Below are positions 1 to 64,000 of a DNA stretch of 64,000 nt, piece after piece. The notes under the pieces were generated by a model. It had not been told where the DNA came from and made no database searches. It saw only the letters and a program-made list of their open reading frames with translations. Numbering within the stretch: position 1 is the stretch's first letter; each line of letters starts with the position of its first letter. Source of the stretch: Cordia subcordata (lineage: Eukaryota > Streptophyta > Magnoliopsida > Boraginales > Cordiaceae); assembly GCA_028554755.1 (NCBI GenBank), contig JAPTOF010000010.1:5058001-5122000 (forward strand), read 5' to 3'. Both the position numbers and the translations under genes were made by a program.

Positions 1-221
1 TATGGTAAAATTGCTAAAAGAAATTATTCAAGTAAAGGCAGAATTGTCAAAAAAAATTGAAACACTAAATGCTATTGTGAAACGTTAATATTATTAGCTT
101 TTGAGAAATACTACTTGAAACATTATTTTAGATGCAAACATTACTTAAAACATTATTTTAGCGAAAAATAAAAATTGAACAAAATAGTGTTTTGACCAAG
201 TCAAAAAATTAAACACTATTG
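1..221. other. AT-rich intergenic DNA
   Basis: No gene or recognisable element is seen. A short phrase (ACATTATTTTAG) occurs twice near 120-165, which may be a local duplication. Confidence 0.5.
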
Positions 222-1130
222 TTCTGAGGATGGTGACCCCTATTCTATCCTTCTCCAAAAGGAGACCAACTGTTGTCGGATTTCGACAATTGATTCGAAC
301 CTTATAGGTCCACTAAGGATGTAATTAACTAACCAATCTGCATAACTGTTGGCTTTCCTATACACATGCCTAAAAAAAACCCTCTTCTTCGTCTGAGTAC
401 TTCTTTGCAACCATGGGTCTAACTGGACTAGATCATGGACGTGGACCATTCATCAGTTGAAAGGTAGCCAAGGTGTCAGTTCCGATGAGAACTTCATCTA
501 GCTCCAAGGACTTAGTCATACAGAGGCCCTCCCACAAGGAAGTAACTCAGCTCTACTATTAGTCGATACACCAAGGTTTACAATGAATCCAACCTTCCAA
601 TTATCCTATTCATCTTTGAAAAGTCCACCCGCTCCTACTAACCCTAGGTTACCTTTGTCACAACCATCCACATTTAACTTTTCCACCCTTTAACTACCTT
701 GGACCAACCAACTTCCAAAGTGCTCCACGTTCGCAATCCTTTAGATTACTGCTGTAACCAAACCTCTAAGATCTCACTTAACTGGGAGATAACATTGCCA
801 ACTACTTTAGTAGCTATCAAAACTCTAGGTTCAGCATATATCTTCTCATTTCTCCATTTCCACAGATGCCATACCGCTACAGCAAACACGATATTCCAAG
901 GGACCCTAAACCGAACCCTCAAGGACTTAATAATGCTTGTGATCCATTCTCCCCATGACCAAGAAAAAAACACCTTTTTTTTATTGTGATAAAGAAGATT
1001 CTCCCAAATACTGTTAACCTCAGGACAGAACCTAAAAATATGCTCTATATCTTCCTTAACGACACCACAAAAGCTGGAAGAGGGATCATTGACAACAGTC
1101 CTTGCCACTAATTAAACTTTAGAAGCAATA
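222..1130 (-). mobile_element. LINE (L1-type) 3' fragment: zinc-knuckle/RVT and RNase H region
   Basis: This is the 3' end of a non-LTR retrotransposon read on the minus strand. Positions 746-1108 encode the region after the reverse transcriptase, with a Cys/His pattern like zf-RVT (C-G-V-V-K-E-D-I-E-H-I-F then F-C-P) and a W-H-L-W-K-W-R motif. Positions 240-449 encode the end of a plant LINE RNase H domain (FFRHVYRKANSYADWL). Stops and frame changes separate the two blocks, so it is dead. The DNA closely matches the fragment at 10.9-11.9 kb, so both come from one family. The reverse transcriptase core is missing (5' truncation). Confidence 0.85.
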
Positions 1131-1404
1131 TGCTCTATTCATAATTAAGAGATACACAAAAGTTGATCTGAATTTCGGATGATTCAATGGGGTCCATTTA
1201 GCGGAAGGTTTGACCAATAATGTTTAGTATAAATGGGCATAATTGAATCATAAAGCCATGCAATCTAATAATGAAACCAGTCTTTGAGTAATATTATTGT
1301 TATGGACTGTAAATAGAGACTTACCTTATCACAGTAACAAGCACTAAAATGATGATGTCATACGGATCTATGGCTAACTATACATTAAAGTTTCCGTTCT
1401 CATG

Positions 1405-2017
1405 TAGGGTTATGCATTTGGTTATAACCAAATTAAATTAACAGATAATCGGAACAATTGAATTACTGGTGTAATCATTTTGTAGAACTGTTTTTTTTTA
1501 TTTTAGTTCCGGTTATTAACCGAAATAATCAAATTACTTAAAAAAGAGAGAGAGAAGGTCATAAACCTGTTAGGCTATTTCATTTTTCATACATGTTTGC
1601 ATATCAAAAAGAAAAGCAAAATCAAATTCAAATATAAATAAGTAACCTGTTTGATAGCTGTTTGCATAACCTGTTTCGTTCTCCCAAATTATTTCACAAA
1701 AGCACGAGGGAGTATTCACTTATTAGATTTTGTCTAAACTCTGATCTGAAGGATTAAAGACATAAAGGATAAGGGAGTATTCAATAATAAAATAAAAGCC
1801 TGTTACCTATAAGTGCTAAACGACATAGTATTCAATAATTCGGTTATTTCAATTCCTAACCGAAATTTTAGGACAAGAATAGGAACCGAAACCGAAACCG
1901 AAATCGATTGAAAATTTTTAATAAAAGGTAACTGAAACCGAACCAAATTACTAAAATAATAATTTGATTTGATTTCGATTTGGTTTTTAGTTACACCCGA
2001 ATTATGCTCAGCCCTAT
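1405..2017. repeat. AACCGAA-rich dispersed repeat, copy 1
   Basis: The segment is full of CCGAAAC / TTCGGTT phrases. It starts with TAGGGTTATGCATTTGG and ends with the near-inverted CCGAATTATGCTCAGCCCTA, so it may have degenerate terminal inverted repeats. Two relatives with similar ends (GGGTGAGCA... and ...TGCTCGCACC) lie at about 60175-61008 and 21020-21445. It is non-coding; the class is not assigned. Confidence 0.5.
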
Positions 2018-2070
2018 TTTTAAGAGAAAACTAGTGCTTTTGGATCTCATATTTTGTATAGGTGTACACG

Positions 2071-2790
2071 CAGGGGCGACGCTACCTTGTGTTTTGTGGG
2101 GTCAATTGACCTTACTGAATTAAAACAATTAAAAGTATAATATAAGTTGACATCACTACAAATTTAACATGACCCTATTGTTTTTGACAAATGAAACAAA
2201 TAAAAGAAAAGAAAATGAAGCTATCGTGCATTTTAGTGTATGAAAAATAGAGAATAAAAGAATTAGGAGAAGTTAATTTATCTTACTTATTTTTATTTTT
2301 CAGAGTTTCTTTGTCCCTAGTAAATCTTTTAGTACTTAAGAATTAGCTTGATACGTATATCACTATTTTTCTTTTGAGAAGTGAATTCAATAACATCAAG
2401 GGGCTAGTGATCTTACTGAATTGAAGTTATGTATCCTTCAATCTTTTTGATTGTCAAATTAGCATTAATTTTATTAATTGCAACTACATGTATGAACGAA
2501 TATTTTTATTATGAATACTGCAAAAAAATAGGTTGAGACATTTAATGGGTGATGGATTAATGAATGATTGTTCAGTTATTGTCAATGAAAGTGATATATT
2601 TGATAGTTTTAAAATAAATGATTATACGACTCTTTTAAGTATGAGACTCCTGCCTAGAACAACTCTAACATTCTTTTTGGAAAATATTAAAGCTTTTATA
2701 TGTACACATCGTTTTCTGTTACCCAACAAAAGAAAAAAGTACATTATTTTCCATTAACTACAGTAGAACATTTTTCTAGCTCCGTCACTA
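2071..2790 (+). mobile_element. hAT-like transposon relic with transposase C-terminal piece
   Basis: The left end CAGGGGCGACGCTA and the right end TAGCTCCGTCACTA are imperfect inverted repeats, resembling the CAGTGGCGGAGCTA ends common in plant hAT elements with ZMYM1-type transposases. The ORF at 2533-2757 encodes MNDCSVIVNESDIFDS, which resembles the C-terminal tail of that transposase family (MNDCLV...DIFD). Most of the transposase is absent. TACAC lies just outside both ends and may be part of a worn target duplication. The family assignment is from memory of motifs and is moderate. Confidence 0.5.
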
Positions 2791-5345
2791 TTTACACAGG
2801 TATTTCTGATGGTTTCTTATTAATTTCTAGGCTGCAAATTTTATGGCAAATCTTGACATTAAATGCCAGGGATTGAACGTTCCAAATGGAGCTGAAGTTC
2901 AGAGTCTGCTAGGCATTATTAGGACTAACAAATTGAACTTGTGTTACCTTAGACTTTAATTAGATTATCACTGGTATTTTGGTCTCTGGGCTTTTTCCTT
3001 TAGCTTCTGATTTGTTTCTTTGCTGCATTTTTGTAAATGGTAGTAGTACTACCTTATTTTTTGACTTTTCTAAAAAAATATTTTTGTAATGACCCTAAAT
3101 TGTGCTAAGAGCCTTTAGGACTGCATTGCATAGTGCATTCAAGGCCGGCCTAGTGCGTATGGTTGGCTTGTTAACCATTGGACCTCAGAAGTGTAATAAA
3201 ATTTTTAAAGAGTGCTGTCTTTTTATCCTAAAAATAAATAAATCTTAATCTATATTTGTTAAGAATAATCGTATACCATAATGTGGTAACATTGTCTTTC
3301 AAAAATTTCTGAAAGTGGCGAAGGTCAACGGAAAGCATTCTTGTTACATGACATAACCATAAAATAGGCAACTCTTTCCTTATTTGAAGCCAAACCTTAA
3401 TTTTCTGCAAACATCAAAATCCGATCATGACGTGATATCCTGAACACTTGATGAATCATGTACGTTATATTAATTATATGCTGCTTGAATGTACAGTTTA
3501 TCGTCTCTAATTAATAACCGAAATTGAATAAAATTTTTGGAGAATATCTTTGTTCTGTAATAAAATTGAAGTGTTATCGAAATCAAGGTGGTTAAACGTA
3601 TTTTACCACTCTACACTTTGTCGAAATCATATAAATTTTTTGTAATTTCAAATCTCACTAATACCCCATACTATTATAATGAACAATATTAGGTTTTTAA
3701 ATAAAAAGTAATGTTAGATATCACTTTACTTTTAGCACTAAAATATTATTTTGGATGTTTATAATTAGTTGGTATGATAAAAGAAGAAAGAAAAATTAAT
3801 AAAAATAACTTTTAGCATAATGTAAAAACAACTTCTCATAATTTTTCTTTTTGAAAAACTTTAATTTGAAACTTCTAATCTTGTAGCTTTCCTTAGCTTT
3901 CCCTTTTATGTTTATAGAAGCTCTTTTAAAGGCTTCTTATCTCTAAAATACTGAACTACCTCAATCAACGTTAATTAAGTACAACAAAAGAATGCAACAT
4001 CATAGACTCAACAAACATGCCAGCTAATTACAAGGCAACCTACCTATTTGGTAGGGGCGATCATGGGAAAATTTCCGTCTTGATCAACAATTTTTTTTGA
4101 AATAATTTGATAAAAAAAAGATTTTATTCCGTTTCTCAACCTGTTTCATCTCTGCAGAACAAAATTTGGAGAATTGAGAAAGGAAAAAATCCTCAAAAAA
4201 ATTTAGAAAGAAAATTTTAACATAATTCTTATCAAATAATTATAAATTTACAAATGTAAGTAGAGATATATAATCTAACTTCAAAACATAAATAAAAATA
4301 TATAATCAAACTCAAAGTATAACATAATTCAAGTTTCAAAATATAAATAAAATACATAATACAAAGTCCAAACTCCAAATGATCAATAACATCACACAAT
4401 CCGAAGCATAATTAAAAATAGAACTTAATATACAGCTCACTCACTTCTTCGCTTCTCCGTACGCATCCACGCATTGGTCTAAGTATCATTATAGTTGTAA
4501 GCTCCAATGCTACGTCTAACAAATCTAAAAATTAAAATCCAAAAACAAAAGTTATATTCAATCAACCGAAAAAAAAAATACTGAAAATAATCATGAATAT
4601 AAAGAGCTACGAAAATTAAAATTTTATTACCATCCTCAAGCTTGATATACACACACATATATACTGGCATTTTTGGCATTTTCGTAATAAAAATTTTGGG
4701 AATCGAATTTTTCACACAAAATATATAATTAGTTGCGGTCACAATCCGTTTTTCCAAAAATCTTCCCCAAACCTGATCTTTTCCAACAACTTCCCGGTCC
4801 TCCAAACCCGAAATTTTGGTTTTGTAATAAAGTTTCTAATTAATGACACTACAATTTGGTTCAATCAAGAAAGAGCGCTATCTAAGAAAACAGATGTGCA
4901 TTAACATACTCTACTATTTGTCATGATCCGTTCCCAGGCTAATATTTTAACTGCATTTGTCAACAATCTGAATATCCAGTATTCAGCCAGAAAAAGAGAC
5001 ATCTTAAATTCAAGTTCTCTTGGCCAAATAATAAAGTACTAGTTTTCTTTTTTTTCTGGAAAAGTCAAATAACAAAGTACTAGTTAAGCTGTGCCACTAG
5101 ACTTAAGAAGGAAAAATTGAAGGAAGTTTTCCACAATGATGTGAAGTTTAGGACTAATTTCTGCACTATCACACAAAGTTCTCATATTACCCAAAAGGGC
5201 ACTAAATTTCTCTCACAAATTTCGATCAAGCATTTTACATGCCTAACGAACAACATGAACTTAACAGTAGATATTTAACAGAGGAAAATTCAAGAATAAA
5301 TCAAACAGTCTGCTATTTTAATCACAACAGAATGTGTTTGTTTTC
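2791..5345. other. Intergenic, no gene recognised
   Basis: AT-rich DNA with short chance ORFs only. The ORF at 4479-4805 (minus) has no recognisable motif and spans A/T-rich simple sequence. Nothing else is supported. Confidence 0.5.
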
Positions 5346-5349
5346 CAGC

Positions 5350-5690
5350 ACTCGGATGGTTAAGTACTCACTGGTTATTAAAGGAAACAATAACCATTGG
5401 AGAACAAATAAGCAAATTTTTGAGATATAGTCCTCTCCTGCAACTCATAAACTTCCTTACCACAATGGCTAAGTAGTTGCTGATTATATTAAAGGGGACC
5501 TCAAATCATTAGCGAGCAAACAATTGAACTAACTTGCTCACTGTAATTCCTATTTTTTGTCGAGTTGTTCATTGCCCTTAGGCATTTGACTATCAAAAAG
5601 GTTGACTTGACAATAGATGCATAAAACAACCAACAGAATGGCTAAGTGATCCCTGGTTATTAAAGGAAATAAACAAGCAAACAAAAAAGA
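5350..5690. repeat. Three diverged copies of a ~60-bp module
   Basis: Three blocks start near 5350, 5463 and 5637 and share the order ATGGnTAAGT...TGGTTATTAAAGG(A/G)...AGCAAAC. They lie just downstream of the NLR (minus strand), so they may fall in its 3' UTR or terminator region. The function is unknown. Confidence 0.5.
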
Positions 5691-5826
5691 TGAAATGTGA
5701 AAATCAAATATTCAAATTGTTTTATCTGGATGGCTTTATGGGGAACCTTGGTGAGGAAAGTACCAGTACCTGATCAAGAATGGCCTCGAAGAGATAGCAC
5801 ATGTATTCTGCCCTGTGTAAGCAAAA

Positions 5827-8800
5827 TCAACTGAAAATGATGGAAGGCACGTGACGGACTTTGTCGAAATCTTCTCCTGCTCGATTGTCCTCCTTAACTT
5901 GCAGCCTGCTGTTGAATTCTTCAGGCATAAAAGCAATTCTCAATTCTTTGAGGCTCCTCAGAAATCTCAACCCATCAGGAACCATCTTCAGTTCTCTACA
6001 GTTAAAATTTTCCAGATGAGAAAGATTCGGCATTGCTCCTTCTTCTATCCGGCAGTTCTTCAAGTTGCTCAAACCTTCAAGGCGAAAAAACTTGAGTTGA
6101 AGAAAACCATTAGCATGGCAAATCATGTCTTCCCCCTTGTAGGAGCCTCCCATTAGATGTAGACGTCTCAATTTGGGAAGCTTTTCTAGTGTCCTCATTG
6201 GGTCTCCCTCCATTTCAGAATACGCCAATTCTAATGAATGAAGATTTGGGGCTAAATAAAGTTCATACTCTGGTAATTTGCTTATGCGCCCAAAACTTAT
6301 GCTCAGATGAGTAAGAGGAGTGCAGGAAAACAACTTTTTAAGAACAGTTGATCCCTTCTCCAAACTAAAATCACAACATTTAATTTCAAGGAACAAGACT
6401 CTCAGGCGGATCAAGTTGTTTACTTGGTCGATGAATTCCTCCACGTCCTCTAGCTCGTCTGTGATCACCTTTAAAGATAGAAGATTTGTTAAAGTCGAAA
6501 TGACTTTAACATCAGTGTATTTATTATTCAAGTGTTCTAGTATCTCTAAACTCTGCAAGCCATCCAGTCGAAACTTAGAATACTTTCGAACGTATAGGTG
6601 TTTCAGTCGTTTCAGTTTCCTCACTGCATTTGGTATCCTTAATTTGTTGGTACAACGTAAATCAAGAGTTTGCAAGTGCTCGAGGTTGCTTATGGATGAC
6701 GGGATAATCAACAGTCGACTATCCCTGAAACTCAAGTATCTCAAGTGGATAAGTTTACCTATTGCTGAGGAAAGTCTGAGACGGTCAATTACAGCAAACT
6801 TTCCCTCTCCATAATTTAAAACAAGTCCTTCAATTGATAAAACTCTTAGCATCTTGAAATCATCCATTTGGGATTTCATTATCCTCGTTATTAGTCCCTT
6901 GTCCCATCCAGACCAGGAGAAAGTAAATGATCGAAGGTTTCCAGTCAATTCTTTTCTAGATAGAACATGCGTGTGATCCTCCTTTTGCAATGCTACTTTA
7001 ACTTCTCCAGATTTCTCCGGTCGTCCAACAGGACCAACACTGAGAACTTCTGCATGAGTTGCAGTCTTTCTCAATCGAACCACAACTTCTACAGGATCAA
7101 CATAACCGATAACTGTCATTATCCCCTTCTCTCCCTCAAGTGCTACAGAAAAAACACCTGCAAATTTAGAAGAAGAAGAATATAGTGATTGTTTAACCAT
7201 GACATCAAGTGATACCACATCAACAACTGTACATTTAGAAGAAGAATATCGTAATTGTTCAATTAACCATGATTTTGCTGTATGAAGAAACGTTCACATT
7301 TTCACTGTTAGCCTCTAAATAACAAAATTAGGCAACAAGAATAACAACTGGAAAATTTACCTGCAAGTCCGGCAACCAGCTGTATTGCCTTTCTCCTGCT
7401 CTTTTGGGTATGAGTACCAATCATGAGGAGCACTTTTTTGAGAGAGGATCCTGCAGACCCGTGTATGCTAGACAAAACATCAAAATCAATGATGGCAAGC
7501 CTAGGACTTCTAACAGTGGAGGAGAAGTCCACGAGCTCCTTGCCATTTCCGTGCCCATAATCCCTTAGCTGAAGGAACTTTTCCTCTTTTGCCTTGTGCA
7601 AGCATAGTTCTCTCATGATGCCATGAAGCCGACATGATTTAAACCTTCGAATTGAAGGCACATCTTCTTCAATTTCAACAAAAACCATGCACCTTTTTGC
7701 CAATTCTTCCAAATAGCATTGTGCAACATCCATCATCGATCCATTTCCACCCCAATGCTCCATGGATATCAGACCTTCAGCCATCCAAATCTGGTACAGT
7801 GACTGTTTCTATACAAGCATCTGCTACGTATTTGCTCAGGTAAAGAAAACAAGGTTTTAATTGGTACGGCAAGTCATCGTAACTCAACTCCAGTATATTT
7901 TGTAATCCTCTTTGATCCATTTCAATGTTGTTTCCCTTTCCTAGATATGATCTAATATTTTTATGCACATTTTGCCACTCCATCAAATTTTGTTTTGTCG
8001 AGAGAATCCCTCCTAGGACAAGTATACCCAATGGAAGACCTCCACAATGTTCAACCATTTGCTTTCCTAATTCCACCATTCTTTGGGTCTCGTCACAATC
8101 TACAATCAACAATTAAAGAAAACAAGATAAGGCCGTTGGAGAATAAAGATGATATCTCAAGCCAATTAATAAAGACGCACATGTCTTGCAGGAAAAAGAA
8201 CGAAAAAATATAGTAGCATTCGACAACATTCATCTTATCATTCTTTGACTTCCTTTGGTAAGCCTGCACATATCTTTCAAGTATTCAATATTAAAAATAT
8301 CTAAGAAACGAGCAGAGTATTAGCAAGTGCAACATTCTTCATTCATCACTTTTTTATAGGAGAAACTTCAGTTATATTGTTTCAAATAATAGACACGGTA
8401 TTCTTCAATAATTTGAGAATTAAAATTAATGGTATAACTAATTTAGAACAAAAAAAATTAAACAAAACAGCTCAAAGTACCTTGACAACATCTTTCGATT
8501 AGCGATTTCTTTTTAAGCAACTCCCAACTTTCATCATTGTTTAGTAATAGTGGTTGATAGAGGAAACCACTGGCATCTACACCCATAGCAATTCTTTCAT
8601 TGCGAGTCGTAACCAATACCTTGCTCCCTTTCTCTCTAATTGGGAAGGCAACTTTAATGGATTCCCAAGCTTCCAACGACCAAATGTCATCAAGTACTAC
8701 TAGGCATTTCTCGTTTTGTTGAAACTCAAAAAGTAGTCTGACTAGTTCCTCATCTCTCCGTTCTTTAATCGATTCCCTCTTCTCTGGCATAAATTTGGTA

Positions 8801-9501
8801 ATAATCTCTTGCAAAAGATCCCGCATTTGCCATTGTTGAGATACGCACACCCAGCAAAACACTTTAAAATTACGCCTTACTTCAAGATGGTGATACACTT
8901 GTTTGGCCAATGTGGTCTTGCCAAGACCTCCCATTCCCCATATAGAAACTACTCTATGGTTTTCACCAATAAGTTTTGTTGCCAGCATTTCAACTTGACT
9001 TGCCAGCCCAACAAGATCCTCTTCAACAATATGAGAATAAGAACGCCTCAACTGTTGTTGCCTAGAGCTTGAACCGCCTGGAGCGCTTCCATTCTCCATG
9101 ATTTCTCTTATGCCATAATCACGAAAACTTGTAGTAAGGCCAGATATTCTTTCCTTAAGGGATTTGTTATCTGACCCAACTCGATGACAAGTCAAGAGCT
9201 CGTCCAACAGATGAATACATCTCTTGATGATGCCCCTCCCCCTACGTGATTCCACCTTAAAAGCATAACGTTCAAGCAAATTTTCAGCTTCGTAGGCGAG
9301 ATCTCTAGTTTGTGAAACCCAATCACGAACCCTTTCCGCTTCACTTTGCCTTGCGTCAGCATCTTGTAGAAACCATCGCATTCGCTTCAGATCTTCATGA
9401 AGTTGGCGTGCTTGATCTTTTACACCATGCAAAAACCTCCCTTCTTCGATCAACAAATTTCCGAGCGTTTCTGCAACCGCGGAGATGGCAGCCTCTGCCA
9501 T
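5827..9501 (-). CDS. CC-NB-ARC-HMA-LRR disease resistance protein (RPP8/RPP13-like), one frame break
   Basis: An intracellular immune receptor of the coiled-coil NLR class. Predicted exons are 9501-8481, 8099-7361 and 7157-5827; both introns are GT-AG and phase 1. Residue numbers assume the frame break is closed (about 1030 aa). The CC domain is 1-150. NB-ARC has a P-loop GMGGLGKTT (189-197), kinase-2 LVVLDDIW (267-274), RNBS-B VLVTTR (295-300), GGLPL (360-364) and RNBS-D-like CFLYLSKY. The MHD motif reads LHG (499-501). An HMA domain follows at about 561-636, and LRRs run from about 650 to the end. The C-terminus, KVRHVPSIIF, is family-typical. Between YLSK... and QIWMAEG, near 7797, the frame shifts by two missing bases or one extra base. 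This is either a real lesion or a sequence error. The MAEAAIS start is normal for the family. The gene may be a pseudogene. Confidence 0.85.
7012..7442 (-). other. Integrated HMA (HIPP-like) domain inside the NLR
   Basis: The domain spans the second intron (7360-7158). The exon-2 part reads LKKVLLMIGTHTQKSRRKA...GLAG and the exon-3 part reads VFSVALEGEKGIMTVIG, then YVDPVEVVVRLRK, then AEVLSVGPVGRPEK. This is the beta-alpha-beta-beta-alpha-beta order of plant HIPP/HMA proteins, including the typical MTVIG-VDP-VV-LRK and LSVGP-PEK phrases. The splice joins the two halves in frame (GCA G|GT GTT). The metal-binding CxxC is absent; the loop reads GTHTQKS, so metal binding is unlikely. Known HMA integrations in rice NLRs also diverge from metal binding. 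It lies after ARC2 and before the first LRR. Confidence 0.85.
7794..7800 (-). other. Frame break in NLR exon 2
   Basis: Upstream codons (…DACIETVT) are in one frame, and the family-conserved downstream phrase (YQIWMAEGLIS) is in another. The upstream frame ends at a TGA within 10 codons. The family usually has T-L-Y-Q here, which fits loss of two bases. No convincing intron explains it, because the only GT...AG pair available is about 37 bp. Confidence 0.75.
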
Positions 9502-9997
9502 CTAGACTCAAGTTGAATGTAGAGTTACAAGTCCTACAAGCTCTTAATTGTTTGTTGATAGCTCAATGTGAAGAGTATGGGGCTCCCCTAGAGTAAGGCT
9601 ATGTTTGGCTAGATGATTTTAGCCATACACAAATCCAGAAATTATGCAATCTCTTTTCCCTTGCTGCTAAAATTTTGGCGAGTCCAAAATGCTTGGAAAA
9701 TTCAACTTCTCTCACTTTCATTTTTAGAGTACCGTGTCCTATCACTGTCATTCCAAGAAAATGCCAACTTGACTGGCCTACCAAACCGACAAAAACATTT
9801 CATTGGTACAACCTAACATTAATAACGACACGCTGCGAATATGGACAGCTTAATCTTCCTCGTTCTTGTTACTTGATGTTACTAAATCAAACAAATTAAT
9901 TTCGCTTTTTAAACTCAAAACACTTCAAATATTTAAATATGGAGCCAAGCAAAGCCTAGTATGACTATAAAATGCACCATGATTACATGTTTGTATT
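9502..9997. other. NLR upstream region
   Basis: This probably contains the NLR 5' UTR and promoter on the minus strand. A MITE-like phrase (GGCTATGTTTGGCTAGATGATTTTAGCC) begins near 9596, but its other end was not found. No gene is recognised. Confidence 0.4.
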
Positions 9998-10240
9998 AGA
10001 GATTTCCTTTGAAGCAGCTCCCAAGTCCCAACTTTAATTCATTCTTTTGCTCAAAAGTCGTGGTTAATGTAGGAAACCAATTGCCCGATTGCATCTATGT
10101 ATGTGTGCAACAACTTCTCTCTAAGTAATACTTTGTTACCTTCCTCCATAATCGGAAAGCATATTTTATGCATCTATTAAACATATCTCACTCGTCTCAT
10201 CATGTATTACTGCTACACATACATTTCTGGAGCTAATGAC
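9998..10240 (-). pseudogene. NB-ARC relic of a second NLR
   Basis: The minus strand reads, with stops, a piece equivalent to the functional copy's 8508-8700: FPIMEEGNKVLL..., then WELLQ. Shared DNA phrases include GCAGCTCCCAA versus GCAACTCCCAA and GTAGGAAACCA versus GAGGAAACCA. It lies in the same orientation, about 0.5 kb upstream of the NLR. This indicates a former tandem NLR array; the rest of the copy is lost. Confidence 0.7.
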
Positions 10241-10905
10241 TTAATTAGACATATTTTATAATTTATATACTAAAATAACCAAGCTAGCAAAGAACTGAGA
10301 GAAATAACTATCTTTCTAGTTTTCTCAGAATAACTTTTTTCAACTCATTAAACTTAAATTAAATAACTCCATGTATATGAATATTTATCATTTTTAATTA
10401 TTTTTATATTAAATATAATACAATTTTTTAAATAAAAGAATTGTTAAAAATAATAAATCTGACGTGAATAAATTTTCATATTAATAAAATATTAATTTAA
10501 TATTAACAATTGTAATATTATGGTCAATAAAGATCTTAGAATTCAAAAGAATTGTTCGACTATCTCCACATTCTTTCATTGATGGAGGCACATACTGATG
10601 AGGAGATGCCCGGACTTTTTCAAATCCTTTTGTAATTGAGGATGCACTCCCTCGGCATGAGGTTGCTTCTGCTTGTGTCGGTGACGAGTGATAAAAAAAT
10701 ATATAAATTTGTAATTTATTATAGAGAAAGGTAAAAAAGTAAAAAAAGAAATAATCAAAAGGAGAGGGAAAAAAAAAAAGAAGATAGAAAATGGGGAAAA
10801 TTTTATAATAAACAACTTTTGGTCTCTTACATAAAAAGAAATGTATAAAGTAATACAGACAATAAATTAAATATTTAACAATTTTAAAATATTAAGTCAT
10901 TTCAA
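10241..10905. other. AT-rich intergenic DNA
   Basis: A/T-rich simple sequence. The ORF at 10576-10815 is driven by poly-A/poly-T tracts and is not credible. No feature is recognised. Confidence 0.5.
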
Positions 10906-12450
10906 GAATTTTTTTTTTTTTTTTTGTGAGGGAAGCTTAAGACCAATTACGTGGTAATTCTTCTGGGGATGGTGCTCTCTATTCTATCTTTCTCCAACAA
11001 GGAGACCAACTGCTGTGAGATCTCTGCAATTGATTCGAACCCAATAGGTCTACTAAGGCTGTAAGTAGCTAACCAATCTTTATAACTATTAGCTTCCTTA
11101 TACGCATGCCTGAAAAAGAAGCCTCTTCTCTGTCTAAGAACTTCTTTGCAATCCTCCACGATGGGTTTAAGTCGATTAGATCTTGGACGTGGACCATTCA
11201 TCAGCTGAAAGATAGCCAAGGAATCAATTCTGATGGTAACTTCATCTAGCTCCAAGGACTTAGCCATACGGAGACCCTCCCACAAGGCAAGTAACTCAAC
11301 TATACTATTAGTCAGTACACCAAGGTTTACAATGAATCCAACCATCCAATTAGCCTACTCATCTCTAAAAAGGCCACCCACTCTTGCCTTTGGCACAACC
11401 ATTCACATTTAGCTTCCACCTTTTAACTGATTTGGACCAACCAACTTCTAAAGTACTCCACGTTCGCAATCCTTTAGATTACTGCTGTAACCAAACCTCT
11501 GAGATCTCGTTTACCTGAGAGATAACATTACTAACTATCCCAATAGCTGTCAAAACTCTAGGCTCGCCATATATCTTCTTATTTCTCCATTTTCGTAGAT
11601 GTCATACCGTTACAACAAACACGATATTCCAAGGGACACCAAACTAAATCCTCAAAGACTTAATATTGCTTGTGATCTATTCCTCCCAAAGACCAAGGAA
11701 AAAACACCCTTTTTGATTTTGATGAAGAAGATTTTACCAAATACTCTTAACCTTAGGACAGAACCTAACAATATGCTCTTTATCTTTCTTAACGGCACCA
11801 CAAAAGCCATAAGAGAGATCATTGACAACATTCCTTGCCACTAATTGAACTTTAGAATCATCTTTTTTTATGAATTTCCTACCAAAGGAATGTTTTGATC
11901 CTCTGAGGACATTTGAGCTTCCAAATAGCCTCTCACAACAAATTAGTTTGCTGAAGGCCTACCTGCAATGCCTTAAAAGCTGATGCCATGGTGAAAACTC
12001 CCTCCTGGCCTAGGCTTCAGCTAATAAAATCATCTCACTCATCACTCTTCCAAACCTTACTATTAGCAACCCACAGTAAAACTAACGCTGGAAGTCTATC
12101 TTGGAAGGCTTCCCAATTTCACGAGCCATCATCCAACACATAATCCAAGACTAGTCATTCAATTTCCTCAGCCGAGACCTCTTTTATAACAATATCAATC
12201 AATGGGCATTCTCCAACCCACCAGTCCAACCAGAATCTAACCCTTTTACCATTACAAATAGCCTATTTAATGCCCTTATTTAACATCTCACATCCCTTCA
12301 AAATATTACGGCAGATGGTTGAATCAGTTGTCTTACTCGCATAGTTAATCATATCCTCACCAAAATATCTCTCCTTGAGAACTTTCTCCTATAGGAGATT
12401 AGGTTCATTGAAGATCTTCCACCCATATATGTCAAGAATAATTATAAAAC
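10906..12450 (-). mobile_element. LINE (L1-type), 5'-truncated, with poly(A) tail
   Basis: Minus-strand element whose 3' poly(A) is the T17 run at 10909-10925. Positions 10947-11345 encode most of an RNase H domain (NSIVELLALWEGLRMAKSLE, then IRIDSLAIF, then FFRHAYKEANSYKDWLA). The zf-RVT region follows to about 11860. The C-terminal part of the reverse transcriptase ORF (W-N-W-E, ERYFGEDM) reaches about 12430, with stops. The family is the same as the fragment at 222-1130. It abuts the next LINE at 12455. Confidence 0.85.
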
Positions 12451-12454
12451 GTAA

Positions 12455-15185
12455 TTTTCTTTTTTTTTTTTTGTATAAGGAAGGCTAAACCAATTACATA
12501 GTGACAAGTCGAGGAGAGGTAACTCCTTTCAAATCTTCATCAAGGATTGATTTGATACGTTTCAGCGGAGTGTCAATTTTATACATACCTACTAGGAATG
12601 TCAATCCAAAATTTGCCATTCAATCTGCACTCTTGTTCGCTTCTCTAAAGACATGTCTCAAAGCAAAGTTTCTGTTGTGTGCCATTATCTTTTTGCATTC
12701 ATCAATCATGGGCAACATAGATCCATTAATTGCTACTCATCCAGATGTCCAATGCACTAGTAGTTGAGAGTCTAATTCAATCTCTAGTGTATTCAAATTT
12801 AGATTCTCTGCTAATCTAAGCCCTTTGAACAATGCCCTGACTTCAGCTGTGTTATTAATGGCCAAACCTAGTTTAGCAACAAAACCCATAACCCATGCAA
12901 CTTGATCATCCCTGAAAAGTCCAACTGTCGTTGCCCTACCTGGATCATTTTGAACACCTATCCTGATTGAGCTTAATACATCTGCTTAGAGGGTACCATC
13001 TGATGAATTTCCATTCTTTTCTCTCTTGGTCGGACCTTCAAATCGCTCATTCCAAGCGTCATTAACTTCTTCCACGTATTTTGTAATGTACAATGCTTTA
13101 TCTTAAGGTTGGAGTTCAGTTATTTGGTTATAAAACACTTCGTTCCTCCATTGCTAGAGCCACTAAAAAGTGACAATAAAGGTTACATTCCAGTTTTTAT
13201 CCTCAAGATTGTATCTGATCCATTGTTTCCATAGCAAGTTCTCAAATACCTTGTGCTCATAGTTGATTTGAACTTGCTCCCAGACCTCTGCAACTTCTCT
13301 GCACTACCTAAAAAGATGTTTTTCTGTTTCAACAATATTATTACAGATAACGCATATGGCGTCTTCACCTATATTCCTTCTCAACAAATTTGCTTTGTAT
13401 GGTAACTACCCATGTATCATTTGCTAGGCAAAAGTTAGACATCGCTGTGAGCACTTTAGTTTCCAAAACGTGCCCCATGATATGTCATTATCCTTCAACA
13501 CATTGTTTATCATCTTGTAGGTCGAAAAGACAGATAAATGACCTTGAGGGTCCCTATTCCAAGTTAAGAAATCATCGCCTTTATCCTCCAATATTACTTG
13601 CATCCCCACTATCTACATCAAACTAGCATAAGACAGCATGTCTTGAAAGAGCTCCTACTTCCAAATGCCATATTCTCTACAAAACAATGCCATTGTCCTG
13701 TCCAGAAGGTTCTTAGTAACTGGTTTAATCATTTCTCTAAGGAGTATGTTCTCCCCTACCCATCAATCTTTCCAGAAGCGGGCTGATCTTCCATTATGAA
13801 TTGTTTATTTGGCACCCTGCCTTACAACCTCTCTTCGTATCACAATACTTTTGCATTAAAAAAAAAGTCTCCTAACTTCACTTGATACTTCATGAAGTCA
13901 CCCTCAAAGTACCTCTCATTTAGCATTTGAACCCATAGTAAGTTCTTCTCCCTTAATAACTTCCATCCTAGTTTTGCTTGCAACGTTTGATTGACTTCTT
14001 TTGCTTTTCTTAGTCCCAGACCTATCGCTTCTTTGGGCATGTACATATTTTCCCAAGATGCCCAATACTTTCCACTTCTCTTCTGTAGAACCCCAGATAA
14101 AGTTCCTTTGTATTCTATCTATCTCCTCACAAGTTTGAACTGGTAAATGTGCCATGTGCATATTATATGTTGGAATTGCGCCTAACACAAATTTGGCTAG
14201 TGTTACTCTTCTTGTGAAGGATAGCGCCTTTCATTTCCATCCTGCTAACTTGCCATCTTTGTGATTATATCCTTGTAAGTGCCTCGATTGACTTTACCTT
14301 GGTAAATACTCACACCAAGATACTTTCCCAAGCTTTCCGCCAAAGGAAAACCACATTGAAAGCTAATGTTGCTTGCGAGATTCTGCTCTATGTTTCCAAA
14401 AACCATCAAAGATGATTTTGCAGCATTGAAAGCTGACTTGACTCCCTGCAAAATTCGTTTAAGATATCCTATATCACCTTGACTTGCTCCATGGACACTC
14501 TTTGCAGACAATAACATATCATCACCAAAAAGTAAATGTGAAATTTTCGAGCCATATCTACTTACCTTGACTAGTCTCCACCTCTTGGTTTAGATCGTAT
14601 TCATATTTTTTTTTTTGTGCCAGTCTCTCCATCCATAAGATAAACACATAAGAAGAGGGCAGATCCCCCTTGTCAGTTTAAAAGGCCCTAAAGGTTCTAC
14701 ATTCCAAAGAAGAGAGATTCTAGACGAAAACAGGGAAGAAATAATCAAATTAACCCAGTTATTTGGAAGGCCAATCTACTTAAGAGTGTCTGCAATGAAA
14801 TCCCAGCTAAGTTTATCATAAGCTTTCTCTAAATCAATCTTCAGATCCATGTATCCCTTCCCGACCTTCTTGGTACACATGAATTAAGCAATCTCCTATG
14901 CCATTAAAATGTTGTCATGCGTTGAGCCCCCCCGGAATAAAACCACTTTGATTGGCTGTAACTAACTTATCAAGCAGAGGTCAAATTATGTTGACTAGCA
15001 TCTTTATTATAAGCTTTCCTAACACATTAACCACACTGATAAGACAGCACTGCTTTATGTACTCTGGATTCTTCACCTTAAGAATTAGGATAATAGTTGT
15101 CTCATTAAACTCTTATGGAAATTCCCCTTTGCGTAAAGCCTCCTATATCAACTCACAAATATCGGACTTAACTATGTCCCAACAA
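12455..15185 (-). mobile_element. LINE (L1-type) reverse transcriptase relic
   Basis: The 3' end is a T-rich run at 12455-12472 (poly(A) on the minus strand). Going 5' on the minus strand: RNase H (12501-12990), zf-RVT (13180-13610), the region after the RT (13840-14190), and RT core. The core includes LLFGDDMLLSAKS around 14500-14560 (the xxDD active-site block) and DLKIDLEKAYDKLSWDFI near 14790-14850. Frames are broken many times. The endonuclease domain was not seen. It differs in sequence from the neighbouring LINE at 10.9-12.45 kb, so it is a second family or subfamily inserted beside it. Confidence 0.85.
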
Positions 15186-15398
15186 TTTTTGATAAAAATC
15201 CGTAGTAAAAACAGCTTTTTTAAGAAGTTGAAAATTCTGACTTTTAAAAAAAGTTATATTTAAGCTTTTTTTCAGAATTTCAATTTTTTTAGAAGCCAAA
15301 TCAAATAGTTATTGCAAAATTTAATATAATTTTTTTTTTAAAAAAAGTACTTTTTCTTGGAAAAAAAACAATCCAAACAGGCCCTTATTCTAAGTTGA
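15186..15398. repeat. MITE-like A/T-rich element ending CAAACAGGCCC
   Basis: Poly-A/T tracts with AAGCTTTTTT/AAAAAGT phrases end in CAATCCAAACAGGCCC. The complement of that end (GGGCCTGTTTGG) opens the element at 49916, and related internal phrases recur at 51235-51430. The left end was not resolved. Confidence 0.4.
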
Positions 15399-16504
15399 GA
15401 GAATTTCAACATCTTTAAACGTAACTTTCTTTACCATAACTATAGTTATGTATTTGCATTCCTTGTATGTATTTAGGGATTATGATTACTGTAATAACAA
15501 TTATATATTTTATTATTTATATAAAATTTTTACATGAATGTGGTCCTGTTAACCGTGGAATCCTGACTCTACAACTGTTTTCTCTCCATTTTTTGATCAA
15601 CTCTTGCTTCTCAGGCACTTTTCTACCATTTTTTTGAGCTTTTGTAGTCGTAAACTTAGAAATCATCATTAAGATCAAAGCTATCGTTTATACAAGGTAA
15701 GAACATTGATGAATCCAATATTCAAATTTAAAAAAATAAAAGAAGTTATTAGGAAAAATCCAAGAAAATTCTTTGGAATTATGCCTAACAATCGTAGTGG
15801 TATAACAAGTCTTGAAATTAAATTTTATTATATATATTACTTGAGCATAAAAACTCTTTTTCTTAAATAAAAAATACCTATATTAAATTATTAATTATTT
15901 TTAATATTACCGTGTACAAGCTTAAGAAGAAAGTGGGAATGGAAGTTTAGGACCTCTCTATGTGAAGGAGATGGAAGAATGGTTACTGATGCTTAGAGTT
16001 GTCCCAAAAATTAATGAAGAAAGTCAATCATATTAAATATTTGATTATTTTACTTATTATTATTACCAAATCATAAAAGAAGCAATCCTAACTTTTCTTC
16101 TTCTCGAAAAACCTTTGCAAAACGACGCCGCTTTGCCAAGAGAAGAAATGAATAGCCTTGTCGACACGTTTGCAATTCCATGCAATGTTTTTGCCATCTT
16201 ACGTCTAATGATGGTGGAATTGATAAAAAGAAATGTAAGTTGCTATCTAATTCATTCCTTTCTCTATCTTTCTCCTTCGCTGCTTCAAAATTTTCTTTTC
16301 TAAAGGTATAATTCTATCTGCGTCTTTTCTTGTTTGTTTACAATTTTCTTTTATTTCTTTTCTTAATTGATTAATGGGTGTTTGATGTTGAGTTAAAATC
16401 CTTATTGTTGATGAATTTTAGAAGGTTCTTATTTGGTTCTACCACCATGCTCTTTGTTGATTTAGTTGAATTTAGTTACTGAAGCTCAATCTTTTAACAT
16501 ATTT

Positions 16505-16564
<60 letters not shown>

Positions 16565-17200
16565 TGTTTATTTGCATATAAAAGTAACTAGATAGTGAGG
16601 ACACATCTTCAAGCTTTCATTTTAATTTGTTTCTATCCTCAAGTCAGTATTCATGTTGGCTTTTTGGTAACTTGATTGATTTGTTTTTTGGAGAGTTTGT
16701 GATTGGATTTGGTTGGAAGGTCGGGAACCAAATTGTTCAGTTGGGTTGATTTGGGTAGCGGAGTCATTGCCTTGAATGGTGTCCAAAACAGAATTGTCAA
16801 ACATTCATTTTTACTATTTATGTCACCAGGAAGCCATGCTTACATCATTATGCAGAGAAATGAAACATGAAATAAGCAATCTTCCCATTGGATGATCCTC
16901 ATGTTCGACGGCGAGTATTTGCTCCGATGATTTGTCTTTTGACTTTAAATGTTTTACTAGTATCTTTTTACCTTGTCATGTTATATTTCTATTTGAGTTT
17001 GACATCATTAGGATGTTGCTATCAAGTGTTGGTGAAAAAAGCTTTCTTCTTATAGAGAACTGGTAGAATGGATAAGATAATTCATAAATTTACAGTATTG
17101 TGGTCCCTGTATGCTACTTTAGAGGAGTTTGCTTATAAGCTTTCATATCCTTCATCGAATTTGTCTGAGTAAGGTTCCTTGCTATTACTCTTCTCATATT
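15399..17200. other. No confident gene; possible Helitron body
   Basis: A 62-codon ORF at 16115-16303 is followed inside by a good donor (AAAGAAAT|GTAAGT), but I do not recognise its product. The rest is AT-rich. It may belong to the Helitron-like unit ending at 18261; no 5' end was identified. Confidence 0.35.
16506..16560. repeat. (TG)n(TA)n microsatellite
   Basis: A TG run passes directly into a TA run of similar length. Confidence 0.95.
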
Positions 17201-17355
17201 ACCCATTCAAAACCAGCTTTGGGTATTAATTTTGCTAGGGATGGAATGCAAGAGAAGGACTGGTTATCTGTTGTTGCAATTCAGAGCGATTCATGGTTAC
17301 TTTCTGTTGCGTTCTACTTTGGTGCACGCTTTGGGTTTGGTAAGAGTGAAAGGTA
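17201..17355 (+). pseudogene. Alfin1-like protein exon fragment
   Basis: The frame encodes [20 protein letters not shown], then [20 protein letters not shown] and SER, directly followed by GTAATA, a plausible splice donor. This is the conserved Alfin (DUF3594) domain of plant Alfin1-like PHD-finger proteins. The preceding family block (EVPPEIPE) is replaced by unrelated codons. No PHD finger or other exons were found nearby, so this is a partial copy. It sits about 0.9 kb upstream of a Helitron-like 3' end, which fits gene-fragment capture. Confidence 0.75.
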
Positions 17356-18189
17356 ATATCTTTTTTGGAACCTTGTATTCTGCAATTTAGTTTTGGAATT
17401 CAACCACATTTCTTGTATTCTTCCTACTCCCATTCTCCCTGCCTTTGAGGCCTTACCATATGCTGGCTGCTTTCTTATCTACTGGTTATAAATCACGGCT
17501 GATTGTTTGCAATATGTGGCTACTAATGTGAAATTAGCATGTTTTCATATGTTTGGATGTTTGTAAAGGACTCAGAAGAAAGTCAGTCGGCAGACCATGT
17601 CTCAAAATCCATCATTGAAATTGCTAGATCTGAAGGTACTCATTTTTAGGACCTCAATTAGTGTTGGAAGAACATGTTTCACCGATTACAACCTTACCAA
17701 ACGATTTGATGAAATAGGACTACACTAAGTACAGTATATCAAACTAAGAATATATGGATTATTTCACAGGCTGCAGCTGGCAAGTTTCTATAAAACATAT
17801 CGAAAGAGTAAAATGGTATGCACCCCACATTCGTCATCTCATTACAGACATAAGATGCAAAGGGGTCTAGATTTCAAAATTCATTCAACTGGAATGAAAG
17901 GAAGCACAGCTTTTCTGTGGGAATCAAATCCCTTGTGCATCATGTTTACCACTGTCATCTTACAATGTTGAAGCCTTACAGATCATTACAGATACTAGAT
18001 TGCAGCCCAAATAAGAAATCCTTCATAGCAAGAGTGCTGACAGTTTCATAGAATGTAATGGATTTCAACAAATACAATTTTCTATAAAAGGTTGTACTTG
18101 CTATATTTATGGACTGCCAAAGTGTTTATTGTTCTGGACGTTAGTGCAAGAATTTATGATCACAAAAATCATCAACGACACCTTAGTTG
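17356..18189. other. Non-coding; unassigned fragment
   Basis: A short open stretch near 17570-17640 (SEESQSADHVSKSIIEIARS) is not recognised. Nothing else is supported. Confidence 0.35.
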
Positions 18190-18261
18190 GCAGTATAAAA
18201 TCATAATACAAATACACAGGCACGGACAGACTGAACATTGCTCGGTCATTGCATACTAGTA
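18190..18261 (+). mobile_element. Helitron-like 3' end, copy 1
   Basis: The segment GGCACGGACAGAC...ATTGCTCGGTC...CATACTAGT ends in CTAG followed by T, as Helitron 3' ends do (CTRR-T). About 10 nt earlier is an imperfect hairpin. A second copy with the same terminal ~70 bp ends at 20710. The 5' end is not resolved. Confidence 0.5.
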
Positions 18262-18487
18262 TATATAAAAGAAAGGATCACCTCTTTCTTCTTTGCACAA
18301 ACGATGCCATTTTACCAATGATGAATCTGCCTCATTATTCAAAACGATGCTGTTTAACCAAGACAAGGAAAGAATCTCACAAACGCTATCGTTGAGGTAC
18401 TCTTGGAAAACTCAATACATGCTTTTACAAGCCACTTGGTTCGATCTCCCAACTAGCCATTTGCTTGGTTCTGTCCCGGTACTATCC

Positions 18488-18512
18488 CTTCTCTCTCTCT
18501 CTCTCTCTCTCT
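18488..18512. repeat. (CT)n microsatellite
   Basis: A run of about a dozen CT units. Confidence 0.9.
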
Positions 18513-18789
18513 GTCTATGTGCATATATGTATATATATGTAAAGGGATCATGATTTCTTGCCCTAATTTTGTGAAGTAGAACTTCGTTTGCTTCCAATTG
18601 ATACTTTCGATGGCACTGTGACCTTATAGCTGTTAACACAAGATGATTTAATTTTTGAGTTACGGTTGAATTAAGTGTCATAAGTAGACAAATTGGAAAT
18701 GATTATTCGTACTGCTTGGATTTAGATATCTAATATGGGGGAAAATAGCTATCTAAACTAATTGTTGGATAAATTTTGTGGTTACATTT

Positions 18790-18915
18790 TTCTCGTTTTA
18801 ATGTTTATGCTAAATGGTTGAAGGCTTTGGTAGAGGCACATAAAGTTCTTGATGAAATGCTGGATAAGAGTGTGGTTTGTTGTTGGACTAATTTAATTTT
18901 TGGGAACACAGAGGA
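18790..18915 (+). pseudogene. PPR-repeat gene fragment
   Basis: About 40 codons without a stop encode VYAKWLKALVEAHKVLDEML, then DKSVV, then WTNLIFG. This matches the plant pentatricopeptide (PLS-type) repeat pattern (VYAK-G-L-A-VFDEM-K-V-W-LI-G). An extra Cys and a Trp in place of the usual Cys-Gly show decay. No other PPR motif was seen around it. It lies between the two Helitron-like 3' ends. Confidence 0.6.
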
Positions 18916-20639
18916 CGCTTCGATGTTGTTTTGCACAATTTATAACTAATTTTAGTGCTTTTTTGCAGCATGGAGCTATTTATCAATAGAATCTGAGGCC
19001 CGATTGGGACATGTTTGTTTCCTTTAAAAAATGAATGTGGTAGTGAAAAGAAGAAAATATGATGAAAAGGTGAAATTTTAATCAAATCACGAAAGGCTTT
19101 AGGAAACAAGGAAATTAGCAATTTGTATATTTGCTTTGTTGCTCTTTGAGATTCAAATTGTGGTGTTTTAGGTATGTATTGCTTATCTTTTGTTTTTTAA
19201 TCCCTGAATGAAAAATGCAGCTTGTGGTAAGGAGCATAAAGTATGCACAAACTATTATTGTTGTATTGATTAGATAGCAAGTTTAGTTTTTTATTTGTTC
19301 AGCTCTACTTTCTTTACTGTTCTGTTTTGGATTATTTTATGCCTTAAAAGAAGGTTGAACGTACACATGGAAGAAATGCTTTAAGAATGTAATGTATATT
19401 CTTGATTTGCAAAGATATTTCAGAAGTAATGGCAAAGAAGAATACACTTAAGGATGTATGTTCTCTCAATAATAATTATATTATTCGCATCTCTGTTCTG
19501 TCCTTCCCGAGAAGTCATTAATTTTTTGAATTTAAGAGCTATTTGGGTTATCTATAATCATAGGGCAATTGAGAATCAGATAACAGTAGTTTTGCTTAAA
19601 GGTGATAGAGGCATGATTTGAAGAAGGAAGAATGGTTTGTTTGTGCTTCATGACTGTTGGAATTGAGGCATATTGGCTGTATGTAGTATGGTTTTGAGAG
19701 TAACTTTGTTTTATCAATTTGCTCGAGTATGAGAGTACATTAAAGATTTATCAATTCTTCTCTTTAGGAATCAATTTACAGATAACATGCATATATTTAT
19801 AACATCTAGAGGGAGGGAGAGAGTGAGAGAGAGATGGACTAATAGTAGTCTCTTTTGTTGTTTAAGAGATAGAACGAGAACTGATTTGGTATATCCATTG
19901 ATGATTATTGCTATAGAGAAGTGTGAGGCTTGGTAGAGTAAAAAAAAAAAAAGGTAATTTCAATTGCCTAAGTCTCTGGAATTTTGTATTCTTCCCTATA
20001 TAACATATTTGTATGGACTGGAAAAAAGGCTGAATTAAGAACCTAGAAAGCTTATGTACTTGTGTGTTCATTGTAACTATTTTGTGAAAGAGATGTTGAT
20101 TAATACTTGTCTAGGATAGGATTCTGAATTATCATAGAGAATGTTATCAATGAAATCATTTCGGAGGTTGACAGCTCCTATTCTTATCTAATTGCATGTT
20201 TCTTATCTAATTGCAAGTTTCAGTTCTTGGTCAGCCAGGAAAGGAGGTCTTAAGAGTGGTTGTCGATGTTGGTCTAGTACTAATATTTGATTTTTCTTAA
20301 AAAAAAAGGTTTTCTTTACCACTTCAATTCATTTATGTTCTCTTTATAATACAGTTTGATCTTTTCCCTTAAGCAAATTATTAAATGTCAGTATTTCTTT
20401 GTTTAACTTTATAACCATACAGAAAGGAGTTTCCATCACTTGTAATTTATTGTAACGGACGGCACTACTGTAGTGATAAACTTGAGGGTTGTACATATGA
20501 GCTATTGGTACTCTTTCAATTTATTAAGTTGTTGAAATACAATTGATTTCTTTCATTTACTATCTTGGCTTAATTTTTCACAACCTTTTTTCATCTTATC
20601 TTATTTTTATATCAAATCTTGAAATCTATGCATAGATGG
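18916..20639. other. No gene recognised
   Basis: AT-rich DNA with a GA-rich patch near 19808-19835. It may be the body of the second Helitron-like unit. Confidence 0.4.
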
Positions 20640-20710
20640 AGAGATTGAAATCAAGATACAAATTGACGGGCACGGACAGACCAAGCATTGCTCGGTCCTT
20701 GCGCACTAGT
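20640..20710 (+). mobile_element. Helitron-like 3' end, copy 2
   Basis: The tail GGGCACGGACAGACCAAGC, ATT, GCTCGGTCCTTGCGCA ends in CTAG followed by T. GACCAAGC and GCTCGGTC pair around an ATT loop with one mismatch, about 9 nt before the CTAG. That is the Helitron terminal arrangement. It matches copy 1 at 18190-18261. Confidence 0.55.
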
Positions 20711-21019
20711 AATAAATAGAAGAAAAAAACATTATTTAGCTAAAAAGAAGTGGGGTTAAGTAAAGAAAAATTAACTAATTCAATTAATAAAATTTCTAAG
20801 TAGAAACTCTAAAATTGTCTAACCAAAGATAAATAAATTAAGAGTTCCTAAAATTTTATCTATTGAAATTACATATCTATTATAGAAATTAGACCACGTA
20901 AATATAATTCTAAATAGCCAAAAAAAAAAAACCATTTAAATATCACTTAAGGATTTCAAGTTTTAAATTCCAACTCCCCCCCCCCCCCCACACACCCAAA
21001 AAGCATTCATTTATTAACT

Positions 21020-21445
21020 GAATTGAATAGTCCAAATAGGACTGAACCATTTTTGTCCTTTTAAAATTTTGAAAATCGAACTAAAGTTCTTAAAAACCAA
21101 ATAGGTCGAAACAGAAATACATTTTAGTCTATTTAGATCGATCGGTTAAAATCAAAATTGGACAATAAAATTAAAAAAAAAGATAAATTATTCCATGAAA
21201 ATGCAACAAAACCTAAATCAGTCACCGTCATCGATTAAAATATATCATAAACAATAATTATTTAGTTATTGCACATAATTAAATAAATAAATCCTAATTA
21301 AGTTCATTATAAATTAAATATATTATAACGATATATAACATGTGTTTGAACATTTTAATATATAAATTACTATTGATTAATTCTGTTTACTTGGCTTTTT
21401 TCCTTGTTAACCGAACCAAACCAAATAGTTAGGTTTTTGCTCGCA
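21020..21445. repeat. AACCGAA-rich dispersed repeat, copy 2 (diverged)
   Basis: The right end CCGAACCAAACC...TGCTCGCACCTAA is the inverted counterpart of the GGGTGAGCACAATTCGG start at 60180. The interior is A/T-rich with GATCGGTTAAAA-like phrases. A homopolymer C run lies just outside, at about 20978. Confidence 0.35.
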
Positions 21446-22010
21446 CCTAATAAGCAACCATAATTTCATTATTATTATTTTAGAATTTTAATAAAAAATA
21501 TTTAAGGGTGAACAATCCATAATTTCATTGATATTACTTTATAATTTTAAATAAAATTTCATTTACAAATACCAATCTTTATAAAATTCATTAATAAATT
21601 AAAAAATTCTACATAGTCTATAGCTATGGTAGAATAAACGAACGAAATAGGTGCTGTTTCAATAGCACTCGTGCTTCCACTTGCCAAAGAAAAGCAAACT
21701 AGAAAATCGCATCAGCCGTCTTCATTCTTTCCATAGTCAAGGAAAAACATAAACCCAAAAACCTTGGTGGGTTCAATTTATTTTGTGTAATTCGTTAAAT
21801 TTTAGTTTGTGTTTTTTAAATTTTGCATAAATATGTGTTTACGCAAACGCACAAACTCAATTATGCATATGCTTATGTCTATGCATACAAACACATATAT
21901 ACACGTATATATTTTGTGGGTTTTTGGTGCCTTTCCTTTTTGTGTCTGAATTATAGTCGAAATTAACTTTTGATTGATGAAATAACAATTTCTTTCTTCT
22001 TTTTTTTCAG
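21446..22010 (+). promoter_or_regulatory. Promoter/5' UTR region of the bromodomain gene
   Basis: The stretch TTCTTCTTTTTTTTCAG at 21994-22010 is an excellent splice acceptor abutting the predicted ATG. A 5' UTR intron is therefore likely; a possible donor lies near 21766 (ACCTTG|GTGGGT). The transcription start is not determined. Confidence 0.45.
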
Positions 22011-23474
22011 ATGGGTACAATGAGTGAAATTCCGTTCAGGGAACCGAGAGAAGCCGAAGGTAATGGTTCTTCTGGAGTAGAGAATGTGAAGGAGTTTGTC
22101 GATGAAATGTCTGCCAAGGTTGATCAGGTAAACGAGGCTTATTGGATTGATTGGATACTGTGATTTGTTGATTGTTTGGAAATTTTCGAATTTTTGTGTC
22201 TTGTTAGTTAATTTTGATATGTTTGATATCTGTTTAGTGTGAGAAATTCTAGTGGTTTCATGTAAATTTGGTACATTATGTGTCTGTCATTGACTGAATT
22301 TCGAATATTTTATTGTTAGTGTCATGGAATTGTCTACTTGTAGAAATCTGTAAAGAGTGATTCGGATAGAATTAGGTAGTTTAAATTGATATCCATGGAG
22401 TAGGAGTAAATTATGTTAAATCACAAATGCATAGCTATAGACGGAGATTGTAGATTTTTAGAAGATTTGAATCTTGATGATGTTATATTCTAGAGTTTCT
22501 TACACCCAAATGTAGATGAAAATGGTGAAAATCGAGAACTGAATTTGTTCCTTACAACATAATTATTTATCTGCTCCGTGTTTTGTGCTCTTGATGACCA
22601 GGGCATATTCTTGAAGTAACGATCTTTATGCAGAATAGTCTTGAAAGTTTTTTTCATCTTCAAATTCATTGAATGATGTGCTTGTTCTTATAATTGCAGC
22701 TTGAGCAAAAGTTGAATGAGGTTGAACAGTTCTACTTGACAGCAAATAAAAAGCAAGGCAACACTCCAAAAGGTAGTTCATCTTTGAAGGACAGAGACCT
22801 AGCAGCTGCTGCCAAGAGAAGCAGCTGCTGCCAAGATTATGCATCGCGTAGAGAAGCAGCTGCTGCCAAGAGAATGCAGGACCTTATTCGCCAATTTGGG
22901 ACGATACTACGTCAGGTGCTCACTCTCAAGTGTCATATAGATTTTTAGCTTACACCGCTCTGTATATCTCGTATATGACATCTGTTGGACCTATAACTCC
23001 TCTGATGTTGAAATCCAAGGTTTGAGCAACGTTTACCATTTTATTTGAACCTAGTGACATGGATTGCACTTTAAAGTTATCAATTTGGTTTTCAGATGCT
23101 CGAATTTCTACAATTAAATTTGTATTCTTGTCTAATGAACTCGCTGTACTCTCTTTCATGGATAGTGTAAAAAAGTTAGAAACATGATGTATAGAAGAAA
23201 ACCTTTTTGGAGATATACATTGTCATCCTTTCAGCATCAGATTAGTTTCCATGATGTCTCTTCTTTGAGATCTCAGTGCATGCTATCTGAGTTGTATGTC
23301 ATCTGCACTTTTGGATGGAATACAAGTCATTGTCTCTTGAAGAACTATTCTAGTTGGCAAACTGAACATTTTGCTTGCTTGTCAGATTACTCAGCACAAA
23401 TGGGCTGGGCCTTTTATGCAACCTGTTGATGTTGTTGGTCTTGGCTTACATGACTACTATGAGGTAGTTTCTTT

Positions 23475-23505
<31 letters not shown>

Positions 23506-23578
23506 TGGTTTTTTGTGTTGGTGTTGTAATGATATCATGAACTGTAACATAATGTACTCAACCTCCTTCCCTTCCTTC

Positions 23579-23614
<36 letters not shown>

Positions 23615-26017
23615 ACACTCTCATACACACGCATGCACCAAAAAAATAAAAAATAAAAAATAAAAAGCATAGATTTAATGTTATTATAACATGAACAATC
23701 AAACAGAAAGGCAATGTTTGTCATGAACCTTTTTAAGAGGACCATTTTTCGTAAAACAAAATTGAATGGAAGAAGGGTTGGTTGGAGTAAATGTTTAGGA
23801 TCTATTATTCAATCTGTTTCCTCTGATGCCATGATCTGGGCATTTTGTTTAATCCAGTCACTACCTTGCTCCTCAGTCCTATGCTGCTTCTGCAGCTAGC
23901 TGTAGTCACTTCCTTCTTTAATGCTGGAATTCTTGTTCAGCATGGTGCTCCCGGTTCTAGTTAAATCTCCTCCTCTTAGCCTCTGTTGCCTATCGGGGTT
24001 ACGACATATTCTGTTAAATACCTGATGTCTTATTTTGTGCCTTGCAACTAAATCATGTACTTAATGTGGTAGGTTATTGAGAAGCCCATGGACTTTAGTA
24101 CCATAAAAAACAGGATGGAGGCTAAGGATGGTACTGGATATAAGCATGTTCGTGAGATATGTGCTGACGTAAGATTGATTTTCAAAAATGCAATGAAGTA
24201 TAACGAGGAAAGGGATGATGTTCATGTGATGGCAAAAACTTTGTTGGGAAAATTCGAGGAGAAGTGGCTGCAACTTTTGCCGAAGGTTGATGAAGAGGTA
24301 AAAGTCATGGCCAATTACATATTTTTAGGTTCTACCTTAGCTTCATCAAAAGTCACATCCATAACATAGAAAACCAGGGCTGTTAAACTTTTTGTTTGTT
24401 GAGGATCCCTTAGCCAAGATTCTATAGCTGTTCATTAGGGGATGACAGTAGTTTCAAAACTATATGCTTGTAGGAGAAAAGGCGAAAAGAGGAGGAAGCA
24501 GAGGTTCAAATGGATATGCAGCTAGCACAGGAGGCTGCTCATGCTAAACTGGCTAAAGAGTTGGGTCATGAGGTATTTCAATACTTAAAAGATTTTATTG
24601 TTTCCCATAAATTTTCTCAAAGAAGAATATCATGAGGAAGTCGGACTTTCTAATAGAAATACACCCTCCTATTTGTGGATCATCTTTTGCTGTTTTAAGT
24701 TGAAGAAGATAGTCCTAGTTAATGCTTTGAACAAGTTATTTGGATATTCTCCAGCTTGATGCGGTTGATGAGCGTCTGGAAAAACTCAGAGGAATGGTGC
24801 TTCAGAAATGCAGGTCAGTTCCACCTCAACGTAAAATATTATACAGATACATCTATCTAGTATTTATGATCAGATGCGCATTGCTTTATTATTTTAGATC
24901 TTTAGTATTGTCTTCATTTCCATCTGTGTCTGGGACGTTAAGAACCCCTATTTTTAATCTGAATAGCTGGAAGTGGACATTTTCCTCCAACAGTTTCATC
25001 CCAATCAATGTAGTTCATACTGTTCATTGAATAATCTCTGTACTTCAGTAAAATCTGTTTCAATGTGTTTCATTATATATGCATGTGTAAATTTCCATGA
25101 TTAGGTGGTCTGATTTGGATATGAAAAATGACATAAATGATGTTAGTGTAAATTGATTTATATTGCAATCATGTTCAGGATATTATTAGGTATAATATGT
25201 TGGTTAAAAATAAATCTCTCATATATAAATTTCTGATGTCATTGAGTTCTGGAACATGTTTATGGAAGATGACAAATATAATGATTGTTTAGGGATCATA
25301 AGATTAAAGACTATGGACTATTCGTTTCTGTCCTTTTATATCATTTTTGAGGCAACTTTCTTTTGAAGTTGGCTGATAAGTTATTTTTATTAGTGGTAGA
25401 CTAGTAGTATATTACAAGCTGTTCTGGCTATTGCTACAAATTTTAGGTGTAGAGTAAGATTTTGCTTAAATTTGAAAGTGCGCAACTGCTTAAGGACGTT
25501 TGCTCGCAAGTGCATGTTTAAGCTTTATAGTGGTCTCTATTGTTAATATCCAAACCTTTCCTTCAGAAAGATGTCTACAGAAGAGAAGAGAAGACTTGGA
25601 GATGCTCTCACCCGTTTGTCCTCTGAGGATCTCCACAAGGCACTCTTAATTGTTGCCGAGGATAATCCTAGTTTCCAAGCAACCGGGGAACAAGTGGACC
25701 TTGTCTTGGATGCTCAGGTTCTTCACTTTGCATTACAATTGCACTTTTCTCCTTTTATGTTCCACTTCTCTAGCAAATAGGCTGCATACCACACGAGCTA
25801 ATTCTCTATTTGCCGTTTGCAGAGTGAGTCTACATTATGGAAGTTGAAGATTTTCGTAAAGGACGCTCTACTATCACAACAAAAGAGTTCTGCTAGTCTT
25901 GGAGGGAACAACAACAATAATAACAATAACAACCAAAACAACAACAAAAGGAGAAGAGAGATTTCCGACGCACCAGTTAAGACTACCCAGAAGAAAAGTA
26001 AAAAACCTTCCAAGTAA
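22011..26017 (+). CDS. GTE-type bromodomain (BET) transcription factor
   Basis: A nuclear acetyl-lysine reader of the plant GTE1/GTE6 type. Eight exons join into 379 codons without a stop: 22011-22127, 22700-22915, 23386-23463, 24073-24297, 24474-24572, 24755-24813, 25567-25717, 25823-26017. All introns are GT-AG. An N-terminal coiled coil (VDQLEQKLNEVEQFYLT, about 36-52) precedes the bromodomain. This runs from ILRQITQHKWAGPFMQPVDV through LHDYYEVIEKPMDFSTIKNR to FKNAMKYNEERDDVHVMA, with the acetyl-lysine Asn in MKYN. A charged EKRRKEEEAEVQ helix follows, then a NET domain (KMSTEEKRRLGDALTRLSSE...LVLDAQSESTLWKLKIFV). The tail has a poly-Asn run and a basic KKSKKPSK end. A duplicated AAAAKR/REAAAAKR stretch lies just before the bromodomain. 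The gene looks intact; the second in-frame ATG, 3 codons in, is an alternative start. Confidence 0.93.
23476..23614. repeat. Two (TC)n microsatellites in GTE intron 3
   Basis: TC runs at about 23478-23504 and 23583-23612 lie just inside the donor side of the intron. They produce spurious Arg-Glu ORFs on the other strand. Confidence 0.95.
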
Positions 26018-27823
26018 TTATATGTTGATAGTGTATTCTCTTTGTATTTAAAGTTTTGCTCTCTATAGTAGTGACGTAGAATACTTGGCCATTTTAGTAA
26101 ATTAAAACTCAACATGAACTTTTGCCATTTGCATATGGAAAATTCTAGTGAACACATTGGCGGACACTATGCAAATATAGATTTTTGTTTACATATTAAA
26201 CTTCGTGACATTGCTGTTAGCTATCTTTTATAGAATCCAATGTAGGGGTTAACACGTGTTAACATTTTGGCAAGTCTAAATACAGTTGCTTAACTGGAGC
26301 TGCAGATCTTGTTCCAATTGTTTGATATTCTATCCTTTCCTTTCTTTTCCTTTATTATTTTTTTCCCTCGTGAATCCAAACGAGGCCCGAGTACTGAAAG
26401 GAAAAAACAGGGATTTGGGCTGGGGTTGAGGATAATAAGTACAGCAATGAGAGATAGGAACAGGATTAATTAACTCGTTTGGCTTATGACCAATATTAAG
26501 CTGGTAAATGTCATGAGGCTCCCTTCTTTTTTCTTTTCTTTTCAGGTATTATTTTGAAGTAAACAAATTACTAGGGGTCATTAGTGTCATATAATATGGA
26601 CTAAAATGTATTTACTCTTTTGTAAGTCACACAAAGGTCCAAGTGTCTCAAAACTCATTAATACCCCCATACTTTGAAGAATATTGCACAAACATTCTTC
26701 AAATAACAGGGTATTAGTAACATTCTTTATAATATAGGGTGTATTACTGAATTTTAAAATCGTTAGGGTTTTATACAATTTCAACAAAACATTTATAGAG
26801 GGTAAAATGTATTTTATTTTATAACATTTGTCAACTATCAATTAATTAATTAATCAGCAAAGCAGGTGTAGGTGCTTTTCGTTTCTTGTTGTATCAATCG
26901 TTTTCATTGCTTTTTATTTTCCATTTTTGTTAGAGAAAAATCAATTTTTGTAACCAAATCCATCCCTTGAGAACAATAGATAAGCACCTTTCATCTTCAA
27001 CCTCATCACTACTACAATATCTATTCATCCAAAAAAATATGGCAAAACTTGAAAATGCAAGAATTAATTATGATAAGCTTTGTTATGAAAAGTGAAGATC
27101 TTTTTGGGTGAAATGTCACTGTTCGCTGTGTGACATTGGAAGGGGACAGAGGTAAACGATATGAAAATAATTTTTCAAACTTAGCATTAAACTCTTCATC
27201 TACCATGCACATGCAGCATCATAATTAAGAAGGCCTTATATTTCTTATATTATTAATGCCCCCTTGCATAAGTCAAATGATTTATGTATTTTCCTCTTTA
27301 ATTTCTTGGTTTGTTATTGGTTGGAGGCTTGGAGCCATGTGCAATTGTTGGTAAAAAAAAATTATGCAGAATTATATGGTATTTATATGACCCCTTACTA
27401 TGCTTTCCCTTACCATGACAAGTTACTAAATCTTGTTTCTCACCCAAATATATATATATATACACACACACACTTTTATATAAAAATTATGGACAAAGAT
27501 TATGGTCTGCAACCACAATGGCAATTCCATTTGCACTCATATCTAAACTCCTCCATTGGTTCTAGACATAAATTACGAGTAATTGCGTGTTGTAAGATTT
27601 AAGTCATAAATTAAACGAATCATTTAGACGATAAAATTCAAGGTTCATTAGTTATTTTTAAATATACAAAATTAGTCTTATGATAAACTTAAAATTCTAG
27701 ACTGAACCATAAATAAATACAACAAAATCCTTTTATTGTAACAAAAAAATTTTAGATGAGATCATCACTTCGGGTATTGGAGTTCATATCTCTATATATT
27801 CCACCCCTTCGAAATATGAAGAA
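26018..27823. other. 3' flank and intergenic DNA
   Basis: The first few hundred bases probably hold the GTE 3' UTR. No gene is recognised after it. A (TA)n(CA)n run lies at about 27452-27473. Confidence 0.5.
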
Positions 27824-28221
27824 GGTGTTTGGCTTTGCTTATAAGTTGGTCAAACTAGTTTATAAACTAAAAATGAAAATTGACATGTTTGGCAAATCTG
27901 TTTATAAAAAAATTTAAGGCTGTTTATAAGCTGGCAAAAAAAAAATACAAGTGGGGAGCAACTTTTTTTTTTTAAGAGACTTATAAGCACTTGGTCAAAG
28001 TAAACAAAAAGACTTATTTGCCCTTAAAAACGATAAGAAAATTATAATATTTTTTTTAATTATTTTAACTATTATTGTTATTTATAAGTACTTATTTACC
28101 AAACATGTCAATAGGTTATAAGTACATATTATTCAAACACATTTATTTATTTATCACTAACTTAAAAATAATTTTTTACTTATAAACAGTATTTAAGGAC
28201 AAGCAAAGCCAAATGGGCTCC
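27824..28221. mobile_element. MITE with GTTTGGCTTTGCTTAT ends
   Basis: The left end GTGTTTGGCTTTGCTTATAA and the right end GACAAGCAAAGCCAAATGGGC are inverted copies (complement: CATTTGGCTTTGCTTGTC). The interior of about 400 bp is AT-rich with TTATAAG repeats and has no ORF. This fits a non-autonomous DNA transposon; the superfamily is not certain. Confidence 0.65.
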
Positions 28222-29932
28222 AAAACCATTCACACGTACGACCCAAAATCTACTTTCTCCATAAAAGCACGTTAAATACAATAAATAAATACAACAAAAC
28301 TCAAGTGTAGAGGTGCCAATTGAGGTTTACAATCGTCGGCGCTGAAGCAAGCAATTAATGTAATAACTTGAGTTAGGTTTCCAGTATCTTTCAAAATCAA
28401 GTTTGTGTACTTTATTAGTACAAAGAGCCGACAGAGGTCAATAGATTATTTCATTTCCCGAGTGAGATTAAAAAAAAAAAACTCAGCACCATAAATTATT
28501 CCACCTCTAGCTTGACAGACATTAACATAAAGCTTCTGTACGTGGTTATCTGGAGCATGTCCTGGAAAAGTTTTTTTTTTCCTTTTTTAATTGAAAAAAA
28601 TATGTTGGGCTAACAAATTGATTAACAAAAAGAGTAACACCGTTGAAAGATACTTTGGTCTTCTTCAAAAAGAAAATAAATTGAGACCATATGTATTGTA
28701 CTTTCACATGGCTTAACTTAATTGGGTTCATACCTAATTATATCTTTCAGAAGAAAATTATTGACAGATTAGAGTAAAAAATAAATTGACTATAACTTGA
28801 ATATTATATATATAAATATATATACACAACACCACACACACAGACATATATATATATATATATATATATCCAAGGTAAAATTTTTTGGAAATTATTAAGT
28901 GGCAAACTCGTCTATAATTCTAAATCTCTTTTATATTTCCGAACAGAAAAATTATACACCGTAGAAGTGACAATAAACCTATAATCTAGGCAAATAATGC
29001 AGCCACTTAGGGCAAACATTGAAGTTTAGGAGCCAAGCTAAGTGAGTTCCAAACGTATAGGTAACCATTAATTTTAAATAACACTAATAACTTGCAAGAC
29101 TAGAAAATAAGAAAACGGGGTGAGTTTTTATAGCATAGATCTAAGAGTGTAGAAAGAGTAAGTAAAAAATGAGTCAATTGAGTTTCTTTAATTACTAATA
29201 AGCTGTTAGCTGATATGTAGTGACATCACTTTCGTGACAAAAAAACACAAGTTTAAATCCTGAAAGCCTACTTGTTGAGGGGGCTTTTCTTTCACCGCTA
29301 CTATCTAAGGATACTCTAGCTCAAAGTGTTGAAAAAAAAAAAAAAGAAAAGATTCTTTAATTTGCAATTAATACAACAAATTCTTTAAGTTAATCTTTTA
29401 CTGTCTTTCGAACTCATGCTTATCTTTTACTGTCTTTCAAACTCATGCTTGTACTTATAGCAAAAGCTTAAGGTTCGATTAAGAGATAACTTCATTAATT
29501 CCCCAAGTGAAATAAATCTCACAAGTAGCGAGTAAATAATATTTCCTAATCTAGCTTGACAGAAAATCATCAGGCTTCTCTATGACCATTCAACCATTTT
29601 GTGAGGAAAAAAATTCATTAAATGAAATAGATAATTAATTTTTTTTAACAGAAAATAGAAAATTAATAACTTGAACTAGACGACCTGGAGCTTAGCTCGT
29701 CTCAAAAGCGAAAAAAGCATTTAAGACCCTTGACTATTAACTAATGTACAACCAACCACGACTAAATGTAAAGCACTGTCAGATCAGGAAGTTTGAATGG
29801 TCAAAATTCAGTGTCCTTCCGTTAATCGGAAAGCGAGCATATACATGCTCCTCCTTTTTACTTTTACCACAAAAAAAAAAAAATTTACTTTAGGACAGGA
29901 TCAAATTAGATTGACCCTAAAGTTATATGCTC

Positions 29933-29971
<39 letters not shown>

Positions 29972-30397
29972 GTATGTATATATATATATGTATATGTATG
30001 TATATATATATATGTATATGTATGTATATATATATTGCTACGTTCCAACTAATAATTTACATCAGTTAAGGGTCAAATAATATTCATAAAAAGTTAATGC
30101 TTGTGTGGATTAGCTGGAAAAGTATAGCATCAGTCACCAATTGGTCTCTCTAGTGATCAATGAAGCCTTGCACCCTTTCTTGGAGCTTCTTGCAGGAGGA
30201 ATATTTTAATATAATCAGTCTTGGGCTCCCTTTCGATAGAAAAAGAAGAATAATAATATTTATATTATGATAGAAAACTATAAATTTGAACTTTGAGATA
30301 TCTAGTCACATAGTCATGATAATACGCTTATACGAACATTTCATTCACCCTCCTAGCAGCTAATTCTTTATGTATAAAGCAGAATTGAGATGTATGT
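28222..30397. other. AT-rich intergenic DNA
   Basis: No gene is seen. A (TA)n run with a CA patch lies at about 28806-28870. The phrase TCTTTTACTGTCTTTC(A/G)AACTCATGCTT is tandemly doubled at about 29393-29451. Confidence 0.5.
29937..30036. repeat. (TA)n / TATATGTATATGTATG tandem repeat
   Basis: A TA microsatellite is followed by about three copies of a 32-bp unit built from TATATGTATATGTATG and TATATA. The alternating Tyr-Ile-Cys peptide in this frame is an artefact. Confidence 0.9.
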
Positions 30398-30662
30398 TCT
30401 GTTTGTTATAGTCTTATTTTAATATACTTATTCTATTGAAATGAGAGTACATATCATAAGATTTAAGAAATCTTATCATACATCCTATGAAAATTCAAAA
30501 TAAAATCATACTTTTTATCTTATAAGAAATAAGCAATCCATCCTATTTTATTTTTTACAACTATAGAATGCATAGTACACGTGATAAGATATCTTAAATC
30601 TTATAATATATCTCTAAATTTCAATAGGATAAGTATATTAAAATAAGATCATTCCAAACACA
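30398..30662. mobile_element. Foldback MITE with ~80-bp terminal inverted repeats
   Basis: The left arm (about 30401-30480) is nearly the reverse complement of the right arm (about 30581-30661). Both contain TCTTATTTTAATATACTTAT, then CTATTGAAAT, then ATAAGATTTAAGA, ATCTTATCA. The outermost bases read GTTTG.../...CAAAC. The loop is only about 100 bp. There is no ORF, so it is non-autonomous. Confidence 0.8.
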
Positions 30663-31530
30663 CTAGTAGAGGCAAGTTTGGATAATCAAATTAATTAAAG
30701 CTTACCCTAAACTGGAAGTTTTACATGGATCGAACTGCAAAAGTATCATTACAACTTGATCTCTGGCTCACAGAGTTCTTGTTGAGGATCCACTGATCAG
30801 CGGTGAGTAGTTAGATTTTCCAAGACAACTTGATCATCTTTACAGTTCACAAAACCATACACCCTGTATAGTTTTACAAAGTATTAAAATAACAATTTTG
30901 TCTAGAAATTTAGACTATTAAAATTATAGTTTAATTTCATTTATACTTTTATAATGCTTTGACACACCCTTTCTAGTAATTATTTTCAAATGGGTGGCCA
31001 TAAAAGTTATATTTTTAAACCCGCTTTCCAAAGTACTCTAAAATGGTAATTGATACTTGAATGCCGTCTTATCTAAAAGTTCAAACGAAGAGCAAGAAGT
31101 TTAATTTGGTTACACATAATGTACATTAGACAAATGCATCAAACAGATATAAAAATAGCATGTTTTAGTTAGGAGGGTAAAAATTGATAATAAAATGCGA
31201 TGTACTTTTCACGCATCATGCATTTCATGTCTTTTAGGGCTTTATTACCATCAACAACCCCAAAATAAAGCCTACAAAACGTCGTATCCTAGTACGCATG
31301 TGGGAAGTAGATGGCCGTCAGTTTCATTACCGAATGCATCTCAAAAGCTCATGATCTTGTTTCTGCATGTACTCAAAAAATATCAAGATCAATAATTTGC
31401 GATTTTTTTTTTAATTTAGATTGTTCTTCACCAAACGCGTTTTATGATAGTTGTGGGCTCATTCAATTTTAATGTAGCGAACAGTTAGCTGTTGAGATCT
31501 CATTTAATGCAAATCCAAGTGATTGTGAGT
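30663..31530. other. Intergenic, upstream of the glycine-rich gene
   Basis: AT-rich DNA without a recognisable gene. The last part is the likely promoter region of the glycine-rich gene. Confidence 0.5.
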
Positions 31531-31532
31531 AG

Positions 31533-31540
31533 TATAAATA
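31533..31540 (+). promoter_or_regulatory. TATA box of the glycine-rich protein gene
   Basis: TATAAATA stands 76 bp before the ATG, a normal distance allowing for a short 5' leader. Confidence 0.65.
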
Positions 31541-31615
31541 TGAGGGTGTTCGTGGTGTCAGTGCAGACAGTGCAAAAGTTCATAGGATTCTCTAAACATT
31601 CTTTGTGGGAAAAAA

Positions 31616-32710
31616 ATGTTGCGTGGTGCAATGAGGTTTGGTTTGTTATCATTGCTTTGTTTGCATGTTCTTGTGGGCAGTGTGGTTTTTGCAAGAGATG
31701 TGAAAGATGATGAGGAGAAGAATTTGATTGTTGGTAAGGGAGGTGGGTTTGGTGGCGGAGCTGGGGGTGGTGGTGGTTTTGGTGGGGGTGTTGGGGGTGG
31801 TGGTGGTGCTGGCGGTGGTGGCGGTTTTGGCGGTGGTGGTGGAGTTGGTGGAGGCGGTGGTGTAGGAGGAGGTGGTGGATTTGGTGGTGGCATTGGAAAA
31901 GGTGGTGGTATTGGTGGGGGAATTGGTAAAGGAGGGGGAATTGGTGGTGGAATAGGTAAGGGTGGTGGTATTGGGGGAGGGATTGGAAAAGGTGGCGGAG
32001 TAGGTGGTGGTATTGGTAAGGGTGGAGGCATTGGCAAGGGTGGCGGCATTGGAGGCGGTATTGGCAAGGGAGGAGGTATTGGAGGTGGCATTGGCAAGGG
32101 TGGCGGCATTGGCGGTGGTATCGGAAAGGGTGGTGGCATTGGAGGTGGTATTGGAGGTGGTATCAGAAAGGGTGGCGGCATTGGAGGTGGCATAGGCAAG
32201 GGTGGCGGCATTGGAGGTGATATAGGCAAGGGTGGTGGAATTGGAAAAGGTGGTGGAATTGGCGGAGGATTTGGCAAGGGTGGTGGCATTGGAGGCGGCA
32301 TAGGCAAGGGTGGAGGCATTGGAGGCGGCATAGGCAAGGGTGGAGGCATTGGAGGCGGTATTGGCAAGGGAGGCGGCGTTGGTGGTGGAGCCGGTGGAGG
32401 ACTTGGTAAAGGTGGTGGAATTGGTGGAGGTTTTGGTAAGGGCGGTGGCATTGGAGGGGGCTTCGGGAAAGGTGGTGGTATCGGTGGGGGCTTCGGGAAA
32501 GGTGGTGGTATCGGTGGAGGATTCGGTAAGGGTGGTGGTATTGGAGGGGGATTCGGAAAAGGTGGTGGTATCGGTGGAGGATTCGGAAAAGGTGGCGGCA
32601 TTGGAGGTGGCATAGGAGGAGGTGCAGGAGGAGGGTTTGGTGGAGGAGCAGGTGGAGGTGGTGGCTTTGGAGGTGGAGGTGGGGGTGGTGGTGGAATTGG
32701 ACATCACTAA
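31616..32710 (+). CDS. Secreted glycine-rich (cell wall-type) protein
   Basis: A single-exon ORF of 364 residues. Residues 1-26 (MLRGAMRFGLLSLLCLHVLV...VVFA) form a clear signal peptide, followed by a short charged segment (RDVKDDEEKN). The rest is almost pure glycine-rich repeat. It begins with GGGFGGG/GGGVGGG and then has a long array of a 10-residue unit, GGIGGGIGKG, with Phe or Val substitutions. It ends GGGGGIGHH. This is the class of structural glycine-rich wall proteins, but regular Lys (GKGG) and no Tyr mark it as unusual for cross-linked wall GRPs. A second in-frame Met at residue 6 is possible. The 30-bp DNA repeat suggests copy number can vary. Confidence 0.88.
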   Translation: MLRGAMRFGLLSLLCLHVLVGSVVFARDVKDDEEKNLIVGKGGGFGGGAGGGGGFGGGVGGGGGAGGGGGFGGGGGVGGGGGVGGGGGFGGGIGKGGGIGGGIGKGGGIGGGIGKGGGIGGGIGKGGGVGGGIGKGGGIGKGGGIGGGIGKGGGIGGGIGKGGGIGGGIGKGGGIGGGIGGGIRKGGGIGGGIGKGGGIGGDIGKGGGIGKGGGIGGGFGKGGGIGGGIGKGGGIGGGIGKGGGIGGGIGKGGGVGGGAGGGLGKGGGIGGGFGKGGGIGGGFGKGGGIGGGFGKGGGIGGGFGKGGGIGGGFGKGGGIGGGFGKGGGIGGGIGGGAGGGFGGGAGGGGGFGGGGGGGGGIGHH

Positions 32711-33027
32711 ATCTCACGTTTGCATGGACACAATAATAGTATCAAGTATGATGAGTTAATGTATAATCAGCATTATCTTTTTATGTTTTCACTTGTTGAC
32801 TTGTACTTGGATGTTTATCGAAATTAATTATTATCAATGAAAAATCACCACTTTGCATATTTATATCTGCAATCAACATATTTTCTGGGCTACATATTTG
32901 ATATCATCAAAGAATATTTCAGCTGAAGAAACAACATGAAGCCAACAAAAAGATGGTATGGCTTATGAAATGTGACAGAAAGAAATATATTTTTACGAAT
33001 TAACCAAAACATATGATAAGCTAATAC

Positions 33028-33084
33028 CATCTTTCATGACTTCAGCAATCACTGGTACAATCTTGTTTCCAGCAGTGTTAAGTC
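33028..33084 (-). other. Unidentified exon-like fragment
   Basis: On the minus strand an acceptor-like TTGGCAG is followed by an open frame, GLNTAGNKIVPVIAEVMKD, and then a donor-like GATG|GTATTAG. I do not recognise the family. It may be one exon of an unseen gene or a captured fragment. Confidence 0.25.
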
Positions 33085-34285
33085 CTGCCAATTGTAGAGG
33101 AAGCACGAGAGTAAGAGAGATTTGTTCAAGTTGAGGTTTAAATCAGTCAAGAAATTAATTTTTTTGGAGTCATTCGACTTTTTTGTTAGAGTAATGAATT
33201 ATACCTTCTTCGGATAAGGTTATACGTATCAGGATCTGATATTCTCCGTGCAGATGGATTAATTGTTAGCGGACACTTGGGGTGTCTAATGTGGAAGGGA
33301 TGATTAAAAGCAGTAACAGGTTGTTGAAAATCTTTTCAGAATTCAGTAAGCATAAATGTGAGAAATCTGCTGGTTGGTGAAAACATTAATAGAAAGATGA
33401 GACTTCTTTGAGCAATGACTTCAAATAAGGTACAATTATTCAGTAAGTATCTGTAGATGCTAAAAATGGTCAACAATGACTTTTAGTATCTTACAGGTAA
33501 TAAAAGTAGAGGCAGTACTTATCAACAATAAAAGCTATGTTCTTGAAGCTGCTTCTCTTCTGCAAGCATGGAGAGTTAAAAAGAAAAAAGAAAAAAAGCA
33601 AACTAATGTTGCTTCTAATTGTTCAAACCAATCTTACTTCTTTCAGCATGGTTAAGTTTCTGAATTTTGCTTGGGGTAAAATGCGAAAAGAGAATAATGA
33701 CATGTTCTGTAAAAAAATTTAAATTTTGTGATACCGTTATATAATTTATTATGGTGTATTCATATGTCAAAGTCAATGGTATAAAGAATATAAATGCTGA
33801 AGTTTTTATTGCTTTAATTTTCAACATCTTTTTTATCTCCATACAAGTTTATGATTATTAACACTACATATTTATGCTACTTGTTTGCAAAAAGGTTAAG
33901 ATTATGACAAAATAAATGCCTGCACTAAATATTGTAAGATTTAAAAACAGCCAATTGATCTCTTATTGACATATTTTTCTACAGCACAGAAAAGTTATGA
34001 TAATATTTTCATGGGCCAATTCTCTTTATTGACATATAACCATAAAATTATTTCTGAACCTAAATTAGATACCTTTGTATTTTAACTTTTCTAATGTAAA
34101 TATTCTATGAAATTACTTTAGATCACTCGTAAAATATGATTATTATTAACTAAAAATAAAATTAAAATATATTTATATTTTATCACGTCATAAACTATAA
34201 AAATCTATACACGAAACACTTACTAATCCCATGCATTGCACGGATTACACTGCAGTAGTCCATGATAATAGTTTGCATCCAATTC
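33085..34285. other. Intergenic, no gene recognised
   Basis: AT-rich DNA. The phrase CCATGCATTGCACGG near 34228 can form a small hairpin like those near some Helitron ends, but no CTRR end follows cleanly. Confidence 0.45.
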
Positions 34286-34288
34286 TCT

Positions 34289-34762
34289 TTACTGACATTT
34301 CTCTATAAAACACCAGTTATGATACTTCTTCACACCCTTCAAATCAAAGGGAGGGTTCAATATTTTGTTAGTCATAAAAAACCCATCTGCAGTTGCTACC
34401 CAAAAGCAGTATCCTCCAAAACTCCCACCACCTTTGACAAAACAATCATGCGATATATCGTTGTTGTAAACATCAAAATTTTGTTCATTCCCATTCCACC
34501 AGAAACGGCAATAGAATCTTGTCGTGAGGAGAATATTTGGTCGGAACGTAAAACGGAAATACTCGTTGACATGAAGGGTGTGGTTTCCGAAATCGTCGTC
34601 TGCGGATTGACAATGGGCAGTCATCGGTAACGAATCTGCAGGGAGACCGTTTACTATCCGGACATCATATCGCTTTGTCAGGTGAATCGCGCACTCTAAC
34701 GTTTGAATAATAACAAAAAAGCGCAGCAGCGCTAACAACAATAAGTATCTAGTCCTCCACAT
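34289..34762 (-). CDS. Plant self-incompatibility S1-like (S-protein homologue) secreted protein
   Basis: An intronless ORF of 157 residues, the usual length for the family. Residues 1-24 (MWRTRYLLLLALLRFFVIIQ...) are a signal peptide. The mature part has the family's landmarks: VRIVNGLPADSLPMTAHCQS near the start, DDFGNHTLHVNEYFRFTFRP in the centre, TRFYCRFWWNG, then a C-terminal YCFWVATADGFFM. Cysteines are in family-like places, with extra ones in WCFIEKC at the end. The S1 family was defined by the poppy stigma S determinant. Most homologues in other plants have unknown roles as secreted signalling-like proteins. No break is seen. Confidence 0.88.
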   Translation of the reverse strand: MWRTRYLLLLALLRFFVIIQTLECAIHLTKRYDVRIVNGLPADSLPMTAHCQSADDDFGNHTLHVNEYFRFTFRPNILLTTRFYCRFWWNGNEQNFDVYNNDISHDCFVKGGGSFGGYCFWVATADGFFMTNKILNPPFDLKGVKKYHNWCFIEKCQ

Positions 34763-36423
34763 GTGACAACGTACTAGCTTGATTTATGTTTTGAGGAATG
34801 AAATATGATAACAACTAGTATTACACGCATGTTTTATAAAGAAGTTGTGTGACACTCATGTTATTATGAGAATTTAAAGATGATTAACTCTACCGAATTA
34901 TGATAATTAAAATCTGATTAGATAACATATTGTTGTAATGCTAATAAGTAAATATCATGATTATCATACTATACGTTTGACCGGAAAGTGGTCCATTCAA
35001 AAGCCAAGATGAAGCTTAAGATGGTAAGTAGCATTATTAAAAGATTAATTTCTATATATATATATAAGCAAAATAAATGAGTTGAAATATATGTTTTATC
35101 TATTATGTCGCGTTCAAACTTAATCACGTGACATGTTGTTTGCCTAAAATGCTCAATTCTTCAAGCACACCAGGTGCAGAACCATCAATTATATATCACT
35201 GTTCGGAGCCACTAAAATTATTATTGGACAATCCAAAAGACATAACATTTAATCTTTTTTCGTAGACTTTCAAATCTAATAGAAACATCTAACTATATAA
35301 TATAGTAGAAACGAATTTACCATATTTGTTCACTTAAAAATTTATTAATCCTGTAATGCTACCACACGTCATTTGTACATTAAACAAGAAAAGACTGTTA
35401 TTTGACACTTACAACTTATTTGACAGTATCTTATAACAACTTGGATTAGAATCAATCAATCTAAATCTGTACAAGGCAATGCCAAGCAAGAGTTGGAGTA
35501 GAAAAAAAAATGTCGAGTAAGATCTAAAAAGAAAAAGAAAACTCGTGTTTTTGTCTAATAATGAAGTTTATAAATACATCTAAGCGTATGAATCACTGGC
35601 ACGGAAGGCTATGATCTATTTTTTTCCTTTGTGGCGGCGGGGACAGAAATTAATAGTGGATCATTCTGGCTAATGAGCCTCCAGGTATCATTATCAAAAG
35701 CCTTCTCAACTCATATGAAGGTTCTTCGAGAATGTTAAGCCCCTAATGGATGCATCAACCAAAACTAACCAACTAATCTACGCATTTGTTGACCTTCTCT
35801 ATACACATGGGAATGCGAAGTCCTGACCGTCTCAACATTTGCCTACATCTTGAAAAAGTGCCACATCCGGTCCCGTGTTATTATTATCTCACCTGATGAG
35901 TTTGTGTTGAAGGGGAAGCATATTTCTTGAATGTGCCTTTGACTTGAACTTCAGCTTGTGAGTTATGACTCTGCTTCTAACAGATGTGTTCAGTTGTTCT
36001 CGATTTGCTCATGCAGTTGGTTGAGAGTTACCTTACTATTGAAACAAGTACATGAACTTTTATGTCTGATTGCAAAATTACACAGGAAATTATATGTAAT
36101 ACCTTTCTCGCTAAGCTACTTGAGGCAATATATGGGCTGGGCCAATCAAATATATCTATAAACATCACATGTATAGTGAAAAATGAGTTCATCCATTTTC
36201 CTTGTAATGTCTGGCATCAGACTGCATACTTCAACCTCAAAGAATTAACTCAACTTCATTCATGTGGAAGGAAAAATAGTTATGAAAATGTTAGACCGAA
36301 ATCGAAGCATATATCATTTGGAACAGAAGATAAAAGCTGCACAGCTTTGAGAAAATAATACAGCAAAATCATAACTTCAACTGTTTTCTAGTTAGACTCG
36401 GCAAAAGCATGATGCTGACAGAA
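34763..36423. other. Intergenic; possible LINE RNase H remnant at 35690-35870
   Basis: The stretch around 35760-35870 (minus) resembles the LINE RNase H tail at 300-420 (ACCAACTAATCTACGCATTTGTTGACCTTCTCTATACACATG). No complete domain can be read. The rest is AT-rich and without features. The bases next to 36423 are the bL28 3' UTR. Confidence 0.35.
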
Positions 36424-38613
36424 TCACTTCTTGCTAAGGTCTATCCCGGCCTTCTTGGCAACAGCGTCCAACCCCTTCTTCTCTATTGTCTTTATTGCCT
36501 TTGTTGACAAGCGCAATTTGACATAACGCTTCCCTGCTTCCCACCAAATTTTCTTGTACTGCAAATTGACAAACTGTAACTTTTTCGTCTTGTGGTTTGA
36601 ATGGGAGACTTTGTTTGCCTTGTTAGATTTCTTCCCAGTAAAGGGACAGACTCTTCCTGCAAATGAGTTAACTTTAACAGTTGAATAATCGATTCTGAAC
36701 TAGAATAAGCAACTAAGATTTACATCTGGAGCAAAAATGAAACTGAAGGTCCCCAAACCAAGCCCCTCTGAGGCACAAATGTGAAACTACAACTCTCCTT
36801 AGCAGGCATTCGCTAGGTGCCCTAAATACCTGTAAGAATCCTTAATCAGGACATAATAGTTTCAGACAACAACTTGCATAGATATTACAATTAAATCAAT
36901 GGAAACCATTATTTTACAGCTGGAAAATCCTAATCATGTAATATTAGAAAATGAGAAGATCATGGAATTCAAGAAGCAGACATTAGGTGAGACATCTGTT
37001 ATAGCAACCAAAAGACTTCTGGGCAGATGACTAGATGTAGCCCTTGAAAAACAAGAGCTTTACAGATTATTTAGCAAAGGCAAAAAGCTTCTGATGTCTT
37101 TTATGGCAACAAGCTCCGAAATGAAATTTCAAATCTGACATTTGTCAACTGAAACAACAAGCTTCATAGTGCTTGTTCAAAAATACAGTGAATTAAGAGG
37201 TGAGAGTAGTACTTAGAGTCATCAAATTGATACCACATTGTAGTTCAGCAAAGACTCTTGATAGATAGTCATCCCCTCAAATTAGGAGCATGGGAAGACA
37301 AGGATGTTTCAGAAAAAAGATTTTCATTTTTCACATTATGTGCCAGATGTAACAAAATGACAATGTCTTATAGGAATATTCCTATTAAAAATCCTTGAGT
37401 TACTGCAAAGTCACTTTGTCAGATCCTAGTTCCCAATTACAACCGCAATAAACACTATCTGACCTAATCACATTTAAGATCGGGAAAAGCGACTAGATTT
37501 AATCACCCGCTACATACATCTTTTCCTTTCAAAATCTCATTTCCCTCCGAGAATTCTTAAATCAGACATTCCAAAATATGACGATGCCATGAATATTGGA
37601 GCACAGCCTATCCCATTCAATCACAAAGCTCGGTCAAAGAATTCCTGCCCATCTTACATAAGCCCCCAACATAGATGACATTATAACCCTTCGTTTCTCA
37701 AACACCTGTGCTTCTGAAATTGCATCATAGTGTAACATTTTTATTGAACACGTAGCTGAGTGCCGCATTCTTGGACATATAAATTACATACTTCTGCCCT
37801 CACTTTCCGTCATTACATATTTCATCATAATATAGAAAAACATTCCTTTCACATTCTTATATTTGCACAAAAAGCGGTATCAAGCGCACGACGCTCCCAC
37901 AAATACCACACTGGGAAAGGCATGTGTAGCAGCACTGCCCCTGTTGCTAGAAGGGTCGTATCCAATACTTGATAAAGCGTTCAATAAGTAGGCACTTGAT
38001 GATCACATCAAACACAACCTCCTTATTGACATTTTTCACAATAATTCATCTTTTCCTTAGCTATATCTTTTAGTAGAAACTTATTAAAAAAAGAAAAAAA
38101 AGATTTTACATTTTAGCTAAAATCTCAACTTTCTCCTATTTTCTCTTACTTCAAACACTTCACCAGCAAACGGAAACATTCCTACTCTATGCATTTATTA
38201 GACATAATTCAACTCTTCTATTATTCAAGCACATCAATTTGAAACATCACATCAATAAACACTCACCCGAAATAAAATACAACCCAGCAAACAAAAAACT
38301 CAAGACAATAAAAAGAAAAAGGGGGAAAAAGGGAAAAAGAAAGCGAAAAATAAGAAGAGAGAGGAGAAAATTTACGAGCAACAATGGGTTGGAGAGTGGT
38401 AGCAGAAGAGATGGGTCTTGTGGGAAGGATAGAGTGACGAGGGTTGCACGAAATCTTGATGCCACCCAACTGAGAAGTCACGAACCTCAGCTCTGCTGCT
38501 GAAGTACTTGAGCTTGAGCTTGAGCTTGTCTTCAGAGCTTGTAGTGCTGCTGGTAATGCTTTCGGGGGTTTGCAATGGTGGAATGATATGGTGGCTGCTG
38601 TTACCGTCGCCAT
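36424..38613 (-). CDS. 50S ribosomal protein bL28, chloroplastic
   Basis: A nuclear gene for a plastid large-subunit ribosomal protein. Two exons, 38613-38376 and 36656-36424, join in phase 1 (GCTC|GTAAAT ... TTGCAG|GAAGAG) into 156 residues. Residues 1 to about 78 are a transit peptide rich in Ser/Thr/Ala ([14 protein letters not shown]...). The mature part starts near [20 protein letters not shown] and continues [46 protein letters not shown] to the end. These are standard bL28 blocks. An ATG 41 codons further upstream (38736) is in frame, but the extra residues are Lys/poly-A-like, so the 38613 start is preferred. The 1.7-kb intron has no other gene in it. Confidence 0.93.
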
Positions 38614-40107
38614 TAATGGGAGGTTAGGTGCGAAAAGAGTGTGGCAATGGTGTTGGTGAGCTAAGTGGATAAATGGATTTTGGACCTTGCTTTTTCCTTT
38701 TTTTTTCTTTTTAAGTTTATGAATATTGAAATTCAATTTTGGCTGAAGACTGAAGAGTGTAATATATATTTTGTGTTAGTATTTTATTTTTTTAAATTTT
38801 CATTTTTTTTGGCCTGACCCCCAAACCCCCCCCCCCCATTTATTCCAAATCCGGAACCTCATGTAAAAATAATTTCAACTACTTGAACTATCATTTAATT
38901 CTTAGTATTTAACAATTCTTACTGAGCTAATGTTCATGGTCTATATATATGTTTGAATCTTGACAAGGTAATCTCAATTGTTACTATCCAAAAAATAAAA
39001 CTATCAAAAAGAAATTAAAAATAAAATAAACTACTATAATTTGTTTAATTAGATACTTACCTCGATTTTATAAAACGTATCGTACAACAGCTTGTATTTT
39101 TCAGACAGTGCCGCACTAATCCATTTATGATTATTTTTATAATTTCATTAGCAAAAGTGGCTAACTATTCGTAAATGCAGGGGATATTTCAGTGCAAATT
39201 TATAACCACGTCTCGGAAAATAATCCGTTAAATTGGACAGGAGAAAGTGACCAAAAGACGTTCCACGCTCTAATTTTAAAATCATAAGAGAATTATCAAA
39301 TACGTTTTTGAGAATAGAAGATAAGTAACTAATTCAACAAACCAAGAAAGATATGTAAATTTTAGCTTGTATTATAAATTCTCTGTGAATTGTTAAAAGA
39401 CTAATCATTGTAATACTTAAAAAATATGAAACTAAAATGAAATAGTTAAATATAATTGAATACTTCTTGCTTAAATTTATGAAATGAGAACGAGTCTGCA
39501 TCTAACAGTTATGAACTATTGTATAATTATGAAAAATGACGTATACAGTTCATAGCCCTTAAATTTCACTGATAACAATTTAAAAGCTTATATTGAGCGA
39601 AGATGAAGCACATTATAAAAATTAAACAATAAATAAACATAAGAAAAGTAAATATTGAGCGAAGGTCACAGTGAACAAAGTTCAAGGTATAAAATGCAAA
39701 ATGACATACTTGTACATTTAATTCAAAGGTAAAATTACAAAACATAGTAATAATGTTAAGAAAAAAAGCCCTGTGACCACATTCTCCCAAGGTTAATCCA
39801 ATAAGAGACAACCTTCACCTATTCCAGCAAGCCTATGAAGCTCATTTGTGAATGAACCTAAAAATTTTGTATGAGCAAAGGTTAATTGTTTCACCAACAT
39901 ATGATCTCACTTCTAACCACTAATCAATTTTTACACATCTAAACATGTAAGCCCTTTCAAAACTGAGTTTTGATCTCTGCTCCCATGAAAGTCCCTGGCA
40001 GTTGCATTTGAATCCTACCGGAAAAGTTCCGAAAGCTCCGAATGTCAGGGTTGTGCTCCGTTCATGGGTAAGTCATTGGTGGAATAAACAAGAGACTCGG
40101 AGCACCG
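38614..40107. other. Intergenic between bL28 and the U2AF-like gene
   Basis: This probably contains the bL28 5' UTR and promoter, a C-rich homopolymer at about 38826-38837, and the 3' UTR of the U2AF-like gene towards 39900-40107. No gene is recognised. Confidence 0.5.
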
Positions 40108-43100
40108 TCACTTGGGATACCTTTTACGATAAACATCAAGATCGACGTACCCAACTGACACGATCCGATTGTCAAAAAGTCGCCGATGCAAACAATGCGC
40201 TGCCCTGCAAGCAGCTTCTTCTCTCCTAAATTCTACTAGAACGAAGCCAGGTTCAAGAATCTCGTCAAGATTGGGAACCATTTCCATATCTTTGCCTTTC
40301 TCGGAAGAATCCAAGTCCTTTTCACTGTTACCGTTGAGATGAGAAGCAGCATCCAGTTTTACACTTATTTTGTCTGGGTGCAAATCTTCTTTGGTCGGAG
40401 AGAATTTTTTCGATCCACAGTCCTCCAGCGTAGAGCTGGCAATTTCCTCACTAGTTTCACCATGTTGGCTGGCAAGTCCTCCAGAAATGGCACCGGAGAT
40501 TTCCTGACAGGTTGGTTCTTTTCCCTCATTATTCCCATCATCTTCATTTCGTTCACATAATTCATCTTTCAAATGATCAACAGCATGGCTGTCACAAACT
40601 GCAGGCTTATCCCCTCCAGGTTCTGCAGAATTCTCCGAAGGACCTCGAATACTTGGTTGATCATCAGAGCCATAACCCGCAGAAGTTTTAACAATTTCCT
40701 CAGGGTCTTCAGCATAACTCAGAGGCTCTGATCTGCCAGCTTCTTCCAATGCATTATCATCACGTTCTGCTCCTCTTAAACTGCCCCTGCCACCATTCTG
40801 TAACTCGGACTCATCTACAGAATCACTATTGCCCGTGATACGTATGGTTTCCATGGTGGAGTTAGAGTTAGTCTGTTTCACAACATTAATAGATTTAACT
40901 GTTCCAAACCTGCAGTATTGATCAAACACACAACATTCTGAATTTGTGGGGGACAGAGAGAGAAATGAGGAAAGCAAGAACAGAACACAAATAGATCAAG
41001 CAATAGTTTAAATATGTCTCAACATTCTGTACCTAGAGCATTCTAGTCGTATGTCTTCTAAAATTTCGTCCATCTCTGCTTCGGACAATGACGAGAGACC
41101 TTCTGGATCCAACTTTAAAAAGTTCAGAAGGAAAAGAGAGGAAGACTAAATTAACTGCCTTAAACAGAGAAGGATAATATAAATAAGTGTAAAACAACAA
41201 CAGATGACAATACCACATTTTTGAGTTTCAGGACTTGCGTAGGCTTCTCAAGCAGGGGTTTCGCATGCTCAGGGATGCCGTAGAAAGGCTTGCATTCAAC
41301 ATTTACCTAGTACAAAATGGACCACTGTGTTTAAGCACAGAACTCCAAGTACATTACCAAAACAACAGAACTAAGCATATAGGTGACAAATACCGCTGGT
41401 GAATCATCTGGAATTGCTTGAACTACAGTTACCACTTGTCCACCCAACTTCATACCATTAAGACCAGCACAGGCCTTGAGAGTAACAGAATGGTCAACAT
41501 ACTGAAACCATTGGAATAATTACTCAGTTCAAGCTCACGTGATCACTAAAAATACAATCATTTATGCAAGATCATCATATTGCACGCAAGATGAAAGGAA
41601 GAAGATATCAAGATCACATGGATAAAAGATTAACTAAACACATACATTTACATAAGAGAACACGTTCAATGCAAAATGAAAGAGAGACAAAACATAGTAT
41701 GGATGCCTTTGCAAGATCAAGCGCAACTGATTAGCAGAAACCCCAGCTGCTCATCACTGAATCTAAAAGACTCCCATGAAACAAGATCCAGAATGTGTCA
41801 ATAATGGGGAAAGTAATCAGCCTCAGCAACTAAGGCTTATGATAACAACATTTTCCTCAAAGCAAGTAAAATAACCTCAGGAAGATGCCTTATCACCCAC
41901 ATAAGATAATCTAGACTAGAGAACAAGGGAACTCCAGAAAGAAACACTTTTTAAGAAGAAATAACAAAGGTTAAAAAAGGAGAAAATTTAAGAAGTTGAG
42001 ATAAAGCAACGGAACTCAAGCTCACATATTACAATAGTTCCAAGCTATCACTTTCTTTGTTCGTTATAAAATGATATTGAATTATATCTTATTATTTCGA
42101 TTTGCTTGCTAAAGAACAAATTACCCTTGCTAGTAGGAAGCAAAGAATAGAATACTTTGAATAAATCCGAAAATTCGGCCTAAGTTAATCCTATTTAAAC
42201 CTATAACTCTTGACCAATTTCTAAAAGTTGGTTTGATTGGTTGGGAGATCTAAAAAGAGAAAAGCCAGAGTTGGGTGGGTGGTTTAGCAATTTTTCTTGT
42301 TAAATTTTGAATGAGTAGGTAGCTGAGGAGGTTGGAAATGAAGGATGACTACAAGGGCTTCTGCAAGAGAAATAGTATAGACAATAGAGAATCTAAATGG
42401 AATCAGGATGGAAAGATAACCATGATAATGAATTGTTTCTAGCATTAGCCAGTGGAGAACTTCAGGAAAGAATTACTAGTCCTGCTAAGCCAGGTGAATC
42501 AGAACAATCAGAACCGAAAAAGGGATAGGTCCTTATGATTTTTGCCTTGGGACAAGTAGGTCCCTCAGTTTTTCTCCCCCTCCTAGGAAAGGGTGGCCCC
42601 TAGGTCCTTACTTAACTCTGTTAGTGATTCCTTTAGTCAAGTCATTGACTGTGGTAATCCACTTTTGTCCGTTATGAGATGCTAATACGGATGCTACTTT
42701 TTCTTCAATGCTGATTAAAGTCATCCATTGGAAATGGCAGGTGAACCAAGGAAAAGAAAAAAAGAAAGTTCGATGCTGCAAATGTCATTAGCAATCCCTT
42801 GGGTTCTCCAACAGTTAGGGTAAGAAAGAACCAGAGATGCTATTTAAACACCATTTACCATTCTTTTGTGCTTTTTTCTATGCAGATGAGACTTAAACCC
42901 CATTTGTTTTGTGGATTATGCACAGTCAATGACTTGACCATTAGGATAGCTGACAGAGTTGAAATGGAAGGACCTACAAGCAAAAAGACTAAGGGACTTG
43001 GGAGGAAAAAAAAATTAAGGGACCAACTTGTATGTTCCCCTTTAAAAAATCCATTGCTTACAACAGATGCCCAATCCTGAGGAATATCAAGCCCAAAACC

Positions 43101-46100
43101 TAGTTCCTCAACTATCTTTCAGACTTCTTACTGGATTCAATTCATATCAGTATGACACCAAAAGATCCATGAAGAGATTGTGCAGAAATAGAAGACTCAG
43201 TCCCAAGAAAGATATTCCGAACGAAAGTCCTCAAAGTTGCTAATATGTTTTAAACGTTTTAACTTTATAGTTTCTTTTGCTGTATGTCCTGATGGTCGAG
43301 AATACAGCTGTTGATTCAAGGCCTAATACCCCTGTTATTTATGCCGCTGCCTCTTTGAGAAATTTTGAGCTATGTCATCGGGTCAGGCCACGTCTAACTA
43401 AATCACAGTAGAAACCACAACTGCAAGCAATCTACATTAGCCAATATGCCCTATTGCAAAAGTCTGTCAATCCAAATATTATGACACAAAAACCAATCCT
43501 GCATGGAGATTTTATCAGCATTCAATCAAAAGCTCCATGGGCAGGCAGAAAACCAAGATTACATTGATCTTAGGACTGATTACTCCAAAAGAATTGCACC
43601 TGCCGCTCAAAGAATAGACAGAAACCAAGATTACTTTGATCTTAAGACTGGTTACTCCAAATCCAAAGGAATTGCATCTATCATAATCGAACATTCTGAG
43701 TGTAATGCTTGAAAGGATGTATAGGAATCATTACAGCCAACTAAAACCAGCAACTATAATTGTGAATCAATATTTGCTTCTGTATTTACTTGTACTTCTT
43801 TCCGATGATAGTGGTCTTTGCTGTTTCCAAATGACTATTTCACTTTGAGTTAGAATTCTAAATTTTTCACCTTTGCAGCCCGAATACACAAGGAGATCAT
43901 TCATATTTTTCTTCAAATTTCACTGGCAAAGAGAAGGTACCAGGGAGTCATCTGGCAATATAGCATAAACTTGGGACCATCCAGAACATGCTAAGGCAAT
44001 CAAAATAATTAAGCAACTAAACTGTATTGCTCAACCTAAAAAAAATCAAAATATAAAGGAAAATCAACAGCAGTATCCAGGATACCTCCAGGAATGCACA
44101 TGGTTCCATAATATCTGCATTAACCTCGAAGTGGTACGCCTTTAAAGGTCCAAAAGCTCCGGCTATCTCCATGAGCTGAAAGAGCAACATAACACTTTAA
44201 TGTATTGTTTTTAAAAAAAAGAAAAGAAAAGAAAAGAAAATGTGAAGGGACAAAAGGAAACTACATATTGTGCTAAAGAGATAGTAAATAGTCATTCTTG
44301 ATATTGTTACCATTTCTGATGAAATAACTTTTGATATTCCACCAATGAAGATCTGTGGAGACAGCAACAAGTGTATGTTAGAAGAGAAAACAGAAGCCCT
44401 ACTGCAACAAGCATACAGCACTACTACAACTCACCCACACTTACAAGGCACACCGAGCAAATTTGAAAGTTAAGCAAATCATTCAAAATATTTTATCAAA
44501 GAGCACTCTCAGAAAGCGCAAATGTTCCGTATGATCTCTGCATGCTCCCATAACAGAAAAAATATCTAATAATTTTGCTGCATTTTAACAAAAAGCGAAT
44601 TGATAAATGTGTACAAATTAAAGAACAATGGTTCAAATGGCCGGAAAGAGTTCTGTGTTCATTAGGGTTCATCATAACAACTATCACTTTTAAGATTTAT
44701 CGATCAAATGATATGGAACCTGAACTGCTCCAGATTCATCATATTGGGTCCTCCTTTTGAGGCTGATCGTACAAAATCCAGGTAGAAGGTGAGCATGGAT
44801 CATTAATGTGCCCTTCTTGATGGCAGATAAATTAGTGAATTAAGGTGCAGGGATGAATTATTGTTTGATCAACAAACATGTCAGAAAGCAAAAGGAAAAT
44901 AGAAATGTTTGAGAGAGAACAAAACAGACAAAAGGCCAACACAGAGTATATACTCCTCAATCCTCATGGCAAAAGGAGTCAACATGCCCAGACAAGTCAT
45001 ATCAAAGATATAATATAAAGAGCACATGAAACAAACTTCTCCTATCATCAAAGCAATAACAAATTGAAAAAAAAAAAATTCAAGAAAACAAACACAAAGG
45101 GCTAATGTGCCAAAGCTTTGAGAAGTTTGATTCCAAAATAACCAACACAATGGCAGGGGAAAACCCATTAGCCTCCATCCCAAAACCCATAAAACTACAG
45201 TCATGGTTGTATGCCAAACAAGTCATGTCAAAGACACAGTATAAAGAGCACATGAAATAAACTACTTTGACAGTGAAAGTCATAATAAAAAGGAAAAGAT
45301 CAAGAAAACAAAAGGAAAGGGGTAACCTGCCAAAGCCTTTAGAAGTTCAATGCTAAACATAACCAACACAATGGCAGGGAAAACACAATGGCAGGGAAAA
45401 CCCAGTAGCCCCACCCAAAACCTAAAAAACATAATGCTGGCTTAACATGCTTGAGGCCCATAAATGTGGATAAACCAAGCAAACTAACTAGCAGCACATG
45501 CATATTATTACAGGATCCCCCTGGATCAAATATTGTAAATATTCAAACTTTGGAATATGGAAACAAACAGTCAAACATATTTGAAAATTATATCTTCTAT
45601 GGTTTAGGAGACATACCTTGTGAGCTGAATCTTCTACGAAGTCACCAATTGCATCACCTGAAGCCAATGATTTATCCGCAACACCAGTCTGCATGAAAAT
45701 AGCAACTGTCTGAAAACCTGCTACATAGATAGTAACCACAATATACCTCAGAAACTGCTTAAAAGTAAAAGATGCACTTTGCAGTGGAAAATAGCTTGTG
45801 TGAATCTGACAAACAACCCAAGTACAAATTCTCCATGAATTGACAAAAAGAGGAAGATACCAGAATAAATGAATCCAGAGAAAACTAATTCTGAAAGTGT
45901 ATTCTCAGATAAGATAATACCCCAAAATTTTGCTTCTGGAATATGTAAACTCATAGTAATGCTTCAACTAGATATTTGTTTATGTACAATGTCTTAGTGG
46001 GTGCCACAGTACATATACATCGATTGTTAATCTTTAGATGTATAAATCATGATCCAATATCTTACGTGGAAATTTGTGATTATGTACATTGAGCAGATAA

Positions 46101-49100
46101 TAGTTTTTCACATATCTCATAACATCTATGTTACACGCTACTTCTACCAGCTGTAAAATGTAAACAGATTTACATTTATATCTTGATTGTTCGTATATAA
46201 GGCATCCAATGAGGGACGTATACACAAAAGAAGCCAGAACAAGTGTGCTAATAAGAACATAAAAAAGGGAGTGTGATAAACATCACTAATATGTCTCCAG
46301 AATAAAGACATCTAATACATTCCAGGATGCATAGTTGGAAACATTGATCCTATAAGTAGTCTGTCTTTGTCAGAAGAAAGCATAAAAAGGCACTTCATCC
46401 TCTTCCTCTTAATCAAGATTTGCACTACACAAACCCATATACTACGTTGTGACAAAATAAAGTTTTCCGAAATTGTATCCTAAAACCTTATACAATATGG
46501 ACGCTAAAACCTGAAAGCTAGATTTCCAGAATCTAAAATGATCTAATGTGCCTGTTATTAATCTCAATTGAAACAGTTGCTTGACTGAAAAGTTAGACTA
46601 CCACTTCAAACCGCTACAGATTAGAGCTCCTCTTTCACACTTTAAACAAGTCCACTTTTAACAAAAAAATTCTTCATGAACTAAAATCTCAACCATAATA
46701 GCACACAACGCTTTCTAAAGGTCAAATATATTTACTTGAGAACACTATAACCTTAGTAAAACAATAGACCATTTATGGCAAACATCCTAAGCAAAATATT
46801 TTAAGTTCAACAAGTAACAACAAGCTCAAAAGATATCATTGCAACAGATAAAAGAACTGGCCAACCCCAAAAGAATTGTTTTGGCTGGGACCAACTGCAC
46901 TCGAAACCCAATTTCCTTACTCTTTCCTTTGGAAGGAGACTCACTCACTAAGAGACCTTTGCACAAGCAAATTTATGCCAGTAAGGGCAATTATGCCCTC
47001 CAAATATCTTGCCCAATGACAACAAAATCATGGTATTTGGTGTCCTCCCATTCTTTCCCCACACAGAGTAGCATCCCATCAAAATCATTCATGGAGCTGT
47101 CACAGGATATACACAAAGCACTGCAATCAAAAATCTCTTCTATAACGTACTACCTATAAACCCCTATTCCCAACCAAATAACATCCTCACCTCTTGTTTT
47201 CATTTTGACTCAAATTCGATAGTTAGTGATAGTAATACATAAGTCCTCGTTGTACTAATTTCAACCGCAAACCATCCTTCCTGTCATTTCTTTCAATGAG
47301 AAGGAGAGGGAGGGGAAGGGGGAAGGAGAGAGAGGGAGAGAGGGGGGAAGGGACGGAGAAAGAGAGAGAGGGAGAGAGAGATGATTTTCCATAAGAAATA
47401 CAATGAACTGAAACATAATGACAATTAGAGAATACTCCTATACCAATTGATTGGACATTAGTAACCATCAAATACTATGTAGGTACCAAACTATCAAACA
47501 ATCAAGTTCAGAAAAGCTAACAACCAAACACCAGTACAAAGCATCTGGAGAAACTAAATAAGCATTGGTTGTTTTAATTCTTACAGTTACATCAATGAAG
47601 TCCTTGGGCCGCCTGAATTTAAGTATGGAACCACTGAAGGATCTGCCATCAAAGGAAAGTGCAGCAGAAGCATCCTCTAGTGTGAGAAATTCCAAAAGAG
47701 CTTGGCCCTTCTCCTTGTGTATCTGCAATTTATACGGCAGGCATGTGAAACATGACACAGAATTAAAAAGATGCACATTAAACAATACACAATTACGTTC
47801 TTACCATGCAACTAATACAAGGTTGAGTTCCTTGAATATAATTTACACCTGAAGACAATAGAGAATTATTTATCCACTCCATAACAGCTTTTTCAGTAGC
47901 TGAAGCTGGCAAGTTTTCAACATAAAGCCTCCTCATAGGCCGGGTCGCTTGAGTTAGATGAATGGAGTCAACGGTATTAATTTTTGATAGCGTAAAATTA
48001 TAAGAAATCTCAACCAGCTTTGATGTGGCTGAAGTTACAGGAATTACACTGGCTGACTCTTGCATGCTCAATGACAGATTATTGGAAGACTGCAGATAAG
48101 AAGAAACAAGCCCTGCAGTACCACTGCTTTCTTGTCCAGAAGGAGGAAGATCCCACCCTGCTGCTCTCTTTTCAGGTGACCGCCTGATGGGGGAAGGAGT
48201 TCTAGCAGCAGCCTGACTTTTCCTCTTTCTAGGAGAATAGCCACCAAGACCACTGGATGACCTAGCATGTCTTTTGTAGTGGCCACTTGAACCATTAGTG
48301 GACGTCCTCCTCCGGTCAGTGTCAGAATGCAATCCTCCTGATCTATTCTTGGAAGAATAAGTAGCGGAGTCTCTATGGTCTTGGACGTCATATGATGAAT
48401 GCTTTTCCACTTTTGGTGAAGAGGATCTTCTAACTCTATCTTGATCACGTTCTCTACTCCTCGACCGTCTCCTTCTTGATTTTGATCCCTCGTGATGAAT
48501 TTTTGACGCCTCCTTTTCCTTCCTTTCTGGAAAATCTGAATTTTGCCTTTTTCCTAAATCATGCTTCCTACTTTCATACCTGTCTCTTACTCTCTCTTCA
48601 TCTTCAATTTGATGTTTCCTCTTGGTTTCTTTTTCAGATTTTCCTCTACTTCTGTCTGCATGTTTATCCGACGCAATCAAACCTTTTGAATCTCTCTTCT
48701 TAGATCTATTCTCAGAATCATTGTTCAAATCATCCTTCTTCCTCTTGCTGCCAGACTGTTGTCGGTCATCGTCAGCAGCTCGGTGGCTAGATTTTCTTTC
48801 TTCTTCATACTTTTCTCTACTTTTCCCCCCAGATCTATCCCTCCGGGCCGAGATTCCAGAATGCCTCTTAACTAGTTCCCTTTTTGGCTCCTCGCTTGTG
48901 TGGTACTCCTTTTTATCGCCATGAACACGCCGATCAGTCTTGCGTTCAATAGTTCCATCAATGCCTACATTTTTGTTCTGTGTGGCATCTGGGTTAGTTT
49001 CTGGTTTTCGACTTCCTTTAGCTGTATTCCTCGCTAATTTGTCTGCTCTACTATAAGCATTTTCCTTTTTCCGTGAACTTTCTCTCTGAGAATCCCCCGA

Positions 49101-49376
49101 ACGATGCCTTGTCTCATTGGGGATGGGATCAAGACGTCTGTTTCTGTTCAGTTCCACGTGATTAGAAGCCTCCTCTATGTTGTTGTCCATAGATACATTA
49201 TCAGCCCCTTCAGGTGCTATGTTTTTTTCGGTACTCTCTTTTTTGTTTTTCCTTCTAAGCATCACTTCATCAAAACTGAAAGGTCTTGTCCGAGCTGAAG
49301 TTCCATCATCACACACATTGTTCGAAAATTGACTACGACCACCGATCTTCACTCTGTGCTGACTGGTACCACTCAT
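40108..49376 (-). CDS. U2AF65-like splicing factor: RS-like domain, two RRMs and a split UHM
   Basis: A nuclear pre-mRNA splicing protein related to the U2AF large subunit. Coding exons are 49376-47805, 47722-47585, 45688-45617, 44352-44311, 44175-44086, 41501-41394, 41306-41214, 41112-41033 and 40909-40108. All introns are GT-AG and the sum is 999 codons. Residues 1-480 are charged and Arg/Ser/Lys/Asp-rich (SRRRRSRSRERD). RRM1 is about 482-570 (RRLYVENLP; KGQALLEFL) and RRM2 about 595-672 (IFIGGIS). The C-terminal UHM starts near 699 with the acidic helix DEILEDIRLECSRFGTVKSI and ends in FVLVEF...RRLFDNRIV, whose RLF is the UHM R-X-F motif. About 207 acidic residues are inserted between the two halves of this UHM. 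A 5' UTR intron (50321-49402) is likely. At about 998 aa it is much longer than U2AF65 (about 550-590). Confidence 0.9.
43550..43680. repeat. Tandem ~68-bp duplication in a U2AF-like intron
   Basis: AACCAAGATTACATTGATCT...ACTCCAAAAGAATTGCA is repeated as AACCAAGATTACTTTGATCT...CCAAAGGAATTGCA. Confidence 0.8.
44991..45430. repeat. Direct ~220-bp duplication in a U2AF-like intron
   Basis: Unit 1 (about 44991-45190) and unit 2 (about 45217-45430) share ACAAGTCAT...CAAAGA, TATAAAGAGCACATGAAA, AAGAAAACAAA, and AACCAACACAATGGCAGGG...AAACCCA in order. Unit 2 carries an internal 17-bp repeat of ACACAATGGCAGGGAAA. Confidence 0.8.
47296..47384. repeat. GA-rich microsatellite in a U2AF-like intron
   Basis: An impure run of GGGAGAGAG/GGAAGGGG units of about 90 bp. 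Confidence 0.9.
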
Positions 49377-49401
49377 ATTTATTGATGTACTTTCCTCAAG
49401 T

Positions 49402-50445
49402 CTACAGCAGCATGAACCCAACACAAGTGACTACAAGATTAACACAACAAACTTAAAAACCCAACAACTTTGCCTTTTACTTGTACTTTCTTTTTTGAAC
49501 CAACTAACAAATGAGTAATATCATCATTGTTTGTTACGCTTTCTATTTAAACAATTTGAAAGTCTTGCTGCTTCAAACAGAAGTAAAAGCCAGACAAATT
49601 GTCACAAACTCAACGAAACAAATGAATAATCCTGACAATCTCTTGTCTTTCCTCATTCTTTTTTATCTTGACCACAAACTAACCTTATTGGACACACTCA
49701 ATAACAACCTAGCCACAAAATCACTTCCCATAACAAACTTCAATAACAGAGATAAAAGAACGACACGAAGACCAATTAAAACAGCTTTACACATGCTTTC
49801 AAATGAAAATTACAAAAATCTAAAATTTTGTTAACAACATTTTGGCATCAGGCTTTTACTGATTATTCCATTCTGTTGTTCTACATAAAAAAAAAAAAAT
49901 TCAAGAAACACATGTAGGGCCTGTTTGGACTTCGCTTTTTTTCGTGAAAAACTACTTCCCATTCTTTTTGTTAATAAGTATTTGGTTTCACTTTCAAAAA
50001 AAGAAAAGCTAAAACTCCAAAGAGAAAGCTCAAATGCAGCTTTTTCCATAAGTCAGAAATTTCAGGTTATTAAAATAAGTACTTTCTTTTTCAAGAGTTA
50101 CAGAAAAAGCGCTTTTTTAAATTTGAAAAAAAAAAAAAAAGCCCATAGCATACATAGTCAGCTTAGGGCTTTTACACACACGAAGATATATCTACACATA
50201 CATAGAGAAATCAGTAAACACAAAATTTAAGATTTATATGTGGAAATTAAAGTATACATGTGCGAGTAATGTATGAAGTGTGAGCCAATGTGGAAAGATG
50301 TACCAGTGGAAAAGGAGTTACCGGTCAGATAAATGAACGAAGAGGTCGCCGGAGATGTCGCCGGAGGTTTTCGTGAGGCAACCGATAGCAGAGAATGCGC
50401 AGAGCGTATGATCGACTGGTGCAGAGCATGAAAGATTTTTTACAA
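49402..50445 (-). promoter_or_regulatory. 5' UTR, 5' UTR intron and promoter side of the U2AF-like gene
   Basis: A donor ACCG|GTAACTCC at 50322/50321 and an acceptor GCTGTAG|A at 49402/49401 define a probable 920-bp 5' UTR intron on the minus strand. The upstream GC-rich leader extends to about 50440. A T-rich MITE-like element is inside the intron. Confidence 0.6.
49916..50155. repeat. MITE-like element starting GGGCCTGTTTGG
   Basis: It starts GGGCCTGTTTGGACTTCGC and ends in AAAAAGCCCAT, with AAGCTTT-type A/T tracts between. It is related to the elements ending at 15398 and at 51235-51430. Its position inside a 5' UTR intron is notable. Confidence 0.5.
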
Positions 50446-52479
50446 TCGGAAAACCTAGAGATTGAGAAGATATTATCGGTATGTGAAATGACAGTTTTGC
50501 CCTTGTGATGATATTTTGCTCTTTTGATTTAGGGATTGTAAATTATTTATATTTTTTCATATATTATTAAAACTTATTTGTAATATTACAATGTCGTAAA
50601 TATATTATTTTTATAAATTTTGAAATTAATATAATTTTTTCGTTTTGTTTCATTCTGTCGGCTTTTATATAATCTTTTTCTCGTAAAAATTAGTTTTTAT
50701 ATAATGACTCATATTTATGATCCAATTATATAATTCTAGCGATAATTTTTAGATTCAATTGAGATTTTCTAAGATTACGTTTGTAAAAGTTACTTAATCT
50801 TTTAATTTTCTGTAAGTGTAAAATTAAAGTTTATATTAGATTCTTTAGTGTAATTTACTACAATTGATGTATGATGTAGTTCAAATTTAAAGGCTATTTG
50901 ACCACCCAAAAAAAAAAGGGAAAAAAGAAAACGAAAAGCTAGTATTATGGTAACTTTATGAAAATTCTAGATGAATAAATGATGTGTAGTATGCATTTAA
51001 AGGATATTTCGTGCATTTTCCATTGTTGAAATTTGAGGATTGTTGCTTTTGGAAATTACAAAGTTATATTTATTGTCTTAAAATGAATTCAACAATGCCT
51101 TTGAAATGTCTTTCTTCAATTCTATTAAAAGGAATAAAGCAAATGTCATTTTCCCTCTCAGAAAGTTGAGTTTAGAAGGTCAGCTCAGATAACATTTTTC
51201 AGAAAGTAAAGGTATAGAAAAATATATGGCTCATCTGGATTTTATTTATGAAAAAAATATTTTAAAAAAAAAACACATCTTTTTGCCAATAAATATTTGA
51301 CTTAACTAAAGAAAAGGAAAAAAAACTCAATTTAGCTTTTTTCAAAAGCCAAAAATTTTAGTTTTTCAAAAAATACTTTTTTTAGAAGCTATAGAAAAAC
51401 ACTTAAAAAAACAAACAAAATGACTCTATGTTTAAGAGTGAATATAACCAAAAAAAGGCAAGGATAAAATTAGTAGAGTGACATTGAACAAATTTCCAAG
51501 CACCCTTTATGAAGATCCCTCCCCCCTTCCCCCTGCACCAACTCCACCCATACACCCACCGAGATTCCCCCTTTAAACTCAACCTAAAAAATTGTTAAAA
51601 CAAGGATAGTTGGCCTTTTATGAACTATAAAATAATCTATGACTAATAACAAAATTGTATCTTACAAACCCCCAACCCTAACTCGTGTGAGTATAAGAGT
51701 AGTACTAGATTGAATGTTTTTGGTATGTGTTTAAAACTTTTAAAAAATATGGGGAACTTGAAATATTGTGTTTAAAACTTCTGAAAAATGTGGGGAACTT
51801 GAAATATGGCTCCAAGGCGTGTTGTAAATGCCACTTTCCTTAAGGATTATTTGCTCCCACCAACTTGGCGTGCAAATGGGAATATGCAAATATCATTTGG
51901 AATACAATAAAGCCTATAACTTGAATTAATTTGCACTACCAGTTCAAATCCCTAGCACTTACCGGATGAAGGTAAGGATATCTAAAGACTCTAAGTAGAT
52001 TTCCTGCAGTAAAATGTACTTAGAGTTTAATTTGGATGCAAGTAAACAAATAAGGTGTTTATGGATGGTTTTTCATGTTTTTTCATACCTTTGGAAGCTT
52101 CCAACATTATTTATTTATAGAGTATTTTGTGGCTGATATAAACAGACACACCAATTAAAAGTTTAACAGAACATACCTATTCATATAGTCACCAAAGGTC
52201 ATATTCTAACCTTAGGTCGTCTAATACGTCGATCGATAGAGACAAAGTTCTTACTGGTCTTATTGGTCAACCTATCCTCGATCGGTATAATTAGTGTGCT
52301 CTCTACATATACAGATTGAGCCTAACGATCAGCCTGTACGACCAGTGACAAATTAATGACTTTTGAAAATTACTCCAACATCGAATGTTTTCAAAAAAAA
52401 TATTAACTAAAACACATGAAAGGCTATAATATGTTGCATAGAGTTTAAATCGTGATTAACAAATACTGCAAATTTCCTA
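50446..52479. other. Intergenic; MITE-like copy at 51235-51430
   Basis: AT-rich DNA without a gene. The segment 51235-51430 (CTTTTTTCAAAAGCC, AGAAGCTATAGAAAAACACTT) is a diverged relative of the element at 49916. A repeated phrase (TTTAAAACTTnTnAAAAATnTGGGGAACTTGAAATAT) lies near 51726-51806. Confidence 0.45.
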
Positions 52480-54383
52480 CCAGCTTTCTATAAAAGGTGG
52501 CATCCGTAATTAGGTCTCCTTGTGAGGTAAGCTTCATGGTGAAGCTTAATGGAGCATTGGAATCTTTTGCACCATCCTTTTTAAATTAAGCCAGCAAGCC
52601 CCTAATATATTTTTTGTTGGAATAAGAATAAGCCAATCGAACAAGGAGTTATTTCAACTCCAATAAAGTATGATAAAGTTCCCATGTCTTTGATAGAAAA
52701 CCTTTTCGTCGAAGTGTCAATTGTTTGCATCACTAAAGATGGCTAATTACCTATAACAAGAACATCACCAACATATACTAAAGTATATGTGAGAGTATTT
52801 TCAGTGGCCAGAACAAATAAAGAACTATTCGACAAGTGCTTTTAAACCCAAGTATTTGAATAAAGCTCTTCAATTCAATTATCACGCACGAGGAGCTTGC
52901 CTTAATCCATACAAAGATTTTGAAAGGCGACAAATATGGTTGGGTTTTTGTTTGTCATGAAACCCAAGTGGCTAAGTCATGTAAACGGGCTCTTCTAGAT
53001 GTCTATGCAAAAAAGCGTTATTAACATATAGTTGATTAAACATCCATCCTTGTGAAGTGATAATCGATAGAATTGCACGAATAGTGGTAGTTTCTACTAC
53101 CGGGCTAAAGGTCTTCTTGAAATCAAGGCCAAGCAATTAATTAAACCCTTTACCTGCCAATCTTGCTTTGTACCGTGCAATCGAACCATCACGATTTCTT
53201 TTAATGCAGTAGACTTATTTACAGCCTATTACACTACAGTGTTTCTCCTTGGGAACAAGAGTCTATGTTTTGTTTCGTTCCAATGCATTAAGCTCCTCAA
53301 CTATGGCATTATACCATTCTTTTTATTTTAAGGCTGCTTTGCTTGTGTGTGGTTCAAGTGGTGGTGGGAGAAAGTGTTTGGTTTCCAAGTTAATGTATTT
53401 TTTGTTTAGATAAAAATTACTGTCTTGTGCTCTTTCACAGATGTTGTTGTCAAGCTGGGCATATTTGTGGCTAAGTAGCTAAAGCTGTCTCATGAGATGG
53501 GATGGAAGAAGAGCCATGATTCTAGATTGACGAGTCAGCATCAACATTAGACTGGGGTAGAGATGGTTCGATTTGAAGTGATAAAGATAGAGAGGAAGTC
53601 ATAAAGTGTTGTATGAGGGCAGGTATAAAGCTAACTAATGGTATTTGTTGTGATGACATATGAGATGGAGAAAACTTATTAGAATTCTTTAGAGAAGGAT
53701 CCTCAGAGTAGGGATGATTATGATGAAGAGGATAAGCTTCAAAAGGATGAGCTTTAAGAGAATCAGAGTTCTTGCAGAGTAGAACCATGCAATACCAGAC
53801 ACAAGATATATCTTCCAAAGAACAAGACCTTTTTCGAATAAGCCAATTCACCATTTTGCAATCTGAGTTTCATCAATTTGAACTGGAGTAGATGAATTTT
53901 TAGCAAAAAGAGATTTACCTTCATTGAAAACAACATGATGTGAGAGAAGGAACTTGAAAAACATAGATTCATAGCATATGTAAGAGTCATGTTGTGTGGA
54001 ATACCCTAAAAATACACATGGCTTTGATTTTTGCTCAAGTTTGTGTTTCGTATAAAGACACAACCAAGGATAGCACAAATAGCTAAAAAATTTTAATTTC
54101 AAATAGTTTGGTTTTTGTTGAACAAATTTTCAAATGGTGTTTGCCCATTTAGAATAGACGTTGGAAGTCTATTGATTAGGTATACTGTTGTTGTAAATGC
54201 AAAAGAACAAAAAGAGAAGGGCATGGAGGTATGTTGAAAGAGAGTAAGGCCTGTCTCAACGACGTGCCTATGTTGTCTTTTTGCAGTGCCTACATGTTGG
54301 GGCGTATACAGGGGGGAAGGGAAATTAAGTGTTGGATACCATTATTTTTAGAACAATGTTTTAAGCCCCTTTTTATTCCGTTC

Positions 54384-54715
54384 TGTTGAATGTGGCTCGT
54401 ATTCTTGGGCAACAAGAATAGCAAATTTTCTTATTAGCATATTACCTTATTCGCTTGTTACTTTTTGTAGCACATAATTAATTAGTTGCTTTTTCTGCTT
54501 AATAGGTTTAGGAAACCTTTGCACTATAAATATGTGGCAATACTCATTATGTTATGTGTGAGAGAGAAACCAAAGTGAGAGCCTTGTAGCATTCGTGATC
54601 AATAGTAGAATTATTCTCTGCTGCCCGTGGACGTAGGCTTTAAAGCTGAACCACGTAATTCTTGTGTCCTTTATTTCTTCTCATATTCTTTGTGTTTGCA
54701 TGTTTTTCCCCAACA
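54384..54715 (+). repeat. 5' LTR of the younger copia
   Basis: 332 bp, TGTTGAATG...CCCCAACA, with a TATA-like CTATAAATATG in the middle. By eye it differs from the 3' LTR by about 13 substitutions and one 1-bp indel (about 4%). Confidence 0.95.
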
Positions 54716-54718
54716 AAC

Positions 54719-54730
54719 TGGTATCAGAGC
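54719..54730 (+). other. Primer binding site (initiator Met-tRNA)
   Basis: TGGTATCAGAGC lies three bases after the 5' LTR and is the standard copia PBS complementary to initiator tRNA-Met. Confidence 0.93.
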
Positions 54731-57700
54731 TTAGGTATTAATCCGCTGCTTGAGGGAAAAAGGAAAAATCAAAACTCACTGTAAAACCAAAATTTCTCAA
54801 ACCAAACGGTGCCTAACCAAACAAAGGTCTTTGTTCGACGAGGAGTGCTCCGGTGCTGTTTACGTTGAGCGTTAGTGGCTGAAGTGGAAGCTTGTGTCGG
54901 CGGGTCGTGGTTCGTGTTTGGGTTTGAAGAACAAGCGAAGAAGATAGAGTTCGCGTGCTCTTGAGGTTGGTTTTGGGTATTCAGGTTTTTTTTTTTTTTT
55001 GGGGAATTGGTTCAAGTTTGTAAAGCAAGTTTAGAGTTAGTAGGGTTTGGGTCTTTGGGTTTATTTGGATCGGGCCTGGGTACTGGCCTTGTCCAATTTT
55101 AGCTAGGTCTTGGGTCTTGGGTTAATTAATTTTTTGTTGAGCTTGGGTTCTAGGCCAGAAAAATAATAAATTTCTTTTTTTTTGGGTTTGGGCTTAGTTT
55201 AGGCCAAAAGAACCAAAAAAAAAATTTATTTGGGTTTAGATTTAGTCCTAAAAAAAATATCTGACTAGTTGACCTGTTTGACCGCGTTGACCGGGGTTGA
55301 CCGAGGTTTAACTTTGATGTTGACCATTGACCAAGGGTTGACCGAGTTTGACCAAAGCCTTACCCCACGTTTTTCGACGTGCTGAGTCCGTTTTTGGGCT
55401 CTGTTTTCTAGATTCAGCTCCGAAGTACGAGTTTAGGGACAGTGTTGACTTTGACAAATAGGTTTGACTTTGACTAGTGTTGACCAGGGGTGTTCCTAAG
55501 GTTTCTCGACGTGCTGAATCTGTTTTTGCGGTCCATTGAGCCAAATTCCATCCCGAAGTGTGAGTTTTGTGCAAACAAATATGTCTTCCACAGGTGAAAA
55601 GTTTGAAATCGAGAAGTTTGATAGAAGAATGAGTTTCAGTCTTTGGAGGATCAGATTCAAGGCATTTATGACAATGCAAGGATTTTGGAAAGTCATTAAA
55701 GAAGTGATCCCGATAAAGATGGAACCAGCAGTAAGAGAAGAACTCGAAGCGAAAGCCTTGAGTGCAATACATATGTCCGTGACAAATGAAGTATTGCTGG
55801 AGATTGCTGAGAAGACGACAGCAGTTAAGGCTTGGAATACTTTGGTGGAATTGTATGCATCTAAATCTCTCACCAATCGCCTCTACTTGAAGAAGCGATT
55901 GTATCATCTTAGAATGAAAGAAGGTACGTCACTAAAGCAATACCTTGATGAGTTTACCTCTTGTTTTATTGCTTTGAAGGATGTGGGTGTTAAAATTGAT
56001 GACGAAGACTAAGCTATGATCGTATTATGCTCTTTACCGCCTTTATATATGAACTTTGTAGACACTATGTTGTACGAGAGGGATAAAATTACGTTTGAAG
56101 ATGTGATTGCTTCATTAAAATAGAAGGATCTTCAAACACATATTCCGGGACATAGGGAAGAAGTTCATGGGGAAGGTTTAGTGAGTAGAGGGTGATCAGA
56201 GAATAGAGGGGGATCTTCGAGTAGAAAGAAAAGCAAGTCAAGGTCAAAATCAAGAGCAAGGAAGCTACGTTGTTTCGAGTGTGGTGAAAAGGGTCACATT
56301 AAGAAAGAATGTCCAAAACTGAAAAAGGGAAAGAAAAAGGTGGAAAATTCAGCTAATGTAGTAGAGAGTGCTGACAGTGATGGGGAGAACTCGAGTAGTA
56401 CTGGGGAAGTTTTGACTGTTAGTGCATCACAATGGCATAATCAATGGATTCTTGATAGTGGTGCAACGTTCCATATGTGTCCTAGACGTCACTAATTCTC
56501 TTCTTATTCCAAAAGAGAAGGGAAAGTCTTTCTAGGCAATGATCTTTCGTTGAAGGTGGAGGAAATGGGCATCGTAAATATCAAGATATTTGATGGTATT
56601 ACAAGATCTCTCGAGTGTTGGCATGTATCGGAGCTAAAGAAAAACTTGATTTCTCTTGGACGTTTGGATTCTCATGGATACAAATTTCGAAGTGAGAATG
56701 GTGTCTTAAAGATGACCAAAGGAGCAATTGTGCTCTTGAAAGAGAACTTGACTGGCGGCCTATATGTCCTTCAAGGTAATACAGTTACAGGTGTTGCAGC
56801 TATTACATTCGAGAAGAGTGATAATGACACTACGCAGTAGTGGCACAAAAGGTTGGGCCATATGAGCGAGAGGGGACTGACTGAGATGAGTAAGAGGGAT
56901 TTGCTTTGTGAACAAAGAACTGGAAAGCTTGAATTCTGCAAGCATTTTTTGGAAAGCAAACTAGGGTGAAGTTCAGCAAGGGGCAGGAGAACACCAAAGG
57001 TACATTTGATTATATTCATTTTGATCTTTGGGGTCCTAATAAAGTTCCTTCCAAGAAAAGTGCCAGGTATTACATCACTTTCATAGATGCATACTCTCGG
57101 ATGGTGTGGGTATACTTCTTGAAAACTAAAGATGAGGCGTTTCCAACATTTGTCGAGTGGAAGACGTTGATTGAGAAGCAGACTGGTAAACAAATTAAGC
57201 GTCTTAGGACTGACAATGGGTTGGAATATTGCAATAAAGAGTTTGATGAGTTCTGCAGGAAACATGGCATTGTGAGACACCGCACATGTGTAAGGACACC
57301 ACAACAGAATGGAGTTGCAGAACACATGAATAGAACTCTGGTGGAGAGAACTCGTTGTATGCTCTCCCAATCTGGTTTGAGTCAAGACTTTTGGGCTGAA
57401 GCCGTCAATACGGCATGCTACTTGGTGAATAGGTCTCCATCCAAAGCTATTGAATTGAACACTCCTTTTGAGTTATAGTCTGGTAAGCCTGCTGACTACT
57501 CTCAATTGAGGGTGTTCGGTTGCCCTGCATACGCTCACGTGAAGGATGGCAAGTTGGAGCCGAGGGCAAAGAAATGCATATTTCTAGGCTATGCTTCCGA
57601 GAGGAAAGGTTATAGGTTGTAGTGCACAGATCCAAAGTCTTCAGGTTTCCTCATCAGCAAGGATGTCATATTCAATGAGTCTGCTTTATTAGACCAAGAA

Positions 57701-59615
57701 AAGGAGAAAGCAGTAGTTGGTTTAGACCACGGTGTCAAAGAGCAGTGGAGGTATTTGCTGATGCTCCAAATGTTCCATCTAGCAATAGTAGCAGCCAAAT
57801 TCAGTCGACTCAACCAACTGAGGCGCATGATCAAAATGTGCCTGAACAACAGAAGTACAGCATTGCCACTAGGCGAGTAAGGAGACAGATTAGAGAGCCT
57901 CAAAGGTACGGATATGCTGATCTTGTTGCTTATGCTTTGACTGTTGCTGAAACAATTGAAGGACATGAGCCGAATTCATACAAAGAGGCCATATCTGGGA
58001 AAGATTCTGCTCAGTGGGTGGGTGTCATGAGTGAAGAGATTGAGTCTCTTTATAAGAATCAAACATGGGAGCTTGTTGAATTGCCTAAGGGACAGCGAGT
58101 TGTCGGTTGCAAATGGGTTTACAAGAAAAAGGAAGGTACTCTAGGGGTTGAAGGTCTTCGATACAAGGCACGGTTGGTGGCAAAAGGCTATACACAAAGG
58201 GAGGGTGTTGACTTCAACGAAGTGTTCTCTCCGGTTGTGAAGCATAGTTCCATCAGGGTTTCACTTGCCTTAGTTGCTCTTCATGACTTAGAGCTTGAGT
58301 AGCTAGATGTGAAAACGGCATTTTTGTATGGTGATCTTGAAGAGCAAATTTACACGAGTCAACCGGAGGGGTATGTAGTTTCTAGTAAGGAGAACCATAT
58401 TTACAAACTGAAGAAGTCCTTGTATGGGTAAAAGCAGTCACCTCGGCAATGATATAAGAGATTTGACACATTCATGGTAGGTGCTAGATACACAAGGAGT
58501 GCCTATGACAGTTGTGTGTATCTCAAAAGGCTTCCAAATGGGTCGCTTGTGTACTTGCTGTTGTATGTCGATGGCATGTTTATTGCTGCTAAAAGCATGT
58601 CTGCAATCGATGAATTAAAGAAGCAGCTAGGTGATGAGTTTGAGATGAAGGATCTTGGAGCAGCGAAGAAGATTCTTGGCATGGAGATTCACAGATATAG
58701 AAACGCTGGGAAACTGTTATTATCTCAACAGAGTTATATGGAGAAAGTGCTAGAGCGTTTCGGAATGCTGAAAGCAAAGCCTGTGAGTGTGCCGCTTGTT
58801 GCTCATTTCAAGTTGTCTACAGATTTATCACCTAAAACTGAGGAGGAGGTGGAGCATATGTCTCATGTTTCATACTCGAGTGCTGTTGGTAGCTTGATGT
58901 ATGCTATGGTGTGCACTCGTCCTGATATTTCACATGCAGTTAGTGTTGTGAGCAGGTATATGGCATCACCTGGGAAAGCACGCTGGGAAGCGGTGAAATG
59001 GATAATGAGATATTTGCATGGCACTATGAATGTAGGATTACTATTTAGCATGATGACTAGAGATTGCGCGAGGTTGGTGGGTTATTGTGATGCAGACTTT
59101 GTGGGTGACCTTGATAAGAGAAGATCTCTGACGGGTTACGTGTTTACTCTCTCTGGATGTGCTATCAGTTGGAAAGTGGCATTACAGTCTACTGTGGTAT
59201 TGTTGACTACTGAAGCAGAGTACAAGGCAATTGCAGAAGCTGTGAAGGAGACTATGTGGTTACAAGGCTTGGTTCGTGATTTTGGACTGCAGCAGGATAC
59301 AAGTACAGTCTTTTGTGATAGCCAGAGTGCAATCCATCTGACGAAGAATCAGATGTATCATGAGAGGACTAAACACATTGATATCATATATCATTTTATC
59401 AGAGATGTTGTATCACAAGGAATCATATCGGTGCAGAAGATATCTACCCATGAGAATCCAGCAGATATGATGACTAAGGCGGTTCCAGTCAGCAAGTTTA
59501 AGCATTGCTTGGACTTGATTACTATTTGCGATGCGGAGCATTGAGCTCTTAGAGGTAGTTGGCTACAGGGATAATGGTGTATTGATTGGAGCGAAGACGT
59601 GCTAAGGTGGAGATT

Positions 59616-59946
59616 TGTTGAATGTGGCTCGTATTCTTGGGCAATAAGAATAGCAAATTTCCTTATTAGCATATTATCTTATTCGCTTGTTACCTTTTGT
59701 AGCACATAATTAATTAGTTGTCTTTTCTGCTTAATAGGTTTAGGAAACCTTTGCACTATAAATATGTGGCAATACTCATTATGTTATGTGTGAGAGAGAA
59801 CCAAAGTGAGAGCCTTGTAGCATTCGTGATCAATAGTGGAATTATTCTCTGCAGCCCGTGGACGTAGGCTTTAAAGCTGAATCACCTAATTCTTGTGTCC
59901 GTTATTTCTTCTCGTATTCTTCGTGTTTGCATGTTTTTCCCCAACA
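59616..59946 (+). repeat. 3' LTR of the younger copia
   Basis: 331 bp, matching the 5' LTR. A purine-rich tract (AAGGTGGAGA) precedes it, as a polypurine tract would. Confidence 0.95.
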
Positions 59947-60174
59947 CGTTCCACTATCTGAGTAAATGATTTTAATGGTAGAATCAAATTGGTTTTTGAC
60001 TATTGTCTTGAATTTAGGAAAAATATCAAAAACATCTTATTTATTTGCCAAAGGATAAAGCCATGTGAATTTCATATAGTGATCAATGAAGACAATATAA
60101 TATGAGAAACTATCAATAGATCAAATGAGGAAAGAGCCCCAAACATCCATGTAAACAAATTCTAATGGTCGAGG

Positions 60175-61008
60175 ATAAGGGTGAGCACAATTCGGATACT
60201 AACTGAAAACTAAACCAGAACCGAACCAAAATACCAATTTGGTTCGGTTATTTGGTATTTCGGTTCAATTCCAGTCAGTGAAAAATAGCAATTTCGGTTA
60301 TCGATTTCGGTTCCGGTTAGTATTTTAAAATTTCGATTAATAACTGAAATAACCGAAATATATTAAATGACGTTGTTTAGCATTTATATATATATATATA
60401 TATATTATAATTTATTACTTGTTTCTAATTTCTCTAATTCTCTTTAGACAAAGCTCAAACCTTATCCCCAATTTGAAAATCCTCACCGCCGCCTCACCCC
60501 TCTGGCCTCTTCGCTGTCGCTCGTTTTCTTTTCTTTGCTTCAAATGATCTTTCTATTGGACCTGTGTCGGTTTTTGACAAAGTCTAGGATGAAGCTTGGA
60601 GCAGTACTCGCTATATTCCTACTTCGTGATGCTTTTCATTATGTTCTTGTGTGAGTTTGATGTCTATACATCTACAAGATCTTTCCAACTTTGAGATCAC
60701 AATAATTAATTAATTATAATTTTGGTTCTCATTTTGCATCTTGCGTGGAAGTATGGAAAATTTGAAAACATGACAAAACGGGTTGCATTTTGTTAATTTT
60801 TGATTTTCAAACGTGCTGAAGATATAAGACAAACAATTCGGTTAATTTGGTTAACAACTAGAATCGAACAAAAAAAATTGATTCCGAAAATTTGATCCTT
60901 CCTATAATTCAGTTTGATTTCGATTCCTAAAATATTCAAAAATTGATTTTCGATATATTTGGTGTTTGGTTAATTTGGTTCGGTTATAACCGAATACTCA
61001 GTCCTTGT
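60175..61008. repeat. AACCGAA-rich dispersed repeat, copy 3
   Basis: It starts AAGGGTGAGCACAATTCGG and ends in CCGAATACTCAGTCCTT, which is an imperfect inverted copy of the start. The interior has many CGGTT/AACCGAA phrases and a (TA)n run at about 60388-60406. It lies inside the old copia element, interrupting its integrase region. Confidence 0.55.
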
Positions 61009-62040
61009 TGAGTCCTCAACACGCTTGATTCACCAAAAGACAACTAGTGACTTATTGTTGTGACATGAATCACAAGATAAAGTTTTGGAATTAAAAACTA
61101 AGGGAATATTATTTTGGTTCACAAGCTATTTTATTATTTTAGAGGCTGGGTGACCCAACCTATTGTGCCAAATAGAAAGGGGTAACTTAGAAGAAATAGA
61201 GTTTGCTTATTTTGCAGATGCTAACTTGTCTGGAACAGCAGCATATCGTTCATAGATGTAGTTCCTACTCTGAGCCACCACGAGAGGTGCCCTCGTGGTT
61301 AAATCCTTCACAGAGAAAAAATCTAGGTCAAATTCAATTGACGCATTATTTTTTTTACAAATAGAAATCAAGTTCTTTTGCATAGATGGAACACAAAGCA
61401 CATTATTGAGATTAAAATCGAAGGAAGAGGAAAAAATGATATGATCAATGTGTGAGATTTCTAAACCTATACCATCATCAAGAAGAACATTATCAGGTCC
61501 TTCATATTGCTGGCGAGTAAAGAGAGCATCAGCATCGGAACTAACATAGTGGGATGCCCCAGAGTCTAAGAGCCATGGCTAAGTAGTTGTTGTTGTTGCA
61601 TTATTCGCTTGAGCATTTATGGAAGGAAAGAAAAGGCGTTTGGCCGTGTAGCATTGTCTGGCCAAGTAGCCTCTTTTCTCACAAAATTGACAAACAACTA
61701 CTTGCTTGTTAGGTATAGCATTAGCCTGACCAGAATTTTCAGTGCAAGAGTTTCGATGATTGTTAGATTGGCAAGAGGAATTATTGGACCAATTGTTATA
61801 CCCTTGTCTTCGATTGCCTCCATTGTTAAAATAAGATGTGACATTGACAATGACCGAGCCAAGAACACCTGAGTTATATTGTTCTTCCCTGCGCAAAAAT
61901 GCTTTATACTCCAACAATTTGTCATAAAGTTCATCAAATATTATTACCGTATCTCTGGCACACACTGCTACGGCGAGTTCCTTGAATGCCGGTCCAACTC
62001 CATTGAGGGTATGGTTAATCAAGCATTATGATAAGTTTTA

Positions 62041-62339
62041 CAAATGAGATAAGTATAGAGATACATTCAGCTATAAAAAACTATAAGGATTACACAAGCT
62101 AGGATTCTTCCTTATTACACTTACACATAAAAACAGATCTGATTGCTCTCACACACAGAACACACATTCACAGACAAACACGCATACATAATCACACACA
62201 TATGCCACACACACACACAGGCACAACAAAGAGAAGGAGCAACAACAAAGCCCTTTATCAGCTTTGGTTATGACAATTGGGGATTTTTTTCCACATATAG
62301 CTTTAATTGATGGTTACTTTATCAACTTTTGAAAAAGAC
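62041..62339. other. CA-rich flank of the old copia relic
   Basis: ACACACA-rich stretch at about 62130-62223. It may belong to the old element's leader or LTR, but no match was found. Confidence 0.35.
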
Positions 62340-62790
62340 TTTCTCCAGCTTATTTAATTTTTCCTTTTTTGTGTGCCAATGTGATTTTGTGTGTATGTGT
62401 ATGTAAAGAGTGGTAAATAAATATATGTTAAGTGATGAACTAATACATTAATGTGTTTGTTCATAATCTTTATACTATTTGTTCACTATTTTAATGGTGA
62501 GTAAATAAATATAAAGTAGTGAACAAATGTGTTTATGTTTGTGTACAAGAGAGTGGTGAATAACTATATATAAGTGGTGAACAAATAAAAATATTTATAC
62601 TTATGTGTATAAGAGTGGTAAACAAATATATGTAGAGTAGTGAACAAATATATATACGAGAGTGGTGAACAAACATGTGTGGAGTGGTGAACAAATAAAA
62701 GTGGTTGTAGTTGAGTGTGTTTGTGTGTGTGATGTATATATAAAAGTCAGTAAACAAATAATTATAAGATAGTGAACAAATAAAAATTTT
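62340..62790. repeat. Degenerate minisatellite (GTGGTGAACAAATA units)
   Basis: About ten imperfect units containing AGTGGTGAACAAATA or GTAGTGAACAAAT, spaced 25-50 bp apart with TATATA/GTGTGT fillers. Confidence 0.75.
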
Positions 62791-64000
62791 AAAAAATACA
62801 TATATTTTAATTTTACTGCACGTGAACAGTAGCGTGTATTGTTCACCCACAATAAGTCCGTAGTACTTTTCGTGGGTAGATGATGCGAAGGACCATGATA
62901 CAAGGTTTCTAGATGCATAAGGAAAAATGTCTACACAAATTTAACCCAACCTCTCTTTCTATTCCCGTTATCTATTAAATTTTACCTTTTAAACTTAGGT
63001 TTTGACAACTAGCCCCCTTATTTCTCTAAAGATTTGTCTCAATTTGGTTATCTATTATTATTATATATACTAAAGCAAACCCCGATGTTCCGAATCATTC
63101 TCTGCACGACAATTGTCAATCTCTCGTGGTGTCAAGTGGTGTTCGAAAATGCAAGAAAATTCAGCATTTTAAAACACATAATTAATTCAAACATTAAATC
63201 ATACCTGTCAAAGAATAATTTTCAAATCAATTTGACTATTATTTGTAGAAGCAAAAAGTTTATTCCTAAACTAAATTTTTTCATAATTCAGCATCTTTAT
63301 TTTTGTCAACTTTTATGAACAAGTTAGACTATACCTAAAAAAGTTTCTCTATTAAAATAATTTTCTAAACTAATAAATTTATTTTTTACAATACATTATC
63401 TATTATTTTTTATCAAAAAAAATCTTATTTCCTAAATCAAAATTTTACCTAGTAGGCATATAGATATCTTAGTCAAAGTTCTATAATCTATATTATATAA
63501 ATAGTATGACACCCATACAATATACGGAGAGCGACATATGTTATTGGATAAACTAAAACTATAGAATTTTTGCATCTTATTAAATAGCTATTGAAACAAT
63601 TATATATACTATGGAATTAATAAAAAAATGATAATATATATAAAGAAAGGATATAATATTAATTAAATTAAAATGTTTAATACAAGAATAGAACTAAATA
63701 AATGATGAAAAACAAAAAAGACTTAAGAATGGACATATTTAATTAATTGATGAGTAATTATGAAAAACTTGTCATACAGAGCGCCACTTGGCAGTATGAA
63801 ATTACAATTTATTTTACTTTATTATATAGTATAAATAAAGAAGAGTCTATTACACTATATGACTACCAAGTGCCGTGGTAATATCAGTTTTACTATTCTT
63901 TTGTCACGTGTTATGTTTTCTGCATTTTTTTTAAAAAACGGCTTAAACATTATTAAAAAAAAAACACATCTATTACCTTAAAAAGATGCTCAGTAAATGA
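62791..64000. other. AT-rich DNA; inverted repeat at 63783-63875
   Basis: No gene is recognised. GCCACTTGGCAGTATGAAAT (about 63783) and ATGACTACCAAGTGCC (about 63859) are imperfect inverted repeats around about 55 bp, a possible small MITE. Confidence 0.4.

Follow-up and report, generated by a model that had tools for sequence, protein, structure and literature searches.

A CNL gene with a copper-chaperone-like HMA domain integrated in frame was found in the window, the 64,000-nucleotide stretch of Cordia subcordata DNA analysed here (positions 5,058,001 to 5,122,000 of contig JAPTOF010000010.1, denoted C2; the assembly comprises 472 Mb in 62 contigs, and its gene content is plant-like). The integration is real, while the splicing that joins the domain is predicted from the sequence. 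The reading preferred here, to which a probability of roughly 0.6 is assigned, is that a stretch of a HIPP gene was captured at the DNA level by a CNL and entered the loop that follows the first LRR strand, that the HMA most likely served as an effector bait, that the fusion is represented at three loci, and that the copy in the window is probably a relic.

The single CNL gene lies on the minus strand between 9501 and 5827, limits read from the sequence, and is composed of three exons. Exon 1 (8481-9501) encodes the CC domain (Rx_N) and the first part of the NB-ARC domain, including motifs which we take to be the P-loop (8937-8911), kinase 2 (8706-8680) and RNBS-B (8622-8596). Intron 1 (8100-8480) has GT/AG ends, and its position is supported by 8 of the 11 other CNL loci in this genome, where the second match segment begins at residue 341 (L015, L017-L021, L023 and L030, but not L014, L016 and L026). 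Exon 2 (7361-8099) encodes the ARC region, the winged helix (WH_DRP), the MHD position, the first LRR strand RLAI (7502-7491) and the first half of the HMA (7361-7442), in which strand 1, a Cys-free loop and helix 1 were assigned by alignment to solved HMAs. Intron 2 (7158-7360, GT/AG) is located within the HMA, at phase 1 in a Gly codon. Exon 3 (5827-7157) contains the second half of the HMA (7012-7157), ending in VLSVGPVGRPEK, followed by a linker, the LRR domain and the stop codon. All of these features are on the minus strand. Coordinates, strand, intron 2 and domain order agree with an earlier sequence-only reading. Pfam recovered the domains of a CNL in order, namely Rx_N (PF18052, E 2.3e-22), NB-ARC (PF00931, 1.8e-43), winged helix (PF23559, 4e-9) and LRR (LRR_14, PF23598, 7.2e-43). 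The C-terminal isoprenylation motif of a HIPP is absent, as the LRR domain follows the HMA and the protein ends in SIIFS. Among the 120 protein matches listed of 2580 hits, the best score belongs to a Prunus dulcis protein of double length (43%); the next named matches are mostly from Cinchona, Coffea, Lonicera and Nyssa. Intron 2 also contains a partial internal repeat (7158-7293) with a second candidate acceptor; since the frame upstream of the acceptor used here is open, the second acceptor would insert an in-frame stretch before the second half of the HMA.

The identity of the domain was analyzed with profiles and solved structures. The search with PF00403 proposed in the sequence-only reading gave E = 0.0027 for the joined HMA segment, although its 18.5 bits fall below the curated cut-off of 24.8; within the longer protein the score was 14.7 bits (E 0.042). 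The closest solved sequence in a phmmer search of the PDB is the integrated HMA of Rmo2 (PDB 9tfo, 2.1e-10, 44 bits), followed by rice Os03g0111400 (8.1e-9), Pikp-1 (4.1e-7) and RGA5 (1.9e-5). A considerably clearer picture was obtained with a HIPP profile built from the HMAs of eight HIPPs of the same genome. The joined HMA reached 81.2 bits, whereas the two halves gave 6.7 and 63.8 bits separately, so that joining them gains about 10 bits over their sum. The maximum among 2000 shuffles of the joined HMA was 9.5 bits, by which a chance match is ruled out. The read-through protein scored 75 bits with the same profile, in comparison with a top score of 6.4 bits for the NLR relatives among the 120 listed of 2580 hits. 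The proposal of a HIPP-like HMA assembled from two in-frame exon halves has thus been confirmed, with the splice predicted. The absence of CxxC, previously regarded as a sign of a decoy, carries no such meaning, since five of the nine HIPPs examined in the genome likewise lack it.

Analysis of intron 2 points to HIPP DNA, rather than mRNA, as the captured material. Six of the nine HIPPs examined (L022, L024, L025, L027, L029 and L031) possess an intron at this Gly codon, likewise in phase 1, whereas the other three (L003, L006 and L007) have none there; further HMA loci (L001, L002, L004, L005 and L008-L011) are outside this count. Furthermore, HIPP L025 and the HMA of the window share 73.8% DNA identity over 145 bp, including 17 bases of the intron. 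The shared intron position and phase, together with an identity that extends into the intron, suggest capture at the DNA level. No placement of the donor HIPP was supported in the HMA tree. Among HMA-free CNLs, a single frame runs across the insertion site in 9 of 10 loci (L014-L019, L021, L023 and L026), and L020 displays a frame change just upstream of it.

The insertion site could be delimited by alignment with seven HMA-free paralogues (L014-L019 and L021) and six outside relatives, L020, L023, L026 and L030 being left out. The window gene and L013, a second locus described below, carry, between RLAI and ED..LRSFTF, a clean insertion of about 100 residues, which is present in none of the 13 HMA-free relatives aligned; no HMA was seen on inspection of loci L020, L023 and L026. 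In the window, the whole inserted stretch including the intron spans 6982-7490 on the minus strand, bounded by RLAI on one side and EDHTHVL on the other. The HMA-free relative P0002 was modelled with a mean pLDDT of 80. The model, whose fold is similar to CNLs such as NRC2 and ZAR1 in a fold search, places RLAVHL (543-548) within a strand at 543-549, and LRSLSF (567-572) continues into the following strand at 569-575. Because RLAVHL is a strand in this model, the insertion in the window is placed after the first LRR strand. On this predicted structure, the HMA is located inside the first LRR unit, in the loop after its first strand, and not at the strict NB-ARC/LRR boundary. The earlier placement between ARC2/MHD and the first LRR is corrected accordingly, the site being one strand further on. 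The alignment and the P0002 model agree well with the earlier statement that the site differs from those of Pik-1 and RGA5: the HMA is neither between CC and NB-ARC, as in the Pik-1 lineage, nor after the LRR, as in the RGA5 lineage.

By match range and inspection, at least three loci, all on one contig, carry an HMA together with an LRR: the window gene, L013 (C2:4554915) and L030 (C2:5051791). Searching the genome with the start of exon 3 produced 50 matches, 30 of which were opened as loci. With exon 2 as query, ten matches were obtained; eight of them stop at query residues 43-49, close to RLAI (41-44), and only the window gene and L013 continue into the HMA; L030, whose first HMA half has diverged, is among the eight. 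With the HIPP profile, the segments of L013 and L030 scored 51.0 and 30.7 bits, respectively. In Pfam, the joined HMA of L013 had no match at E <= 1 and the second half in L030 reached 16.1 bits. Since all three copies are under the Pfam cut-off or unmatched, the number of such fusions may be underestimated in domain surveys. In a tree built on the winged-helix part, the three loci come together with weak support (75/32; 74% of bootstrap trees), and their grouping in the HMA tree, at 28%, is unsupported. The common site and similar intron sequence nevertheless favour a single capture event for the three copies. Three PF00403 hits considered as HMA-NLRs (C2:2440091, 1455990 and 1523034) were rejected, as the 9.9 kb around them gave no match to any other part of this CNL. 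Annotated NLR-sized proteins with the window HMA were absent from the 192 matches at E <= 0.01 and from the 244 at E <= 10; this search is weak, since a match has to share words of 5 residues with the query and to score high among 5.8 billion sequences.

The condition of the three copies is critical for what can be concluded on function. In the window, exon 2 loses its frame near 7806, ahead of the winged helix, a feature absent from the sequence-only reading. Within the region 7777-7815 on the minus strand, one frame hits a stop at 7779-7777 and the other resumes from 7805, and the spliced gene is accordingly not one open reading frame. It is the one disruption of this copy: P-loop, kinase 2, splice sites and LRR are open, as is the frame through the HMA. 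Both relatives are more decayed. Exon 1 of L013 changes frame twice and contains two internal stops, the stretch of residues 341-430 is missing, the HMA donor is displaced and a further frame change occurs near the end. In L030, exon 1 is absent from the stretch that was read, stops are present, and the match finishes at residue 710 of 1030. In addition, the MHD position reads LHG in the window gene (7631-7605, minus strand) and in L013, where L014, L015, L018, L021 and L030 have LHD; HG occurs in none of the 97 MHD-like motifs found among the 120 listed relatives (of 2580 hits). Loss of the MHD aspartate is linked to altered switch control in other NLRs. Given the frameshift and the damage found in both relatives, the window gene as assembled is probably a relic, and the sequence does not bear out the earlier picture of a working decoy. 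The frameshift could be a sequence error of one assembly. With damage in all three copies, the finding in this genome is limited to a fossil for as long as no intact allele has been seen.

Changes in substitution rate along the gene were compared between the window copy and L013. The ratio dN/dS is 0.28 in the CC part (residues 25-190) and 0.27 in the NB part (193-340), rising to 0.67 in the winged helix, 2.91 in the 21 codons ahead of the HMA (8 to 1 changes) and 1.79 in the HMA (30.8 nonsynonymous and 6.2 synonymous changes). It then falls to 0.54 in the linker and 0.96 in the LRR, where 60-codon windows range from 0.29 to 1.54 and the late ones reach 1.2-1.5. The HMA differs in rate from the CC-NB part (Fisher p 0.0016) but not significantly from the winged helix (p 0.33) or the LRR (p 0.50). 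Against L030, the second half of the HMA gives 1.14, the ARC 0.32 and the winged helix 0.38 (p 0.079). Because L013 and L030 are pseudogenes, these ratios represent past selection mixed with decay. The rate pattern of the HMA fits a bait and is no proof of one. Between the window copy and L042/L013, exon 1 has a dS of about 0.33, against 0.11-0.14 across most of exons 2-3, a gap which suggests recombination or gene conversion.

From these observations the following course of events is proposed. An At1g50180/RPP8-like CNL would have taken up DNA of a HIPP gene, namely a piece comprising the HMA domain with its own intron, and this piece would have entered the loop behind the first LRR strand. 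Such a landing would place the HMA at the hinge that links the NB-ARC/winged helix to the LRR solenoid. The domain would most likely have served as an effector bait, and binding of an effector could disturb the contact between winged helix and LRR, so that the switch is released. The HMA would have diversified among the three loci of the contig; with its frameshift, and with two relatives that are more decayed, the window copy is probably a relic. The single capture, the hinge mechanism and the loss of function are inferred, and kinship and rates make it reasonable to infer a bait role as well. The earlier suggestion of a likely decoy is consequently retained in part: a HIPP-type HMA with bait-compatible rates in a CNL speaks for it, and the frame damage at all three loci against it.

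Three other explanations have to be weighed. The fusion may be real and the HMA may never have been a bait, a neutral insertion having loosened or broken the receptor, with the lineage decaying since. The damage to all three HMA copies would be expected, LHG stands in the window gene and L013 where relatives have LHD, and relaxed constraint could explain a fast HMA that is not significantly faster than the LRR. However, the CC-NB part remained constrained between the window copy and L013, the HMA ratio is nominally above 1 and its frame is open in the window, so that this course of events is considered unlikely, while being the most serious competitor. The gene might instead be intact in the plant, the frameshift being an assembly error or confined to one allele, with a working HMA-CNL today. 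The otherwise open window copy is consistent with this, but L013 and L030, with the same layout, are clearly damaged, and we regard it as improbable.

That a HIPP fragment lies in the NLR by chance and is not spliced in is far less probable still. The splice is a prediction, which leaves some room for such a fragment, but the NLR frame is continuous on both sides of the HMA, the intron has canonical ends at the HIPP site, joining the halves improves the score and the layout recurs at two further loci; an unspliced fragment was accordingly rejected on the frame and intron evidence. Capture of HIPP DNA, with a likely bait role and a probable loss of function, remains the preferred reading. If it is true, HMA baits have been captured at structurally different places in CNLs, a bait is possible at the hinge beside the switch, and the intron shared with HIPPs is evidence of capture at the DNA level. 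A bolder generalization is offered only tentatively and is somewhat doubtful: in an asterid CNL lineage, the interior of the first LRR unit, at the hinge between NB-ARC and LRR, may be a third site of HMA integration in NLRs, with a geometry unlike that of Pik-1 and RGA5 and with the possibility that a bound effector acts on the switch directly; intact alleles would be expected in relatives, and surveys at the Pfam cut-off would have missed them.

The surroundings of the gene were also surveyed. A tblastn search of the window with this CNL as query, whose sensitivity is limited to similar NLRs, found, where a head-to-head partner NLR was looked for, only a small NLR-like fragment upstream (9985-10167, minus strand; 38% over 65 columns, E 5e-5). 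The NLR gene is flanked by a retroelement-like direct repeat of 921 bases (218-1127 and 10957-11860, 84% alike), in which Pfam detects RVT_3 (2.3e-14 at 10947-11354) and a weak zf-RVT (746-1111). Elsewhere, the window contains a Copia-type element (54384-59805) that contains RVT_2 and whose terminal repeats are 96% alike over 190 bases, a plant self-incompatibility S1 family gene or fragment (34289-34783; PF05938, 1.5e-24), and an open frame of 374 aa with glycine-rich repeats (31586-32710) that has no Pfam match and whose DNA repeats mostly in alternating steps of 12 and 18 bases.

Comparison with known systems is based on the available parts of the cited papers. Among the matches listed in the open-licence literature, these parts contain no clear case in which the HMA sits between NB-ARC and LRR or at another new site. 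PIK5-NP is said to carry its HMA between NB-ARC and LRR, yet it is labelled CONL (PMC12409091); this label fits the Pik-1 site, so the wording is probably a slip and was rejected as a precedent. A 2025 review describes the forms CC-HMA-NB-LRR, CC-NB-LRR-HMA and HMA-kinase, besides MLA3 without a full HMA (PMC12835825). HMA-NLRs were listed by Sarris et al. for Brassica napus, Capsella rubella, Malus domestica, Medicago truncatula and Triticum urartu (PMC4759884), and for 305 angiosperms a total of 1226 integrated domains has been reported, in 9651 genes (PMC12787737). In apple (Malus), an RPW8-RPW8-SBP-NBS-HMA architecture, represented by a single gene in M. baccata and another in M. domestica, likewise places an HMA in a eudicot NLR, but it is RPW8-type and the HMA is listed last (PMC6643876). 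Rmo2 resembles the window gene in its integrated HMA and was compared on that domain alone.

Rice Pik-1 resembles the window gene more closely, being a CNL with a HIPP-type HMA that lacks CxxC (PMC12835825), which in the Pik-1 integration clade also holds an intron (PMC8294853), in line with the Pikp-1 match in the PDB. It differs in that its HMA lies between CC and NB-ARC and in its mostly head-to-head partner Pik-2 (PMC8294853), where the tblastn search of the window with this CNL showed only an NLR fragment besides the gene itself. Rice RGA5, also matched in the PDB, shares an HMA integrated in a CNL, but the domain is C-terminal and RGA4 acts as helper (PMC12835825). As stated by Maqbool et al., one domain may enter at different places (PMC4547098, PMC5067614), and an HMA site in between is therefore not new in principle. 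HMA baits in eudicot NLRs have already been reported: Rpi-brk1 of the potato relative Solanum burkartii, a working receptor and like the window gene a eudicot NLR with an HMA, binds its effector directly through that domain, differs in belonging to an R1-like clade, and its HMA has been placed by engineering at the C-terminus of R1; in potato NLRs the HMA is the commonest non-canonical domain, present in 119 NLRs from 46 accessions (PMC13141979, PMC13322757).
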